64,000 bases of DNA. Source: Vibrio hyugaensis (GTDB lineage: Bacteria; Pseudomonadota; Gammaproteobacteria; Enterobacterales; Vibrionaceae). Location of the stretch: the NCBI RefSeq assembly GCF_002906655.1, contig NZ_CP025794.1, positions 930,001-994,000 on the forward strand. The letters are read 5' to 3'. The position numbers and the translations under genes are program-made. Shown in pieces: positions 1 to 64,000 of this stretch (positions are counted from its first letter, which is position 1; every line of letters starts with the position of its first letter). Below the pieces are notes generated by a model. That model did not search any database, was not told the DNA's origin, and worked only from the letters and a program-made list of their open reading frames with translations.

Positions 1-124
1 TCAAACGAGATAAATACAGCGCCGTATTTAACGTATCACCACCGAATGACTGTTGTAGCTGACCTTCCTTTTTCTGTAGCTCAACCATACATTCGCCAAT
101 GACCGCGATGTTTAATGATTTCAT
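1..124 (-). CDS. kdgK: 2-keto-3-deoxygluconate kinase, N-terminal part
   Basis: Only the first 41 codons lie in the window; the gene continues to the left. The N-terminus reads MKSLNIAVIGECMVELQ and then FGGDTLNTALYLSRL, the opening strand and substrate-binding GGD-N-A motif of PfkB/ribokinase-family sugar kinases, and is typical of KdgK. KdgK phosphorylates KDG to KDPG with ATP in the cytoplasm. A GGTGA ribosome site precedes the ATG at 124. The gene follows kdgF by 34 bases on the same strand, so the two are probably co-transcribed. The family is clear. The KDG specificity is inferred from the N-terminal sequence and the alginate-gene context. Confidence 0.85.
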   Translation of the reverse strand, partial: MKSLNIAVIGECMVELQKKEGQLQQSFGGDTLNTALYLSRL

Positions 125-158
125 GTTGTCACCTTAGCAACTGAGGTTGCGCTATAGA

Positions 159-494
159 TTACTTTAAGAAGTCTTCACGAGCTGGGTTGAAGATATCCAG
201 AAGGATGCTGTCTTGCTCTAGTGCCACCGCACCGTGCATCATGTGCTTACGTGCGAAGTATGCGTCGCCTTCTTTCAATACTTTTTTCTCACCTTCAATT
301 TCAGCTTCAAAGCTACCACGTACTACGTAACCGATTTGGTCATGAATTTCGTGTGTATGTGGTGCACCAATTGCGCCTTTATCGAAACATAGGTGAACCG
401 CCATTAGGTCATCAGTGTAAGCAACGATCTTGCGTTTGATACCGCCGCCTAGCTCTTCCCATGGGTTCTCATCTAATACAAAAAAAGAATTCAT
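159..494 (-). CDS. kdgF: KdgF-type cupin, unsaturated uronate to DEH conversion
   Basis: A 111-residue single-domain cupin. Characterised KdgF proteins speed the opening of the unsaturated 4,5-uronate released by lyases to the linear keto form (DEH from alginate, DKI from pectin). The cupin metal site is visible: PHTHEIHDQ near residues 41-49 supplies two histidines and a Gln, and ARKHMMHG near residues 82-89 gives the last histidine. The ATG at 494 is chosen over the one at 500 because AGGAG lies 7 bases before it and only one base before the other. It sits directly upstream of kdgK and divergent from the PL17 lyases, which suits a role between oligoalginate cleavage and DEH reduction. Confidence 0.9.
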   Translation of the reverse strand: MNSFFVLDENPWEELGGGIKRKIVAYTDDLMAVHLCFDKGAIGAPHTHEIHDQIGYVVRGSFEAEIEGEKKVLKEGDAYFARKHMMHGAVALEQDSILLDIFNPAREDFLK

Positions 495-889
495 CGTCAT
501 ACTCCTAAAAAGTCTCTATTAAAGCCAACCCTGAAATTCACTCTCTTATTACCATTAGCGCTCTTAATAAAAGCAAAACTCAAAGAGAAAGGATTCGCTG
601 CTGAATTGATAACGAGCATATCCGATCTCTCTTAATTGTCATACAATATATCTAAAAATATGTGATATCCATCATGTAGACGTGCCAGAGGCACTCTTTT
701 TAAGGATTAATAAGGTGGAAACATAAGTATCCACACCACATATCACACCAATAAAAATCAACTACTTACATGATTTCACGTGATATCACTCTCCCTTTTT
801 GTCATAAATCCTACAAACAAACTTAATATTGTATTACTTTATAGAAAGTTTAAGAAAACAACACACTTCATCTGAGGGTGGTAAAGAAA
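495..889. other. Divergent intergenic region between kdgF and the PL17 lyases
   Basis: This 395-base AT-rich stretch has no credible gene. It holds a perfect TTGT-N3-ACAA palindrome at 636-646 and a degenerate copy, TTGTATTACTT, at 829-839, about 50 bases before the first PL17 gene. Promoters for both directions should lie here. The kdgF and PL17 starts are about 140 and 240 bases from the perfect site. Confidence 0.6.
636..646. promoter_or_regulatory. Candidate GntR/FadR-type operator, TTGTCATACAA
   Basis: A perfect copy of the TTGT-N3-ACAA palindrome, followed by TATATC, which could be a -10 for the rightward PL17 genes. The form fits the FadR-subfamily GntR consensus (T-N-G-T-N3-A-C-N-A). 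The regulators encoded near 8.4 and 10.4 kb are the obvious candidates to bind it; this is inferred. Confidence 0.55.
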
Positions 890-3070
890 ATGACTACACA
901 ACCGATTTTGTTGACTGAATCAGAAATCGAACTACTAAGAAAGGAAGTCGGAAAGCCGAGCTTGATGGGTAAGACCATCGCAGCAAACTGCAAGGAATTA
1001 GAAGCTTTCATGCGTCTGCCTCTAGACGTACCTGGCCACGGCGAAGCAGGCGGTTACGAACACAACCGTCACAAGCAAAACTACACTTACATGAACTTAG
1101 CGGGTCGCTTGTTCTTGATCACTCAAGAAGAAAAATACGCACAGTTTGTTAAAGACCTTCTTGCTATCTATGCAGAGAAGTACTTAACGTTTGATTTTCA
1201 CGTTCAGAAAAACACTAACCCAACAGGTCGTCTTTTCCACCAGATCCTTAATGAACACTGTTGGTTAATGTTTACTAGTCTCGCATACTCTTGCGTAGCT
1301 TCAACGATGACTGAAGAAGAACGCACAGCGGTTGTTGAACGTATCTTCGAACCAATGCTAGACATGTTCACCGTGAAATACGCTCACGATTTCGACCGTA
1401 TTCACAACCACGGTATTTGGGCGGTAGCTGCAGTGGGTATTTGTGGCTTGGCTATCGGTAAACGCGAGTACATGGACATGTCAGTATACGGTCTAGATCG
1501 TAACGATACTGGCGGCTTCCTAGCGCAAATTTCTCAACTTTTCGCGCCTTCTGGTTACTATATGGAAGGCCCTTACTACCACCGCTACGCAATTCGCCCT
1601 ACATGTGTCTTTGCTGAAGTAGTACACCGTCACATGCCTGAAGTAGATATCTACAATTACAAAGGTAAAGTGATTGGCAACACAGTACAAGCGATGTTAG
1701 CAACGGCTTACCCGAACGGTGAGTTCCCAGCGTTGAACGATGCATCTCGCACCATGAGCATTACTGACATGGGCGTACAAGTTGCCGTTAGCGTGTACAG
1801 CAAGCATTACGGTTTGGACGACAACATCCTAGGCATGGCGAAAATCCAGAACGCAGTATGGATGCACCCATGTGGTTTAGAGCTTTCCCAAGCTTACGAT
1901 AAAGCAACTGCTGACCGTGAAATTGGCATGCCTTTCTGGCCAAGTGTTGAGTTAAACGAAGGCCCAGAAGGCAACAACGGTGCACAAGGTTTTATTCGCA
2001 TGCAGGATAAATCCGGTGATGTATCACAACTTGTGATGAATTACGGTCAACACGGCATGGGGCATGGTAACTTCGATACGCTTGGCATTAGCTTCTTCAA
2101 CCGTGGTCAAGAAGTGTTGCGTGAATACGGTTTCTGCCGCTGGGTAAACGTAGAGCCTAAATTTGGTGGTCGTTACCTAGACGAAAACAAATCCTACGCA
2201 CGTCAAACTATCGCGCACAATGCGGTAACGATTGATGAGCAATGCCAAAATGGCTTTGATGTAGACCGCGCAGATTCAGTACACGGCTTGCCACACTTCT
2301 TCAAAGTAGAAGGTACTGAAATCAATGGTATGAGTGCGTTTGCCAACGACCATTACCCGAATACAGACATGCAACGCAGTGTGTTTATGTTGAACCTAGA
2401 TGAGCTTGAAGCGCCGCTATTGCTAGACCTTTACCGCATCGAAGGTGAAGGCGAGCATCAGTACGACTACTCTCATCAATACGATGGTCAAATTGTACGC
2501 ACTAACTTCGATTACCAAAGCTTTGGTGAGCTGAACACGCTTGGTGACAACTTCGGTTACCAACACCTTTGGAAAGTAGCGAGCGGCAAAGTGCAAGATA
2601 CGGCACTGGTTAGCTGGCTACAAAACAACACCTACTACACTTGGTTAGGCACAAGTAGCAGTGCAAAACAGAACGGGGACAATGAAGTGATCTTCACTCG
2701 TACTGGCGCAAATGACCCAAGCTTTAACCTACGTAGCGAACCAGCATTCATCTTGCGCAGCAAAGGCGAATCAACTTTGTTTGCTTCTGTGTTAGAGACA
2801 CACGGTTACTTCAACGAAGAGTTTGAGCAATCTGTGAATGCACGTGGTCAGGTAAAAGACATCCGCGTCGTGGGCTACAACGCCGTTGGCAGCATCGTAG
2901 AAATCACAACTGAGAAATCACTGGTAACGGTGATGATCAGCAATGTGCTAGGCGCTGACAACCAAACCCCACACCAAGTAGAAATTAACGGTAAAACATA
3001 CAGCTGGAATGGCTTCTACTCGCTAGAAGTTACCGAAGTAGAAAGCAACGCATTCGAGCAGGAGAAATAA
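890..3070 (+). CDS. PL17-family oligoalginate lyase, first tandem copy
   Basis: A 726-residue protein of the alginate_lyase/heparinase II-III two-domain architecture. The N-terminal alpha/alpha toroid carries DRIHNHGIW (about residues 169-177, the Asn-His pair that neutralises the uronate carboxylate) and GPYYHRY (about 227-233, catalytic tyrosine region). The C-terminal heparinase-like beta domain follows. No signal peptide is visible, so it should act in the cytoplasm, removing unsaturated monouronates from imported oligoalginate. A GTG at 878 is also in frame, but GAGGGTGG ends 8 bases before the ATG at 890, which is therefore preferred. It is followed after two bases by a paralogous lyase. 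The usual HGH-x-D segment of the C-terminal domain reads HGNFD here (about 392-396). Confidence 0.9.
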   Translation: MTTQPILLTESEIELLRKEVGKPSLMGKTIAANCKELEAFMRLPLDVPGHGEAGGYEHNRHKQNYTYMNLAGRLFLITQEEKYAQFVKDLLAIYAEKYLTFDFHVQKNTNPTGRLFHQILNEHCWLMFTSLAYSCVASTMTEEERTAVVERIFEPMLDMFTVKYAHDFDRIHNHGIWAVAAVGICGLAIGKREYMDMSVYGLDRNDTGGFLAQISQLFAPSGYYMEGPYYHRYAIRPTCVFAEVVHRHMPEVDIYNYKGKVIGNTVQAMLATAYPNGEFPALNDASRTMSITDMGVQVAVSVYSKHYGLDDNILGMAKIQNAVWMHPCGLELSQAYDKATADREIGMPFWPSVELNEGPEGNNGAQGFIRMQDKSGDVSQLVMNYGQHGMGHGNFDTLGISFFNRGQEVLREYGFCRWVNVEPKFGGRYLDENKSYARQTIAHNAVTIDEQCQNGFDVDRADSVHGLPHFFKVEGTEINGMSAFANDHYPNTDMQRSVFMLNLDELEAPLLLDLYRIEGEGEHQYDYSHQYDGQIVRTNFDYQSFGELNTLGDNFGYQHLWKVASGKVQDTALVSWLQNNTYYTWLGTSSSAKQNGDNEVIFTRTGANDPSFNLRSEPAFILRSKGESTLFASVLETHGYFNEEFEQSVNARGQVKDIRVVGYNAVGSIVEITTEKSLVTVMISNVLGADNQTPHQVEINGKTYSWNGFYSLEVTEVESNAFEQEK

Positions 3071-3072
3071 TA

Positions 3073-5238
3073 ATGAGCTACCAAACCCAGTCTTACCAAC
3101 CGCTATTAATGAACTTTGAAGAAGCGGCAGAACTAAGCAAAGCACTTGGCACGGATAGCCTATTAGGAAACGCACTCGCACGTGATATCAAGCAAACTGA
3201 CACTTACATGGCGCAGGTGGGTATTGAAGTCCCAGGTCACGGCGAAGGTGGTGGTTACGAGCACAACCGCCACAAGCAAAACTACATCCACATTGACCTT
3301 GCGGGTCGCCTGTTCCTGATCACTGGCGAGCAAAAATACCGCGATTACATTGTGGACATGCTAACGGCATACGCGAAGGTTTACCCAACGCTAGAAAGCA
3401 ACACCAGCCGTGACTCTAACCCTCCGGGTAAGATCTTCCACCAGACTCTAAACGAGAACATGTGGATGCTTTACGCTTCTTGTGCGTACAGCTGCGTTTA
3501 CCACACTCTGGAAGAAGAGCAAAAAACACTGATTGAAAACGATCTGTTCAAGCAAATGATTGAGCTGTTCGTAGTGACTTACGGCCACGACTTCGACATC
3601 GTACACAACCACGGTCTGTGGGCAGTAGCGGCGGTAGGTATCTGTGGTTACGCAATTAACGATCAAGAAGCGGTAGACAAAGCGCTTTACGGCTTGAAAC
3701 TGGACAAAGTCAGCGGCGGCTTCCTAGCTCAGCTAGACCAACTGTTCTCGCCAGACGGCTACTACATGGAAGGTCCTTACTACCACCGCTTCTCGCTACG
3801 CCCAATCTACTTATTTGCAGAAGCGATTGAACGCCGTCAGCCAGAGCTTAAGATTTACGAGTTTAATGACTCTGTGATCAAGACAACGTCGTACGCGGTA
3901 TTCAAGACAGCATTCCCAGATGGCACATTGCCAGCACTGAACGATTCATCGAAGACGATTTCCATCAACGATGAAGGCGTGATCATGGCGACGTCTGTGT
4001 GTTACCACCGCTACGAGCAAACTGAAACGCTACTTGGCATGGCAGACCACCAGCAAGACGTTTGGGTTCACATCTCAGGTAAAACACTGTCTGATGCTGT
4101 TGCAACAACAGAGAACATCAAACCATTCAACTGGGGCAGCCTATTTGTTACTGACGGTCCAGAAGGCGAGAAAGGCGGCGTGAGCATCCTTCGTCACCGT
4201 GACGAGCAAGATGACGACACGATGGCGCTTATCTGGTTTGGTCAACACGGCAGTGACCACCAGTACCACTCGGCTCTAGACCACGGTCACTACGATGGTC
4301 TACACCTAAGTGTGTTTAACCGCGGCCATGAAGTGCTGCACGATTACGGCTTTGGACGCTGGGTGAACGTAGAGCCTAAGTTTGGCGGTCGTTACATCCC
4401 TGAGAACAAGTCTTACTGTAAGCAAACTGTCGCGCACAACACTGTGACGGTTGACCAAAAGACACAGAACAATTTCGACACGGCACTAGCAGAAACGAAA
4501 TTCGGCTCTAAGCACTTCTTCAAAGCAGACGATGAAAAGCTACAAGGCATGAGCGGTCGTATTTCTGGTTACTACAACGGCGTAGACATGCAACGCAGCA
4601 TCATTCTTGCTGAATTGCCAGAGTTCGAAAAGCCGCTAGTGATTGATGTTTACCGCATCAAAGCAGATAAAGAGCACCAGTACGACCTACCAGTGCACTA
4701 CTCTGGCCAAATCATCCGTACCGATTTCGAATACGATGTTGAAAGCACGCTACGTCCTTTAGGCGAAGACAACGGCTACCAACATCTATGGAATGTAGGT
4801 TCGGGTCAAGTAGAAGGCAGCTCGCTTGTAAGCTGGCTACATGACAGCAGCTACTACTCGCTTGTGACGAGTGCACCAAACGGCGGTGAAGTATTCTTCG
4901 CACGTACTGGGGCAAACGATCCAGACTTCAACTTGAAGAGCGAGCCAGCACTGATCTTACGTCAATCCGGTCAAAATCACGTGTTTGCTTCTGTGCTAGA
5001 AACGCACGGCTACTTCAACGAATCTATCGAAGCATCGGTTGGCGCTCGTGGTTTGGTTAAGTCAGTAACCGTTGTTGGTAACAATGAAGTCGGTACCGTG
5101 ATTCGTCTACAGACAACAACTGGCAACACTTACCTGTTCGCTATCTGCAACCTAGACGAAAACAAACAGAACGCAACGCACAGCGTAGAGTTCGACGGTG
5201 TGACTTACACTTGGGAAGGCGCATTCGCACAAATTTAA
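3073..5238 (+). CDS. PL17-family oligoalginate lyase, second tandem copy
   Basis: A 721-residue paralogue of the preceding gene, sharing long identical blocks such as RWVNVEPKFGGRY. It has the same toroid plus heparinase II/III layout, with FDIVHNHGLW and GPYYHRF in the catalytic domain and the canonical HGHYD in the C-terminal domain. No signal peptide is seen, so a cytoplasmic exolytic role is expected. Its ATG is two bases after the upstream stop and has AGGAG in front, so the two genes are translated from one message. An intrinsic terminator follows. Tandem PL17 genes are also known in other alginate-degrading vibrios. The two copies may differ in substrate length or block preference, but this cannot be read from the sequence. 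Confidence 0.9.
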   Translation: MSYQTQSYQPLLMNFEEAAELSKALGTDSLLGNALARDIKQTDTYMAQVGIEVPGHGEGGGYEHNRHKQNYIHIDLAGRLFLITGEQKYRDYIVDMLTAYAKVYPTLESNTSRDSNPPGKIFHQTLNENMWMLYASCAYSCVYHTLEEEQKTLIENDLFKQMIELFVVTYGHDFDIVHNHGLWAVAAVGICGYAINDQEAVDKALYGLKLDKVSGGFLAQLDQLFSPDGYYMEGPYYHRFSLRPIYLFAEAIERRQPELKIYEFNDSVIKTTSYAVFKTAFPDGTLPALNDSSKTISINDEGVIMATSVCYHRYEQTETLLGMADHQQDVWVHISGKTLSDAVATTENIKPFNWGSLFVTDGPEGEKGGVSILRHRDEQDDDTMALIWFGQHGSDHQYHSALDHGHYDGLHLSVFNRGHEVLHDYGFGRWVNVEPKFGGRYIPENKSYCKQTVAHNTVTVDQKTQNNFDTALAETKFGSKHFFKADDEKLQGMSGRISGYYNGVDMQRSIILAELPEFEKPLVIDVYRIKADKEHQYDLPVHYSGQIIRTDFEYDVESTLRPLGEDNGYQHLWNVGSGQVEGSSLVSWLHDSSYYSLVTSAPNGGEVFFARTGANDPDFNLKSEPALILRQSGQNHVFASVLETHGYFNESIEASVGARGLVKSVTVVGNNEVGTVIRLQTTTGNTYLFAICNLDENKQNATHSVEFDGVTYTWEGAFAQI

Positions 5239-5287
5239 TCTTCAGACCTTATCTGAAATTGAATGTAAAAAATCGGGAACTAAGTCA

Positions 5288-5316
5288 AAGCCGGACATCA
5301 TGTCCGGCTTTTTTTT
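5288..5316 (+). terminator. Intrinsic terminator after the PL17 pair
   Basis: A 10-bp perfect stem (AAGCCGGACA with TGTCCGGCTT), a 3-base loop and a run of eight T. It lies 50 bases after the second PL17 stop codon. Confidence 0.9.
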
Positions 5317-5460
5317 CGTTTACTTCCATCAATGGTCTCCCTCTCCGTTTTATCAATACCAATCAAATCGTTTGTACGTGTTTTCTTGGGACACAAAAAA
5401 TCCCTAACCATGGGACTCCAATGATTAGGGATGGTAGAAATTAACGATTAGCTATCGAGA

Positions 5461-6531
5461 CTACTTGCCGTTCAGCTTAAGCATAGAGAAGGTCGCACTG
5501 CTGTAATCTCCGTTCTTCTTATCAGTCTCGAAATCACCCGTTCCTTCACAACCAGTTGCCCAGAAGTTCTCGCCCGTTTTCACGCTACACTGACCATAAG
5601 CACCAGCTTTAAAGTAGAACCACTCGTTTGAGTAACCTTGTGCGAAGTCTTTGCTATCGACCTTACCGTTGGCATCAAGGTTATTGCTCAGGTCCAGCTC
5701 GTATTTCACGGTTGGATGCCCCTCAGCTTCAAACTCAAGCTGCATAATGTTACCAACTACCTTCACGCTGTAGCTGAACTCTTCACCCAATGCGATGCCT
5801 TTGTCACCAGGTTCATTCTTGTTCTCCCACGTATTACCCCATACTGGATAAGCAATGTCCGTGCGGTCTGGGTCTGCTTTGGCTAGGTTGCGTTCGTAAG
5901 TCCAGAAGACCGAGCCCATTTTGTGGTTTGGCCACTTCTTGTAGAAAATTTTAAGCGGCTCGTTACCATGACCAAATCCGGTGTTGGCTTCTAACTGTGC
6001 AGGGTCTTTACCCGCATGAATCTGCCCGACAACAACGGAGTATGCAGGATACTTCTCAGGGTTCTTAGAGCGCATTGCCACATGGTTCACTTTTAATGTC
6101 GCTTCGAGTGTGCCGCCTACCGAACTGAATGAATCCGCTTGTGGGTGTGCCGCAATCGACCAGTTATTTTCTGGCGCTTTCACACTGATATCAACATCAG
6201 TACCACGTCCCATCTGACGTAACTCAGAACGCGCGTTGGTTGATCCTTTGGTCGTTACTGCCATGTTTGGTACTTCAAACACCATATTGTCGTTCTCGTC
6301 TAAGAAGAAGTAATGGTGGTGCGAGTAGCTCAACATTGCTACGCCTTCGATCTCATCGGCACGGCCGTTGTTGTCTTTATCCATTGGCAACGTGATCTTC
6401 CAATTCATCATATCGAACTTATCCGCAGGAACAGGATGTGGCACCTGATTGTGTGCCAGTGCCGCCATTGGCAAAGCGGTGATTAGGGCTGCGGTAAGAA
6501 GGTTCTTATTCAGTTTGTTTTTATTACACAT
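5461..6531 (-). CDS. Secreted PL7-family alginate lyase
   Basis: A 356-residue protein with a Sec signal peptide (hydrophobic core about 11-20, probable cleavage after MAALA near residue 26) and one PL7 beta-jelly-roll domain. All three PL7 signature strands are present: RSELR (101-105), QIH (170-172) and YFKAGAYGQ (306-314), which include the catalytic Gln, His and Tyr. In PL7 enzymes Ile in the Q-I-H motif is usually linked to activity on polyG or mixed blocks; this is only a guide. No carbohydrate-binding module is attached, unlike the larger PL7 lipoprotein at 27-29 kb. It is transcribed alone, with an operator-like TTGTCATACAT 29 bases before the start. Confidence 0.92.
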   Translation of the reverse strand: MCNKNKLNKNLLTAALITALPMAALAHNQVPHPVPADKFDMMNWKITLPMDKDNNGRADEIEGVAMLSYSHHHYFFLDENDNMVFEVPNMAVTTKGSTNARSELRQMGRGTDVDISVKAPENNWSIAAHPQADSFSSVGGTLEATLKVNHVAMRSKNPEKYPAYSVVVGQIHAGKDPAQLEANTGFGHGNEPLKIFYKKWPNHKMGSVFWTYERNLAKADPDRTDIAYPVWGNTWENKNEPGDKGIALGEEFSYSVKVVGNIMQLEFEAEGHPTVKYELDLSNNLDANGKVDSKDFAQGYSNEWFYFKAGAYGQCSVKTGENFWATGCEGTGDFETDKKNGDYSSATFSMLKLNGK

Positions 6532-6559
6532 GGATCTTTCATTTCCTTTTTATGTATTA

Positions 6560-6570
6560 TTGTCATACAT
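6560..6570. promoter_or_regulatory. Degenerate operator TTGTCATACAT before the PL7 gene
   Basis: Ten of the eleven positions match the TTGTCATACAA copies at 636 and 19906. It lies 29 bases upstream of the PL7 start codon, a position suited to repression near the transcription start. Confidence 0.45.
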
Positions 6571-6732
6571 AATATTAAGAAATGAAAAATTAAAAAGGTC
6601 GAGGTGATTGATGTGTAAAATCGCTCACAGTTTGATCGTCACAATTTCTACCTTGATCAAAAATTAGAAAAAATCGTTATTTTAAAAGCACTTTATTTTA
6701 CTCCCCACTCAACAATCTAATTTCCACGCATA

Positions 6733-6758
6733 AAAAAGCCCTCACTCTTGAGGGCTTA
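6733..6758 (-). terminator. Intrinsic terminator, leftward
   Basis: GCCCTCA and TGAGGGC form a short-loop hairpin. Read leftward it ends in six T. It lies 215 bases past the stop of the MATE gene, beyond the repeat-like segment. Confidence 0.7.
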
Positions 6759-6972
6759 GAATCCAAAAATTAGTAAGAACAAGGACCTGTTGACCTTTCG
6801 AGCTGATTTTTGCAGCGGATTGTTGGGTATTTATACAAGGCAGAGGCTTTGATGTGTAGTAGCCTACATAAAAGTCGATAACGCAGTAGAAATGACCAAC
6901 AAACGCTGCCCAAAGGGTTCGAGCTAGGCGCCCCCATCCGAACAAAATTTAACCACGAAAGATCAACAAGCC

Positions 6973-8331
6973 CTAATCATACATGAGCTTCTCTGCTTTA
7001 TTCAGATCAAACTCCTTAAGAGACTTACGTGCCAAGTGTCTGAATGGCAGTGCTTTCACAATTTCTTCAAATGGCATGACAGCGAATGCCCAGAAGACTG
7101 AAAGGTCTAAATAAAGAATTATCAACGCACAAACAGGAATGGAAACTAACCATTGACCAGTAAAGTTAATCTTAAATACATCCGTTGTCTTACCTAACGC
7201 GCGCAAGACATTGCCATGTACCGTGTTGTACCCACGGACAATAGGGAGAAAGATATACAAAGGTGCAATTGCAGAAAGCGCCTGATAAGTACTTGGGTCC
7301 AAATTAGGGTACAAGCCTGGCAGAACATAGCTCAACGCAAGGAAGAACGCAGCAGACACAAATGAGATCATCACAGCCATATCAATACTGGTGTTTACAT
7401 CCCTTCTCAAGTTGTTCATCTGACGAGAGCCAATCGCTTGACTGATGGTAATCGCCGATGAGTGCGCCCATGCCGTAATGAACTGCGATCCCGCTTTTAT
7501 CCAAGGCATTACAATCGTCATTGCTACATAAGCATTCAGCGTTAACTGTGAATACAGTAGCATGTAGATAGTCGCGCCAGTTTGCAACATGGTGACATTC
7601 GCCGCGACTGGGAAAATTTCTTTAAAGTGGTTGATTGTATTGCGCTTAAGCGAGGCATCTAAGTTCTTCAACGAAAGCACAATGGAATCATCCAGTCGAA
7701 TACATAAAGTTAAGTAAAGTAGGCGTATCGCAATAGCAACCAAACTTCCCGCAGCAGCACCTTGTACACCAATCCCTTCAAAGCCAGCAAAACCATGAAT
7801 CAACACATAGGACATCAACATATTGACAGGCAACTCAATCAAGTAACCTTTAAAAGGCACTTTGGTTCGTCCTAGCGCATTAAATAAGGCAATCATCACT
7901 TGAGTAATCGCGTTGAAAACAATGATGAACTTGGCAACAGAAAGGTAACGCTCTGTTTCTGCATAAAGCGCGATGTTATCAGTTAACTGATTGATCAGAG
8001 GTTTATCGAACAATGTCAGCAAGGCCCAAAATACAACCGCCACCAGAACGTTAATGATAAGGCCTGCCCAAAATCCTTTGTTCACAGATTGATGTAGCCC
8101 CGATCCAACCGCACGGCTCAGAACCAATTGAGAGCCATTTGCCAAAGCCATTTGTACGCCTAAGGCAAAGGAAATGATCGTTGTGGCAATCCCCATTGCA
8201 GCAAGGGAAACTTCACCGAGCGGTGATACGAGGAAGGTGTCGATCATTAACATCGACTGCATTAATAATGCGTTCAAGGCTAAGGGCCAAGCAAGAGACA
8301 GGTTTTTTCTTATATAGGGTTTGGAGGACAT
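6973..8331 (-). CDS. MATE-family efflux transporter
   Basis: A 452-residue polytopic inner-membrane protein with about twelve hydrophobic segments in two similar halves. The opening NLSLAWPLALNALLMQSMLM and the phrase IDTFLVSPLGEVSLAAMGIA are typical of the MATE/NorM-DinF superfamily, whose members export organic cations, drugs or metabolites using sodium or proton gradients. The substrate is unknown. It lies among alginate genes but has no clear link to that pathway. AAGGT precedes the start. Tolerance to an intermediate or toxic co-substrate of algal material is one possible role, but this is speculative. Confidence 0.8.
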   Translation of the reverse strand: MSSKPYIRKNLSLAWPLALNALLMQSMLMIDTFLVSPLGEVSLAAMGIATTIISFALGVQMALANGSQLVLSRAVGSGLHQSVNKGFWAGLIINVLVAVVFWALLTLFDKPLINQLTDNIALYAETERYLSVAKFIIVFNAITQVMIALFNALGRTKVPFKGYLIELPVNMLMSYVLIHGFAGFEGIGVQGAAAGSLVAIAIRLLYLTLCIRLDDSIVLSLKNLDASLKRNTINHFKEIFPVAANVTMLQTGATIYMLLYSQLTLNAYVAMTIVMPWIKAGSQFITAWAHSSAITISQAIGSRQMNNLRRDVNTSIDMAVMISFVSAAFFLALSYVLPGLYPNLDPSTYQALSAIAPLYIFLPIVRGYNTVHGNVLRALGKTTDVFKINFTGQWLVSIPVCALIILYLDLSVFWAFAVMPFEEIVKALPFRHLARKSLKEFDLNKAEKLMYD

Positions 8332-8448
8332 TGGTAGACCTTACGGGGTTGTCACAAGCGCAACTGGTACAGAAGGCAGCTGTCGCTAAACGTTGGCCTT
8401 GCCCTATCTTTTCGAAGTTATAGCAAAGCCAAACACACGTTGATTTAA

Positions 8449-9165
8449 TCAGCCGTTGACGACCTGAGACAGCTTTTGGTTTTCATCGTTAAGCAAGGTA
8501 TGTGACGCTAACCGCGCTTGGTCTCCATTTCCCGCCATAATGGCATCGTAAATCGCGCGATGCTCTTCAATACAGAATCGGCCGCCTTCAGCTGAATGAT
8601 CGATAAACTGCTTGAAAATGGTCGAGAGAATATTGCTAAACGGAATGTAGAATTGATTGCCTGTAGCAAGGAATATTGTCTGGTGGAACAGGTGGTCGTT
8701 GACCGTCCAATCGTCGTAATCGTAACGACTGGCGGCCATGGTCATACGCTGAAAAATAACCGACAACTCTTTGCGTTGCTCTGCTGTTGCGTTATTCGCA
8801 GCCAAGGCACACGCCTCTGGCTCGATGGCTTTACGCAATCCCAAAAACTGAGCCAGAAACGGCTCTGTATCTTCTAAATCTTGGATCCATTCTAAAAGCT
8901 GAGGGTCGAGAAAATGCCAATTATTGCGTGGACGAATAGTCGTGCCCACTTTTGGCTTTGACTCGATTAACCCTTTAGCCGATAGCAGCTTGGTGGATTC
9001 GCGCAATGCCGTGCGACTCACGCCAAAAGCGCCGCATAGTTCCATTTCATTCGGTAGCCTTTCATTTTGATTTAGCTCACCTGACAGTATTTTTCGGGCG
9101 ATCTGTCTGGCAACTTGCACATGGATCTTGCGGTGAGAATCTTCCACAAGAGAAAACTTTGCCAT
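8449..9165 (-). CDS. GntR/FadR-type transcriptional regulator (FCD domain), copy 1
   Basis: A 238-residue regulator with an N-terminal GntR winged helix (about 10-80, including NEMELCGAFGVSRTALRE and KGLIESKPKVGT) and an all-helical FCD effector domain (about 95-230, with the metal-ligand type residues D..F H near NDHLFHQ). FCD regulators bind sugar acids or other small acids. In this locus the likely effector is an alginate catabolite such as KDG or DEH, which is an inference. The ATG at 9165 is used because AAGGAGCG lies just before it; an upstream ATG at 9204 has no such site. It is clearly paralogous to the regulator at 10430. The probable target is the TTGT-N3-ACAA palindrome found across the locus. 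Confidence 0.88.
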   Translation of the reverse strand: MAKFSLVEDSHRKIHVQVARQIARKILSGELNQNERLPNEMELCGAFGVSRTALRESTKLLSAKGLIESKPKVGTTIRPRNNWHFLDPQLLEWIQDLEDTEPFLAQFLGLRKAIEPEACALAANNATAEQRKELSVIFQRMTMAASRYDYDDWTVNDHLFHQTIFLATGNQFYIPFSNILSTIFKQFIDHSAEGGRFCIEEHRAIYDAIMAGNGDQARLASHTLLNDENQKLSQVVNG

Positions 9166-9217
9166 TTGACGCTCCTTATAATTATGCTTCCAGTGCCGTA
9201 GCACTTAATAAATGATC

Positions 9218-9247
9218 AAAAAAAGCCAGACGAAGCTGGCTTTTTGA
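9218..9247 (-). terminator. Intrinsic terminator (works on both strands)
   Basis: AAAAAGCCAG and CTGGCTTTTT enclose a 6-base loop, with A- and T-rich arms on both sides. It separates the SDR gene from the downstream GntR gene. Confidence 0.85.
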
Positions 9248-9284
9248 GGTCAGTGTATTCGTCTAAAACGAAATTGGTCAGCGC

Positions 9285-10061
9285 TTATGGCGCCATTTGA
9301 CCGCCGTTTACATCCAGAACTTGGCCTGTGATGTAACCAGAACATGCGTGCGATGCGAAGAATGCGAATGTTGGAGCAACTTCTTCGATACGACCGAAAC
9401 GACCCATCGGGATGCTGTTTGCGATTGCAGCTTTTAACTCACCTGTCTTACCATCGTGGAATGCAGTATCGATAGTGCCAGGAGATACGATGTTGAAACG
9501 GATGTTGTCTTTAGTAAACTCTTTGACCCAGTTACGGTGAATGTCATGCAACCACGCTTTTGAGGCTGCGTAGATACCAGCGCCAACACCACCACCTTCA
9601 CGAGCAGCAATAGAACCCGTACTGATAACACAAGCAGTCTCACCAGACTCTGCTGCTGATGCACGTAAGTGTGGAATTGAAAACTTAGTGGTCATCAATG
9701 CAGAACGAGCGTTCAGATCCATCACGCGGTTGTAGAACTCATCATCGATGTTTTCTAAGTTCTCACGACCACCAAGGCCACCAGCATTGTTGATTAGCAC
9801 GTCCATACCACCGAAATGCTCAGTGAACTCCTTAACCAGTTTTTCGCAATCTGCGGTCACCATAAGGTTCGCTTGGAAAAACTTCACATCACCACCAAGT
9901 GCTGTCAGCTCAGTCACTGCGGCATCCGCGTCTGGGCCAGCTTGATGGCTGTTAATGCCGATTTTCGCGCCGTACTTTGCAAATACGCGTGCAGCCGCAA
10001 GGCCCATACCAGAAGTAGAGCCAGTGATAAGAACGCGTTTACCTTTCAAATCGTTAAACAT
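9285..10061 (-). CDS. Short-chain dehydrogenase, probable DEH reductase
   Basis: A 258-residue classical SDR with the cofactor motif TGSTSGMG (13-20), NNAG (91-94), the catalytic Ser near 147-150, and YAASK (Tyr164, Lys168). The C-terminal phrase GYITGQVLDVNGG is also typical. In alginate metabolism, DEH is reduced to KDG by an NAD(P)H-dependent enzyme; the well-studied Sphingomonas A1-R enzyme is an SDR. Position between two FCD regulators and close to kdgF and kdgK makes DEH reductase the best guess. Sequence alone does not prove the substrate. AGGT lies 9 bases before the ATG. Confidence 0.75.
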   Translation of the reverse strand: MFNDLKGKRVLITGSTSGMGLAAARVFAKYGAKIGINSHQAGPDADAAVTELTALGGDVKFFQANLMVTADCEKLVKEFTEHFGGMDVLINNAGGLGGRENLENIDDEFYNRVMDLNARSALMTTKFSIPHLRASAAESGETACVISTGSIAAREGGGVGAGIYAASKAWLHDIHRNWVKEFTKDNIRFNIVSPGTIDTAFHDGKTGELKAAIANSIPMGRFGRIEEVAPTFAFFASHACSGYITGQVLDVNGGQMAP

Positions 10062-10429
10062 GACGGTTTACCTATGTTTGTTGTTTGTGCTGATGCAATA
10101 AATCATACAATAAGATCTATCTCCTGCAAGCGTAATTACACCTAATTGAGCAAGAACCAGCAAATTTCGTCGAATTTGGACGGCATTTGTGGTTTGGGTC
10201 ACAACAAGTAGGAATTATCAGCTATTATTTGTATGAATAATTTAACAACTAATTAGCGTTTAGGGCGATAACAGATTGGCGGAAAACACAACGCAAACAT
10301 AGTTTGCGCCTAGCTTACTACAACGTTCTGTGAGCCCTCTTATATTACGTTAACATCTGCTTGGTGAGCGGGTAGTAGGAGTGCTATAGTGCGGCTTAAA
10401 TAATACATATTTAGCAATAAGTGAAGATT
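10062..10429. other. Divergent intergenic region between SDR and GntR genes
   Basis: A 368-base region with no gene. It contains half-matching operators (ATCATACAA near 10103 and TTGTATGAATA at 10229-10239) and a CRP-like sequence at 10188-10203. Promoters for both divergent genes must lie here. Confidence 0.5.
10188..10203. promoter_or_regulatory. CRP-like site
   Basis: TGTGG-N6-TCACA differs from the CRP consensus TGTGA-N6-TCACA at one position. It is midway between the divergent SDR and regulator genes, as expected for catabolite control of a sugar-acid pathway. Confidence 0.4.
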
Positions 10430-11149
10430 ATGTCTGGCGAATTTCATTCTATCTCAGGTTCTAAGCGAAGCCTTCATGTGCAAGTTGCACGTGAAATCGC
10501 GCGTGGCATTTTGTCTGGTAAGCTCCCTCAAGGGTCTATCCTTCCAGGTGAAATGGTTCTTTGTGAGCAATTTGGCATCAGCCGTACTGCACTACGTGAA
10601 GCGGTAAAATTGCTGACGTCTAAGGGTCTGCTTGAGTCTCGTCCTAAAGTGGGGACTCGTGTTATTAACCGCGCTTACTGGAACTTCTTGGATCCTCAAC
10701 TGATTGAATGGATGGATGGTCTAGCAGACACAGACCAGTTCTGTGGTCAATTCCTTGGTCTGCGCCGTGCAATTGAACCAGAAGCATGTGCACTTGCTGC
10801 AATTCACGCAACTGCAGAACAACGTATTGAATTATCGGAAACTTTCCAACATATGGTTGACGTTGCAGAAGCGGACGAGTTCGACCATGAAAAATGGATG
10901 GAAGTAGACACACGTTTTCATAGCCTGATTTTCAACGCTACTGGCAACGACTTCTACCTACCATTCGGTAACATCCTGACTACCATGTTCGTGAACTTCA
11001 TTGCACACTCTTCAGAAGAAGGCAGCACGTGTATCAAAGAACACCGTCAAATCTACGATGCAATCATGGCAGGCAACGCTGACAAAGCACGCCAAGCATC
11101 AGCTAATCACCTATTGGATTCGAAGCACCGCCTAACAGCTGTGAATTAA
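10430..11149 (+). CDS. GntR/FadR-type transcriptional regulator (FCD domain), copy 2
   Basis: A 239-residue paralogue of the regulator at 8449, with the same N-terminal winged helix (GEMVLCEQFGISRTALRE, KGLLESRPKVGTRV) and a C-terminal FCD domain (VDTRFHSLIFNATGNDFYLP, EHRQIYDAIMAGN). The recognition helices of the two proteins are nearly the same (ISRTALREAVKLL against VSRTALRESTKLL), so they probably recognise the same or very similar operators and may differ in effector. The ATG at 10430 is preferred over the GTG at 10421. It is followed by its own terminator and is divergent from the SDR gene. Confidence 0.88.
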   Translation: MSGEFHSISGSKRSLHVQVAREIARGILSGKLPQGSILPGEMVLCEQFGISRTALREAVKLLTSKGLLESRPKVGTRVINRAYWNFLDPQLIEWMDGLADTDQFCGQFLGLRRAIEPEACALAAIHATAEQRIELSETFQHMVDVAEADEFDHEKWMEVDTRFHSLIFNATGNDFYLPFGNILTTMFVNFIAHSSEEGSTCIKEHRQIYDAIMAGNADKARQASANHLLDSKHRLTAVN

Positions 11150-11171
11150 ATCATCAGATTGTGATTTCTCG

Positions 11172-11199
11172 AAAGCACGCGTACATCGCGTGCTTTTTT
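11172..11199 (+). terminator. Intrinsic terminator after GntR copy 2
   Basis: AAAGCACGCG and CGCGTGCTTT form a 10-bp stem with a 5-base loop and six T. Confidence 0.9.
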
Positions 11200-11333
11200 G
11201 TTTCAACGCACCAAAAAACGCCCCCCAACAGAAAATCCACTTCCTTCACAAAATTTTTGTTATTCAGTGATACTTTACTTCAATTTGGATATATAATAAT
11301 ACAAATCAAACCTCTATCTAATAGCGCTGTTTT

Positions 11334-13196
11334 ATGACTGAATCTTTGCTGCCAAACATCCTGCAATTCATTGGGCAAATCGACCCATTCGACAAGATCC
11401 CAAAGCCGGCTTTACGTGAACTAGCGTCGCACGTGCAGATTACTTATCTGGGTAAAGGCGAAGTCATTGACCAATGTGCGACGGGGCAAGAAAAATCGCT
11501 CTACATCATTCGTACTGGCTCGATGGAGCAGCGTAAATCCGACGGTGTGTTGCGTGCAAAACTGGGCCCTGAAGACATCTTCGGGTTTACTTTCCTTGGT
11601 CGCGCCGTCGACAGCAATAAGGGCTATCGTGCCATCGCGATTGAAAACTCTCTGGTTTACGTCGTCCCTAATTCCGCATTAAAAACACTATTTTCCGCAC
11701 ATCCTGAATGTGCAGAACACTTCGCATCACAAGCGCAAGTACGTTTGAAATCGGCCCTTGATGTCGTTTGGTCGAACAAAGAAAAAGGGTTGTTCATTCG
11801 TCGCGTTGGGGAAGTCGCAAGTGGACGCGTTGCGGTGGTCACCGCGGATCAATCGATTCAAGCGGCAGCAACTGAGATGCTGACAAAATGCTCACCGTGT
11901 GCGGTGGTTTATGAAAACGACAAAATCGTCGGTTTGATTACCGACCGCGACATGACCAAGCGCGTTATCGCACAAGGGGTGAGTACTGACCGCCCTATTT
12001 CTGAAGTGATGACACATGACCCGCAGACCATCAAACCGGATGATCTCGTCTTGCATGCCGCGTCGATGATGATGCAGCACAATATCCGCAACCTGCCATT
12101 GGTGGAAAACAACAAAGTAGTGGGCGTTCTTACTACAACACACCTTGTGCAAAACCACCGTGTGCAAGCCATCTTCTTGATCGAGAAAATCAAATACGCG
12201 GGCAGTGTAAAATCACTATCAAGCTTTACTCCAGAGCGCCAAGCCATCTTTGAAGCATTAGTCGACGGCCATGTATCACCAGAGGTCATTGGCAAAGTAA
12301 TGACAATGATTATGGATGCTTACACTCGTCGTTTGATTCAAATCGCGATCGATAAGCTCGGCCCTCCTCCGTGTGAATTCTCATGGATTGTCGCGGGCTC
12401 ACATGCGCGTAACGAAGTCCATATGTTGTCTGACCAAGATAGTGCGATTGTCCTTGCTGATCATGCGACTGAAAACGACCGAATTTACTTTAAACACCTA
12501 GCGATGATCGTCACTAACGGTTTAGCAAGTTGTGACTACCCTTTATGTCCAGGCAAGTTCATGGCTGCGACGCCAAAATGGTGTCAAACGCTGGGCGTAT
12601 GGAAGAAGTACTATAAGAAGTGGGTGGCGAACCCAGAATACGAACGTCTACTCAACATCAGTGTGTTTTTGGAAATTCGTACACTCTATGGCAATAAAGA
12701 TTACGAAAGTATCTTGCGAGATGAACTGCACACCAATATCCGCAGCAACCGCGAGTTCCTGTCTATGCTGGTTAATGACGCGGTCAATACGAATCCACCA
12801 TTGGGCATCTTTAACAGTCTTGTTCTGGAAAAATCGGGCGAGAATAAGAAGACATTGGATGTGAAGAAGTACGCCATCAACTTGATCATCGATTTAGCAC
12901 GAATTTATGGTTTGGCGGTGGAATGCGACTTAACTGCCACCGACGAACGGTTCAAAGCCGCAAATGAAACCGGAGTGCTGAGTGAAGATGCGTACAAGAA
13001 CATTCTCAACGCCTATCAGTTCATTTTGTCGTTCCGTTTTGGTCATCAATTAGAAGCGCTCAAACGTGGCGAAGAGCCAAATAACCATATCGATCCAAAC
13101 ACCTTTGGCAGTTTTGAACGTCAACATTTGAAAGACGCATTTCGCATTATTGCAGACCTACAAGAAGCAGCCAAAGTGCGCTTCGGGAGCCGCTAA
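11334..13196 (+). CDS. cNMP-binding/CBS/DUF294 nucleotidyltransferase-like signalling protein
   Basis: A 620-residue cytoplasmic protein with four parts: a cyclic-nucleotide-binding-like domain (about 10-135), a CBS pair (about 155-275, with CAVVYENDKIVGLITDRDMTK and the second copy NKVVGVLTTTHL), a DUF294 putative nucleotidyltransferase domain (about 320-460, with AGSHARNEVHMLSDQDSA, the G-S-x10-D-x-D type metal site) and a DUF294 C-terminal helical domain. The layout is like GlnD-type sensor enzymes that sense nucleotides. Proteins of this family are often encoded beside acetate permease/acetyl-CoA synthetase genes in gamma-proteobacteria, but none is present here. It overlaps the next gene by one base, so the exonuclease-like partner is translationally coupled. 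Confidence 0.85.
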   Translation: MTESLLPNILQFIGQIDPFDKIPKPALRELASHVQITYLGKGEVIDQCATGQEKSLYIIRTGSMEQRKSDGVLRAKLGPEDIFGFTFLGRAVDSNKGYRAIAIENSLVYVVPNSALKTLFSAHPECAEHFASQAQVRLKSALDVVWSNKEKGLFIRRVGEVASGRVAVVTADQSIQAAATEMLTKCSPCAVVYENDKIVGLITDRDMTKRVIAQGVSTDRPISEVMTHDPQTIKPDDLVLHAASMMMQHNIRNLPLVENNKVVGVLTTTHLVQNHRVQAIFLIEKIKYAGSVKSLSSFTPERQAIFEALVDGHVSPEVIGKVMTMIMDAYTRRLIQIAIDKLGPPPCEFSWIVAGSHARNEVHMLSDQDSAIVLADHATENDRIYFKHLAMIVTNGLASCDYPLCPGKFMAATPKWCQTLGVWKKYYKKWVANPEYERLLNISVFLEIRTLYGNKDYESILRDELHTNIRSNREFLSMLVNDAVNTNPPLGIFNSLVLEKSGENKKTLDVKKYAINLIIDLARIYGLAVECDLTATDERFKAANETGVLSEDAYKNILNAYQFILSFRFGHQLEALKRGEEPNNHIDPNTFGSFERQHLKDAFRIIADLQEAAKVRFGSR

Positions 13197-13912
13197 TGAA
13201 GCGTATTCTCGACCATTTTCATCCTTGCTCACGCATGAATCGCAAACGTGAGCAGTACGCAAAACAAACCAACATGCCTGAGCATATAAAGGCCTTGGTG
13301 CAAACACCACGAATGGATGCCTACCAAACGGCTGCTGAAACCAACTTTATTGTGTTGGATTTGGAAACCACTGGCTTAGACAGTGAAGAAGACCTGATTT
13401 TGTCTATCGGTTGGGTGGATATCATCAACGGTAAAGTGGATCTCGCTACTAGCCAACACATGTACATCAACAGTGATTCTCAGATAAAACCTGAAACCGC
13501 GGTGATCAACCACATCACACCACAAATGCTTTCGGAAGGTGTCTCCATTCATGACGCCATGCGCGCTTTCTTTAAAGCCGCCAAAGGCAAAATCTTGGTC
13601 GCTCATGCTTGCGTCGTAGAGACCAAATTCATTAATCAATATCTGCAACGTGTATTCAAACTTCATGAACCACCTTTGATTTGGATGGATACGATGTGCA
13701 TCGAAAAGCATCTGCAAAAAGCCATCAACCCACGAGATGAAGTTGATGTCACACTTTCCGGTACTCGGGCTCGTTATGGCCTACCCGAATACAACGGTCA
13801 CAATGCCCTTGCCGATGCCGTCGCTACCGCAGAGCTACTATTGGCTCAAAAAACTCGAATTACCCCTCAAGGCAAAACCACAATCGGTACGCTTTATCGA
13901 CTGAGTATGTAA
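13196..13912 (+). CDS. DEDD-family 3'-5' exonuclease, PolC/epsilon-like
   Basis: A 238-residue protein with an exonuclease domain from about residue 48. FIVLDLETTG carries the first Asp-Glu pair of the DEDD superfamily. VAHACVVETKF and HNALADAVATAELLL supply later motifs, the last with the H-x4-D of the DEDDh group. It resembles the epsilon subunit of DNA polymerase III and RNase T, but is a free-standing paralogue. It starts within the stop codon of the DUF294 gene, which indicates a shared function in nucleotide sensing or processing. The substrate is unknown. Confidence 0.85.
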   Translation: MKRILDHFHPCSRMNRKREQYAKQTNMPEHIKALVQTPRMDAYQTAAETNFIVLDLETTGLDSEEDLILSIGWVDIINGKVDLATSQHMYINSDSQIKPETAVINHITPQMLSEGVSIHDAMRAFFKAAKGKILVAHACVVETKFINQYLQRVFKLHEPPLIWMDTMCIEKHLQKAINPRDEVDVTLSGTRARYGLPEYNGHNALADAVATAELLLAQKTRITPQGKTTIGTLYRLSM

Positions 13913-13929
13913 CTCACTAAACTTCAATT

Positions 13930-14814
13930 ATGAAAAAATCTGATGTCTCTAGCGCCATTTTCCTATTAGTGGCGGCGAATCTGGTTGCGTCTCTTTCAGA
14001 CGTGTCTCTCAAAATGCTCAATGGTGAAGTTCCCACTTTCCAGTATGTCTTTATTCGCCAGTTGATCAGCTTACTTTTATTACTGCCACTTTGGTTACGC
14101 TTGGAAAATCGAGAACGTCAAATGGGCTGCGATTGGATCACCTTTTGGCGCGCCCAACTGATTTTAATCGGCAGCGCCTGTGCCATGGTGGCGATCACGC
14201 ACCTGCCACTGGCAACCGCAAATGCGATTTTCTATGTCGGACCTCTCTTGGTTTTACCTCTTTCAGTCATCTTCCTAAAAGAGAAACCCTCTAAAGGGAA
14301 GATCTTCGGTACTTTGATTGGCTTTGGTGGCGTGTTAATTGTGCTTCGTCCTGAGCACTTCCATTGGGCTGCGGTGATTGCACTCGGCAGTGCGTTAGCC
14401 ATTGGGGTCGGTAACATTCTTATTCGTCGCATGCCGCAAGAACAACCTTTGGTGTGCACGCTATTTTGGACAACCTTGATGACCTTACCCGCCGCACTGT
14501 TGCTTGCTTACCCACAATGGCAAGCCATTACTTGGCAGCATCTGATGTGGATTGTCGCAATTAACTTGTTTGTACTGGCTTATCATGCGTTGGTCGTAAA
14601 AGCATTTAAGCGCGCACCAGCGAGTCAAATTGCGCTAGCAGAATACTCTGGGCTCGCGTTTGTCACTCTATTTGGCGTGATGTGGTTTGATGAAATTCCA
14701 GACCTATTTACTGCGATAGGCATTTTGCTGATTGTTCTGCCAATGATGCCACTCAATTGGCAACGTTTTTTCCGTGGCAAGCGCCAAACGCAAACGGCAC
14801 CAAAAGCTTCGTAA
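13930..14814 (+). CDS. EamA/DMT-superfamily transporter
   Basis: A 294-residue integral membrane protein with about ten hydrophobic segments in two EamA repeats; each repeat has the usual features (ISLLLLLPLWLR, ATANAIFYVGPLLVLPLSVIFLKEKPSKGK, and ASQIALAEYSGLAFVTLFGVMWFDEIPD). The family exports or imports amino acids, nucleosides and metabolites, and the substrate cannot be assigned. It begins 18 bases after the exonuclease stop and may share its message. A terminator follows. Confidence 0.82.
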   Translation: MKKSDVSSAIFLLVAANLVASLSDVSLKMLNGEVPTFQYVFIRQLISLLLLLPLWLRLENRERQMGCDWITFWRAQLILIGSACAMVAITHLPLATANAIFYVGPLLVLPLSVIFLKEKPSKGKIFGTLIGFGGVLIVLRPEHFHWAAVIALGSALAIGVGNILIRRMPQEQPLVCTLFWTTLMTLPAALLLAYPQWQAITWQHLMWIVAINLFVLAYHALVVKAFKRAPASQIALAEYSGLAFVTLFGVMWFDEIPDLFTAIGILLIVLPMMPLNWQRFFRGKRQTQTAPKAS

Positions 14815-14841
14815 ATCGCTTACACACATTTCAGATACAAG

Positions 14842-14868
14842 AGGGAAGCATCGCGCTTCCCTTTTTTA
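14842..14868 (+). terminator. Intrinsic terminator after the EamA gene
   Basis: AGGGAAGC and GCTTCCCT with a short loop and six T, ending just before the IS3-family left end. Confidence 0.88.
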
Positions 14869-14918
14869 TATGATATGACCCCAATAAAGTAGACACTCAA
14901 TATTGGAATTTGAGTGCG

Positions 14919-15233
14919 ATGAAAGTAAAAACTGTCCGAAAACATTCAGAAGATTTCAAGAAACAGGCCGTACAGCAATCTTTAGATTCTCCTGATACCG
15001 TAAAATCAGTGGCGAAATCGTTAGGCATTTCCCCGAGTTTACTGTCCAAATGGAGGGCTGAAATGACCTCTCAAAAACATACATCACCCACTCTTCCCAA
15101 CGTGGGACCAGAAAAATCAGTTGTTCAACTAGAAAAAGAAATTCGAAGGTTGAAAAAGCGTCTGGAAATGGCTGAGATGGAGAACGAATTCTTAAAGGAA
15201 GCGAAAGCTTACTTCAACAGCCTAAAAGAATAA
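14919..15233 (+). CDS. IS3-family transposase OrfA
   Basis: A 104-residue protein with an HTH_Tnp_1 (transposase_8) domain. The helix-turn-helix reads VKSVAKSLGISPSLLSKWRAEM and a C-terminal leucine-zipper-like coiled coil follows (QLEKEIRRLKKRLEMAEMEN). It binds the element ends and dimerises. The ATG at 14919 is used; a TTG at 14910 is also in frame. An AAAA run just before its stop (15224-15227) would allow the usual -1 slip into orfB. Confidence 0.88.
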   Translation: MKVKTVRKHSEDFKKQAVQQSLDSPDTVKSVAKSLGISPSLLSKWRAEMTSQKHTSPTLPNVGPEKSVVQLEKEIRRLKKRLEMAEMENEFLKEAKAYFNSLKE

Positions 15234-15802
15234 GATTTGAATACATTCTAAAATATACGAGTGTCCAGCGACCAGTAATAAGGCTGTGCCGATGGCTAGA
15301 TGTTTCTCCAGCTGGCTACTATAAGTGGCTCCATCGAAAGCCAAGTGAGCGTGAACAAAGAAATGAAAGTTTGCTCGACTTTTTGAAAAAGGAAAGTGAT
15401 AGGCAGCATTGTATCCCCGGCTATCGAAAGCTGTGGGAAGCCGCGGTTGCTTTCGGTTTTATTTGCAATAAGAAGCGAGTTCAACGGCTATTACAGTTAG
15501 TAGGTTATCGTTCTAAAGCCAGTAAAAATCGCCATGGTCGAGCTCCTAGGCAGAAAACACTGATGCCTGCGTACAATCTTCTTAATCGCCAATTTGACGT
15601 GAGTAAACCAAATCAAGTTTGGGCTTCTGATATAACTCAAGTTCGATGTAAGGAAGGTTGGAACTACCTTTGTGTCATATTGGATTTGTATTCGAGGAAG
15701 GTGGTGGGGTGGTCTACGAGTCGCATAAACAATGCTTATTTAGTGCTAAAAGCCTTGAGTAAGGCATGGGACTCTAGGTGGAGTGAGCCCCATAGACTTT
15801 GA
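15230..15802 (+). pseudogene. IS3-family transposase OrfB, C-terminally deleted
   Basis: The -1 frame after orfA encodes the HTH_21 region (GYYKWLHRKPSERE, IPGYRKLWEAAVAFGF) and the first part of the rve/DDE integrase domain (NQVWASDITQV, the first catalytic Asp, and YLCVILDLYSRKVVGWS). It then ends at WSEPHRL, before the second Asp (normally in an HSD-G-QY motif) and the Glu. Only about 190 of the expected 280 residues remain, so it should be catalytically dead. The right inverted repeat lies just 20 bases past the stop, so the missing segment was lost from inside the element. Confidence 0.85.
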
Positions 15803-15958
15803 GCTAATGAATTAACCCTCCGTGTCTACTTTTAAGGGGTCATTCCAATAGGGAACCAATCACTCCTTGTCTGTGGTTTCTACCGTGTAATCAAGTTTGA
15901 GAAAATGCGCTTCGCTCTGGCTATTCTTTGGCCGCTTTTGAACGGATTGTAACCAAGC

Positions 15959-17407
15959 TTAATAATACAGCTTTATAGACTCGAGTTTGTATGGAGGATG
16001 AAGGTAAGGTGCAAGCTCGCTACGACGATTATTTAGTCGCTCTAATAGCTTGTACGCAATGAAGTAGCGATTAATATTGCTCACATAACGTATGGGCTCC
16101 AGCCCGATATACTCCCTTGTCACAACTTCCACATTGCCGAACCAAACATTAGGATCATAGCCTCTTTCTTTTGCGATTCTTCTCATTTTCCTGATATTGC
16201 CAGGACCCGCATTGTAGGCAGCAAGACAGAAGTAAATGATATCGTTCTCACTTACTTCCTCATCACTAAAGAAATACTTCCTGAGATAATGCATGTATTT
16301 CAAACCAGCATGAATATTTGGTTCTTTCTCGTAAATATTGGAAATGTTTATTGCTCTGTCTCTCGCAGTTGTCGGCAATATTTGCATGATACCCACAGCC
16401 CCTTTATGAGAGATGATGTTTTGATTCAAACCTGATTCTTGAAAACCTTGGGCCAACATAAGTAAGTGGTTAAATTGATACTCTTGAGCGTACAAATAGA
16501 AGATATCCAAAAGTTCTTTGGAGCGAACGGCGTTGTCTCTATTGAGGAACTTTCTTAACCATTTGTCGTTTTCTAAATACCTCTCATTGACCACATTGCC
16601 AAATAGAGTGCCTATCCTTACTTCTTTGATAAACTTGTTTACTGCTTCCTCAAGCTGAGGAGAATCTTGTCTTATTCCCCACGCGATCTGAGCATTGTCT
16701 CTGACGGCGATTTGATTGTGGAACGCAACGCCGGGAAAGATATTCCCCCACATACCAGACTTATGACGATCGAGCACTGTAACATCGATAATTCCAGCAC
16801 TGATCATCTCAAGGATTTCGTAATCTTGAATGATCTCATCCAGAAACAAAATGTTGATCAGCGGTTCGTTTTGTATCGTGAAGTAGTTATTTACCTTGCT
16901 TAAGCTCTTATGGTAACTGGAGCTCTCCCTCACCCAAATATCGAGGCCACTCAAGTCATCAACGGTTTTGATGTCAGAGTGTTTGCTGTTCGTAACAATG
17001 ATTTCTGAGACGTTTTCTCTGACTGGATCACTAAAGGTTATCAGCTCGGCACGTTCATTGGTGATGGTCAGGTTTGCCACGATGATGTCCCCATACCCAG
17101 AAATCAGTTTGGGGATGAGTTCATTTCTTGCTACAGGAATAACCTGAATGTTGATCGCCTTTTTGTTTTTCCGTAAGTAGCGTTCGAACTCATAGATAAG
17201 CTCCGAGATGATGCCTTTCGGCTTGCCATTCTGGATGTAGTAAAAGCCAAGATCGGCAGACACTAAAATGCGCACGGCTTTCTTTTCTTTCAATGTCTCC
17301 AAGTCACCAACATAAGGTTCAGATTTTAATGGAGACAACTCCAACGCAGTGCAGGTGTGAGAAAAAGACCATAAAAACAGAACGATACATAGCATTTTAC
17401 CCATCAT
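15959..17407 (-). CDS. MltF-like periplasmic lytic transglycosylase with SBP domain
   Basis: A protein of about 482 residues with a Sec signal (MGKMLCIVLFLWSFSHTC). A periplasmic solute-binding type-3 domain follows (about 45-285, KKAVRILVSADLGFYYIQNGKPKGI) and a C-terminal SLT transglycosylase domain (about 300-460, with catalytic Glu in AQGFQESGL, GAVGIMQILPTTA and AAYNAGPG). This is the MltF architecture; MltF cleaves peptidoglycan glycan strands to anhydromuropeptides. An ATG at 17470 is in frame, but its codons lie inside a repetitive element end, so the ATG at 17407, with GGAT 8-9 bases before it, is preferred. The SBP-like domain suggests control of activity by a ligand. The sequence is AT-rich and divergent from housekeeping MltF. 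Confidence 0.8.
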   Translation of the reverse strand: MMGKMLCIVLFLWSFSHTCTALELSPLKSEPYVGDLETLKEKKAVRILVSADLGFYYIQNGKPKGIISELIYEFERYLRKNKKAINIQVIPVARNELIPKLISGYGDIIVANLTITNERAELITFSDPVRENVSEIIVTNSKHSDIKTVDDLSGLDIWVRESSSYHKSLSKVNNYFTIQNEPLINILFLDEIIQDYEILEMISAGIIDVTVLDRHKSGMWGNIFPGVAFHNQIAVRDNAQIAWGIRQDSPQLEEAVNKFIKEVRIGTLFGNVVNERYLENDKWLRKFLNRDNAVRSKELLDIFYLYAQEYQFNHLLMLAQGFQESGLNQNIISHKGAVGIMQILPTTARDRAINISNIYEKEPNIHAGLKYMHYLRKYFFSDEEVSENDIIYFCLAAYNAGPGNIRKMRRIAKERGYDPNVWFGNVEVVTREYIGLEPIRYVSNINRYFIAYKLLERLNNRRSELAPYLHPPYKLESIKLYY

Positions 17408-17461
17408 GAGCTTATCCGTTCGCAGAATTACTAATGATAATTTTAGCAATAAAACGTTAGA

Positions 17462-17504
17462 TATACCCAAGTAACCTCGAGATGCTTGGTTCAGCGAGAA
17501 TGAC
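17462..17504. repeat. Solo end of the inverted-repeat element at 46.9-47.2 kb
   Basis: The 43 bases starting TATACCCAAGTAACCTCGAG match, with one mismatch, the complement of the right end of the 46899-47165 element, including the adjoining GGTTCAGCGAGAATGAC. No partner end is found nearby, so this is a single arm, probably a relic. Confidence 0.8.
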
Positions 17505-17543
17505 GAGGTTAAACGGTTCGAAATTCTGATAAATGGGGGAGAT

Positions 17544-17574
17544 AAAAAATAGCCAGCTTCGGGGGCTGGCTATT
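17544..17574 (-). terminator. Intrinsic terminator for the porin/lyase operon
   Basis: AATAGCCAGC and GCTGGCTATT with a 7-base loop. Read leftward the stem is followed by six T. It lies 30 bases past the porin stop. Confidence 0.88.
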
Positions 17575-17605
17575 GGAAAGACTCCTAATTTGAATTTGCT
17601 TTAAA

Positions 17606-18322
17606 TTAGAAGCTGTACGTTACACCAACACGGCTACGTAGCTGGCGTGAAGAGCTATCGTCGCAAGAGCTATTACATTGAACGTTACCGAATTCAACGT
17701 ATGGACGCCAATCCCAACCTTTCTCTTTGTAGCCTACTTTTAAGTTGTAGTCCCACTCGTACTTGCCGTCACGGTTACCCAACTTCCACTCGTTGCTGAA
17801 GAAATCTTCTTTGTAGTTTGCTTCAAAGCCAAATTGCCAAGCGTTCCAGTTGTAATCGATGTTACCTGTGATTTTACTTGCGTTCAGTGAGTCATGTTGC
17901 TTGCCGTCTAGACCTGTTGACGTTTTACCAGAAGCGTAGTTGCGGAACTCGTGACGGTAGCGAAGTTTGGTTGTGATACCAGAATCGAATTTGTACTGAA
18001 CGCGAACTTGTGGTTTGTACGTCACGGCCTCATCACCAAATGTGATTGGCATTGATGTCGTCACGCGCCAGTTGTTATCAAATTTAAAGTGGTAACCGTA
18101 TTCAAATTCACTATCACCACGTTGCAGTTCACTTAGATTGCCTGAGTGCTTCATTTCTACACCGTAGTAATGGTTACCAGTGCTGCCACCGATTTTAATA
18201 CGGCCCGCCCAGTCTTCTGAGTCGTGCTTGTATTCTTCACGGAAGTCTAGTGACGCTGCTGAAATACTGCCTGCAAAAAGGGTGGTAGCGATCGCTAAAG
18301 CAATTTGTTTTTTAGATTTCAT
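17606..18322 (-). CDS. kdgM: KdgM-family oligo-uronate outer-membrane porin
   Basis: A 238-residue outer-membrane beta-barrel with a Sec signal (MKSKKQIALAIATTLFAGSISA). Alternating strand patterns end in the C-terminal SRVGVTYSF, whose final aromatic is the BAM recognition signal. KdgM was described as an oligogalacturonate porin; in alginate loci of vibrios the same family imports oligoalginates. Abundant charged residues, including Arg and Lys in barrel strands, suit uronate passage. The start at 18322 avoids the unneeded N-terminal extension. It is 75 bases downstream of the PF05426 lyase and shares a terminator, so the two form an operon. Confidence 0.88.
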   Translation of the reverse strand: MKSKKQIALAIATTLFAGSISAASLDFREEYKHDSEDWAGRIKIGGSTGNHYYGVEMKHSGNLSELQRGDSEFEYGYHFKFDNNWRVTTSMPITFGDEAVTYKPQVRVQYKFDSGITTKLRYRHEFRNYASGKTSTGLDGKQHDSLNASKITGNIDYNWNAWQFGFEANYKEDFFSNEWKLGNRDGKYEWDYNLKVGYKEKGWDWRPYVEFGNVQCNSSCDDSSSRQLRSRVGVTYSF

Positions 18323-18396
18323 GGTAATGTTCCACTGTAAATACATGGTTTTCAAAGTGGCGGCACGCACACAAACACACCGCCCCTTCTAGGGTT

Positions 18397-19656
18397 TTAT
18401 TGTTTTGGGTAAAGCAATTCGATGTCGCGCTGAGCCCAGACTTCTGCCAAGTTTTTCTTCACGGTGAAGCGGCTAAAGTCTGTTTCTGTTGCCAGTTTTA
18501 TCCACTCATGTTTTTCCATTGCCACACCTGCTTTAAGGTAGATAGGCGTCATGCGCTCTACGCGGCGAGGATTATCTTTTGCGGTGTATGGCCAGTCAGA
18601 CGCTGGATCTTGGTAAGTCGCCATTAGCTGGATGCCTTGTGCTAATGAGCCACCTTTTTTGTTTTCGTAATGCCATAAGTCGATGCCCAATTTGTCGCCA
18701 ATTTGAGCGATACCAACCAACGGGTCTAAGCTGAAGTAGTGATAGTGGTATGCACGAGTACGTTCGATTTCATGAGGTTGAGAGCCGTCTTTCTCGAACT
18801 GTGTGTCAACACGCATCTTGCCTTTTTGAACCATCTGTTTTGCAAGCGCGTCATTGCCTAAGAAGTACGCAATGCTCGCCACCTGGAAATCGTACCAAGT
18901 GCCGTGATTATTCATTGCTGCCGCTTCGCCTTTAGGGCCACCCGATAAGTCATCAACGATCAACCAATCTAAGTAATCGCTGTACCATTGAGTAATTTGT
19001 TGCTCGTCTTTATCAGTCCAAGCAGGAGATAACGATAGGATTGCGATGGAATCCAACATGCGGTCAGCAAGTGTACGTGTATCAATAATGCCGCCGCGAC
19101 GACCTTCTGCACGTCCAGGGACGCCTTGGCCATAATTTACGTTCGGATTCATTTTGGTGGTATCGTTCATAAACCAAGTGCGGATGTATTCAATGCCTTG
19201 CTTCGCGTATTTTTCGTCTTGGCTAAAGTAGTACGCTAGCGAGAGTGCACGAACAGAGCGCGTAAAGTGACCAATGCGTTTTGAATCCGTCTCGGCAGTT
19301 TTAGACGCTGGGTTAGTTTTTCCATCGTGACGAATCCACGGTAAACCATCCTCTTTTGACTCATCTGGCCACCAGTATGGGCTGATACTCATGTAGTCAT
19401 TTTTGCTGCCACTTGGTGGTGTCATGCCTTTATCAGCAACAGAGAAAGGGCCATCTTTCATTGCCAATTCGGCTTCTTCAATCAAACGCTCATATGCGTC
19501 TTTCATCGAATCACTAGCCTTATCTGACTGTAAAACGGCACGGTTTTGTTCAAGCGTAGATTCATCAAGAAACACAAAGTCTGCAGCAAGAGTGTTAGCA
19601 CTAAAAAGAACGGCGCTGAGGCAGGTTGCTAGATGTAGAGGTCGTAGGGATTTCAT
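18397..19656 (-). CDS. Periplasmic alginate lyase, PF05426 superfamily (PL38- or PL5-like)
   Basis: A 419-residue protein with a Sec signal (LHLATCLSAVLFSANTLA, cleaved near residue 25) and an alpha/alpha-toroid alginate_lyase domain. Visible features are YMSISPYWWPDESK (N-terminal cleft), the NNHGTWYD segment (Asn-His pair of the active site) and ERTRAYHYHYFSLDPLVGIAQI near the C-terminal half. The family covers PL5 and the newer PL38. The SPYWWPD block is, from memory, more like PL38, so the exact family is uncertain. It is expected in the periplasm, cleaving oligomers that come in through the adjacent KdgM porin. It is first in a two-gene operon. Confidence 0.82.
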   Translation of the reverse strand: MKSLRPLHLATCLSAVLFSANTLAADFVFLDESTLEQNRAVLQSDKASDSMKDAYERLIEEAELAMKDGPFSVADKGMTPPSGSKNDYMSISPYWWPDESKEDGLPWIRHDGKTNPASKTAETDSKRIGHFTRSVRALSLAYYFSQDEKYAKQGIEYIRTWFMNDTTKMNPNVNYGQGVPGRAEGRRGGIIDTRTLADRMLDSIAILSLSPAWTDKDEQQITQWYSDYLDWLIVDDLSGGPKGEAAAMNNHGTWYDFQVASIAYFLGNDALAKQMVQKGKMRVDTQFEKDGSQPHEIERTRAYHYHYFSLDPLVGIAQIGDKLGIDLWHYENKKGGSLAQGIQLMATYQDPASDWPYTAKDNPRRVERMTPIYLKAGVAMEKHEWIKLATETDFSRFTVKKNLAEVWAQRDIELLYPKQ

Positions 19657-19894
19657 TATTATCGGCCTTTTATCTTGAGTTTAAATACTACAAATATAGT
19701 ACCTAGCCGATGTTAGCGGTTCTGTGAATTAGATCTAATTGTATGACTTATTGGGTCTATAAGACTTTGTTACAAACTTCAAAAAACACACTAAACCATT
19801 GATAAATATTATATTGCGCAATATACCCCTTCATCATTTGTCTTAATGTTTATAGAAAAAATGTGCTCTACCGCATATTTTTGCACCAAATAAG

Positions 19895-19922
19895 TTCACT
19901 TTTATTTGTCATACAATATAAT
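19895..19922 (+). promoter_or_regulatory. Promoter with operator between -35 and -10
   Basis: A -35 TTCACT (19895-19900), a 16-base spacer and a perfect -10 TATAAT (19917-19922). The spacer contains TTGTCATACAA (19906-19916), a perfect TTGT-N3-ACAA site abutting the -10. A repressor bound here would block RNA polymerase directly. Transcription runs rightwards into the sORF and terminator, not into the leftward lyase operon. Confidence 0.55.
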
Positions 19923-20120
19923 CAATTTAACTTTTTGAGACACAGAACAGAAATTTAGTATTGACGGCTTATTTTTCTCTACATCTTTCATCGATAGAAA
20001 CTCGTTAGTTGGTTAGGCATCATCGGTATGAGAAGTCATCACCCATATAAGGCTGAAAATATGGGTGGTAAAAAAAGAGAAAACAGAAACAGAGCATAGT
20101 GATTAAGATTGGTGAGATTA

Positions 20121-20249
20121 ATGAACTTTTCCATGGTGAAGAAGACCATCTTGTCGTCGTTACTTACTGTCGCTCAGATACTAATGGTGCTAAGTAGTTT
20201 ATTGCTACTTCCTTCTGTTGCCGTCCTTGTCGGGCTGCGATGGTTATAG
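20121..20249 (+). CDS. Small hydrophobic protein, 42 residues
   Basis: Codons from the ATG at 20121 give MNFSMVKKTIL, then a long hydrophobic stretch rich in Leu and Val (about residues 10-39), ending in GLRWL. The composition is that of a single-span membrane peptide with an N-terminal positive patch. GGTGAG precedes the ATG by about 4 bases, which is a rather short spacing. No homologue is recognised. It is the only plausible ORF within the predicted operator-controlled transcript. Confidence 0.4.
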   Translation: MNFSMVKKTILSSLLTVAQILMVLSSLLLLPSVAVLVGLRWL

Positions 20250-20565
20250 GTAGAACTAGCACGAAGGAACCAAACAGCAAGAGACTGCTTATATAGAAGG
20301 ACCCGAATAAAGAAGCTTCAGGTTTAGTGATATAAAGACTTGAAGTGGATATAGAAGATTAGTTGCTCCCATATCATAACAACACTTTACAGAGCCTAGC
20401 TTTGTTGAACTTTGCAATGATTGTCGAAGATCTTACAGCGAAATGAGCTAAGCAGCGATGGAAGATATACCCCTCGAGTATCTTCCTGCTACATCCAGAA
20501 CCTCGTTTCTCTGTTCTATTGCAATCCAACAGAGCCCTTGGCTCAGACGGTATCTCTACCGTTTT

Positions 20566-20601
20566 CGCCCACGCATTACAGGCATGTGTGGGCGTTTTTT
20601 T
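20566..20601 (+). terminator. Strong intrinsic terminator ending the candidate RNA
   Basis: CGCCCACGCAT and ATGTGTGGGCG form an 11-bp stem with one G-T pair, a 7-base loop and seven T. No annotated gene ends just upstream, so it marks the 3' end of a non-obvious transcript. Confidence 0.88.
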
Positions 20602-20843
20602 ATCTATAAAGTCATACAAATCCTACAAAAACTTTCGTCAATTCGCGTTAAGAAGCCACTACTCGGCATCAATTTGAATCAAGCTTTGAACCAAAGCGGT
20701 GCGTCGTATTGCTCTGTTATTCGGGGATTACTTAACCTTGGTGCACCCTTCCCCTTTTGAGTGCAATGTCAATATCCGATCCTGATCACTTGTATGATTA
20801 TTGAAAACACCCATTCCGGATCATTCGTCACGGTTTTGAGTTA

Positions 20844-20854
20844 TTGTACTACAA
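20844..20854. promoter_or_regulatory. Operator TTGTACTACAA before symporter 1
   Basis: A perfect TTGT-N3-ACAA palindrome 60 bases before the symporter ATG. The context TTGAGTTA..AAATA is nearly the same as that of the site before the second symporter. Confidence 0.55.
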
Positions 20855-20914
20855 ATACAAAAACTGATGGTTAGTATTGCCTCAAGACATTAAATAACTA
20901 TCAAAGGTCTAAAG

Positions 20915-22696
20915 ATGGAACTCAATACCCTTATTGTAGGCATCTACTTTCTATTCTTAATTGCAATAGGTTGGATGTTCAGAACTTTTACCAATACAAC
21001 TAGTGACTACTTCCGAGGCGGCGGCAACATGCTTTGGTGGATGGTAGGTGCGACAGCCTTTATGACGCAGTTCTCTGCATGGACGTTTACTGGTGCAGCT
21101 GGTAAAGCTTATAACGATGGTTTCGCGGTTGCGGTTATTTTCTTAGCAAACGCATTCGGTTACTTCATGAACTTTGCATACTTTGCACCAAAATTCCGAC
21201 AACTACGCGTTGTGACGGTAATTGAAGCAATACGTATGCGCTTTGGTTCAACCAATGAGCAAGTATTCACTTGGTCTTCAATGCCAAACAGTGTGGTATC
21301 TGCTGGTGTTTGGTTGAATGCCCTCGCTATCATCGCTTCCGGTATTTTTGGATTCGATATGACAGCGACAATCTGGATCACAGGTTTAGTGGTACTGATG
21401 ATGTCGGTAACCGGTGGCTCTTGGGCGGTTATCGCGTCTGATTTCATGCAGATGGTTATCATCATGGCGGTGACGGTGACTTGTGCAGTGGTTGCGATCG
21501 TTCAAGGTGGTGGCATCACAGAGGTTATTAACAACTTCCCTGTCGCAGAGGGCGGTTCTTTCGTCTCTGGTAACAACCTGAACTACCTAAGCATCTTTAG
21601 CATTTGGGCGTTCTTCATCTTTGTTAAGCAGTTCTCTATTACCAACAACATGTTGAACTCTTACCGCTACCTTGCAGCAAAAGACTCGAAGAATGCCAAA
21701 AAAGCGGCATTGCTAGCATGCGTACTGATGCTGGGCGGTGTATTCATTTGGTTTATGCCTTCTTGGTACATTGCGGGTCAAGGCGTTGACCTATCAGCCG
21801 CTTACCCAGATGCAGGCAGCAAAGCAGGCGACTTCGCTTACCTTTACTTCGTACAAGAATACATGCCAGCAGGTATGGTTGGCCTTCTCGTAGCAGCAAT
21901 GTTTGCCGCGACCATGTCTTCAATGGATTCAGGCCTAAACCGCAACTCTGGTATTTTCGTTAAGAACTTCTACGAACCAGTAATTCGTAAAGGTCAGGCA
22001 TCAGAAAAAGAGCTAGTGACAGTATCGAAAATTACGTCAACTGTGTTTGGTATTGCCATTATCCTTGTTGCTCAATTTATCAACTCATTGAAAGGTCTGA
22101 GCCTGTTCGACACTATGATGTACGTTGGTGCATTGATCGGCTTCCCAATGACCATTCCTGCATTCCTAGGCTTCTTTATTAAGAAAACGCCAGACTGGGC
22201 TGGTTGGGGAACACTGATCGTAGGTGGCTTAGTCTCTTACATTGTTGGTTTTGTCATCACTGCTGACATGGTTTCATCAACATTCGGTCTTGAAGAACTA
22301 ACAAAACGTGAATGGTCAGATGTTAAAGTTGCCATTGGTCTAATCGGTCACATTACTTTGACAGGCGGCTTCTTCGTACTATCAACGCTGTTCTACAAGC
22401 CTCTCACAGAGAAACGTCAGGCAGACGTTGATAAGTTCTTCGACAACCTATCGACTCCACTTGTTTCTGAATCAGCAGAGCAGAAAGCGCTAGATAACAA
22501 ACAACGTCAGATGCTTGGTAAGCTTATCGCAGTCGCTGGTGTAGGTGTCATGCTGATGGCGGCATTACCTAACCCAATGTGGGGACGCCTAGTCTTCATC
22601 TTGTGTGGTGCAATCGTTGGTGGTGTGGGTCTACTGCTTGTTAAAGCCGTTGACGATACCGGTACGAATATCCAAGAAACTGCAACAGAAAACTAA
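20915..22696 (+). CDS. SSS-family sodium:solute symporter, probable alginate oligomer/DEH uptake, copy 1
   Basis: A 593-residue inner-membrane symporter of the SSS family with about 13 hydrophobic segments. It opens GIYFLFLIAIGWMFRTFT, has the conserved DYFRGGGNMLWWMVG in TM1-2, and contains MFAATMSSMDSGLNRNSGIF, the sodium-site helix region. In Vibrio splendidus, oligoalginate uptake depends on ToaA/B/C symporters of this family, and neighbours here (porins, PL17, KdgF) fit that role. A second copy lies 415 bases downstream. Which of the Toa paralogues it matches cannot be told without alignment. It has its own operator and a weak hairpin follows it. Confidence 0.88.
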   Translation: MELNTLIVGIYFLFLIAIGWMFRTFTNTTSDYFRGGGNMLWWMVGATAFMTQFSAWTFTGAAGKAYNDGFAVAVIFLANAFGYFMNFAYFAPKFRQLRVVTVIEAIRMRFGSTNEQVFTWSSMPNSVVSAGVWLNALAIIASGIFGFDMTATIWITGLVVLMMSVTGGSWAVIASDFMQMVIIMAVTVTCAVVAIVQGGGITEVINNFPVAEGGSFVSGNNLNYLSIFSIWAFFIFVKQFSITNNMLNSYRYLAAKDSKNAKKAALLACVLMLGGVFIWFMPSWYIAGQGVDLSAAYPDAGSKAGDFAYLYFVQEYMPAGMVGLLVAAMFAATMSSMDSGLNRNSGIFVKNFYEPVIRKGQASEKELVTVSKITSTVFGIAIILVAQFINSLKGLSLFDTMMYVGALIGFPMTIPAFLGFFIKKTPDWAGWGTLIVGGLVSYIVGFVITADMVSSTFGLEELTKREWSDVKVAIGLIGHITLTGGFFVLSTLFYKPLTEKRQADVDKFFDNLSTPLVSESAEQKALDNKQRQMLGKLIAVAGVGVMLMAALPNPMWGRLVFILCGAIVGGVGLLLVKAVDDTGTNIQETATEN

Positions 22697-23110
22697 ATCT
22701 CCACTTATGAAGCGGTTGGCCTCAGCCGCTTCACTTTTCTTGTATCACTCACGCCTATCTTTTTACTTTTTTGTTAAATCCGTTGCGGTAAGACATTAAA
22801 CAACTAGCGAATTTAACAAAGAAATAATCATACAAAACATTCAAAATGTATAACCAAAAATTATTGTTGTTACGATAATGGAAACGAATTGGGGACATTT
22901 TCTACTGACAAAATTCTTCATAAGTTATTGAATAATCGATTTTAAGTTCACATATATCAATCATCGCTGATAGAAGCAGAAGAATGTACTGGGTCATTTT
23001 GATTTTCAGTATTAATCACTTCATCACACAATTGAATTATTGTAGTACAAATAAAAAATCGAACGGATAATATATCCAGCAGAAATCAATGACTATGAGA
23101 AGGTCTAAAA
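22697..23110. other. Intergenic region between the tandem symporters
   Basis: The 414 bases hold a weak hairpin (GAAGCGG with CCGCTTC, 22709-22732, poor T-run), a degenerate half site (ATCATACAA, 22827-22835) and a perfect operator at 23040-23050. The second symporter therefore has its own promoter. Confidence 0.5.
23040..23050. promoter_or_regulatory. Operator TTGTAGTACAA before symporter 2
   Basis: A perfect TTGT-N3-ACAA palindrome 61 bases before the ATG, in the same flanking context (TTGAATTA..AAATA) as the copy before symporter 1. The promoters were apparently duplicated with the genes. Confidence 0.55.
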
Positions 23111-24895
23111 ATGGAACTCAATACCCTGATTGTTGGCATCTATTTCCTATTCCTCATTGCGATAGGCTGGATGTTTAGAACGTTTACAAGCACGACAAGT
23201 GATTACTTCCGCGGGGGCGGCAACATGCTGTGGTGGATGGTGGGCGCAACCGCGTTCATGACCCAGTTCAGTGCATGGACATTTACTGGTGCGGCTGGTA
23301 AAGCGTATACCGATGGTTTCGCAGTTGCGACTATCTTCCTGGCGAATGCATTCGGTTATTTAATGAACTATTTGTACTTCGCTCCAAAATTCCGTCAACT
23401 GCGCGTCATTACACCAATTGATGCAATTCGTATGCGCTTTGGCCGTTTCAATGAGCAAGTATTCACTTGGTCTGGCATGCCAAGCAGTGTCATTTCAGCA
23501 GGTATTTGGCTTAACGGTTTGGCGATCATCGCATCGGGCATTTTCGGCTTCGATATGACGACGACAATTTGGATCACAGGTTTAGTAGTATTGATGATGT
23601 CGGTAACCGGCGGCTCTTGGGCAGTTATCGCTTCTGACTTCATGCAGATGGTCATCATTATGGCGGTAACCGTAACTTGTGCTGTAGTAGCAGTCGTGAA
23701 AGGCGGCGGCATCACTGAGATCATTGCAAACTTCCCTGTTCAAGAAAATGGCTCTTTCGTAACTGGTAACAACCTGAACTACCTCAGTATTTTTGGTATC
23801 TGGGCAGTGTTCATCTTCTTGAAGCAGTTTTCTATCAACAACAACATGTTGAACTGCCATCGTTACTTAGCAGCGAAAGACTCAAAGAACGCAAAGAAAG
23901 CAGCATTGCTAGCGTGTGTGTTAATGACAATGGGCGTGCTAATTTGGTTTACCCCTTCTTGGTTCATTGCCAGCCAAGGTGTTGACCTAGCAGCACATTA
24001 CCCTGAAGCAGGCTCTAAAGCGGGTGACTTTGCTTACTTGTACTTTGTTGAGCAATACATGCCAGCTGGCATGGTGGGTCTTCTGATTTCAGCCATGTTC
24101 GCAGCGACAATGTCTTCTATGGACTCAGGTCTAAACCGTAACTCTGGCATCTTTGTGATGAACTTCTACTTGCCGATTCTGCGCCCGAACGCGACAGAAA
24201 AAGAGCTGATGATTGTGTCAAAAATCACATCAACTTTCTTCGGTATTGCCATCATCTTGATTGCATTGTTCATCAACTCGTTAAAAGGTTTGAGCCTGTT
24301 TGACACCATGATGTACGTGGGTGCTTTGATTGGTTTCCCTATGACCATCCCAGCATTCTGTGGCTTCTTTATTAAGCGAACACCAGACTGGGCCGGCTGG
24401 GGCACACTTGTGGTAGGCGGTATCGTGTCTTACACAGTTGGTTTTGTGATTACACCAGAAATGGTTCAAAACTGGCTTGGCCTAGAGCAGCTGACAAGCC
24501 GTGAATGGTCAGACTTGAAAGTAGCCGTTGGCTTGATTGGTCACTTGGTATTTACCGCTGGTTTCTTTGCCTTGTCGACATTGTTCTACAAGCCGCTTGA
24601 AGAAAAACGCCAACAAGACGTTGACCGCTTCTTCAATAACTTAGCAACACCATTAGTTTCTGATTCAACAGAGCAAAAGAAACTGGACAACAAACAACGC
24701 CAAATGTTGGGCTCTTTAATTGCGGTATCCGGCGTGGGCGTGATGGCAATGTTCTTACTGCCTAACCCGCTCTGGGGACGAATGATTTTTGTATTCTGTG
24801 GTGTGATTGTCCTTGGCGTCGGTGTAGCACTGATGAAAGCGGTCGATAGCAATGCAGAACAAGCAAATAATAAAGTGACACCAGCGGAAAGCTAA
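23111..24895 (+). CDS. SSS-family sodium:solute symporter, probable alginate oligomer/DEH uptake, copy 2
   Basis: A 594-residue paralogue of the preceding gene. The first 80 residues are almost identical to copy 1, and most transmembrane segments match. Differences cluster around residues 120-145, the loop near 315-325 and the C-terminus (VTPAES). Same topology, about 13 hydrophobic segments, with the MFAATMSSMDSGLNRNSGIF motif intact. Tandem retention of two such symporters suggests they divide substrates, for example monomer against dimer/trimer or M against G units. It has its own operator and a strong terminator. Confidence 0.88.
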   Translation: MELNTLIVGIYFLFLIAIGWMFRTFTSTTSDYFRGGGNMLWWMVGATAFMTQFSAWTFTGAAGKAYTDGFAVATIFLANAFGYLMNYLYFAPKFRQLRVITPIDAIRMRFGRFNEQVFTWSGMPSSVISAGIWLNGLAIIASGIFGFDMTTTIWITGLVVLMMSVTGGSWAVIASDFMQMVIIMAVTVTCAVVAVVKGGGITEIIANFPVQENGSFVTGNNLNYLSIFGIWAVFIFLKQFSINNNMLNCHRYLAAKDSKNAKKAALLACVLMTMGVLIWFTPSWFIASQGVDLAAHYPEAGSKAGDFAYLYFVEQYMPAGMVGLLISAMFAATMSSMDSGLNRNSGIFVMNFYLPILRPNATEKELMIVSKITSTFFGIAIILIALFINSLKGLSLFDTMMYVGALIGFPMTIPAFCGFFIKRTPDWAGWGTLVVGGIVSYTVGFVITPEMVQNWLGLEQLTSREWSDLKVAVGLIGHLVFTAGFFALSTLFYKPLEEKRQQDVDRFFNNLATPLVSDSTEQKKLDNKQRQMLGSLIAVSGVGVMAMFLLPNPLWGRMIFVFCGVIVLGVGVALMKAVDSNAEQANNKVTPAES

Positions 24896-24947
24896 TCGCT
24901 AAACTGGGTTGGCAAATCAACAATAAATAGTACACCCTCCTCCTCGA

Positions 24948-24981
24948 TAAAGTGGCTACTCTCGTAGCCACTTTATTTTTT
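24948..24981 (+). terminator. Intrinsic terminator after symporter 2
   Basis: TAAAGTGGCTAC and GTAGCCACTTTA form a 12-bp perfect stem with a TCTC loop, followed by six T. Confidence 0.92.
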
Positions 24982-25150
24982 ATTCGGTTATCAGGCTAAT
25001 CCAACGTCCCTTCAACCTTTCCTATCCAAGTCCTCACAGCAACATCTCATACATAGTGCTTTCCAGTTTACGATGTGAAATCAGCTTTATTGATTCCTCA
25101 TGAAGTGATGGTACCAATAGTTACCTTCCAACCCTTCTGATATGAGCTAC

Positions 25151-25384
25151 TTAGGACATATCCTCTTCTGGCCTCACAGAGGAAGTGTATTGATGTTTTC
25201 GTTGACCACCACCTCTTAGGCATCCCCTTCGCTTATATATCAATGCGAACAGTAAATGAGATGACAACTGGGTACGTCTCGCGACTTTAATTTGTTGGTT
25301 TATCCTTGCCCTAAATACCCCACTGCGAGAGACAAATAAAGGACTAACCTTAATAGCATCACCTTTAACTTGACGGTTCTTCAT
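25151..25384 (-). CDS. Possible small basic protein of unknown function
   Basis: A 77-residue reading frame (MKNRQVKGDAIKVS...) with a good ribosome site, GGAGGTG 9 bases before the ATG, and a basic composition (many Arg and Lys). No family is recognised; a passing resemblance to ArfA-type ribosome rescue peptides is too weak to use. The good ribosome site is the main reason to list it. Confidence 0.28.
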   Translation of the reverse strand: MKNRQVKGDAIKVSPLFVSRSGVFRARINQQIKVARRTQLSSHLLFALIYKRRGCLRGGGQRKHQYTSSVRPEEDMS

Positions 25385-25451
25385 GAGCACACACCTCCAC
25401 TAACAACGTATTGAATGCGTCTCCCCAAGGAAAATGATTGTCTCTCAAACG

Positions 25452-25481
25452 AAAAAAGGCCTAGCGCAATTGCTAGACCTT
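25452..25481 (-). terminator. Intrinsic terminator after the second porin
   Basis: AAGGCCTAGC and GCTAGACCTT pair with one mismatch around GCAATT. Read leftward the stem ends in six T. Confidence 0.8.
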
Positions 25482-25520
25482 CGTTATTCATAAAGCTTGA
25501 ATTAGGCGAAAATAGCCGAA

Positions 25521-26276
25521 TTAGAAGTTGTATTTCAAACCAACACGAGTTCTAAGTTGGCGGTCATCCTCCGCTGATGAGCCATAATCAACCGTCCATA
25601 GCTCGATGTAAGGTCGGAAGTCACCCATTTGGTAACCTGCAATGATACCAGCATCCCACTCAGAATCTTTACCATCTGAAAGTCGAACTTCATCATAGTT
25701 TTTGTTGTAGTTGATTTCATAGCTAAGTTTAATTTTTTGTAAGTCTTTATCTTCAAACTTGTACGAACCAGTCAGTGTCCATTTACCTTGCTCCACCGTT
25801 TTCCCTGCTACGCTGACGCTTGTTCCATCCGTCAGTGTCTTAGTACCAGCATCATCAGTGTACACTTGGAATTCATGACGGTAGCGAAGCGCTGTCGTTA
25901 AACCAAACGATGATTTGTAGCCAACACGAAACTGCGGTTTGTAAGTGGTCTTTTCAGAACCAAAAGTGATCGGCATACCTGGTTGAATGTACCATTGCTT
26001 AGTTAGATTACGAGTCATCGCCCAAGAGAATTCTGAATCGCCACGCTCTACTTGATCCCAGTACTTAGTTGGATCGTTGCTCGCAAACTTTTGCTCAACA
26101 CCTAAAGACAATTTCCAATCATCAAATACATTAGTGCTACCACCAATTTTAATGCGATGAGCAAACTTCTCATCTTCATGCTTGTACTCTGCTCGGTAAT
26201 CAAGTGTTGCAGCAGAAGCTGCTCCAGCTAATAGGGTAGTGGCAACAAGTGCTGCAATTTTTGTCACTGCTTTCAT
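25521..26276 (-). CDS. KdgM-family outer-membrane porin, second copy (KdgN-like)
   Basis: A 251-residue beta-barrel with a Sec signal (MKAVTKIAALVATTLLAGAASA) and the same opening as KdgM after cleavage (LDYRAEYKHEDEKFAHRIKIGG). It ends TRVGLKYNF, the C-terminal phenylalanine expected for BAM-dependent porins. The porin family passes oligo-uronates, and in this locus oligoalginate is the probable cargo. Vibrio alginate loci commonly carry two such porins (KdgM and KdgN). It is transcribed alone from an operator-bearing region. Confidence 0.85.
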   Translation of the reverse strand: MKAVTKIAALVATTLLAGAASAATLDYRAEYKHEDEKFAHRIKIGGSTNVFDDWKLSLGVEQKFASNDPTKYWDQVERGDSEFSWAMTRNLTKQWYIQPGMPITFGSEKTTYKPQFRVGYKSSFGLTTALRYRHEFQVYTDDAGTKTLTDGTSVSVAGKTVEQGKWTLTGSYKFEDKDLQKIKLSYEINYNKNYDEVRLSDGKDSEWDAGIIAGYQMGDFRPYIELWTVDYGSSAEDDRQLRTRVGLKYNF

Positions 26277-26362
26277 TCTGTGTTCTCGCTATCAATTATT
26301 ATATGGATACATCCCGTATCCAAGAGTGCCATAATGCAATCACAACTAAACATATTGCATTA

Positions 26363-26373
26363 ATGTATTACAA
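26363..26373. promoter_or_regulatory. Degenerate operator ATGTATTACAA before the second porin
   Basis: It matches TTGTATTACAA (the site at 29066) at ten of eleven positions. It lies 87 bases upstream of the porin start. A CRP-like TGTGA-N6-TCAAA is at 26404-26419. Confidence 0.42.
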
Positions 26374-26922
26374 ATAATAATATTTTTATTCGTTGAATTA
26401 TTCTGTGATAACAATCAAAAACAGCTTATTCATGACGGATAAATATATTATATCTTCCATAAATGTTAACCATTACTAATTTTGACAAAATAGTTTGTGA
26501 TACACAGTCTAATTTTCAAACCGAAACAAATAAAAATATAAATAGCAGAATGAAGATTTAAATTAACCATACCTAATATTAGCCAACAAAACATGGGGGC
26601 CATTGAGCAACAGGAAAACATCGAAATAGAAAATCTTAAAGAATGCCAAAAACAAAGAAACAAAACCCAAAAAGCCCAGTAAAAACAGTTTTTATGTTTA
26701 CAAAATAAGAAGAGACTACAATCGAAAGTTGATTTCGTTATAGTTTAAAATACTGAAGTTATATATAGAAATGAAAAAGCAAGTAGTCTTACCATTCAAA
26801 ATGCGGAAATAAGAAAACCCACCAAAGCGGTGTTCAGATAAAAATAAAGATCTATTCAGCAACAACCTTAATTATAGCTCACCATTTAAATTAACAAGTA
26901 AGTAGTAAAGTCATTTATTTTA

Positions 26923-26951
26923 AAGACACCCGCAATATAGGCGGGTGTCTT
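26923..26951 (-). terminator. Probable terminator after the CBM32-PL7 gene
   Basis: AAGACACCCGC and GCGGGTGTCTT, an 11-bp perfect stem with a 7-base loop. Read leftward the following sequence is TTTAAAATAAA, so the T-run is weak. Confidence 0.75.
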
Positions 26952-26978
26952 ATTTAAACGAATATGCAGTATTAAGCG

Positions 26979-28940
26979 TTACTCAGTATATTGATTGTGC
27001 GACTTTTCCAACTTGTAGAACGTAGCTTGGACATAATCATCTGGGTCCCCAGAGATATTTTGGTTATATACACCAGCTTTAAAGTACATGTACTTGCCGC
27101 CGACATCATAACCACTCTCACTCATATCTACGACTTGCACCGCATCCGGTTTTCCTTCACGCATGACCGTCACCGTCATCGTATTACCGACCACTTCGAT
27201 TCGATAAGAGAAGACTTCTCCAAGCGCGATACCATCCTCAATTTCACCAGTCATACCACCAACTAAATCATAGTAATTATCCGTACCTTTGAGCGTATTT
27301 TCATGCGCAAAGTAAACAGTACCAGTGTCTTTGTTAGGCAGTTTTCGGTAGTACAGACGAATTGGTTCATCATCTTTATCATGGATTTGGCCAATGATGA
27401 ATCGACCGACTTCACCCAGTTCACCTGTTGTGGTTGTATGGTCGATCTTCAATGTTGCTTCCAATACACCATCGACACCACCAGCCGCTTTTTGGTCTTC
27501 GATTGGCGCAGAACTGAATACCCAGTTATTTTTGTTTACCCCTTTCGTCGAGATGGACTTATCACCAGCTCGAAGCATTTCACGCAGTTCGGTACGCGCA
27601 AATTTTGTGTTCTTTGAAGTACGAACACCTTTAATGTAAGTCTTAAAGACTAAACCACCATCATCTGCTGTATAGAAAATTTCTGGATGCTCATAACCGT
27701 TAGCAAGATCCCACTCGTTAACGTCATCAGGCTTGCCATTTTTGTCATGGTCAAATGGTTGTGAGAGGTACCAAGTCGTTAGATCAAAGTTTTCTCCCGG
27801 CTTATTACCCGCTTTTGGTGTTGCTGGAAGTACTGGTTTCTTTAAAGGTACGTCCCAATCACAACTCGTCGCACATGGTAGCGCAACTTTCACACCAAAA
27901 TTGCCAGAGCGGAGCTCTTCCATTTTTTGCTTTTGCGATTTGCCATTGGCTGTTTGCTTGTTATTTTCGTTGGCTAGACGCTCAGCAGCAATCACTTCAT
28001 CAGTAATGATATGGTTATCTGGACAGCTGTTAATTGCACAATTCAACGCAGCAAACTCCGTCACGCTGTTCCAAGAGTTTTTGCTATTACCTTGACCCAC
28101 ATAGCGAACGTAGCGCGCTTCAACAGGATCAAAAGTGAAGCGTTCATAGCCATTAACCCCACCAGAGCTGCTCGCACCTTCTAAAACGGTCTGCCATTGT
28201 TCACCATCAATGCTAATTTGAATATCAAAGTTGGTTTCGCGTTCATTACCTTTATGAAAAGATAAACGAACCGCATCAAAAGTTTGGACGCTGCCGTAAT
28301 CATACATCGCCCACTCACCTAGACCATTTGCTGCCCAGCGAGTTGAAGTATCATTATCAAATAAACGATCATGCCCATTGCCATCATGAGAGCTCGAGGT
28401 AATATCAACCGGCACTAAAATGTCTCCGCGAGGGAGTTCTTGGTTAGAGCAGTAATCCGTTTTACAGTTAACACCCATAAATTCTGTCACACTGTTCCAA
28501 TCGTTTTTGCTGTTTCCCATACCAACATATTTAATGTAGCGAGCGGTCACTTCAGGGAAGTCAAAGCGTTCCAAGCTTTGGGATTTACCCGTGCTCTGTC
28601 CGTCGCTAACGACCGTGTTCCATGTATTACCGTCTTGACTGACCTCAATATTGAATTTTGTTACCCGCTCATCACCTTTATGAAAAGCCAACTTAACCGC
28701 ATCAAACGCGATCTCTTGACCATAATCAAACGTCATGGTCTCTCCTTGGCCACTTGCCGACCAACGCGTCTGTAAATTACCATCCATCACTTGGTTCGGT
28801 AAGTTTCCGTCGTGGCTTGATGCTACGACATTGATTGGTGCAGGTGTATTGATGTCTTTTCCATCACCATTTGATACACAGCCGGTAAGAGCAAGCATCA
28901 CAGAGGCCGCTAAGAAACTTTGTAGGGTATTTGGTCGCAT
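26979..28940 (-). CDS. PL7 alginate lyase lipoprotein with two CBM32 modules
   Basis: A 653-residue lipoprotein. The signal ends in a lipobox (LALTGC, Cys21) with Val-Ser following, so outer-membrane sorting is likely. Two F5/8-type C (CBM32-like) modules follow at about 35-160 and 170-300; both contain ASSHDGN or SSSHDGN near their start and TRW and NSVTEF motifs near their ends. A linker of about 80 residues leads to the PL7 catalytic domain (about 385-650) with ARTELREM, IIGQIHD and YFKAGVYNQ. The layout resembles large Vibrio AlyA/AlyB-type endolyases that bind and cleave polymer at the cell surface. The ATG at 28940 is used because the frame before it lacks a signal peptide. One operator lies about 130 bases upstream. 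Confidence 0.9.
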   Translation of the reverse strand: MRPNTLQSFLAASVMLALTGCVSNGDGKDINTPAPINVVASSHDGNLPNQVMDGNLQTRWSASGQGETMTFDYGQEIAFDAVKLAFHKGDERVTKFNIEVSQDGNTWNTVVSDGQSTGKSQSLERFDFPEVTARYIKYVGMGNSKNDWNSVTEFMGVNCKTDYCSNQELPRGDILVPVDITSSSHDGNGHDRLFDNDTSTRWAANGLGEWAMYDYGSVQTFDAVRLSFHKGNERETNFDIQISIDGEQWQTVLEGASSSGGVNGYERFTFDPVEARYVRYVGQGNSKNSWNSVTEFAALNCAINSCPDNHIITDEVIAAERLANENNKQTANGKSQKQKMEELRSGNFGVKVALPCATSCDWDVPLKKPVLPATPKAGNKPGENFDLTTWYLSQPFDHDKNGKPDDVNEWDLANGYEHPEIFYTADDGGLVFKTYIKGVRTSKNTKFARTELREMLRAGDKSISTKGVNKNNWVFSSAPIEDQKAAGGVDGVLEATLKIDHTTTTGELGEVGRFIIGQIHDKDDEPIRLYYRKLPNKDTGTVYFAHENTLKGTDNYYDLVGGMTGEIEDGIALGEVFSYRIEVVGNTMTVTVMREGKPDAVQVVDMSESGYDVGGKYMYFKAGVYNQNISGDPDDYVQATFYKLEKSHNQYTE

Positions 28941-29065
28941 ATTTAATCCATTCTTATAGTACAAGTGCAATATTCAAAACTTACAGTCAAATCAACAACT
29001 GAACGGCTTGAAATCGGTCATTTGTTTTTTTATTGACCTGATATTGATAGAAACATTACATAATC

Positions 29066-29076
29066 TTGTATTACAA
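29066..29076. promoter_or_regulatory. Operator TTGTATTACAA before the CBM32-PL7 gene
   Basis: A perfect TTGT-N3-ACAA palindrome. Read leftward, its flanks (TTTATTTG..GATTAT) align with those of the copy in the promoter at 19895-19922, which again puts it between plausible -35 and -10 elements. Confidence 0.55.
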
Positions 29077-29687
29077 ATAAAAGCAATTTATGTATAGAAT
29101 GAGACTGCGATCCCCTTTCAAACACCCCTACGTTACATTTATCTACTTTGGGTCACGTCATGTGTGATTTCGGATAAAGACGACATGATGCCTGGTATTC
29201 ATCAAGTAAAATACATACTTAAATTTAATAAAAGTCCTCGAAAGCAATATTCAACTTAGCTCTCACTGTACTTTAAATGATTGTTTTTATTAAAATAAAT
29301 ATCGAACCTAACGTAAACTAGTATTGATAATTCTATCTGTAATTTTTATCTCTATTCTTTAGTTTCTCATTTGTGCGCTTCATTTCCCTCTCAAAAACGG
29401 CCATGTAATGCCACTTCTCACCAAGTTCATCGAGGTTCACTCTTAAATGCTTTGTATGATAATAACGAGTAAACATATGCAAATATGAAACAAAATATCT
29501 GACTCAACCCACGCATAAGACTCATTTCCATAAACCATCCCACCGTCTAAATAAGCAACAATTCAAAAACAAAAAGCCATGTTTTCGACATTTTATGTGA
29601 CTTAATCAACACTTTACTGGCAAGAAACTGAGCAGTGAGTGAGTAAGATCATTCTATGAATGTCTGAATATTGATGAGTAAAATATT

Positions 29688-29698
29688 TTGTCTAACAA
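29688..29698. promoter_or_regulatory. Operator TTGTCTAACAA before the ConA-like lipoprotein
   Basis: A perfect TTGT-N3-ACAA palindrome, 44 bases before the ATG at 29742. It places the uncharacterised lipoprotein in the same regulon as the lyases and symporters. Confidence 0.5.
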
Positions 29699-29741
29699 TA
29701 ATACATATCCAATGAATACTAACGTGAATGAGAGTTAATTT

Positions 29742-31472
29742 ATGCAAATGACAAAAGTTGCAGTAGCAGTTGCCCTTTCAACGGGCTTATTGGTTGGTTG
29801 TAATACGGATTTGAGAGACGAAACCTCGCCAACAACCCCTACCCCCGACGCATCTTTAGCCAATGGCTATTGGAGCATTGAAGAAGTCGCAGCAACTTCG
29901 ACTGCAAGTGATTTACCCAACATCTATGTATTTGATGAAGGAATTCAAAAGTACTACAACGATGACGATAACTTCGGTACTTACACTATTTACGACGCCA
30001 CTTATACCGAAGATGTTGATGCGGGTACGCTGACTTTCACCTACTACGGAAACAGTGCTGATTTAACAGATACGACAGAAGTTACCGGCAACTACTCGGT
30101 GACTGATGAGATTTTGACTATCTCTGATACCAACTTGGGAGAACTTACAGGCTCGAATGAAGTAGACACGGCTGGTGTGTTAGACGCTATCGCTAATGCC
30201 AACACTGATGCTGGCCTTAATAATGTTGTTCAAATTCTTGATACCAATAACGCAGGAACGCTGGAGGATACGGGTGAACTACGAATCAAATTAGCCGACT
30301 CTACGTCCGTTGCTTCCATTGAAAGCGGTAAACTGACTGTCGACCTTGTGTATCAGAATGACGAGGATACCGAACAAGAAGCCGATGGCTCAGGAGACAA
30401 TGCTTATATCTCTTTTTACGCAGCGAAAACCTCGAACTCTAATTTGCATGGTGAAGTTGCATTTGAAAACGGCGTAATTAAATACCGTGACGCAAGTGGT
30501 TCCTTGACCGATGCGGGTGGTACGTTTGAGCTTGGCGAGAATCTGGCGGTAGAGGTCACCTGGGGACCAGAAGCCTTCTCATTCTCCGTGAATGGCATCA
30601 ACTATGCTGATAACTTGCCCGTTGCCGATGGCACTGCTGTCACAACAATCTCATTACGTCTAGGCGACAATGGAAATACCACTAATTTTGAATTACTTGG
30701 CGATAACCTTATTGTCTACTCAAATGATTCAGGCACAGAGACCGAAGTTCTAAACGAAGACTTTGATAGCTATGCTTCTGGTACCGATCTCGCAACGAAA
30801 TACAATAGCAGCTCCAATGAGGCGACGGTTGTTGGTTCAGCCGGCAGTGAGCCTACAGAACCTTCTGAAGTCACAGACGATTTCGAATCCTATACCTTAG
30901 GAACCCTAATAAGTGATGCAAATGGCTCATGGACAACGTCAAATATCAAGGACGATGAGTTAGGTACTACCACAGCAGAAGTCAGCGATGATCGATCAAA
31001 CGGCGGAACACAATCACTCTTCTTAGCCGATAACCATACGGGTTCAAAACCATTTGCAATGCGAGAATTCAGTGCCCCAGCGACATCAGGCTCTGTTTCG
31101 CTCGACGTTTACTTCCCTTCTACAAATGAGAAGTCCACGTACATCAATATTGGCAATGGTAAAAACAACTCGAACAGGTATTTCGAACTAAACCAATCAG
31201 GTTCAACGTTAAAGTATGAGGCTGGTGATAATGATGTAACTATTGCGAGCGATATTGCACGAGACACATGGCACTCTATCACTTTGGCTTGGAACGCGGC
31301 CGGCCTAATCACGGTATCAATGAACGGTGAAGTTATCGCCGAAAACGTAGAACAATCGAGCACTGGGTTAGATTCAAGCATTGTTCCTTCACAATTAACG
31401 CTGTATACCGGAGACAACAGCGGTAATTCAAATAAGGCGTATTTTGACAACGTAGATTCAACACTGTTTTAA
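29742..31472 (+). CDS. Secreted lipoprotein with tandem ConA-like domains, function unknown
   Basis: A 576-residue lipoprotein with signal and lipobox (STGLLVGC, Cys20, then Asn), so outer-membrane sorting is expected. It is very acidic and Thr/Ser/Asn-rich. Three regions are visible. The first is an N-terminal beta-domain (about 35-150). The second is a jelly-roll-like segment (about 200-365) with FENGVIKYRDASG and VTWGPEAFSFSVNG. The third is a C-terminal LamG/ConA-like domain (about 378-576) with SVSLDVYFPS, TWHSITLAWNAAG and ITVSMNGEVI. None of the PL7 or other lyase motifs is present. A carbohydrate-binding, surface-capture or lyase-helper role is inferred from its domain type, operator and position; no enzyme activity can be claimed. 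Confidence 0.75.
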   Translation: MQMTKVAVAVALSTGLLVGCNTDLRDETSPTTPTPDASLANGYWSIEEVAATSTASDLPNIYVFDEGIQKYYNDDDNFGTYTIYDATYTEDVDAGTLTFTYYGNSADLTDTTEVTGNYSVTDEILTISDTNLGELTGSNEVDTAGVLDAIANANTDAGLNNVVQILDTNNAGTLEDTGELRIKLADSTSVASIESGKLTVDLVYQNDEDTEQEADGSGDNAYISFYAAKTSNSNLHGEVAFENGVIKYRDASGSLTDAGGTFELGENLAVEVTWGPEAFSFSVNGINYADNLPVADGTAVTTISLRLGDNGNTTNFELLGDNLIVYSNDSGTETEVLNEDFDSYASGTDLATKYNSSSNEATVVGSAGSEPTEPSEVTDDFESYTLGTLISDANGSWTTSNIKDDELGTTTAEVSDDRSNGGTQSLFLADNHTGSKPFAMREFSAPATSGSVSLDVYFPSTNEKSTYINIGNGKNNSNRYFELNQSGSTLKYEAGDNDVTIASDIARDTWHSITLAWNAAGLITVSMNGEVIAENVEQSSTGLDSSIVPSQLTLYTGDNSGNSNKAYFDNVDSTLF

Positions 31473-31486
31473 ACTGTCTACTCTTT

Positions 31487-31519
31487 CAGTCTGGTTGTGC
31501 TCGCAACCAGACTGTTTTT
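31487..31519 (+). terminator. Intrinsic terminator after the ConA-like lipoprotein
   Basis: CAGTCTGGTTG and CAACCAGACTG form an 11-bp perfect stem with a 6-base loop and six T. Confidence 0.9.
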
Positions 31520-31616
31520 AACAACCTCATCCCCTCCTCTTTTATATTTCTTGTCAGAAACACCCGTCATGCACTGTTCGTTGACATCAAATCTGTGGTT
31601 TAATCGAACAATCAAA

Positions 31617-31627
31617 TTGTATGACAA
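31617..31627. promoter_or_regulatory. Operator TTGTATGACAA before the AEC carrier
   Basis: A perfect TTGT-N3-ACAA palindrome abutting TTATAA, a possible -10, and 37 bases before the carrier ATG. This repeats the operator-next-to--10 arrangement at 19895-19922. Confidence 0.55.
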
Positions 31628-31663
31628 TTATAAAACCTCTTTTCTTTTGCTGCGGATATTCTC

Positions 31664-32620
31664 ATGGATGCTGTTTTACATCAGTTGCAATTTTCATTAT
31701 CAATCACGGGTCCCATCTGCTTAATGCTGGTGCTAGGCGTTATCTTCAAGCGCATTGGCCTTATCAACGATAACTTTATCGAAGTCGGTTCGAAGCTGGT
31801 CTTTCAGGTCACGCTGCCTGCAATGCTGTTCTTGAGTATTGTGGTCTCCGATCACGATTTCTCCGCGGCTAGTGGCTTCGTTAATTACGGAATTATTGCC
31901 AGCATCGCGTTTTTCATCTTCACCTATGTTTCCGTCAAGCTGTTCTTCAAATCTTCGCCAGACCAAGGCGTATTAATCCAAGGTGGATTTCGCGCTAATA
32001 CGGGTATTATTGGCATCGCGTATGTCGCCAACGCCTATGGCTCGCAAGGGGTAGCATTAGCTGCACTTTATGTCGCAGTCACGACGTTTATCTACAACGT
32101 TCAAGCAGTGATTTGCCTTTCTCCAAAAGGAGCGACTTCTGGTTCTCAAGCGGCGAAAATGATGGTCCGAACCTTGACCAAGAACCCACTTATCATCGCG
32201 ATTGTCTCTGGCATGGTGTTCTATCTGTTGTCAATTCCCGTCCCAGAAATCGTCATTGATGCTGGGAATTATTTGTCAAAGATGACCCTACCCCTTGCTC
32301 TTTTATGTACTGGTGGATCACTGAATTTAAGCTTGATGAAGAAAGAGAAAGGCCCTTCTTGGTTTGCGAGCAGTTACAAGCTCGTAGTCGCACCAATCGT
32401 GATTACGTTCGGTGCTTATTTGGTGGGATTCAGAGGCATTGAGCTGGGTATTTTGTTCTTTATGAACGCCTCTCCCGTTGCCGCAGCGAGCTACGTAATG
32501 GCACGCTCAATGGGAGGAAACTCCGTATTGGCAGCGAATATCATCGCTCTAACGACAGTGCTTTCGACAGTGACCTGTACGGTGGGCATTGTGATTTTAA
32601 AAGCGTATGGATTGATTTAA
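31664..32620 (+). CDS. AEC-family (auxin efflux carrier-like) transporter
   Basis: A 318-residue inner-membrane protein with about ten hydrophobic helices in two halves. It shows the AEC-family features ITGPICLMLVLGVIFKRIGLI at the N-terminus, FRANTGIIGIAYV mid-protein and ASPVAAASYVMARSMGGN near the C-terminus. Members carry small organic acids such as malate and malonate or auxin-like compounds. The operator upstream ties it to the alginate regulon, so export or import of a pathway acid such as KDG, DEH or pyruvate is a reasonable hypothesis. No AEC carrier is part of the textbook alginate pathway, so this remains inference. Confidence 0.8.
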   Translation: MDAVLHQLQFSLSITGPICLMLVLGVIFKRIGLINDNFIEVGSKLVFQVTLPAMLFLSIVVSDHDFSAASGFVNYGIIASIAFFIFTYVSVKLFFKSSPDQGVLIQGGFRANTGIIGIAYVANAYGSQGVALAALYVAVTTFIYNVQAVICLSPKGATSGSQAAKMMVRTLTKNPLIIAIVSGMVFYLLSIPVPEIVIDAGNYLSKMTLPLALLCTGGSLNLSLMKKEKGPSWFASSYKLVVAPIVITFGAYLVGFRGIELGILFFMNASPVAAASYVMARSMGGNSVLAANIIALTTVLSTVTCTVGIVILKAYGLI

Positions 32621-32652
32621 ATAAAAAGCCTCAGCACAAATTGCTGAGGCTT
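32620..32652 (-). terminator. Intrinsic terminator for the marR gene
   Basis: AAGCCTCAGCA and TGCTGAGGCTT form an 11-bp perfect stem with a 5-base loop. The T-run is on the leftward side; the convergent AEC transcript probably uses the same hairpin less well. Confidence 0.88.
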
Positions 32653-32661
32653 GGTTGACCT

Positions 32662-33114
32662 CTATGGATGGTTCGCCAAGGTCATCTTACGAACTAAGCG
32701 GAAGAACTCGTTTGATTCCTCTTCAGTCAAACATGAGAAGAAATCTTGCTTTAGATTCGTCATGATACGGTGAACTTTGTGCACAGCTTCTACCCCTTCT
32801 TTGGTTAGGGTAAGAATTTTAAGCCTCTGATTGATTTCACTTTTAGACACTTTCACAAAGCCGCGTTTTGCAAGATTATCCACCATCCGTTTTGCTACGC
32901 TTCGTTCAGTCAAAACCGCATCCGCCAACTCTTGCTGACTCATCGGTTGAAACTCTTCCAACGCCGCTAAGGCACTCGCCATTTCCAACGTCATCAAGTT
33001 CTGGCGTGATAGCTCTGCTTGCGCACGATTACGGAACGTTCGGTTCATCACACTGCATACAAACATTGGGCTTTGATCTAACACGGATATCGGAGAAATC
33101 TTCTGATCTTTCAT
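32662..33114 (-). CDS. MarR-family transcriptional regulator
   Basis: A 150-residue MarR-type winged-helix protein with the dimerisation helices at both ends and the DNA-binding part near residues 50-110: QPMSQQELADAVLTERSVAKRMVDNLAKRGFVKVSKSEINQRLKILTLTKEG holds the recognition helix and wing. MarR proteins usually repress efflux or stress genes and are released by phenolic ligands. It lies on the same strand as, and about 380 bases downstream of, the RND efflux genes. The palindrome upstream of those genes is its likely target. Confidence 0.85.
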   Translation of the reverse strand: MKDQKISPISVLDQSPMFVCSVMNRTFRNRAQAELSRQNLMTLEMASALAALEEFQPMSQQELADAVLTERSVAKRMVDNLAKRGFVKVSKSEINQRLKILTLTKEGVEAVHKVHRIMTNLKQDFFSCLTEEESNEFFRLVRKMTLANHP

Positions 33115-33165
33115 ACTTGCCTATTCTACTTTCGACTTTGTTTTCATTTGTATAGTCTGGTGTTT

Positions 33166-33380
33166 GCAAGAGATTCCCGACTGCACTCCTTCGTCGCTTT
33201 CGGGAATGACGCGGAATACAACCATGAGCACAAAACTCCCTCACCGCCATTTCGACGAGCCTAGGCGAGATCAGGAATCTCGCTGTCGCACGCTCTTGGC
33301 GCAATGCTTCACATCAAGTCACAGCGCTCAGTGAGCAAATTCTGAATCACGTACGTTCCTCGCTATTCAGAATGCTGTAA
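33166..33380. repeat. Compact region of nested inverted repeats
   Basis: GAGATTCC (33170-33177) pairs with GGAATCTC (33274-33281), and ATTCTGAAT (33339-33347) with ATTCAGAAT (33365-33373). The phrases around CTTTCGGGAATGAC resemble intergenic repeats common in vibrios and other proteobacteria (from memory). No second copy was noticed in this window. Confidence 0.4.
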
Positions 33381-33418
33381 AAAATTAAGCGTCAAAACCT
33401 AAACTATCCAATCGAATC

Positions 33419-33446
33419 CAAAAACAAAGAGCGCCGAAGCGCTCTT
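33419..33446 (-). terminator. Intrinsic terminator after the RND gene
   Basis: AAGAGCGC and GCGCTCTT with a CGAA (TTCG on the message) tetraloop. Read leftward it is followed by TTTGTTTTTGG. Confidence 0.82.
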
Positions 33447-33496
33447 GTTATTACTGTATCTGTTGGAAGTAGTATAACTCAGTTAATGACTAAGTC

Positions 33497-36400
33497 TTAC
33501 TCTTGCTTAGCTGATGGTTGTGAAGCAGATTCCAACTGTTCGGCTTGTGCTTCTTTCCTTGCACGGCGATCAAACAAACGCTCTACCACCACGAAGAACA
33601 CTGGAACAAAGAAGATACCAAGTAAGGTCGCACTTACCATGCCACCAAGTACACCTGTACCTACCGCGTTCTGACCTGCTGAACCTACACCCGCACTGAT
33701 GGCAAGTGGAACAACACCCAGACCAAACGCGAGCGAAGTCATGATGATTGGACGTAGACGAACACGTACCGCGTGCAGCGTTGCTTCTATCAAGCCAGCG
33801 CCTTTTTCGTAATATTCTTTCGCAAACTCTACGATAAGGATCGCGTTCTTCGTTGCCAGGCCAACAGTGGTCAATAAGCTCACTTGGAAGAACACGTCGT
33901 TGTCCATTCCGCGTCCCATGACCGCAAGAACGGCACCCAAGACCCCCAGCGGAACAACAAGTACAACCGCCAATGGTACTGACCAACTCTCATACAACGC
34001 AGCCAGAACGAGGAACACAACAAGGATCGACAAGCCATATAGCATTGGCGCTTGGTTTCCTGATAGTCGTTCTTCGTAAGAGATACCGTTCCAGTTCACG
34101 GTGTAACCAGGAGGCAATTGTTTCACCATGGCTTCAATCTCTTCCATCGCTTCACCCGTACTCACACCTGGCGCAGTACCGCCTTGAATGTTCATCGCAG
34201 GTAAACCATTGAAACGTTGCAACTGAGGTGAGCCATACGTCCATTCACCCATTGCAAACGCAGAGAATGGAACCATCTCACCTTGTGCGTTACGCACATA
34301 CCATGAGTCGAAGTCTTTTGGTTGCATACGATGCTCTGCATCACTTTGCACCATCACTTTCTTCACGCGGCCACGGTCGATGTAATCGTTAATGTACGCG
34401 CCACCCCATGCCGATGATAGGATTTGGTTCACATCGTTAATGCTTACATCCAATGCACGTAGCTTAGCGTGATCGATATTAACTTGGTACATTGGTGCAT
34501 CAGATTGACCATTTGGACGTACACCGACTAATTTCGGGTTTTGCGCCGCCATACCCAACAGTTGACCTTGAGCAGCAACAAGCGCATCGTGACCGTTACC
34601 TAATGAATCTTGTAGGTAGAAGTCAAAGCCCGTCGCGTTACCCAACTCTTGAATCGCAGGTGGCGCAAACGCAAACACCATGGCTTCTTTGATCGTGGAG
34701 AAGTAGCCCATAGCACGACCAGTTAGTGATGCTGCATCAGACCCTGGCGCTTCACGTTCTGACCAATCTTTAAGACCGATGAACGCCATGCCCATGTTCT
34801 GACCTTGACCAGCAAAACTAAAGCCCGCAACCGAGAACACGGATTTTACGTTGTCTTTTTCTTCTTCTAAGAAGTAAGTACGTACTTTTTCCAGTGTTTC
34901 TTCTGTCTGTTCCTGAGTCGCGTTCGGCGGCAAGATAGCCATTGAATACACCGTACCTTGGTCTTCATCCGGCAAGAACGACGTAGGTAGGTTTGAGAAC
35001 AACCAACCAGCACCTACGCTCATTGCCAAGAACACAAGCAACATGCGACCCGTGCGCTTCAGCATTTTCGCCACGCCAGTTTCATAACCTGCGGTCATCG
35101 AGTCAAACTTACGGTTGAACCAACCAAAGAATCCCTTCTTATCGGCAAGTTCTGCATCGCCTTTTTTCAGCAAGCTTGCACACAATGCAGGTGTCAGGAT
35201 GATCGCCACCAATACCGACAACGTCATTGCCGCTACGATAGTGATAGAGAACTGACGGTAAATAACCCCCGTAGAACCCGACATAAATGCCATTGGGACG
35301 AATACCGCAGACAGTGTCAGACCAACACCGACCAACGCGCCCGTGATCTGCCCCATCGACTTCTTAGTTGCTGCTTTGGGATCGAGACCATCTTCGTGCA
35401 TGACACGTTCTACGTTCTCTACTACTACGATGGCGTCATCCACCAGCAAGCCGATGGCCAGAACCATGGCAAACATGGTCAGGGTATTCACACTGAACCC
35501 GGTCACGTACAAGACGGCGAACGTACCCAGCAATACGACCGGGACCGCAATTGTCGGAATAAGAGTTGCGCGGAAGTTCTGTAAGAACAGGTACATGATC
35601 AAGAATACAAGGACAACCGCTTCAAGCAGCGTTTTTACTACTTCTTTGATCGATGCTTGAACAAATGGCGTTGTTTCAAATGGATAAGCGATCTTCAAAC
35701 CATCAGGGAACATTGCACTCAACTGACCTAGACGCTCTTTAACTGCTTCTGCTGTTTCTAGCGCGTTCGCCCCCGTACCTAAAGAGATACCCAAACCAGC
35801 CGCAGGTGAGCCGTTATATTGACCTTTAATGTCGTAACTTTCTGCACCACGCTCAACACGAGCCACATCTTTTAGGTAAACGTTCGAACCATTCGCTTCT
35901 GACTTAAGAATAATATTCTTAAATTCTTCCACTTTAGTTAAACGGCTTGCCGAAGAAATGGTCGCGTTTAGTAATTGACCAGGTTGTGCCGGAGCCGCAC
36001 CAAGCTGACCGGAAGACACTTGCGCGTTCTGCTCACTAATAGCATTTGCTACATCAATTGCTGTTAAGTTAAATTGAGTCAGCTTATACGGATCTAGCCA
36101 CACACGCATTGCGTATTGAGAACCAAACGCCTGCACCTGGCCTACCCCTGTTACGCGGCTGATCGGATCTTGAATGTTCGTGACGACAAAGTCACCGATA
36201 TCGTTTTCCGTAAACTCAGGGTTTTCCGAGTAAACCGCCACAACCATTAAGAAAGAGGTGTTGGATTTGTTTACAACAATACCTTGGCTTTGTACTTCCA
36301 TCGGAAGTGACGTCATCGCCAATTGCAGTTTGTTCTGCACCTGAACCTGCGCGATATCTGGATCCGCCTCGCTATCAAACGTTAGCGTAATGGTTGCATT

Positions 36401-36658
36401 ACCAAACGCATCACTGCTTGAGTTTAGATAGCGCAGGTAATCCAAACCTGTCATGTTTTGCTCGATAACCTGTGTTACTGAATCTTCTACGGTTTTCGCA
36501 GAAGCACCTGGGTAACGAGCACTAATAGAGATCGTGGTCGGTGAAATCGTTGGGTACTGTGATACTGGCAAGTTGAACAGCGACATAACGCCAGCCAACA
36601 TGGTAAGAATCGCGAGAACCCAAGCAAATACCGGACGATCGATAAAGAATCGTGCCAT
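33497..36658 (-). CDS. RND multidrug efflux transporter, HAE1/AcrB type
   Basis: A 1053-residue inner-membrane proton antiporter, standard size for AcrB-like pumps, with 12 transmembrane segments and two large periplasmic loops. Signatures include [16 protein letters not shown] at the N-terminus, [19 protein letters not shown] and the TM4 motif [16 protein letters not shown], where the adjacent Asp pair relays protons. A later segment reads [20 protein letters not shown]. It works as a trimer with the periplasmic adaptor encoded just upstream and an outer-membrane channel that is not encoded here (TolC presumably). The adaptor stop and this start are two bases apart, so the two form an operon. 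Confidence 0.92.
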
Positions 36659-36660
36659 AG

Positions 36661-37797
36661 TTATTCCTGCTCACCTGATTGAATCGTTACCGCGCTGCCC
36701 GGACCAATCATTTGCAGACCTGTCGTGATCACTTTATCACCTGCTTTCAAGCCTTTTGTGATACGCCATTGGTTATCAATTGATTCAGCCGTCGTCACTG
36801 GTGTGAAAGAGACTTTGTTATCCGCATCAACGGTCATTACCGATGCTTTGCCAGTTGAGTCACGAGTCACTGTGTTTTGTGGGATCAAAATCGCCGTAGG
36901 ATCTATACCAACGGTGACGGTCGCACGAACGAACATACCTGGTAGTAGCAAGCCATCTGGGTTCGCAAATTCTGCACGCAAAGTTACGCTGCCGGTGCTT
37001 TCATCGACGTTCACTTCGGTAAACTTCATGGTGCCTTTGTGCGCGTAAGTCGAACCGTCTTCAAGGGTTAGTGTTACTTGAGCAGACTCATCTTTTTGCA
37101 TGTGCCCTTGTGACATTGCCGCTTTCAAACGCAACAACTGCGCAGAAGATTGCACGATGTCTACATTGATAGGATCAAGTTGTTGAATCGTCGTTAGTGT
37201 GTCGGCTTGGTTTGCTGTCACCAACGCACCCGCAGTCACGTTTGACTTGCTGATCACACCGCTGATTGGTGCGATAACTTGCGCGTAAGACAGGTTGATC
37301 TTCGCCGTATTGATCTTCGCTTTTGCCACCAACACTTGTGCTTTCGCTTCTTTATAAGCCGCTTCTGCTTCATCCAGATCTTGTTGACTGATCGACTTCT
37401 TAGTGATCAGAGCGCGATAACGCTTCACGGTCGCATAAGTCGACTCTTCTGATGCTTGAGCACGGATCAGTTCCGCCTCTGCACTCAATAAATCCGCTTG
37501 GAAAGTAGAATCATCAATCTGGTATAGCGATTGACCTTTCTCTACCACGCCACCCTCAACAAAATTACGCTCGGAGATAATACCTGTTACCTGTGGACGA
37601 ACTTCTGCTTCTTTAAATGCGCGACTACGACCTGGTAGTTCAACAGTAAGCGCTTGGCGAACTGGTTCCACCGTCATTACTGTCACTTCTGGGGTTGGCG
37701 CGGGACCACCTTGTGCTTGTCCATCTTGACTCTGTTCGCATCCAGCCAAAAATAGGCTCGACGCAATCAGAAGTGATAGCGTGGTTCTACGTGTCAT
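36661..37797 (-). CDS. RND efflux periplasmic adaptor lipoprotein, AcrA type
   Basis: A 378-residue membrane-fusion protein with a lipobox (SSLFLAGC, Cys20, then Glu). It has a beta-barrel/lipoyl/alpha-hairpin arrangement: lipoyl halves around [29 protein letters not shown] and [28 protein letters not shown], with a long helical hairpin between them (about 100-160, Ala/Glu/Lys-rich). It bridges the inner-membrane pump and the outer-membrane channel. It is first in the operon, about 80 bases downstream of the palindromic site at 37876-37891. Confidence 0.92.
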
Positions 37798-38294
37798 GAA
37801 AATTCTCTCTTCCTAACTAAAAAATCTGACTTAATAACAAGCCAGCAAATATTAGTCGGGATAATAATTACTCAATGTTGTATATACAACAAAATTTAAC
37901 ACTCTTTACGATAGACAAAAATGTTTGTTCTAAAGCTGTTATTGAGTTCTCAATTTGAGCGCTTTTTCATTGGAAAAATAAATTTTCTGTGAGCAATCGA
38001 AATTAGAATTTTCCTAATAAAAACAGGAAAAAAGAGTAGACAAGACGAGAGATTTCGTGACAAAGCAAACCGATTGAGAAAAAGTGTTCCTAATCCAGAG
38101 AAAAAGAAAGTTTATTAAATATCGTGAGAATAAATGAAAAAACACGAGTTTACACTCGATTAACATTGCATCATTAATTGAACATTTAAAGCTCGCTTTG
38201 ATTAAATAAATTGCAAATATAGGCGTTGATTTCCGTATTTATTGCACTATAATTCGCTCCCCCTAAACAACCTTACATACGAAATAAGTTGGTT
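37798..38294. other. Divergent intergenic region, RND operon/ToxR-like gene
   Basis: An AT-rich 497-base region containing the palindrome at 37876-37891. No gene or terminator is seen in it. Confidence 0.5.
37876..37891. promoter_or_regulatory. 16-bp perfect palindrome upstream of the RND operon
   Basis: TGTTGTATATACAACA is fully self-complementary and centred about 85 bases before the adaptor start. The length fits a MarR-type dimer site, and a MarR gene lies downstream of the operon. It differs from the alginate operators by a four-base rather than three-base centre, so it is probably a separate control. Confidence 0.55.
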
Positions 38295-38939
38295 ATGAAA
38301 AACAACAATAGAATAGTATTAGGGAAATTCACATGGGACAGGACGACTCACTATTTACAGCCCTCCCTTTTGAGTGGCAAAACAGAAGAGCATGAAACGG
38401 TTAAGCTCACCAATAAACAAAAAGCATTATTGAACTGCCTAGTTGACGCGCATCCAAGCACTATTAACAACAAAGAAATTATTCAGCAGGTATGGGGTTA
38501 TGAGCACATATCTCAAGAGAGCTTACCTCAGCTGATCAATCGCACTAGACGTACACTAGAAGATAACGATAAGACAATTCTCATTAACGTCCCTAGTGTT
38601 GGCTATTCATTAAACTTCGATTTTGCTGAGGACGAAGAGTCTGCATCTGAGCCGCTAATCGAATCAAAGCAAGAAGCTCTATCAATAAGCGATATCAAAA
38701 CTGGTCGCGACCAAAACCAAAAATTATGGCGCACTCTATTCGCAGCCTTGTTACTAGTAACCATGTTTAATTTTTGGAATACCGCAAACGCGCTTTATTA
38801 CAAACATGATTTTGAAAAAGTGCTTAGAGCAACGCCATACCCAGAAACTAAACACTCAGATGATGGCACAATAACCGTAACAATTGACAACCATGAATGT
38901 ATTTACCACAAAGATCAGCTTTTACTTGAATGCCCATAA
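38295..38939 (+). CDS. ToxR-like transmembrane winged-helix regulator
   Basis: A 214-residue protein of the ToxR/CadC type. An OmpR-like winged helix fills about residues 5-110 (TNKQKALLNCLVDAHPS, NNKEIIQQVWGY, LPQLINRTRRTL, LINVPSVGYSL). An acidic linker, one transmembrane helix (about 145-165, LWRTLFAALLLVTMFNFW) and a periplasmic tail of about 45 residues follow. Two cysteines lie near the C-terminus (NHECIYHKDQLLLECP). The last 47 bases overlap the start of the next gene, as in VtrA/VtrC-like pairs. The ATG at 38295 is preferred over the TTG at 38289. Such proteins sense an envelope signal and activate transcription from the membrane. The target is unknown. Confidence 0.82.
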   Translation: MKNNNRIVLGKFTWDRTTHYLQPSLLSGKTEEHETVKLTNKQKALLNCLVDAHPSTINNKEIIQQVWGYEHISQESLPQLINRTRRTLEDNDKTILINVPSVGYSLNFDFAEDEESASEPLIESKQEALSISDIKTGRDQNQKLWRTLFAALLLVTMFNFWNTANALYYKHDFEKVLRATPYPETKHSDDGTITVTIDNHECIYHKDQLLLECP

Positions 38940-39315
38940 ATATAAGTCAGTAGCACTATTGATCGTGTTAAATGGTATTCTACTGCTCGTCGCACACCAG
39001 TCAAAAGTACAACTGTTTGGCAAAGTGGAAACAGGGCAATACAGGTGGACAACCTATAGTCAGCTCTATAAAGATCACCTTGAAACGCGTAATCATTATT
39101 CCTCTATAGATGCTGCCGTAACAGAATATCAAACGCTTGACTATAAACATGAATACTCAAAGTCTAAGGGAAACGAATACATTGTATTAGGCTATGAAGA
39201 ACCAGTTACTGTGCGCCATAATCGTATCTACTATCTAGATGAACAATGCAGTTTGCTTTTCTTCGGTAGGGCGGAACGAACCTTAAAAAATATGGGATTT
39301 CGATGCTTATACTGA
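38893..39315 (+). CDS. Small single-span membrane partner of the ToxR-like regulator
   Basis: A 140-residue protein with an N-terminal membrane span (about 16-35, KSVALLIVLNGILLLVA) and a periplasmic domain of about 100 residues with two Cys near the C-terminus (DEQCSLLFF..GFRCLY). No clear family is recognised. The overlap with the regulator gene by 47 bases in a different frame, the shared topology and size recall VtrC of the VtrA/VtrC bile-salt sensor and ToxS of ToxR/ToxS. Formation of a periplasmic heterodimer with the regulator tail is therefore inferred. A TTG at 38884 is also in frame; the ATG at 38893 is taken. Confidence 0.7.
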   Translation: MNVFTTKISFYLNAHKYKSVALLIVLNGILLLVAHQSKVQLFGKVETGQYRWTTYSQLYKDHLETRNHYSSIDAAVTEYQTLDYKHEYSKSKGNEYIVLGYEEPVTVRHNRIYYLDEQCSLLFFGRAERTLKNMGFRCLY

Positions 39316-39343
39316 TGCTTACAACCTCTAAATAGACTGATAA

Positions 39344-39377
39344 AAAGGCATCTTTGGTCACTAAAGATGCCTTTTGT
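39344..39377. terminator. Bidirectional intrinsic terminator
   Basis: AAAAGGCATCTTT and AAAGATGCCTTTT around a 7-base loop. It serves the rightward ToxR-like pair and the leftward chemoreceptor. Confidence 0.88.
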
Positions 39378-39412
39378 CTTTCATTTTTAGCTAATATTGC
39401 ACAGCAATGAGA

Positions 39413-41050
39413 TTAAACGCGGAACTGACTGACTTGTTTATCTAACTGTTGAGTTTGTTCTGACAACATAGACAGTGATTGCTGAGCTTGGCTAACGACA
39501 TCAACAATGGAAGCGCTACTGTCTGTAATACCTTGAACGTTGCTGTTCACTTCGTCACTGACGGTACTTTGTTGTGTGGCAGCAGTAGCAATATGGGTAT
39601 TCATCTCGTTCATACGAGCAATGGCGTTAAGGATCTCAGCCAATGATTCTGTCGCGAGTCCAGCAGATTGAATGGTATCTTCACTGCTGGTTTTACTGCC
39701 CTGCATTACTTCTACTGCTTGCGCCGCACCTGCTTGCAACTTTTCAATCATGGCTTGGATTTCACCCGTGCTCTTTTGTGTGCGGCTTGCTAATGAACGG
39801 ACTTCATCCGCAACCACGGCAAAACCGCGCCCTTGCTCACCGGCACGTGCAGCTTCTATCGCTGCGTTTAACGCAAGTAAGTTGGTTTGCTCTGCGATGC
39901 CACGAATCACATCAAGAACAGAAGCAATATTGCTTACATCGTTGTCTAGTGTATTAATCACTTGGCTTGCGCTTTCGATCTCACCAGCAAGATCACGAAT
40001 AGCTCCAACTGTTTGCTCTAAGATCACATTCGTATTGGATAATTCTTCGTTTGCAGTTTGGCTCGCTAATGCCGCTTCGGTTGCACTTTCACTCACGTTT
40101 CGGCTGGTCACTTGCATTTCGTGGACTGCTGCGGCAACGACTTCGCTGTCACGCTGCTGGTGCACCGTTGAATCCGCAATAGTCGATGCCAGTGAATTCA
40201 AGTTAGTCATTTCATGGCGAAGCATGTTTGAGCTGTCTACTACTTGAGTAACGGTTACTTGGATCTTAGTCACAAACTGGTTGAAAGCATTTGCAAGCTG
40301 GCCAATTTCGTCTTGTGCATTGATGTTAATACGCTGGCTCAAATCCCCGTCACCAGAAGCGATTTGTACCATAGCATCTTTAATGTCGTTAATCGGTTTT
40401 ACAACAGTTCGGAACAACAGGAACGCCATTCCAAAAGCTGCGATGATCACAACAACAATACCCGCTTCGAGAATGAATTCAGCACGTAAGCCTGCTGCAT
40501 TGATATCCGCTTTAATCACTTTGTGCTTTGCCTCAATCGCGTCTTTCACAACATTCAGTTGCTTGCGAACAGAAACAAATTGTGTGTCAAATAAACCTTT
40601 GTGCTCAGCGTAATAAAGGGGCCAATCAGCCTGAGGACTATTGATCATTTCTTCGTAGCTGTTCAGCCACTTTTTACCTAATGAAACAAGCCTATTAATT
40701 TCACTTGTTTGATGCACTGGCAAAAGGCCCGCTTGAGTAAGCTCTAACGCTTTTTGCATACGTGGCAAGGCTTTGTATGCATTGTCTTTGTACTCAAACA
40801 AGTGGTGATCAATCTCCTCTTGGGTTTCAGCCAAAGCTAGGGCTTGAATGGCAGAAGTCGCTTGATACAGATCTCGATAAGCATCTTCAATCGTAAATAG
40901 GTTGGGGATTATTTGCTCATTTAGTGTCTCAGTCAATTCAGACTGTTTCCACATGGTCAATACATTCAATACCGAACTTATAACTAATAACGCGATCATC
41001 AATGACAACGGGAGAGCGATCTTTTGCTTAATGGACAGATTGCTGAACAT
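39413..41050 (-). CDS. Methyl-accepting chemotaxis protein
   Basis: A 545-residue chemoreceptor with a first transmembrane segment at about 12-32, a periplasmic all-helical domain (about 35-185, 4HB-like) and a second transmembrane segment at about 190-212. HAMP (about 214-265), then a signalling domain with the conserved hairpin tip ([32 protein letters not shown]) follow. It signals to CheA/CheW at the pole and controls flagellar rotation. The ligand is unknown. No C-terminal CheR-tethering pentapeptide is visible (it ends VSQFRV). It stands alone between two terminators. Confidence 0.92.
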
Positions 41051-41240
41051 GAATAGATACCTTTGTTTTATTGTTCAAATCGCCACCGAGTTTATCAAAC
41101 AAAAGGCGTATAAAATTATTTATACAGTCTAACGTCCTATAATAATTTCTATCTTTACGACTAATATTTTGCAATCAACAAACAATTGAATTTAAAGACT
41201 TATTTTCATGAACTAAGATCACAATTAGTTAATCAGACCA

Positions 41241-41708
41241 TCAGTTAATACAAAGCACAGTATTTTGTTCCGATCGATACATCGCCACCATTGGTTCGAT
41301 TTGAAAAGAGCCCCACACGGCAAGACCGAAACACAGAACTGGCAACAAAAGATGAACACCAGATTTGAAAGCGCCAAGCATTCCTCGTTGAATCACAGTG
41401 GGTCTGAATACCTTAACGCCTTTTGGGGGGAACTGACCTTCGATTAATCCGCGCATGCCGAGAGGCAACAGAAATACGGCAGTAAGTAAAAACACGGACA
41501 GTGGCATCCAAAAGAACAGTATATGAACCAGAAGTTCTAAACCTGACATACCGAACATTTCATAACATTCCGGCGCTTCGGCGACTGCTTGCAGCAGAGG
41601 CTCTCCCTCAAGCTTAAACAACACGCCAACTAGAAGGCCAAATACGCCAGCGATAGCGACTCTGATGATCTTTTCTTTTTTGCTGTACTGCGGCGCGTAT
41701 TCCTTCAT
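41241..41708 (-). CDS. Conserved hypothetical membrane protein, three spans
   Basis: A 155-residue protein. The long in-frame extension upstream overlaps the terminator and the end of the ABC permease gene, so the ATG at 41708 is used; AGGAAAGG lies 6 bases before it. Three hydrophobic segments are visible (about 14-33, 60-90 and 125-145: VAIAGVFGLLVGVLF, LLVHILFFWMPLSVFLL, VHLLLPVLCFGLAVWG). No family is recognised. It follows the ABC operon on the same strand but is separated by a terminator. Confidence 0.6.
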   Translation of the reverse strand: MKEYAPQYSKKEKIIRVAIAGVFGLLVGVLFKLEGEPLLQAVAEAPECYEMFGMSGLELLVHILFFWMPLSVFLLTAVFLLPLGMRGLIEGQFPPKGVKVFRPTVIQRGMLGAFKSGVHLLLPVLCFGLAVWGSFQIEPMVAMYRSEQNTVLCIN

Positions 41709-41828
41709 GCCCTTTCCTATCATGATAAAAACCGAGAAAGTCAGCTTAAGAATGGCACGCCAGAGCGCAAATGTGTGGGTGGCTTTTGGGACGCACAATG
41801 ACGAATAATGAAACAGAAAGAAAACAGC

Positions 41829-41860
41829 CTCAATATCGGTCTTGAGGCTGTTAGAAAGTT
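41829..41860 (-). terminator. Intrinsic terminator after the ABC permease
   Basis: AACAGCCTCAA and TTGAGGCTGTT with a short loop. Read leftward the stem is followed by TTCTTTC. Confidence 0.82.
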
Positions 41861-41872
41861 CACGAGTCCGGT

Positions 41873-43624
41873 TTAATCGTCGAACAACAAGTTGATTGCA
41901 ATTGCCATCAAAACTAAACCTGAGATTGGCAGTAAGACACCTAATGGTGAGCGCTCGATATAAGGCAAGTTTTCCGCAATCAATAAACCCCACTCAGGTT
42001 CTGGCGGCTTAACGCCAAGTCCGATAAAACTCAGAGACGTCAGGCTGAGCGTAATGTACGGCAAACGCAAAAACGCGTGACGAATCAATGGCGGCAGCAC
42101 ATAAGGCAACAAGTAGTAACGGAGAACTCGCCACTGACTGGTTCCCCAAATGGGCGCAAGATGCGTGTAAGGCTGCGCTTTGGCTTCCATCAACAAGCTC
42201 GCACAGTGCGCTGCTAATGGTGCCCATGACACCATAACAATCGCAATCAAAGCGCTGTTTGGGTTCATCCCCGTTAGACCAGCAATCAGCAGACCCGCCA
42301 CGATGTATGGCACACCTTTGGTGATCTCAATTAAGCCTTGGCTATAGCGAGTCACAAAGCCGAGCAGCAAACCAATCACCAAACTTAGGAACGTTGCGAT
42401 GATGCCCATTTTGATTGTCGACATCATACCGCCGCCAACACGAGCAAGCAGATCTCGCCCGACCGCATCGGCACCAAACGGTGCTGCTAAGCTTGGCGAT
42501 TCAAGGCGGGTAAATTGGATAGTGTAAGGATCGCGCATTAACGCCCATCCCGCACAACCAATCAGCAAGGTAAAGATTGTCGCACTGACAATACGTTTGG
42601 TGGTGCTTTTGGTAAAACGGAACGTACTGTGACTGCTGATCAACTTGCCACTCGTGACACTGTGCCCAAGTAACCAGCGTTGCAATAAGATGCTCGCACT
42701 GCTGATCAACATCGAGAACACCAGCAACACCAACAAGCCACCTTGCAGCATCGGCAGATCTTGTGACTTCGCAGCGCCTAAGATTAGTCGTCCGATACCC
42801 GGAATGGAAAACACTTGTTCCACAGCAACCGCGCCGCCGGTTAAACCAATCACCGTCATTGCGATTTGAGGAATCAAGTTACTAACGGCACGCCATAAGG
42901 CAAAGCGTAAAATTTGGAACTTACTGACGTTCGCCGATAGCCAAGTGATCACCCAAGGCTCATCTAGTACACGCTTGAGGCTGTCATTGAGCAAGCGCCC
43001 GAACAAGCCAGCAGCAGGCAATGCCATTGCCAAGCTGGGTAGCCAGAGGTTTTGCACGCCTTGCCAACCATAAGGCGGGAACCAACCCAACCAGATGGAA
43101 AACACCATGATCAGCAACGAAGCAATCACGTATTCAGGCAATGAAACCAACACCGAACTGAGCGTGTCATGATGCTTGTCTAAACGATTCTGTTGCCAAC
43201 GACGCACAGTGTAAAGTACGCTCGCCATGCACATTACAAATGCCATGCCTAGCGCTGTAAGCATCAGTAATAGCGACGTTTTTGCGGTTTGTTGAACGCT
43301 CTCCATCACGGATGCGCCACTCACCCAAGAGACACCTAAGTCACCTTGCATGGCAAGCGTCAACCAATCCCACAGTCGCTCAGCAGCGCTGCGGTCAAGT
43401 TGAAGATCTTCTCGAATTGCTTGCAGAGCTTCCGCCGTCAGCAATTGTTGAGCACCCGCACGGGCACGGAGGATTGATTGGCTTGGATCGATACCTGCAA
43501 TATCCGGCATCAAACCCACCAGCACAACCACTACCCCGAGAGACAGGAAGCGCGACAAAAAACGCGTAAACCATTCAGGCATACAAGCGCTCCAACGAGA
43601 GCGCATGTTGGCAACAGACGACAT
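41873..43624 (-). CDS. ABC transporter permease, DppB-DppC fusion (peptide/nickel type)
   Basis: A 583-residue integral membrane protein that joins two permease domains usually encoded separately. The first half (about 1-320) has the long N-terminal helix and EAA-like segment (VSNLIPQIAMTVIGLTGGAVAVEQVFSIPGIG) of DppB/NikB. The second half (about 345-583) has the DppC/NikC features: SLAAPFGADAVGRDLLARVGGGMMSTI, the EAA loop, and SFIGLGVKPPEPEWGLLI. It would form the channel of a binding-protein-dependent importer for peptides, nickel or similar. It starts just after the binding-protein stop codon. Confidence 0.88.
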   Translation of the reverse strand: MSSVANMRSRWSACMPEWFTRFLSRFLSLGVVVVLVGLMPDIAGIDPSQSILRARAGAQQLLTAEALQAIREDLQLDRSAAERLWDWLTLAMQGDLGVSWVSGASVMESVQQTAKTSLLLMLTALGMAFVMCMASVLYTVRRWQQNRLDKHHDTLSSVLVSLPEYVIASLLIMVFSIWLGWFPPYGWQGVQNLWLPSLAMALPAAGLFGRLLNDSLKRVLDEPWVITWLSANVSKFQILRFALWRAVSNLIPQIAMTVIGLTGGAVAVEQVFSIPGIGRLILGAAKSQDLPMLQGGLLVLLVFSMLISSASILLQRWLLGHSVTSGKLISSHSTFRFTKSTTKRIVSATIFTLLIGCAGWALMRDPYTIQFTRLESPSLAAPFGADAVGRDLLARVGGGMMSTIKMGIIATFLSLVIGLLLGFVTRYSQGLIEITKGVPYIVAGLLIAGLTGMNPNSALIAIVMVSWAPLAAHCASLLMEAKAQPYTHLAPIWGTSQWRVLRYYLLPYVLPPLIRHAFLRLPYITLSLTSLSFIGLGVKPPEPEWGLLIAENLPYIERSPLGVLLPISGLVLMAIAINLLFDD

Positions 43625-43628
43625 CGAG

Positions 43629-45143
43629 TTAGTTCACCTCAGTAAACTGGTCGATCAGGCGACGCTCACGTGGGTCACGTTGTGCATTCTTCACACGATC
43701 ACTCTCACCTTGGATTACACGCTCGTGAAGCAGTGGAATCACAGCGTATTGTTCAAGGATTTTGCTTTCTGCTTCGATGATCGCTTGTTGGCGTTTCTCA
43801 CCCAATGGCTGACGATCAGCGTGTTTCAATGCAGCATCCACTTCTTCAGAGCAGAACTGACCTAGGTTGTAAGAACCTTTACAGCTAAAGTCACTTTGCA
43901 TGTACGCCACTGGGTCACCAGAATCCAGCACTGTTGCACGTGACAACAAGAACGCATCGAACTTACCTGCTAGTGCATCGTTTTCGATTTGTGCATATTC
44001 ACGAACGTCTAGCTCAACCACAAAGCCAGCCGCTTCAAGTTGTTGCTTTAGCAGCACCGCTACTTCTGGCAACTCAGCACGGTCGGTAAATGTACCGATG
44101 GTGATCTTCTCACCATTCGCGTGGCGCATTTCCATGGTTTCCATACGAGGGTTCGCGTCACGAATTGGTTGAGCCCATGCCAATGCAGGACCTAACAAAC
44201 CTTTCGCTGAGTCGGCGTGGTTCTCGTAAACCGTTTTGATGATTTGCTCACGGTTAACCGCTTGAGCTGCTGCTTTACGCAAACCGAACTGGCTAAACAC
44301 ATCTGATTTGTTGTTTAGGTAAAGCGTGTTGGTACGTGGCATTGCGACTTCGTGCAGCTGTGAAGATTCCATCATCGCGATTTGCGATACAGGAACCGCT
44401 TCAACTACATCCGCCTCACCGGTACGCAGCGCTGCAGCACGAGCAAAACCGTTTGGTACGTATTCAGCAAAGATACTGTCTACTTTTGCTTTTTCACCCC
44501 AGTAACCGTCAAAACGCTTCAGTTTTGCGCTGGTTGTCCCGTTGATTTCTGTCAGAACGAATGGACCCGTACCCGCATTGATTGGCACAACACGACCGTT
44601 TTCTTGATATGCAGCACCAGAAAGGATCGCTAGCTGTGGGCTAGAAAGACGGCTTGGCAACAGTGGATCGTTAAAGGTCGTTTTGATTTCAACAGTGAAG
44701 TCGTCCAATGCGCGAACTTGCCATTCGATACCGTCCAAGATGCGTGGTTTAGGTGCGGCATCTAATGCTTTTTGCAGAGAGTTCACGACCGCGTTGGCAT
44801 CAAGCTCAGAACCATCGTGGAATTTCACGCCTTTACGTACCTTAAATTGCCACGTCATCGGGTCAACTTGTTCCCACTCTGTTGCCAGCATAGGCTCTGC
44901 TACCGACTGATCGTTTAGGTTCACCAGCGTTTCTGCCGTGCTCCAACGTGACAGTTTGAACGCGTCATCTGAAAGTGGCGACAAACCTGTGCGTGGTGGT
45001 TGCATCATGGCAACGCGAATTTCCGTTGCTTGCGGTGCCGCTGCTTTTTCCGCTTCTGGCTTGCTTTCGCCAGAGTCAAAACAACCCGTCAGCAGTGCGC
45101 TTAAAGCCAGCGACAAAGCTAACTTGGGAGTACTAAGGTGCAT
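43629..45143 (-). CDS. ABC transporter substrate-binding lipoprotein, SBP family 5
   Basis: A 504-residue periplasmic binding protein with a lipobox (SALLTGC, Cys21). Its family-5 sequence includes FKVRKGVKFHDGSELDANAVVNSL, and NAGTGPFVLTEINGTTSAKLKRFDGYWG, the hallmark of DppA/OppA/NikA-type receptors. The ATG at 45143 is used because the extension from 45176 would put residues before the signal peptide. Its start overlaps the end of the ATPase gene by 11 bases. Ligand specificity (peptide, nickel chelate or other) is not readable here. Confidence 0.87.
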   Translation of the reverse strand: MHLSTPKLALSLALSALLTGCFDSGESKPEAEKAAAPQATEIRVAMMQPPRTGLSPLSDDAFKLSRWSTAETLVNLNDQSVAEPMLATEWEQVDPMTWQFKVRKGVKFHDGSELDANAVVNSLQKALDAAPKPRILDGIEWQVRALDDFTVEIKTTFNDPLLPSRLSSPQLAILSGAAYQENGRVVPINAGTGPFVLTEINGTTSAKLKRFDGYWGEKAKVDSIFAEYVPNGFARAAALRTGEADVVEAVPVSQIAMMESSQLHEVAMPRTNTLYLNNKSDVFSQFGLRKAAAQAVNREQIIKTVYENHADSAKGLLGPALAWAQPIRDANPRMETMEMRHANGEKITIGTFTDRAELPEVAVLLKQQLEAAGFVVELDVREYAQIENDALAGKFDAFLLSRATVLDSGDPVAYMQSDFSCKGSYNLGQFCSEEVDAALKHADRQPLGEKRQQAIIEAESKILEQYAVIPLLHERVIQGESDRVKNAQRDPRERRLIDQFTEVN

Positions 45144-45981
45144 AAGAAACCTCTCCAATGGTTTTTGTGAATTCATTACTTTTGTGTTGAGCGCTCATCA
45201 AGGCTCTCGTGATCAAGTGTGATGGGTTATTTGTCACGTTCTGTGCTGTGCCGTGCTCGACAACGCGTCCTTTGTCTAACACTAGGATTTCATCGCATAG
45301 GGTTTGTGCCGCATCGAGGTCATGTGTCACCAAAATCAGGCGCATCTGACGACTCTTTTGAATGCCTGCCAACAATTCGAGAATCTGTTTACGACTGACG
45401 GGGTCTAAGCTGCTGGTTGGCTCATCGGCAACCAACACACAAGGCTCGACAATCAAAGCTCTAGCGATAGCCACGCGTTGGGCTTGCCCAACTGATAATT
45501 GCTGCGGGTTACGATCCAACAATGTGAGATCCAAACCGACATCCGCCAAGACCTTTTCCACCTTCTCGTTAAGCTCTTGCGTCAAACCAATGTTGCTTAG
45601 CGGCTCCAGTAAGATCTGGCGAACGGTGTAATACGGATTCAAGCTTGATTGCGGCTCTTGCGGAATCAGTTGAATGTGCTGACACAACTCTTGGCGCTGC
45701 TTAGCCGAGCTACGCGATAACGGATAACCACACACATACACTTCACCAGATGTGGTTTTACGAAGACCAAACAGAAGTTCAATCAAGGTCGATTTACCCG
45801 CGCCAGAAGGACCAACAATCGCAATGTTTTGTGTGTCGATAGCAAGATCCAATTGTTCGAGCGCTTTAAACGGTTTACCCCCCAACCAACTTGGTTTGGA
45901 GTAATAGTGCACACTGGCTTGCTCAAAGCGAACTTCCGCCGATTTAGGCTGCGTGTGCCCGCTCAAGTTGTGCTTAGTCAA
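45133..45981 (-). CDS. ABC transporter ATPase, DppF-like
   Basis: A 282-residue ATPase with Walker A (IVGPSGAGKST), the Q-loop (IQLIPQEPQSSLNPYYT), the signature LSVGQAQRVAIARAL and Walker B (VLVADEPTSSLDP). The chosen start is a TTG at 45981 with GGAG 6-8 bases upstream; the longer frame would add 28 residues that do not resemble the family and overlap the upstream gene. It energises the fused permease together with the DppD-like partner. Confidence 0.87.
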   Translation of the reverse strand: MTKHNLSGHTQPKSAEVRFEQASVHYYSKPSWLGGKPFKALEQLDLAIDTQNIAIVGPSGAGKSTLIELLFGLRKTTSGEVYVCGYPLSRSSAKQRQELCQHIQLIPQEPQSSLNPYYTVRQILLEPLSNIGLTQELNEKVEKVLADVGLDLTLLDRNPQQLSVGQAQRVAIARALIVEPCVLVADEPTSSLDPVSRKQILELLAGIQKSRQMRLILVTHDLDAAQTLCDEILVLDKGRVVEHGTAQNVTNNPSHLITRALMSAQHKSNEFTKTIGEVSYAP

Positions 45982-46001
45982 AATAGGCTCCAGAGATGAG
46001 G

Positions 46002-46763
46002 TTAAGGCAGCAGTTGCGCAAGTTGTTGGCAAAAAGGATGCGAACTTTGCTGAATGGCTTGCCATGGTGATCCATATGCCACCATGGTGTTGTCCGCAAT
46101 CACCAAGACTTTGTCACACGCCAAAGCCGCAGATAGATCATGCGTGATCAACAAGCCACTGATGTTACGTTGCTGAACACTGCTGCGGAACAACCCAAGG
46201 ATCTCCGCTTCGGTGATTGGATCGAGCGCACTAGTGGGCTCATCAGCGATGATCAAGTTGGCGCTACCAAGCAACGCAATCGCAATACAAATACGCTGAC
46301 GTTGACCACCAGATAGCTGGCTTGGATGCTGAGCCAATGCCGCTTTTGGGTCTGCAAATCCGAGTTGAGATAACAAGATCGTCACCGTTTCTCGGTTTGC
46401 TGAAGACAAGCGTGTTTTGTTGCCCGTCAATGCCAAACACAATTGTTGTTCGACAGAGGCCAATGGATTCAGCGCTTTAAGTGCATCTTGGAAAATGACT
46501 GCAGGACGCTGCGACTGACTACGTTGCAGCATGGCAGTTTGTGCGACTTCGCTGTTGTTAAGCTGGATACTTCCGTCTACCCAAATATCAGACGGCAAAA
46601 AACCTGCGACGGCTTTCGACAACATGGATTTACCAATGCCGGAAGGTCCCATAATGGCAAGAACTTCACCTTGAAACAGCTCAAAAGAAATGTCTTTGAA
46701 AAGTGTGCGTTCTGAGTCTGTAAGGCTGAGATTATCAACGGAGAGTATTGGTTGAGAAATCAC
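46002..46763 (-). CDS. ABC transporter ATPase, DppD-like
   Basis: A 253-residue ATPase with Walker A (MGPSGIGKSM, a Ser-to-Met change at the last position of the usual GKS-T/S), Q-loop (VIFQDALKALNPLASV), signature LSGGQRQRICIAIAL and Walker B (LIIADEPTSALDP). It is the first gene of a four-gene operon (ATPase, ATPase, binding protein, fused permease), with 20 bases to the next start. No regulator or enzyme gene is included, so the cargo is unknown. Confidence 0.87.
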   Translation of the reverse strand: MISQPILSVDNLSLTDSERTLFKDISFELFQGEVLAIMGPSGIGKSMLSKAVAGFLPSDIWVDGSIQLNNSEVAQTAMLQRSQSQRPAVIFQDALKALNPLASVEQQLCLALTGNKTRLSSANRETVTILLSQLGFADPKAALAQHPSQLSGGQRQRICIAIALLGSANLIIADEPTSALDPITEAEILGLFRSSVQQRNISGLLITHDLSAALACDKVLVIADNTMVAYGSPWQAIQQSSHPFCQQLAQLLP

Positions 46764-47200
46764 GACATCAAACTAAATGTAACAATATAACATAACGATA
46801 GTATCACGCAGGTCTGAGCAAGAAAACAACTCAGAGGGGTTATTTCATCACCTTTTTCACGCTTTTATCAGCAAGGGCAGATGGCTCCGCCCTTGTGATA
46901 TACCCAAGTGACTTCAAGATGCAGGATTCAGAGCGTTGTCATTGATTCGAGAGCAAGGAAAACAACGCAGCGTAATAGCCAGCTCTTTCCAAGTTGTTTG
47001 ACACAGAAGTCGAGTCAATGACACGCTCCCAAAGGGCGAGTTGTCTTGGCTTGTATACTTTGTTGTCGATTCTTGATTTAGACCCACTAGACCTTTAAAT
47101 CGCCGCCGCGTCTACAAACCAAGTCATTCTCGCTGAACCTAGCATCTCGAGGTTACTTGGGTATAGAGCATCTAAATAACCTAGTTTGTAAAATCGTGAA
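46764..47200. other. Intergenic region containing a 267-bp inverted-repeat element
   Basis: Besides the element at 46899-47165 there are short inverted arms around GGGCAGATGGCTCCGCCC (46875-46892). No gene is seen. Confidence 0.5.
46899..47165. repeat. MITE-like element with 24-bp imperfect inverted ends
   Basis: The left end (TATACCCAAGTGACTTCAAG.., 46899-46922) and right end (complement of TATACCCAAGTAACCTCGAG.., 47142-47165) are inverted repeats that differ at three positions. The 267-bp interior has no coding capacity. A second, single right-type end occurs at 17462-17504. Similar short elements are widespread in Vibrio genomes (from memory). Confidence 0.78.
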
Positions 47201-48505
47201 TTACTGACACTTTTGTTTTACTTGATCGAGGAATGGGAACAAGAAGACAAAGCGCCCAACGTAGAACAAGGTGAATGCCAGCCACAAACCGTGATTGCCC
47301 CAATATTGCACCGCAATAAATTGAGTCACTAAGAACAACACCATGGTTAGGAAGGTAGAGTTACGTACTGGACGCGTGGTCCCTGTGCCGGTAAAGATGC
47401 CGTAAAACGTAAGGCCAAAACCAGCAACCAACGGGAATGCCAATAGCCAAGGGCTCATGTCCAAATACAGCTCAACAAGGTTTGGTAAGGTGGTAAATAA
47501 CGTCACTACTTGGTGTTTGAACAGCACCAACAGCAAGGTCAATACAACAACGAACGCCGCGGTCCATTGCGTGTTTAGCTTAATCACGTTATCAAGCAAT
47601 GTCGGATTCTTCTGCCCTACCGCTTTACCTGCAAAGACGCTCGACGCGTTCGCCACACCATCAAACATGTAGCTGACAATAAAGGTCACTTGCATCAAAA
47701 TTGCGTTCGCAGCGAGCACATCAGAACCAAGCTGAGAGCCTACACGCGCCATCATGTTGAAGAACACCAACAGACTCACAGTACGAAGCAGCAGATCCAT
47801 ATTGGAAGACGCGATAACTTTGAGATCTTTACGCGTCATTTTCGCTGTTTGGATATAATCAAACAGTGGGAAACGACAGGTTTTCAACACCAGCACCGCA
47901 CCAATAACAAACGTCGAGATTTGCGCGATAAGTGTCGCCACCGCAACGCCAGCAATGCCCATATCGAAGTACAATACAAATACGATATCCAGCACGATGT
48001 TCAGCACGTTACCAAACACTTGCGTGAACAAGGTTTCTTTGGCTTTCGCCTGCCCCATCAACCACCCAATCACGGTGTAGTTCAGCAGAACAAACGGCGC
48101 ACCAAAGATCATGATATCGAAGTAAATCTTAGCGTTTTCTGCCACGACTGCGTCAGGGGAGATAATCAGCTCTGCTCCCATCCAAATCACGGACTGCAAC
48201 GCAATGAAAATCAAGCCAAGGCAGAGTGAAAGCACGAAAGGACGGAATAAGCTGCTCGCTTGATCTTCTGGGCTATTTTTACCTAATGCGATTGCACTCT
48301 GCCCTGTGGTACTGACGCGGAAAAAGCCAAACAGCCAATACAAGGTATTCATGATGACGGTACCGATCGCCACACCACCAATCATCTCAGCCACACCGAG
48401 TTTACCGATCACCGCGGTGTCCACCGCCCCCAATAATGGCTGGGTCACAGTAGAAACGATGAAAGGAAATGCGATTTTAAAATAGTCTTTATGAGTCAGA
48501 TTCAT
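47201..48505 (-). CDS. MATE-family efflux protein, DinF-like
   Basis: A 434-residue inner-membrane protein with about twelve hydrophobic segments. The opening KIAFPFIVSTVTQPLLGAVDTAVIGKLG and the phrase TLYWLFGFFRVSTTGQSAIALG are characteristic of the DinF branch of MATE transporters. The substrate is unknown, with drugs or toxic metabolites usual. It is not linked to the neighbouring genes by spacing or terminator pattern. It is unrelated in detail to the other MATE gene at 6973. Confidence 0.85.
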   Translation of the reverse strand: MNLTHKDYFKIAFPFIVSTVTQPLLGAVDTAVIGKLGVAEMIGGVAIGTVIMNTLYWLFGFFRVSTTGQSAIALGKNSPEDQASSLFRPFVLSLCLGLIFIALQSVIWMGAELIISPDAVVAENAKIYFDIMIFGAPFVLLNYTVIGWLMGQAKAKETLFTQVFGNVLNIVLDIVFVLYFDMGIAGVAVATLIAQISTFVIGAVLVLKTCRFPLFDYIQTAKMTRKDLKVIASSNMDLLLRTVSLLVFFNMMARVGSQLGSDVLAANAILMQVTFIVSYMFDGVANASSVFAGKAVGQKNPTLLDNVIKLNTQWTAAFVVVLTLLLVLFKHQVVTLFTTLPNLVELYLDMSPWLLAFPLVAGFGLTFYGIFTGTGTTRPVRNSTFLTMVLFLVTQFIAVQYWGNHGLWLAFTLFYVGRFVFLFPFLDQVKQKCQ

Positions 48506-48739
48506 GATTTGAAAAAGTTGGTTAGAAAAGTGCAGAACAGCATAAATAAGCGGTTTAGGTCATCTTGCCACCGAACTGCATTCTATTTGTTTATTGGGCG
48601 CAAGTTAACCACAAAACGGGAAAAAGAATGAGAACTAAAATCAATAAAACACCAGAAATTCCGCTGTCATGACAACATACCTTTGTATTAACTACTCACT
48701 CTCTTCTTCTTTGTTGGAAACCAGCCTCTCTAAAATACA

Positions 48740-48764
48740 AAAGCCCCAACACTTGGTTGAGGCT
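48740..48764 (-). terminator. Probable terminator after the PhnA-type gene
   Basis: AAGCC-CCAAC and GGTTG-AGGCTT form a hairpin with a short loop. Read leftward it is followed by TTTTGTA. Confidence 0.6.
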
Positions 48765-48790
48765 TCATCATTTTTCAAGGCGTTTAGCAA

Positions 48791-49126
48791 TTACGCCTTC
48801 TTCACAAACTGCGCGGTGACCATCATTTCGCCAGCGCCATCGACTTTGCAATCTAACTGATGATCTTTGCCGTCTATAATACGACGAATCACCGCCTTGG
48901 TACCGATCTTCAGTACCAGCGAACTGCCTTTTACTTTTAAGTCCTTCGCTAACGTGACCTTATCACCTTCTTGCAGCAAAGTGCCGTTGGCATCTTTCAC
49001 GTTTACGGCATCTTCATCTGCCGCCTGAGTCGGGTTCCACTCGTAGGCACACTCTGGGCAAACAAGATGGTCTTGGTCTGGGTAAACGTATTCTGAGTGA
49101 CAGTTTGGGCAAGAAGGTAGAGACAT
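48791..49126 (-). CDS. yjdM: PhnA/YjdM-family zinc-ribbon protein
   Basis: A 111-residue protein with an N-terminal zinc ribbon (Cys7 and Cys10 in CPNCHSEY, then the second pair in CPECAYEW) and a C-terminal SH3-like PhnA domain ([34 protein letters not shown]). The family is annotated as alkylphosphonate operon protein PhnA, but that link is historical and its function is unclear. It stands alone. Confidence 0.88.
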
Positions 49127-49266
49127 AAGTAATTACGAGCTAATGAATTTGCCGTTATAGTAAAGGGGATTGCTTACCTTATCGAGTAGATTTGTCAAAA
49201 ACGCCCTCATCACATAGCCATCCCTCTGTGGAAAGGCATTTAAGATAAGGACGCATTTCTTCTTGA

Positions 49267-50706
<1,440 letters not shown>

Positions 50707-50757
50707 TTAACATAGAGCCACCAGCAAAGGCGGCTCTATCCATTATTCAAATCTTGG

Positions 50758-52251
50758 TTATGCGGAAGCTGGCTTTGCAGGCTCTAACACCGTTTCTTGT
50801 TCTTCGGCTTTTTCTTTATTTGCGACGTCTTTATTTACGACAGTCTCGCCTTCTTCGTCTTCATCGTTCGGGATGTCCTCAAAACCAAGGATTAAAGTCA
50901 GAGCGAAAGAAAGCACAATCGACAGAGCAATCAGACCAAATACCCACGCGATACTCATCGGGTCGTTCACATCAAAGAACTGCACACTGGTGAACAAGCT
51001 CGGCGCTGCCATTGAGTGACTCGCCAGTCCCGCCATGCCGGCCAGCGCACCCACGATGAAACCAGTGATCATGGTTGCGATAAGTGGTCGTTTCAGGCGA
51101 ACAAGCACGCCGTAAAGTGCAGGCTCTGAGATACCCGCAAAAATAGCAGACGCCCCCGCCGCACTCGCGGTTTGTTTCAGTTCGCGGTTTTTAGTTTTCC
51201 ATGCAACCGCAAGACAAGCGCCACCCATGCCGATGTTGGCACCAATTTCCGATGGCATAACCATGCCTTCACGGCCAGTTTCAGCAATGGTTTGGATGAT
51301 GGTCGGTGTAAATACGCGGTGCATACCTGTCAGAACCAATAGTGGCCAAAGTGCGCCCATGATCGCAACCGACAACCAACCTAGAGTGCTGTGAATGGTG
51401 TAAACCAATGCTGAAAGCGCAGTACCAATCCAAATACCTAATGGACCAATCAAAACAATGGCTAGCGGTGCTGCAATCAATACGATCAGCATCGGTTTTA
51501 GGAAGTTCTTCGTCACTGCAGGTGTGATGCTATCAACCCAACGTTCGATGTAAGACAGCGCCCAAGTCATCACCAACACAGGAATAACGGTGTATGTGTA
51601 TTTCACCGAAGTGATGGGAATGCTGAAGAAGTCAACGTGCTTGCCATCAGCCGCTTGCGCCATCAACTCCATGAAGTTCGGGTGAATCAACACGCCCGCA
51701 ATCGCGATGGACAGTGACATGTTGGTTTTGAATTTAATTGAAGCAGACGCGGCAACCATAACGGGTAGGAAGAAGAACGCACCGTCGCCAATCGCATTGA
51801 GGATAATCAGTGTTGAAGAATCATCATCAAGCAAGCCTGTCATCTTAAGAACCATTGCCAACAGCTTCACCATTGAGCCACCGATGATCGCCGGAATCAG
51901 TGGCGACATGGTACCGACTAACGCATCAAGGATCTTAGCGCCAATCACTTTTGGAGTAAGTTTGACCTTTTTCTCTGGTTCACTCGATTCTGATGAAGAA
52001 AGGTTACACAGCGCCATCACTTCTTTGTACGCATAAGAGACGTTATTGCCAATGATGACCTGACACTTATCGCCATTGTGAACCACGCCCATCACACCTT
52101 TGATGCCCTTCAGTGCTTCTGCATCAATCTTACTTTCATCGCTTAATACAAAACGCAATCGCGTCATGCAGTGTGTTAGTGCCACTACGTTTTCTGCACC
52201 GCCCAGCTTCTCTAGTACTGAACGAGCAATGATGCCGTAATCTTTCGCCAT
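50758..52251 (-). CDS. PTS beta-glucoside transporter EIIBC
   Basis: A 497-residue EIIBC protein. The N-terminal IIB domain (about 1-85) has the phosphorylated cysteine in LTHCMTRLRFVL, and the IIC domain spans about 105-450 (GTMSPLIPAIIGGSMVKLL, MPSEIGANIGMGGA, GASAIFAGISEPALYGV). The C-terminus has an acidic/Ala tail instead of a IIA domain, so EIIA must come from another protein. The ATG at 52251 is preferred over the one at 52260. It couples uptake and phosphorylation of beta-glucosides for the adjacent GH1 enzyme. Paired LacI-type operators lie 99-124 bases upstream. Confidence 0.9.
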   Translation of the reverse strand: MAKDYGIIARSVLEKLGGAENVVALTHCMTRLRFVLSDESKIDAEALKGIKGVMGVVHNGDKCQVIIGNNVSYAYKEVMALCNLSSSESSEPEKKVKLTPKVIGAKILDALVGTMSPLIPAIIGGSMVKLLAMVLKMTGLLDDDSSTLIILNAIGDGAFFFLPVMVAASASIKFKTNMSLSIAIAGVLIHPNFMELMAQAADGKHVDFFSIPITSVKYTYTVIPVLVMTWALSYIERWVDSITPAVTKNFLKPMLIVLIAAPLAIVLIGPLGIWIGTALSALVYTIHSTLGWLSVAIMGALWPLLVLTGMHRVFTPTIIQTIAETGREGMVMPSEIGANIGMGGACLAVAWKTKNRELKQTASAAGASAIFAGISEPALYGVLVRLKRPLIATMITGFIVGALAGMAGLASHSMAAPSLFTSVQFFDVNDPMSIAWVFGLIALSIVLSFALTLILGFEDIPNDEDEEGETVVNKDVANKEKAEEQETVLEPAKPASA

Positions 52252-52600
52252 CTTTCTCACTCCAATTATTATTCATCAACCTGTAGGGAGGTTGTTTTCT
52301 TGCTGCGAACCTTCAAATGAGAATCAACGAAATCGAACACAACAACCAAGTTACCGGTAACATGTTACTGGTAACTTTCGGTAAATAAACCGCGTATTCG
52401 GAGAACAAGTTCAAAGTGGGATAATGGCTGGAATCTACTGCAAGGTGAATGAAACAGCGAAATCTAAACATGATTCACGTTCTCAAAGACGTAAATCTGA
52501 TCCGCTATTTCATTGATGAAGCTAATGATGTTGCATATGAACAAGAAACCATCATTCGTGAGGATTAAACAGATAAATGTGAGGAGGGTTCAAACGAGAA
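52252..52600. other. Upstream region of the PTS operon
   Basis: Besides the paired operators it contains a 39-codon frame on the + strand (52449-52568, starting MKQRNLNMIH and ending IIRED) with an AAGG only 3 bases before its ATG. It is too short and weakly supported to be called a gene. Confidence 0.4.
52350..52375. promoter_or_regulatory. Paired LacI/GalR-type operators before the PTS operon
   Basis: GTTACCGGTAAC (52350-52361, a perfect palindrome) and GTTACTGGTAAC (52364-52375, one mismatch in the centre) lie 14 bases apart. Their form, with a central CpG or TpG, fits LacI/GalR-family regulators, for example of beta-glucoside or trehalose genes. No such regulator is encoded nearby in this window. 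Confidence 0.6.
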
Positions 52601-53116
52601 CTAATGAAATGTCATTCGACTAACACGCAGCATCAAAGCAAGCAGCGCCAATATGGTCAAGCACAAATGGAGCCAATTAAAACGACTATCCATCCCCTCT
52701 TTCAGGGAAAGGATTACCTGTCGATTTTGTTCTAGATAAACCAACTTATAGGGCGCAGCAACATGTCTACCTGTTGCGAAAATCACACCAAACTTCACTT
52801 CTTGATTGAGCAGTCCGTCTACGGTGCCAGAATCGGTCAGTGCTTCAACAATCAATCCATTCGGGTGGATTTCTAGGTCGTAATAACTGCCAGATGAGAC
52901 AATAAACCCTTCAGGCGGGACATCAAAAACCACCACACCACCTGATGCGCGCGTAACGGTCCCTTGATAGTACTTGACGTCTTCCTCGGTTGGCCCTGAG
53001 TTAACTTGATAGATGATTAAGCCAATAATAGAGAACAAGATTAACGCCACCAAGTAGAGATGCATTTTGGTGTAATTCGGGTTAAGGAAATGCATGAATG
53101 ATAGGAGATAGTTCAT
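52601..53116 (-). CDS. Two-span membrane protein of unknown function
   Basis: A 171-residue protein with a hydrophobic segment near residues 18-40 (MHLYLVALILFSIIGLIIYQV), a central beta-rich part (about 45-130: YYQGTVTRASGGVVVFDVPPEGF) and a C-terminal span (LHLCLTILALLALMLRV). AGGAG precedes its ATG. No family is recognised. It follows the gene at 53125 by 8 bases, so the two belong together. Confidence 0.65.
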   Translation of the reverse strand: MNYLLSFMHFLNPNYTKMHLYLVALILFSIIGLIIYQVNSGPTEEDVKYYQGTVTRASGGVVVFDVPPEGFIVSSGSYYDLEIHPNGLIVEALTDSGTVDGLLNQEVKFGVIFATGRHVAAPYKLVYLEQNRQVILSLKEGMDSRFNWLHLCLTILALLALMLRVSRMTFH

Positions 53117-53124
53117 TTCTTCTC

Positions 53125-53325
53125 CTAATCTTCATCCTGAATAGGTTTGAGTGGTGCAGCAAGCCAGTAAATAATCCAGCAGAACCATGACACAAACAAC
53201 AATGCACAAACCCATAAAAACTTTTCAGGCCTTCCCGTTTGTCGAGAGGTTGTAATTATCATAAACGGCACGAACCAAGCAATTATGATAATTGCGGTCA
53301 CTATTGCTCCAGGAATAACGCTCAT
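53125..53325 (-). CDS. Small membrane protein, superinfection-immunity-like
   Basis: A 66-residue protein with two hydrophobic spans (VTAIIIIAWFVPFMIITT and FLWVCALLFVSWFCWIIYWLAA). The size, spacing and the W-x-x-Y-W-x-x-A end of the second span resemble the Imm superinfection-immunity family, named after phage T4 Imm, but members are also common in bacterial chromosomes with unrelated roles. The likeness is tentative. AAGGAAATGAG precedes the ATG. Confidence 0.5.
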   Translation of the reverse strand: MSVIPGAIVTAIIIIAWFVPFMIITTSRQTGRPEKFLWVCALLFVSWFCWIIYWLAAPLKPIQDED

Positions 53326-53455
53326 CTCATTTCCTTACCGTGAACTTGCCAAAACCTTTAATCAAATAGTTGCCTATTAATAACGCAGATAACATGTCAC
53401 TTTTCAATAAATAGAGCAAGTAACATTTATAAAACAGTAAGTTTGAGACAAAAGA

Positions 53456-53481
53456 AAAGCCAGAGTGAAAACTCTGGCTTT
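53456..53481 (-). terminator. Intrinsic terminator after the sulfatase
   Basis: AAAGCCAGAGT and ACTCTGGCTTT form an 11-bp stem with a GAAA loop (TTTC on the message). Read leftward the stem is followed by TCTTTTG. Confidence 0.85.
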
Positions 53482-53500
53482 CCATCCTTATTGTTGATTG

Positions 53501-55048
53501 CTAGCTTTTCGCTTCTTCCAACTTACGCAAGTTCGTCATTTGCTCCATGACTTTATCGACCGAGAAACTAGGGATCTCTTGTCGTGGAGGGAACTCTTTA
53601 AATGACTTCAACATCTCAGCGACTTTCTGTTGAGCTGGAACCAACAAGAACACATGCTCAAATTGCCATTTCTTGTAGCCAAAGCCTTGATCGCCTTTCT
53701 CAAGTGGATCCACTTGAAGGTCGAAGATCATTGGTATACGCAAATTAGTCAGCTCTTTCGTCCAAACGTCCCAGCCTTCGTGTTCTTGGATCTTGAAGTG
53801 CATCTTGAATCGTTTATCACGCATAGCAAGCAGCTCACCATCATCAGACCAATAGAAGAACTCATCACGCGCTGATTTGTCTGTTTTACCCGTAATAAAA
53901 TCAACTTGGTTGTAGCCATCAAGGTGGTTTTTATATGTCTGATCAGCAGAAGACGACTTATACCCTTTTAGCAAGTCTTGCTTGATGGTGTCATTACCTG
54001 CAATGGATAGTAGCGTTGGGAACCAGTCTTCACTCGCGAACATGTCGTTCAGCTTGGTGTTTGGTTGAATATGACCAGGCCAACGAATCATTGCTGGTAC
54101 TCGGAAGCCCCCTTCCCAACCGGTGTTCTTCTCTCCGCGGAATGGGCTAAATGCCGCATCTGGCCATGTCGCATTCATTGGGCCATTATCCGTGGTGTAA
54201 ATCACAATGGTGTTATCCGCAATCTTCAACTCATCGAGCTTATCGAGCAAATCCCCCACCATGTTGTCGTGCTCAACCATGCCGTCTGCGTATTCGCCAA
54301 GCCCTGTTGTGCGGTGCTCCGCCTTCACGTGAGTGCTGATGTGCATGCGCGTCGCGTTGTACCACAAGAAGAATGGTTTATCGGCTTTGACCTGACGTTC
54401 CATAAAGTTCATCGCAGCATCAAGGGTCTCTTCATCGACCGTTTCCATACGTTTACGCGTTAGCGGCCCTGTATCTTCGATCTTGCCATCCGCATAAGAA
54501 TGAATCACACCACGCGGACCAAAGTTCTTACGAAACTCGGGATCTTTCGGGTAGTCTGGATTCTCTGGTTCTTCCTCTGCATTTAGGTGGTACAGGTTCC
54601 CCATGAACTCATCAAAGCCATGATTTGTTGGCAACATGTCGTCTTTGTCGCCCAAGTGGTTTTTACCGAATTGCCCCGTGGCATAGCCCATGTCTTTTAA
54701 GGCTGTCGCCATGGTGATATCTTGCATTTGCATGCCTTGCGCCGCACCAGGTAGACCGACTTTAGTTAAACCAGTACGAGCTGGCATCTGACCTGTAATA
54801 AATGTACTGCGTCCTGCGGTACAAGATTGTTGTGCATAGTAAGTGGTAAATAAAGCGCCCTCTTGAGCAATACGGTCAATATTAGGCGTCTCGTACCCCA
54901 ACATACCTTGGTTGTATGCAGAAATATTGCCGTAACCGACATCGTCCCCAAAAATAACCAGCATGTTTGGTTTAGAGGCCGCATGGGCTGCAACCGATGA
55001 TGTGGCGGCCACCATCGCAAGCGTTAGTGTAGATTTATTTATCTTCAT
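53501..55048 (-). CDS. Secreted type I arylsulfatase
   Basis: A 515-residue sulfatase with a Sec signal (LTLAMVAATSSVAAHA, cleaved near 23). The metal-binding Asp pair is at GDDVGYG (35-36) and the formylglycine motif at Cys76-Thr-Ala-Gly-Arg80 (CTAGRSTFITGQ). The Cys type requires a formylglycine-generating enzyme, and none is encoded here. Sulfatases remove sulfate esters, here perhaps from algal polysaccharides, aryl sulfates or mucins. A short secreted protein follows upstream on the same strand (55209). It lies outside the alginate locus but would suit a marine polysaccharide-degrading lifestyle. Confidence 0.9.
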   Translation of the reverse strand: MKINKSTLTLAMVAATSSVAAHAASKPNMLVIFGDDVGYGNISAYNQGMLGYETPNIDRIAQEGALFTTYYAQQSCTAGRSTFITGQMPARTGLTKVGLPGAAQGMQMQDITMATALKDMGYATGQFGKNHLGDKDDMLPTNHGFDEFMGNLYHLNAEEEPENPDYPKDPEFRKNFGPRGVIHSYADGKIEDTGPLTRKRMETVDEETLDAAMNFMERQVKADKPFFLWYNATRMHISTHVKAEHRTTGLGEYADGMVEHDNMVGDLLDKLDELKIADNTIVIYTTDNGPMNATWPDAAFSPFRGEKNTGWEGGFRVPAMIRWPGHIQPNTKLNDMFASEDWFPTLLSIAGNDTIKQDLLKGYKSSSADQTYKNHLDGYNQVDFITGKTDKSARDEFFYWSDDGELLAMRDKRFKMHFKIQEHEGWDVWTKELTNLRIPMIFDLQVDPLEKGDQGFGYKKWQFEHVFLLVPAQQKVAEMLKSFKEFPPRQEIPSFSVDKVMEQMTNLRKLEEAKS

Positions 55049-55157
55049 AATATTATTTCTATAATGGTTCTTGGTTGAGTGAATTAATGAGTAATTAAAT
55101 AAAAAGGTGCGTATTCACTTTCTATAGAGCGCAAGAACATTATTTAATTAAGAAGAG

Positions 55158-55188
55158 TAAAGGTGGTTATATTTAAACAACCACCTTT
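55158..55188 (-). terminator. Intrinsic terminator after the small secreted protein gene
   Basis: AAAGGTGGTT and AACCACCTTT with a 10-base AT-rich loop. Read leftward it ends TTTACTCTTCTT. It separates the small gene from the sulfatase. Confidence 0.75.
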
Positions 55189-55208
55189 ATTGAATATACT
55201 GCGAAGGG

Positions 55209-55445
55209 TTAACTACGGCCTCTCAATTCAATTGGCTGAGATTCATCGACTTCACTTCGGGTCACTGAGCCACCAGCGCGTGAGTCATTTCGACCTTTGA
55301 GCGTCATTTCTGGTTGAACACGCTCATACTGCACTTGATTGCCTTCCGGCATCGTCATATCAATCGTACCAGTGTATGTGCCTTCACCCGCGACAGCTGC
55401 GTTGCCAAAACAAATTGCGAGACTTAGGATTATCAGTCTTTTCAT
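55209..55445 (-). CDS. Small secreted protein of unknown function
   Basis: A 78-residue protein with a Sec signal (MKRLIILSLAICFGNAAVAG). The short mature part is YTGTIDMTMPEGNQVQYERVQPEMTLKG, then a polar tail (SRAGGSVTRSEVDESQPIELRGRS). AGAGAGGG precedes the ATG at 55445; the longer frame from 55514 lacks a signal sequence. No family is recognised. It sits just upstream of the sulfatase, with a terminator between them, so co-expression is not assured. Confidence 0.65.
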   Translation of the reverse strand: MKRLIILSLAICFGNAAVAGEGTYTGTIDMTMPEGNQVQYERVQPEMTLKGRNDSRAGGSVTRSEVDESQPIELRGRS

Positions 55446-55616
55446 AAATACCCTCTCTCTTAATCTTTTTCTAAAATATTTTACTTCTAATAATTTGAGA
55501 ACGTTTCTACTCAAACTTCATTTTCATAGTAGTAGAGATAATAAAAAACAGACAAGGAAAGATGACCTTTCCAATTTGGATAGATATAAGAAAATACATT
55601 ATTTAAAAACTAAAAG

Positions 55617-55964
55617 TTATATTGAATATAACTCTATTAATAATCCGTAACTGGTATAAAGAATGATAATAAGGAAAATACCACTCACAACGGGCTTGCT
55701 GAACGTATATTTAGAAGACGTCTTGAACATTAAATACCACAGCATAAACAAATACATAAGCAACTCGCTGCTTAACTTAAAAAGCAATGCGTTGTGATAC
55801 ATCCCATTTGTCCAAAACTCTTGAGGAGCGTTGGCAAAGTATCGACTCCATAAGACTTGATAGCCGATGATAATAAGCAGAAAGGCGAATCCTACGACTT
55901 TCCAAAAACTCGAAGTTGATTTACGCCGATGACTGCTCAGTTGCTTTTTACCATCCTGGTTCAT
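55617..55964 (-). CDS. Hypothetical three-span membrane protein
   Basis: A 115-residue protein with three hydrophobic stretches (about 24-42, 58-80 and 92-112: VVGFAFLLIIIGYQVLW, LFKLSSELLMYLFMLWYLMF, VVSGIFLIIILYTSYGLLI). No family is recognised. It starts 4 bases after the stop of the DUF3291 gene and probably shares its message. Confidence 0.6.
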   Translation of the reverse strand: MNQDGKKQLSSHRRKSTSSFWKVVGFAFLLIIIGYQVLWSRYFANAPQEFWTNGMYHNALLFKLSSELLMYLFMLWYLMFKTSSKYTFSKPVVSGIFLIIILYTSYGLLIELYSI

Positions 55965-55967
55965 GGC

Positions 55968-56402
55968 TTACTCGCCCAAATCCTTAGCAATAAAGTTCGT
56001 TTTAAAGGTAAACGCATATGGTGTGTCTCCGTTTTCACGCAGATGTTGTAACCTTTCTAAAGCTTCCTCTGGTGTGGGCTGATGATTGTCTTCAACCCAC
56101 CACAGTACGTAGGTATCTTCTGCCAAGCGATGAAACCATTCCCCCTTACGACGCATGAAATCACGATGATGGGTTCGGAACATAAAGTTCTTCAGCGCAT
56201 CCACGTTATCCCACACCGACATATTGACGATCATATTTGGGTCATCGAATAGCTTAATGCTGGTCGCATCACCGGATTCGTCTTTGAGTCGCCAAACAAA
56301 GCCTTCACTCTGTTCCGCTATGCCGTTCACCAAATCGAGATTATCGACGAAATCCTTTATCTCCGGTGCATCCAGCGGATACTTCGCTAAAGCAATATTC
56401 AA
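55968..56402 (-). CDS. DUF3291-family protein, start disrupted (see note)
   Basis: The frame open from the TTG at 56402 gives a 144-residue DUF3291 protein (LNIALAKYPLDAPEIKDFVDNLDLVN, FVWRLKD, VNMSVWDNVDALKNFMFRTHHRDFM). This is a ferredoxin-like antibiotic-monooxygenase-type fold of unknown role. A better start, the ATG at 56417 with AGGAGG before it, reads M-K-L-A-stop-L-N-I-A in the same frame. DUF3291 proteins, from memory, begin with an LAQ-LNIA phrase, so the in-frame TAA at 56403-56405 looks like a CAA-to-TAA change. Either the gene is damaged, or it restarts at the adjacent TTG, or the base is a sequencing error. Confidence 0.75.
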   Translation of the reverse strand: MNIALAKYPLDAPEIKDFVDNLDLVNGIAEQSEGFVWRLKDESGDATSIKLFDDPNMIVNMSVWDNVDALKNFMFRTHHRDFMRRKGEWFHRLAEDTYVLWWVEDNHQPTPEEALERLQHLRENGDTPYAFTFKTNFIAKDLGE

Positions 56403-56447
56403 TTAAGCAAGTTTCATTTCGTCCTCCTTTACCCTTATTACTGAGAA

Positions 56448-57212
56448 TTACGACTCACTCAGTGATTTTAATCCCGCTTTCAAAGGCTCTACCGTTCCTT
56501 GGTTCAAATCCAAGATACAGACTGATTCTTTATCGACGGGCATTGTGTATATACATTGACCAGAATCATCATAAATTTGACTCCCTCCTAGCCCTCTCAA
56601 ATTTGGGTTATTCAAGGAATGAGGCCAATTGCATTGCACGACGAAAGCACCCGATTCTTTTGCGATAAGAGATGCTCGCTCGTAGTAGCCCTGCGTTTGC
56701 TGCTCTAGCGAGTGTTGACCGATGTAACTAGGCCAAAGGATCAAATCGGCTTGGTTTTGTACCTTTGACAAAAACCATTCTACGTCATCGATCTCTCGAC
56801 AAATGACGCTCGTTATTGACGATTGTGCCAAGTTAAGCAGTTCGCGTCCTTTTCCTCTATTAAAGAACTTGGCTTCACTTTCCGTTAGCCCGACCTTATT
56901 CCATTGCATCGCTATGCCACCATTAGCATCAATACATAGATAGCTGTTAAATATACGCTCGCCTTCCGTTAACGGCGCACCAATAAAAAGCATGATCTTG
57001 TAATCGAAAGCAAGCTTACATAGAACCTGAATAGCGTGACGAATAGTTTGTGGCTCCGATTCCTGTTTGATGTTGCGATGGAAACCGCTAAGGCTGAGTT
57101 CAGGGAAAACTAGGGCATCTAACGCCCTCATACTCTCAACATGAGAAACGATTGTTTTTAGATTTTCTCGGACCGTCCACCCCATCCGCATCTGAACTAC
57201 ACCAAGCTTCAC
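56448..57212 (-). CDS. Nitrilase-superfamily carbon-nitrogen hydrolase
   Basis: A 254-residue amidohydrolase with the full nitrilase triad: Glu38 (VFPELSLSG), Lys106 (MQWNKVGLT) and Cys138 (TSVICREID). It starts KLGVVQM, as is usual. The GTG at 57212 has GGAGGTGG 7 bases before it and is preferred over the frame start at 57269. Members hydrolyse amides, carbamoyl groups or nitriles; the specific substrate is not clear. Neighbours give no direct hint. Confidence 0.85.
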   Translation of the reverse strand: MKLGVVQMRMGWTVRENLKTIVSHVESMRALDALVFPELSLSGFHRNIKQESEPQTIRHAIQVLCKLAFDYKIMLFIGAPLTEGERIFNSYLCIDANGGIAMQWNKVGLTESEAKFFNRGKGRELLNLAQSSITSVICREIDDVEWFLSKVQNQADLILWPSYIGQHSLEQQTQGYYERASLIAKESGAFVVQCNWPHSLNNPNLRGLGGSQIYDDSGQCIYTMPVDKESVCILDLNQGTVEPLKAGLKSLSES

Positions 57213-57592
57213 TCTTAGCCACCTCCCTGACCTTTCAAATTTATAGGATTGTGCGGTTACTCGTCTCACTTCGACGTGCCAACCCTTTCAATTCAAATAA
57301 CTTTTCAATACCTTTTAACACATTCAAATAAGCAATAAGTTTATGAACAAACGGATTCATTTAAAAGCGTGACATTCAACGGAGATAGAAGCTCTCTAAA
57401 AAGAATTCACCGCCGAGAGTACTGTTAGTTAGGCTCAAGCAATCATGGACTCATCATTGCTAAGAAAACGAAATAAACAGCTTAAAAAGATTCAAAACGC
57501 ATGGCACGAAAGATGTCGTATTTTGATTTGTCGTCAAAGAGAGCTGGGAGTACTAGGCTCAATTCTCTTTAGAAAATAAAAAGGAAAACCAA
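57213..57592. other. Intergenic region before the zinc-ribbon gene
   Basis: No gene, terminator or recognised site is evident in this 380-base stretch. Confidence 0.4.
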
Positions 57593-57964
57593 ATGAAATG
57601 TCCGAAATGTAATTCTGACTTTGAACAACTTCAAACTCCGCTAGGTGATGTCGAACGATGCACAGAATGTAAAGGCCTATGGATAGACGCCTACGAAGTG
57701 GAAGCAATGAAACCCTTAGCAGATGTGATTGATTCTGGTGATGAAGAAATCGGTAAAGCGTTTAATGTTATTGACCGTATCGACTGCCCAGTCTGTCCAA
57801 ATAACCAATTGCTTCGTTTAGTAGACCCTAAACAGCCACATATCTGGTTTGAAAGCTGCCCGACTTGTAAAGGTCGCTTCTACGACGCTGGTGAATTTAA
57901 AGACCTAGCAACACTCGACCTATCCGATTTCTTCAAGAAGTTCGGCTTGGTTGAACGTGTTTAG
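57593..57964 (+). CDS. Tandem TFIIB-type zinc-ribbon protein
   Basis: A 123-residue protein with two zf-TFIIB-like zinc ribbons (Cys3/Cys6 with Cys23/Cys26 in the pattern CPKC..CTECKGLWID, and CPVC with CPTCKGRFYD). Function unknown; the family is widespread in marine gamma-proteobacteria. It precedes the GNAT gene by about 40 bases on the same strand. Confidence 0.8.
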   Translation: MKCPKCNSDFEQLQTPLGDVERCTECKGLWIDAYEVEAMKPLADVIDSGDEEIGKAFNVIDRIDCPVCPNNQLLRLVDPKQPHIWFESCPTCKGRFYDAGEFKDLATLDLSDFFKKFGLVERV

Positions 57965-58002
57965 TTGATGACAACAAACCTCTAAAGGAACAATGTTGAA
58001 AC

Positions 58003-58476
58003 ATGGATGTTAAAACAAAACCATCGCTAAAAATGGCTCAAAAGGGCGTAGGCAAGAAGTGCGAACACGTTCTTAGGACTTTACCTGAATGGTTTGGCCG
58101 AGAAGATTCTCTCATTGAATATGTCAGTGAGATTGATTCGTTAGACACTTATACCGCTTGGGATGGAAATGAGCTTATCGGTTTTTTCTCAGTGAACTAC
58201 CACAATGCTTTCTCCGCTGAGCTGCATGTACTCGCCGTGCATCGAGACTATCATCGGCAAGGTATTGGACGGCAGTTATATCAAACGATTGAGAAAGATT
58301 TAAGAACCCGAGCGTTAAAGTTCATACAAGTCAAAACTCTCGGCGTTTCTGCCAATGATGTTAACTATGAAAAAACACGCCACTTTTATACAGCATTGGG
58401 CTTTTATCCCCTTGAAGAAATCGAGGACTTTTGGGGAGAAGGCACGCCCTGCCTAATTATGGTTAAGAACCTTTAG
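58003..58476 (+). CDS. GNAT-family N-acetyltransferase
   Basis: A 157-residue GNAT protein with acetyl-CoA motif A in VHRDYHRQGIGRQLY and a C-terminal FYTALGFYPLEEI typical of the family. It acetylates an unknown amine or protein N-terminus. It is probably transcribed with the zinc-ribbon gene. Confidence 0.85.
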   Translation: MDVKTKPSLKMAQKGVGKKCEHVLRTLPEWFGREDSLIEYVSEIDSLDTYTAWDGNELIGFFSVNYHNAFSAELHVLAVHRDYHRQGIGRQLYQTIEKDLRTRALKFIQVKTLGVSANDVNYEKTRHFYTALGFYPLEEIEDFWGEGTPCLIMVKNL

Positions 58477-59213
58477 TAAGAAATGTTCACGCAGCTTGAA
58501 AGGAAAAAGAATACATCAGGTATTTGTTTACAGAACGCGTTATCAAGGAGAGTTTACCACTTTAGAAACATGTCCTTTATATCTCGTCGGAGAACGATAC
58601 TCACCTTGGCTAATATTGGATTCAACAAAGGGGCACTCAATTAAAGGGCAGGTATTTTCCGTTTTGACCGCTGCGATCATGTATCACAAAATCATCTAGG
58701 TGCTCGACATTCAGGTAATCAGCTTCGGGATCCTCTTGCGTAAGAAGACGTATCGCGTGATACAAGGCAACTTTACCTTGATAAACAGACCCACTCCACG
58801 CAGGAATGGCGCTGCTGTTTACGATATGAGAGGAGACTTCTGTCAATCTAAATATTCCTTTTCGTAAGTGACCGGCCCTGTGTTTTAAAGCTTCCATAAC
58901 TACGTACAACGTCAGATTTAAGCTAACGCTCACAAAAAACCAAGCTTGCACGACCTCATATAAACTTGCTGCATATCAAGCTAAAAAACCTTTATAGAAA
59001 ATGGGAAATTGACAATAATCTAAACCTCAAAACTAAACACATTAAATTAAAACACTCATCCCCATTGCAACCTGATTACAACTAGATAGTTTTTGAAATC
59101 TCACTTCAATAAGCATGATTAAATGCCTAATCACATTAATCACTCAGTTCAATATGAACCTATTAGCGTATTTGGTATAGTTTCTGCAACGCGATAAACT
59201 ATGAGAAAAGATT
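58477..59213. other. AT-rich junction before the candidate defence module
   Basis: No firm gene. A minus-strand frame at 58637-58951 has a protein-like stretch (about the last 60 codons, with IPAWSGSVYQGKVALYHAI) but no convincing start and might be a remnant. A + strand frame at 58496-58699 overlaps it and is weaker. Base composition becomes AT-richer from here to the right edge. Confidence 0.4.
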
Positions 59214-60743
59214 ATGACTATCAACTTCAACGAAAAAGTTCGAGGGACTAGGGTATATCACAACGGAACTGCCACTAAACCTCGCTCACTGACTGAACCT
59301 GATAAAATTGCAGCACAAGGAAACTTCGAAAGTGATCGAGGTAGAATCCTCAACTCTGCTGCAATCAGAAGACTTCAACAAAAAACTCAAGTGTTTCCTC
59401 TCGAGCGCAATGCAGCCGTTCGTAGTCGCCTCACTCATTCTCTCGAAGTTCAACAAGTTGGTCGATACATCACTCAACTAATCTTTAAAGAGCTTTCTGA
59501 AAAATCTAAGCAAGAATACAAACTAATCGGACTAGAGCGTCAATTTGAGTCGATAGTCGAGATGTCATGTTTAATGCATGACGTTGGCAATCCGCCATTT
59601 GGACACTTTGGAGAGCAAGCAATAAATGATTGGTTTTCGCGTAACTTGCACTCTCTTATGAAAGATGAGAAAGGAAACCCGCGAGTGAATTTACCTGCTC
59701 CTATCCAACAGGACATAGTTAACTTCGAGGGCAATGCGCAAGCAATTCGTCTAGTACATACCATACTCGGACTCAATCTTACCTATTCTCAAGTATCCGG
59801 TGTGTTCAAATATACTCGCCGTGGAGATCAGCCATCACCTAAAACACAGAACAATCCGCTATTAAAAGACTATGACTATTTGATGAAAAAAGTGGGTTAT
59901 TACTTAAGCGAGCACCGCTACATAGAGTCACTAAAAACAGTATTGTCTATGGACTCTCATTGCCGTTCCCCATTTTCATACATAATGGAAGCTGCCGATG
60001 ATATTTCCTACGGGATTGCAGACATTGAAGATGCCGTTGAAAAAGGTATCCTCACTATAGAGCAGCTAATAGATGCTTTAGATTACGAATACCAATCTCT
60101 TGTGGAAAAGTATGGCTTACAGAACGATGATGAGATGAAAAGGATCGTTAATGTCGCCAGTGAAAGTGCTTCAAAAGCTGATAACTGTGCGAACAGCCAT
60201 TTCTTCATTACTCTTCGTGTAGAGATAAACAAACGCCTACCACAACATGCATGCAAGCAGTTTATAGATAATATAGATAAGGTATTTCATGGGAACTTCA
60301 ATAGAGCGCTAATTGAAGATCATAGTCAGAACCATGCATTAGTAAAAGCTCTTAAGAATGTTGCTATGAACTATGCTTTCTGCGATCCCGAGGTAGAAAA
60401 AAGTGAACTGCAAGGATATAGAATCATTACGGGGTTACTTGAGGCGTATAAACCCTTATTACTTTTGAGCGAAGATACTTTCACTAACATTGAAAAGGCC
60501 CCTCTATACGAGCGAAGACTCTACAAGAAGCTGCCCAACAAGCACCTTCGAGCATACGAAATCGCGATGCAAACATTAAAACAAGAAAAAGATAAACCAT
60601 CTGACATTCCTTATCTACCCTACGACTTTGATTACGATGTATGGGAGTTTTATTTTCGAGTACGCCTCATCCAAGACTATATTAGCGGTATGACCGATCA
60701 GTACGCTTATGACGAATATCGTAATCTACATGTGTTGAACTAA
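59214..60743 (+). CDS. dgt: Deoxyguanosinetriphosphate triphosphohydrolase (dNTPase)
   Basis: A 509-residue Dgt-type HD-domain enzyme, about the same length as the E. coli enzyme (505). The core matches: SDRGRILNSAAIRRLQQKTQVFPLE, TRLTHS-type His75 and the HD pair His122-Asp123 (CLMHDVGNPPFGHFGE). It hydrolyses dGTP (perhaps other dNTPs) to deoxynucleoside and triphosphate. Free-standing Dgt relatives act in anti-phage defence by draining dNTP pools. The gene is AT-rich and converges on the DprA/RecQ pair, which suggests acquired DNA rather than the housekeeping copy. Confidence 0.9.
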   Translation: MTINFNEKVRGTRVYHNGTATKPRSLTEPDKIAAQGNFESDRGRILNSAAIRRLQQKTQVFPLERNAAVRSRLTHSLEVQQVGRYITQLIFKELSEKSKQEYKLIGLERQFESIVEMSCLMHDVGNPPFGHFGEQAINDWFSRNLHSLMKDEKGNPRVNLPAPIQQDIVNFEGNAQAIRLVHTILGLNLTYSQVSGVFKYTRRGDQPSPKTQNNPLLKDYDYLMKKVGYYLSEHRYIESLKTVLSMDSHCRSPFSYIMEAADDISYGIADIEDAVEKGILTIEQLIDALDYEYQSLVEKYGLQNDDEMKRIVNVASESASKADNCANSHFFITLRVEINKRLPQHACKQFIDNIDKVFHGNFNRALIEDHSQNHALVKALKNVAMNYAFCDPEVEKSELQGYRIITGLLEAYKPLLLLSEDTFTNIEKAPLYERRLYKKLPNKHLRAYEIAMQTLKQEKDKPSDIPYLPYDFDYDVWEFYFRVRLIQDYISGMTDQYAYDEYRNLHVLN

Positions 60744-60791
60744 CTAAATGCAGATAATTTAAGTATCGTCTGAAGGACGGTACAAATTAGT

Positions 60792-60821
60792 ACAAAAAAG
60801 GGAAGTCACCTTCCCTTTTTT
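60792..60821. terminator. Bidirectional intrinsic terminator between dgt and dprA-like genes
   Basis: AAAAAAGGGAAG and CTTCCCTTTTTT with a 4-base loop; A-run and T-run serve both convergent genes. Confidence 0.9.
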
Positions 60822-60856
60822 GTCGCTGTCAATCTGCTGGTTGAGAGAGTTCGTCT

Positions 60857-62194
60857 TCAACTTTCATCAATCCATTGATATCTAACCGGCCTTGTTAATT
60901 TGTTTATCAATTTTTGCTCTAGAGCGAGAGCTAACCAGCTTTTTACCTGCCCTTTGTGCAGTTCTGATGCTTCAACAAGTTCTGCTTCTGATATTGGCTC
61001 TCTAGCTACAGTTTGTAGATACTGAACAAACAATTGATAAAAGCTGTCTTTGGAAACAACCTCAGGCTCTGAATGTGTTAGTGAAGCGGATTCTTTAGTC
61101 TCTACCAACGCCTCATTATTTTTCGTTTCTTTCTCAGGACCGTCCTCTACAGGCAGCTCATCGTTGCATTCACTCTGAGATATTTCATTTGGCTGTGCGA
61201 ATAAATCTGCTTGTGGTTGGCTAAACAAGTCCGTTTGGTTGTTAACCTTAGAGTAAGCGCTGTTAACTAACAATGATTGAACATCCAGCTCTGCAATGTT
61301 CTCACTACACCAACTTGCTCCTGCTGCAACAATTCTAGCATTGCCAGCCGAAGAGTCTTGGGTTTGTTTCACCCAAGTAGGAACCCAAGCTTTCTTTAAG
61401 TTCTGGATAGCACCTTCCCAAGTACCACCTTTAGCACCTGAATGAACGACTAAAGAGGTATCCGCTAAACAATAGATGTATTTGTTTCTGTCCATTGCAT
61501 TGAAGCGGTTGAATCCAGCTTCTGGGTTGAAAGGAGAGACTAGTACAACATTGCCATTCATTAAGCCACTGCGGTACTTTGCTGAAGTGGAAGCTTTCAA
61601 CAAACTATCAGCGAGTATACCCACAACGGCACCACCAGCATTCATCGCCCCTAGCATTGAAGACTCATCGACTCCTCTTGCTCCACCAGAAACTATCCCC
61701 AAACCAGCACTCGCCGCTTTAAGCCCAACCTGTTCGGCATAAGCTAGATCTGCAAGCGAAGCATTACGCGAACCTACGACTGCAACACCACCAGCCTTGA
61801 GCAGCGCTTTGTCTCCGCATCCATAGAGTACAGGAGGAGCCTGGTTACCAAGTTGGTGAAGTAGACGTTTGGGGTAGCTATCTTTGTCAGCACGAGTAAT
61901 GACCCACAAGCCAGAGCGACTCCATTTTTCGAGCGCTAGTGCCATGCTGTGCCCTCGCTTTAAAAGGGCTTCAACTCGATCTTGAGTGACTTTATTTTTG
62001 GGATCGCGCCAATGAGATAACAACGCTTTCTCGTTGTTATCCAGCAAATCGGCAGGACTGATTTTGCTATCTCTCAACCACATAGCGAAACGCGCCCACT
62101 CCGCATTAGTGAGCGGCTTTGCGGCATCTTTATCCTGCTTACCAAAGTAACTGGTAAGCAGGATAATCGCTTGTGCTGTTGTTGTTAAATTCAT
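60857..62194 (-). CDS. DprA-like protein (ShosA-like candidate)
   Basis: A 445-residue DprA/Smf-family protein. A helical N-terminal part (about 1-115) precedes a Rossmann-type core: VAVVGSRNASLAD (137-149), IVSGGARGVDESS (167-179) and the later segment NKYIYCLADTSLVVHSG. An acidic spacer (about 325-375) links to a C-terminal winged-helix domain (ISEAELVEASELHKGQVKSWL). Housekeeping DprA loads RecA on incoming DNA. The acidic insert and partner gene suggest the accessory type. Its ATG overlaps the RecQ-PRTase stop by one base (TAATG), so it is translationally coupled and second in the operon. Confidence 0.85.
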   Translation of the reverse strand: MNLTTTAQAIILLTSYFGKQDKDAAKPLTNAEWARFAMWLRDSKISPADLLDNNEKALLSHWRDPKNKVTQDRVEALLKRGHSMALALEKWSRSGLWVITRADKDSYPKRLLHQLGNQAPPVLYGCGDKALLKAGGVAVVGSRNASLADLAYAEQVGLKAASAGLGIVSGGARGVDESSMLGAMNAGGAVVGILADSLLKASTSAKYRSGLMNGNVVLVSPFNPEAGFNRFNAMDRNKYIYCLADTSLVVHSGAKGGTWEGAIQNLKKAWVPTWVKQTQDSSAGNARIVAAGASWCSENIAELDVQSLLVNSAYSKVNNQTDLFSQPQADLFAQPNEISQSECNDELPVEDGPEKETKNNEALVETKESASLTHSEPEVVSKDSFYQLFVQYLQTVAREPISEAELVEASELHKGQVKSWLALALEQKLINKLTRPVRYQWIDES

Positions 62195-64000
62195 TAATCA
62201 TTTACCGATGTGGAAGCTAAAGCGACCGGGTATACTTTTCCGCTGCCAGCTTGCTGAAGCTTCGCCGCTATAACAGTTAATGTCCAACCTGAATCAACAA
62301 TGTCATCCACTAAGAAGCAAGGACCCTCGGGTATAGGCTCCTGAACTTCAAAAGCACCATCTAAATTACGACACTGATGAAAACGGTTTTGCTGGAACTT
62401 TTGCTGCTCATTGTCTCTAACTTTTTGTATCACGTCGACAAATTCTAGCCCCAACCTTTCAGCTAATCGCCTAGCATAGTCAGGAACTAGTTCAGGGTGG
62501 TTGCGGGATGATACACAACATAACCAAGTTGGTCGTTCTTCCAAGTCCCAACGTTCAAGTATCATTTCTGCCATAGCATCAACCAGCTCATCTCGGAAAT
62601 GATTCTCATGTTTGTCATCTCTTACCATTTGCCCCCAACCAGCATCCCCCCAACGAGATAATACTCTGCCCTCTTGAGCTCTCAATTCGAGCGGTAAGTT
62701 ACCTCTAAAACCTTCTTCAACAAATGCTCCTGCTGCAACCTGAACATTTGGTTTTATTGGCATTTCTGCATGGCGTAGAAAAATGCCTGCATCGTGAGCT
62801 AATGAAGGGTTTATAGCACTACTCACAATTTCTTGTTCAAGACACACAGCGCATCTTCCGCATGGCTGTGCTTCCTCATCATCCAGAGCTTGACGAAGAT
62901 AAAGCATTAAACAACTATCACTCACTTGATAATCTAGAACCTCTTGCCATTCTAATTCTCGCTGTTGCGTCAGATGTTCGATTCTATCCTGATCCAAATT
63001 GAACCTAGCTGATGTACGTTTCCATTGTGAGCCCTCTTTAACTACAGGAGCCGGATTCTCTACGCTAAGCAACTTCAGCACTTTCTCAATTTGGCCAAAA
63101 CGAAGATTTGTACGTTCTTCCAACTGACGCATTGTCAATCCATCTACAGGAGCAAGCTCATCTAGAATTTCATTAATTTGCTCAAGACTAGGAAATGCTG
63201 AAGAGCGAAAGTACTCATGAATATCCGCATCTTCACGCCCAGACAAAAGCACGCCAACTGCGTTATCGATACCACGCCCCGCTCTTCCTACTTGTTGGTA
63301 ATAAGCAACAATTGAACCTGGTGATTGATAGTGAATAACAAAGCTTAAATCAGGTTTGTCATAGCCCATGCCTAGAGCCATCGTTGCAACCAACACATCT
63401 ATTTGGTTATTAAGTAGCAAATCTTCTAGATGTTGACGATATTGATTGGTATCGAGGTCGCCTGTAGGGCTAACGAAATCAGGGTGGGTAACTTTTCCAT
63501 GATAAGCGCGAGCATTAATATCGTTTCGTACTAGCCATTCAGTAACTTGTTCCGCATCTCGTGTAGTAAGAGTGTAAATAATACCAGTACCATCTAATTG
63601 CGGAATTATCTGAGAAAGCCAAGCAAGCCTTGAAGCTTGATCAGGTAAACTGATGTTTTGTAGCGATAAGCTGTCACGCCCTAGCTCACCACGTTGAATT
63701 TGAATATCACCGAGTTGGCGATGAATATCGTTGACCACTCTATTATTAGCAGTAGCAGTGGTTCCCAACACCCCCGTGTTCGCGGGCAGTGAGCTTAAGA
63801 TATTAGCGATCTGTCGATATTCAGGAATAAAATCATGACCCCAGTCAGAAATACAATGTGCCTCATCAACAACCATTAGGCCCACGTAATCAGAGATCGG
63901 CTCTAATACTTGCTCTCTAAATTCTTCATTTGAAAACTGTTTCGGATGGATTAATAGCGCGTCAATTTCATTGTTTCTGAGCGCATGCAAAATTGCAGGT
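62194..64000 (-). CDS. RecQ-like helicase with C-terminal phosphoribosyltransferase domain, 5' part outside window
   Basis: At least 602 residues are present; the gene continues to the right beyond the window. Helicase parts: VVDEAHCISDWGHDF (motif II and the aromatic-rich loop), the C-terminal RecA lobe (LATMALGMGYDKPDLSFVIH and YYQQVGRAGRG), and a zinc-binding cluster of Cys residues (CGRCAVC). The last 170 residues form a phosphoribosyltransferase domain, with the PRPP loop CFLVDDIVDSGWTLT, in the position of ComF-type PRTases. Fusion of a RecQ helicase to a PRTase next to a DprA-like protein recalls ShosT (PRTase toxin)/ShosA (DprA-like). The operon order is helicase then DprA-like. Confidence 0.85.
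   Translation of the reverse strand, partial: PAILHALRNNEIDALLIHPKQFSNEEFREQVLEPISDYVGLMVVDEAHCISDWGHDFIPEYRQIANILSSLPANTGVLGTTATANNRVVNDIHRQLGDIQIQRGELGRDSLSLQNISLPDQASRLAWLSQIIPQLDGTGIIYTLTTRDAEQVTEWLVRNDINARAYHGKVTHPDFVSPTGDLDTNQYRQHLEDLLLNNQIDVLVATMALGMGYDKPDLSFVIHYQSPGSIVAYYQQVGRAGRGIDNAVGVLLSGREDADIHEYFRSSAFPSLEQINEILDELAPVDGLTMRQLEERTNLRFGQIEKVLKLLSVENPAPVVKEGSQWKRTSARFNLDQDRIEHLTQQRELEWQEVLDYQVSDSCLMLYLRQALDDEEAQPCGRCAVCLEQEIVSSAINPSLAHDAGIFLRHAEMPIKPNVQVAAGAFVEEGFRGNLPLELRAQEGRVLSRWGDAGWGQMVRDDKHENHFRDELVDAMAEMILERWDLEERPTWLCCVSSRNHPELVPDYARRLAERLGLEFVDVIQKVRDNEQQKFQQNRFHQCRNLDGAFEVQEPIPEGPCFLVDDIVDSGWTLTVIAAKLQQAGSGKVYPVALASTSVND

Follow-up and report, generated by a model that had tools for sequence, protein, structure and literature searches.

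A PsyrTA (RqlHI) toxin-antitoxin pair and a convergent accessory dGTPase gene, a probable remnant of a defence island beside tRNA-Ser on a Vibrio chromosome

At one end of the 64,000-nucleotide stretch of Vibrio chromosome analysed here (the window) lies what is very probably (we would put it at about 0.87) a PsyrTA (RqlHI) toxin-antitoxin defence pair, together with a separate accessory dGTPase, all that is left of a defence island beside a tRNA-Ser gene. The fusion of a RecQ-like helicase with a phosphoribosyltransferase (PRTase), its toxicity and its neutralisation are already known, psyrTA and rqlHI being in print. The first-pass annotation had supposed that the fusion might be undescribed; this claim to novelty has to be corrected, as the fusion is that of PsyrT (PMC4670107). 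What is fresh is the association with dgt in Vibrio and the exchange of toxin cores. The features of the locus are collected in Table 1.

Table 1. Features of the psyrTA-dgt locus, in window positions
Feature	Position	Strand	Basis
dgt, E. coli-type dGTP triphosphohydrolase, 509 aa	59214..60743	+	NF003429, PADLOC, alignment with 4x9e
psyrA (rqlI), DprA-like antitoxin, 445 aa	60857..62194	-	PADLOC PsyrA 2.8e-161; Pfam DNA_processg_A 8.1e-37
psyrT (rqlH), RecQ-like helicase with C-terminal PRTase, 704 aa	62194..64000, on to window-equivalent 64308	-	PADLOC PsyrT 1e-298; full gene L002:5194-7308
PRPP loop VDDIVDSGWT, PsyrT residues 667-676	62281..62310	-	motif read in translation
Hairpin with A/T tracts, possible terminator for both units	60792..60823		L002:3792-3823, between convergent stops
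LmuA-like gene relic (Lamassu-like), residues 6-73 of 431	58667..58870	-	tblastn 95.6% over 68 aa against the G042 copy
Left edge of DNA common to the G042 and G078 islands	58665..58666		blastn alignments to both begin at 58665

The PADLOC, Pfam and NF family matches of the three proteins are far beyond chance. PsyrT corresponds to the PADLOC profile PDLC03928 over residues 3-704 and PsyrA to PDLC03927 (E-values in Table 1), the latter protein scoring 535 bits for the PsyrA model against 76 bits for that of ShosA (E 5.4e-22). Besides the Pfam domains DEAD, Helicase_C and ResIII, PsyrT displays a Pribosyltran match below threshold (22.3 bits vs 26.3); its helicase motifs and its PRPP loop are intact, and a DprA-like antitoxin gene, its product carrying DNA_processg_A, lies directly downstream, as PsyrTA requires. 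The PRTase has a predicted fold of the ComF/ShosT type. This domain was modelled on its own, because the structural matches listed for the full-length PsyrT model were all helicases. Counting of the PRPP-loop motif left out two of the 87 PsyrT rows, those shorter than 500 aa (L068, L089).

The gene content, the motifs and the layout of the locus are read directly in the DNA, and they sustain most of what the first-pass annotation had seen: a PRTase with its PRPP loop on the C-terminus of a RecQ helicase (PsyrT matches its model end to end), a helicase stop overlapping the ATG of a DprA-like gene (by one base, in a TAATG junction), and a pair converging on a Dgt-type dNTPase encoded on the opposite strand. 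It had also proposed to extend the sequence past position 64,000, where psyrT leaves the window; the adjoining contig indeed completes the gene. Given this one-base overlap of psyrT and psyrA, toxin and antitoxin are probably produced together. Between the convergent stops, the core of the hairpin, AAGGGAAG...CTTCCCTT, is readable in all five adjacent dgt-psyrA copies compared. A scan of the stretch found four terminator-like sites against 4.2 expected by chance, so that this hairpin is by itself no proof of a terminator. Purifying selection, as computed here, is seen on the locus genes, and the reading frames of dgt, psyrA and psyrT are open; with the island decayed, these genes may nonetheless be relics.

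Some 256 bases beyond the start of psyrT comes a tRNA-Ser(gga) gene, then alaE. Two relatives, G042 and G078, have the same tRNA-Ser/alaE pair with integrase sequence adjoining it, as two ORFs in G042 and as a single 410-aa ORF in G078, where another integrase lies at the far end; in the genome of the window no integrase was found in the interval of about 256 bases between psyrT and tRNA-Ser. To the left of dgt, the relatives carry a Lamassu-like/ABC-3C trio encoding LmuB-like, MComp1 and LmuA-like (with CTD1) proteins, at L053:3156-7426 and L054:3411-7681, that of G078 being recognised by BLAST. The window retains only the 68-residue LmuA-like relic of this trio. Its identity with the DNA of both relatives starts sharply at 58665, about 550 bases left of dgt, and this is a real edge, visible only by comparison with the two of them. 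Five further genomes (G030, G040, G086, G080 and G001) have other genes than the window next to this tRNA, the pattern one would predict for an insertion hotspot; G001 carries its tRNA-Ser/alaE pair and the three genes on different contigs. A search for an attachment-site repeat of the tRNA-Ser 3' end, allowing up to three mismatches, found none in the window and just the tRNA itself in L053, so that no island end is proved that way. The abrupt composition change proposed in the first-pass annotation did not hold, and it was rejected as an island edge: GC is 0.405 in dgt, 0.453 in psyrA and 0.434 in psyrT, all near the window mean of 0.444 (SD 0.045, 500-nt windows). Outside the window, L002:13170-14606 holds an ORF, some 6 kb past psyrT, whose product combines leukocidin-family and ricin-type lectin domains.

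The Dgt protein scores 638 bits for the equivalog model NF003429, whose cut-off is 405, and matches the PADLOC dGTPase family (1.8e-70); it falls below the anti-phage dGTPase model NF041026, with 199.4 bits against a curated cut-off of 400. Its residues 37-506 align with the solved enzyme 4x9e, which we take to be E. coli Dgt, through the stretches RLTHS, CLMHD and MEAADD, presumably the holders of the HD metal ligands. A weaker relative, 33% identical over residues 37-285, is encoded elsewhere in the same genome.

How often dgt accompanies psyrTA was followed in 227 Vibrio genomes, one per species. With limits of E 1e-150 or better for psyrT and 1e-140 or better for dgt, psyrT is present in 11 genomes, dgt of the window's type in 20, and both in seven (G000, G042, G078, G170, G176, G270 and G001). 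In all seven the genes are co-located and convergent, with dgt within 16 kb of psyrA; they are directly adjacent in five, while the gap reaches about 7.5 kb in G270, type I restriction genes included, and about 15.3 kb in G001. The association gives a Fisher p of 3.7e-6, or 2.7e-5 without the window's own genome, in tests that ignore relatedness and shared islands; it becomes 1.9e-4 when the similar islands of G000, G042 and G078 are counted once, again with no correction for relatedness. Four genomes have psyrT without dgt. In three of them (G057, G035 and G243) PsyrA is at most 55% identical to that of the window; the fourth, G183, is a member of the window's PsyrA group (86%), with psyrA followed by a shortened type I restriction gene, where the locus ends. 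Within the group defined by at least 80% PsyrA identity, dgt is found at seven of eight loci, G183, cut in the gene after psyrA, being the eighth. Between copies of this group, Dgt identity goes down to 80% (leaving aside the truncated copy of G176), so that the link is not one recent copy. As for dgt itself, 13 of the 20 Vibrio genes occur without psyrT; two weak matches, in G046 and G073 (45-47%, E near 1e-109), lie outside the dgt limit, and both are also without psyrT.

Beyond Vibrio, no dgt was found near psyrT at any of 77 loci, with flanks of up to 10 kb, many of them shortened by contig ends, nor at any of four non-Vibrio loci of the same order. A PsyrA relative was seen at 53 of 80 psyrT loci, those of Vibrio included. 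None of 50,697 phage records holds a PsyrT at E 1e-60 or better, and a scan of viral contigs with PsyrA, based on single-protein patterns that reach close relatives only, confirmed no relative; among 72,556 plasmid records, 13 carry a match that reaches E 1e-100 or better.

Several loci deserve description in their own right. In G176 (L198:6520-11204) a complete psyrA is flanked by psyrT and dgt genes that each lack their outer end, and transposase ORFs (rve, HTH_Tnp_1) adjoin dgt. The proteins of V. splendidus 12E03 are 85% (PsyrT), 86% (PsyrA) and 81-82% (Dgt) identical to those of the window. In V. mexicanus (G001; L055:7880-10008) psyrT is split over two frames as assembled and the adjacent psyrA is open. 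The V. furnissii pair (G057; L060:5690-15649) sits within a type I restriction set, with methylase and specificity genes before it and the restriction gene after. At L200:4457-10904 of G183, psyrTA is near tmRNA and an integrase, the shortened type I restriction gene following. Finally, G075 has a 75%-identical dgt one gene away from an SspC-like protein, without psyrTA (L059:5337-11244).

Within one Vibrio group the dgt-psyrTA link is a genuine pattern. It is rather probable, in our opinion, that PsyrTA and dgt are independent defence genes, co-inherited only by way of one Vibrio island backbone; hitch-hiking of this sort explains the link at least as well as synergy does. Other defence genes indeed occur in the same places, such as the Lamassu-like trio of G042 and G078, a type I methyltransferase in G001, or the type I restriction genes separating psyrA from dgt in G270. 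Where dgt stands without psyrTA, it may again be near a defence gene (SspC-like in G075, type IV restriction enzyme-like in G037), and it did not appear near psyrT at the 77 and four loci outside Vibrio. Hitch-hiking accounts less readily for a convergent order that is kept while the neighbours and the type of PsyrT core change.

There is a more tentative reading, which we would sooner doubt than adopt: the three genes may form a single unit in Vibrio, where PsyrTA would disturb purine supply and DNA, Dgt would remove dGTP, and phage replication would be starved. Seven of the 11 psyrT-bearing genomes have dgt, always convergent and mostly adjacent; in the close PsyrA group the one exception is a cut locus, the Dgt copies have diverged too far for one recent copy, and the neighbours vary, tRNA-Ser being there in G000, G042 and G078 and elsewhere in G001. 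Moreover, the related ShosT is reported, in a review, to disturb purine pools (PMC12593503). Yet dgt and psyrTA are separate units that converge on a possible terminator, most Vibrio dgt genes live without psyrT, no dgt was found near psyrT in the flanks of the non-Vibrio loci (0/77 and 0/4), and genes on one mobile backbone may co-travel without cooperating. Should the link be functional, two nucleotide-directed defences would be joined in one unit.

Comparison of the eight loci with PsyrA at least 80% identical to that of the window separates two types of PsyrT core, A (G000, G078, G270, G183) and B (G042, G170, G176, G001). Over residues 90-600, identity is 52-62% across the two types, against 81-99% among A proteins and 88-94% among B proteins (with G176 and G001 compared over the part present). 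By contrast, the first 66 residues, where present, are 86-95% identical between types and the last 20 residues 95%, and PsyrA under both core types is 80-98% identical. G042 (type B) and G078 (type A) have PsyrA 97% and Dgt 99% identical. The PRPP loop also changes, from VDDIVDSGWT to VDDVVRSKWT in type B, as read in G042, in G001 and in L080, the named copy of G001. The PsyrA tree, in which no branch reached star level and G057 forms a long branch, rejects a clade made up of the four B rows (p-AU 1.6e-90; 2.1e-7 without G176). Diverged cores over a close PsyrA, with an antitoxin tree that rejects the core grouping, indicate that a single antitoxin lineage has undergone at least one exchange of its toxin core. 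Of 135 variable PsyrA columns, not one distinguishes A from B, a comparison of low power since the best of the 35 four-four splits has a single such column.

This exchange is relevant to the way in which DprA-like antitoxins hold PRTase toxins in check. Tight recognition of the core is hard to square with an antitoxin that accepts cores 52-62% identical; a truly tolerant antitoxin would need to act via the ends that both types of PsyrT have in common, or at a later step, on DNA. Because dgt is kept at seven of eight loci, cores differ this much over a close PsyrA, and no PsyrA column tracks the core, one might go further and see in Vibrio PsyrTA a three-gene unit where the convergent dGTPase would be a selected partner, deepening a purine/dGTP shortage caused by the PsyrT PRTase, and the helicase-PRTase core an exchangeable cassette under one tolerant antitoxin. 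We hold this doubtful.

An unlikely alternative makes of psyrTA a selfish pair that stabilises its island and has little anti-phage role. Relatives carry it on integrase-bearing islands, and a report on E. coli PsyrTA saw no protection (PMC12409345); here, however, psyrTA persists with no integrase in the 256 bases or so that separate it from the tRNA.

Returning to the defence reading, published statements on the anti-phage effect of PsyrTA are mixed. RqlH is described as a helicase of the RecQ family whose C-terminal PRTase is responsible for toxicity; RqlI, which makes physical contact with RqlH, restrains it, a loss-of-function change in the PRPP loop of RqlH is also described, and the pair is likened to a toxin-antitoxin system (PMC4670107). 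A DprA-PRTase phage-defence system has been reported, with shosTA, psyrTA (printed as syrTA) and rqlHI cited as pairs having DprA-like antitoxins (PMC9122126), and PsyrTA has been termed an abortive-infection system (PMC10855318). For ShosTA, the review mentioned above describes ShosT as a phosphoribosyl transferase and pyrophosphatase disturbing purine metabolism, and ShosA as a DNA-binding protein likely to promote recombination (PMC12593503). Against the defence reading stand the decay of the island and PsyrTA of E. coli NILS69, which, when expressed, gave a growth defect and no detectable phage protection (PMC12409345). Our search found no paper naming PsyrTA and a dGTPase together, a weak result as subscription literature was mostly outside its reach.

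By analogy with the studied relatives, the PRTase of PsyrT would be the genotoxic part, held in check by PsyrA. Infection would lift this restraint; the freed PRTase would damage DNA or the nucleotide pool, so that the cell would halt before the phage completes its cycle. The dGTPase would lower dGTP independently. Toxicity, neutralisation, dGTP hydrolysis and an anti-phage effect at the window locus are all expected from these relatives, and it is from them too that we infer the step from the locus to phage protection.

Two further proposals fare far worse. It is very improbable that we face a new helicase-armed ShosTA-like system, as the first-pass annotation had suggested: PsyrA is distantly related to ShosA and the predicted PRTase fold resembles that of ShosT, but PsyrT and PsyrA match their dedicated models over full length and the fusion is published, which led us to reject it. 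A helper of competence or DNA uptake is hardly credible either, given the dedicated PsyrTA match, the patchy presence of psyrT (11 of 227 Vibrio genomes) and the absence of any competence family, by Pfam, among 15 neighbouring proteins, three of which have no match at all.

Compared with known systems, the pair has the same two proteins, end to end, and the same order, helicase-PRTase fusion then DprA-like antitoxin, as PsyrTA/RqlHI of Pseudomonas syringae and ExPEC E. coli; it differs in adjoining a convergent dGTPase and, in the Vibrio group, in having two exchanged PsyrT cores. Unlike ShosT, PsyrT has a RecQ helicase, and no ShosT is among the matches listed for it (25 of 31 PADLOC rows). 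The first-pass annotation had proposed weighing the PRTase against ShosT and ComF: the likeness of fold to ShosT stands as a prediction and the best dedicated match is PsyrT, whereas a housekeeping ComF is not what we see, the domain being 12% identical to ComF, fused to a helicase and at 21.7 bits for TIGR00201 (cut-off 233.55), with no competence genes among the 15 neighbours scanned. With Lamassu/ABC-3C the likeness is one of neighbourhood, dgt being next to the LmuB-like, MComp1 and LmuA-like/CTD1 proteins in G042 and, by BLAST, to the same three in G078, whereas the window carries just the relic. As to E. coli Dgt, the window's enzyme exceeds the NF003429 cut-off and aligns with 4x9e, but in Vibrio its gene is accessory, 20 of the 227 genomes having it at E 1e-140 or better.
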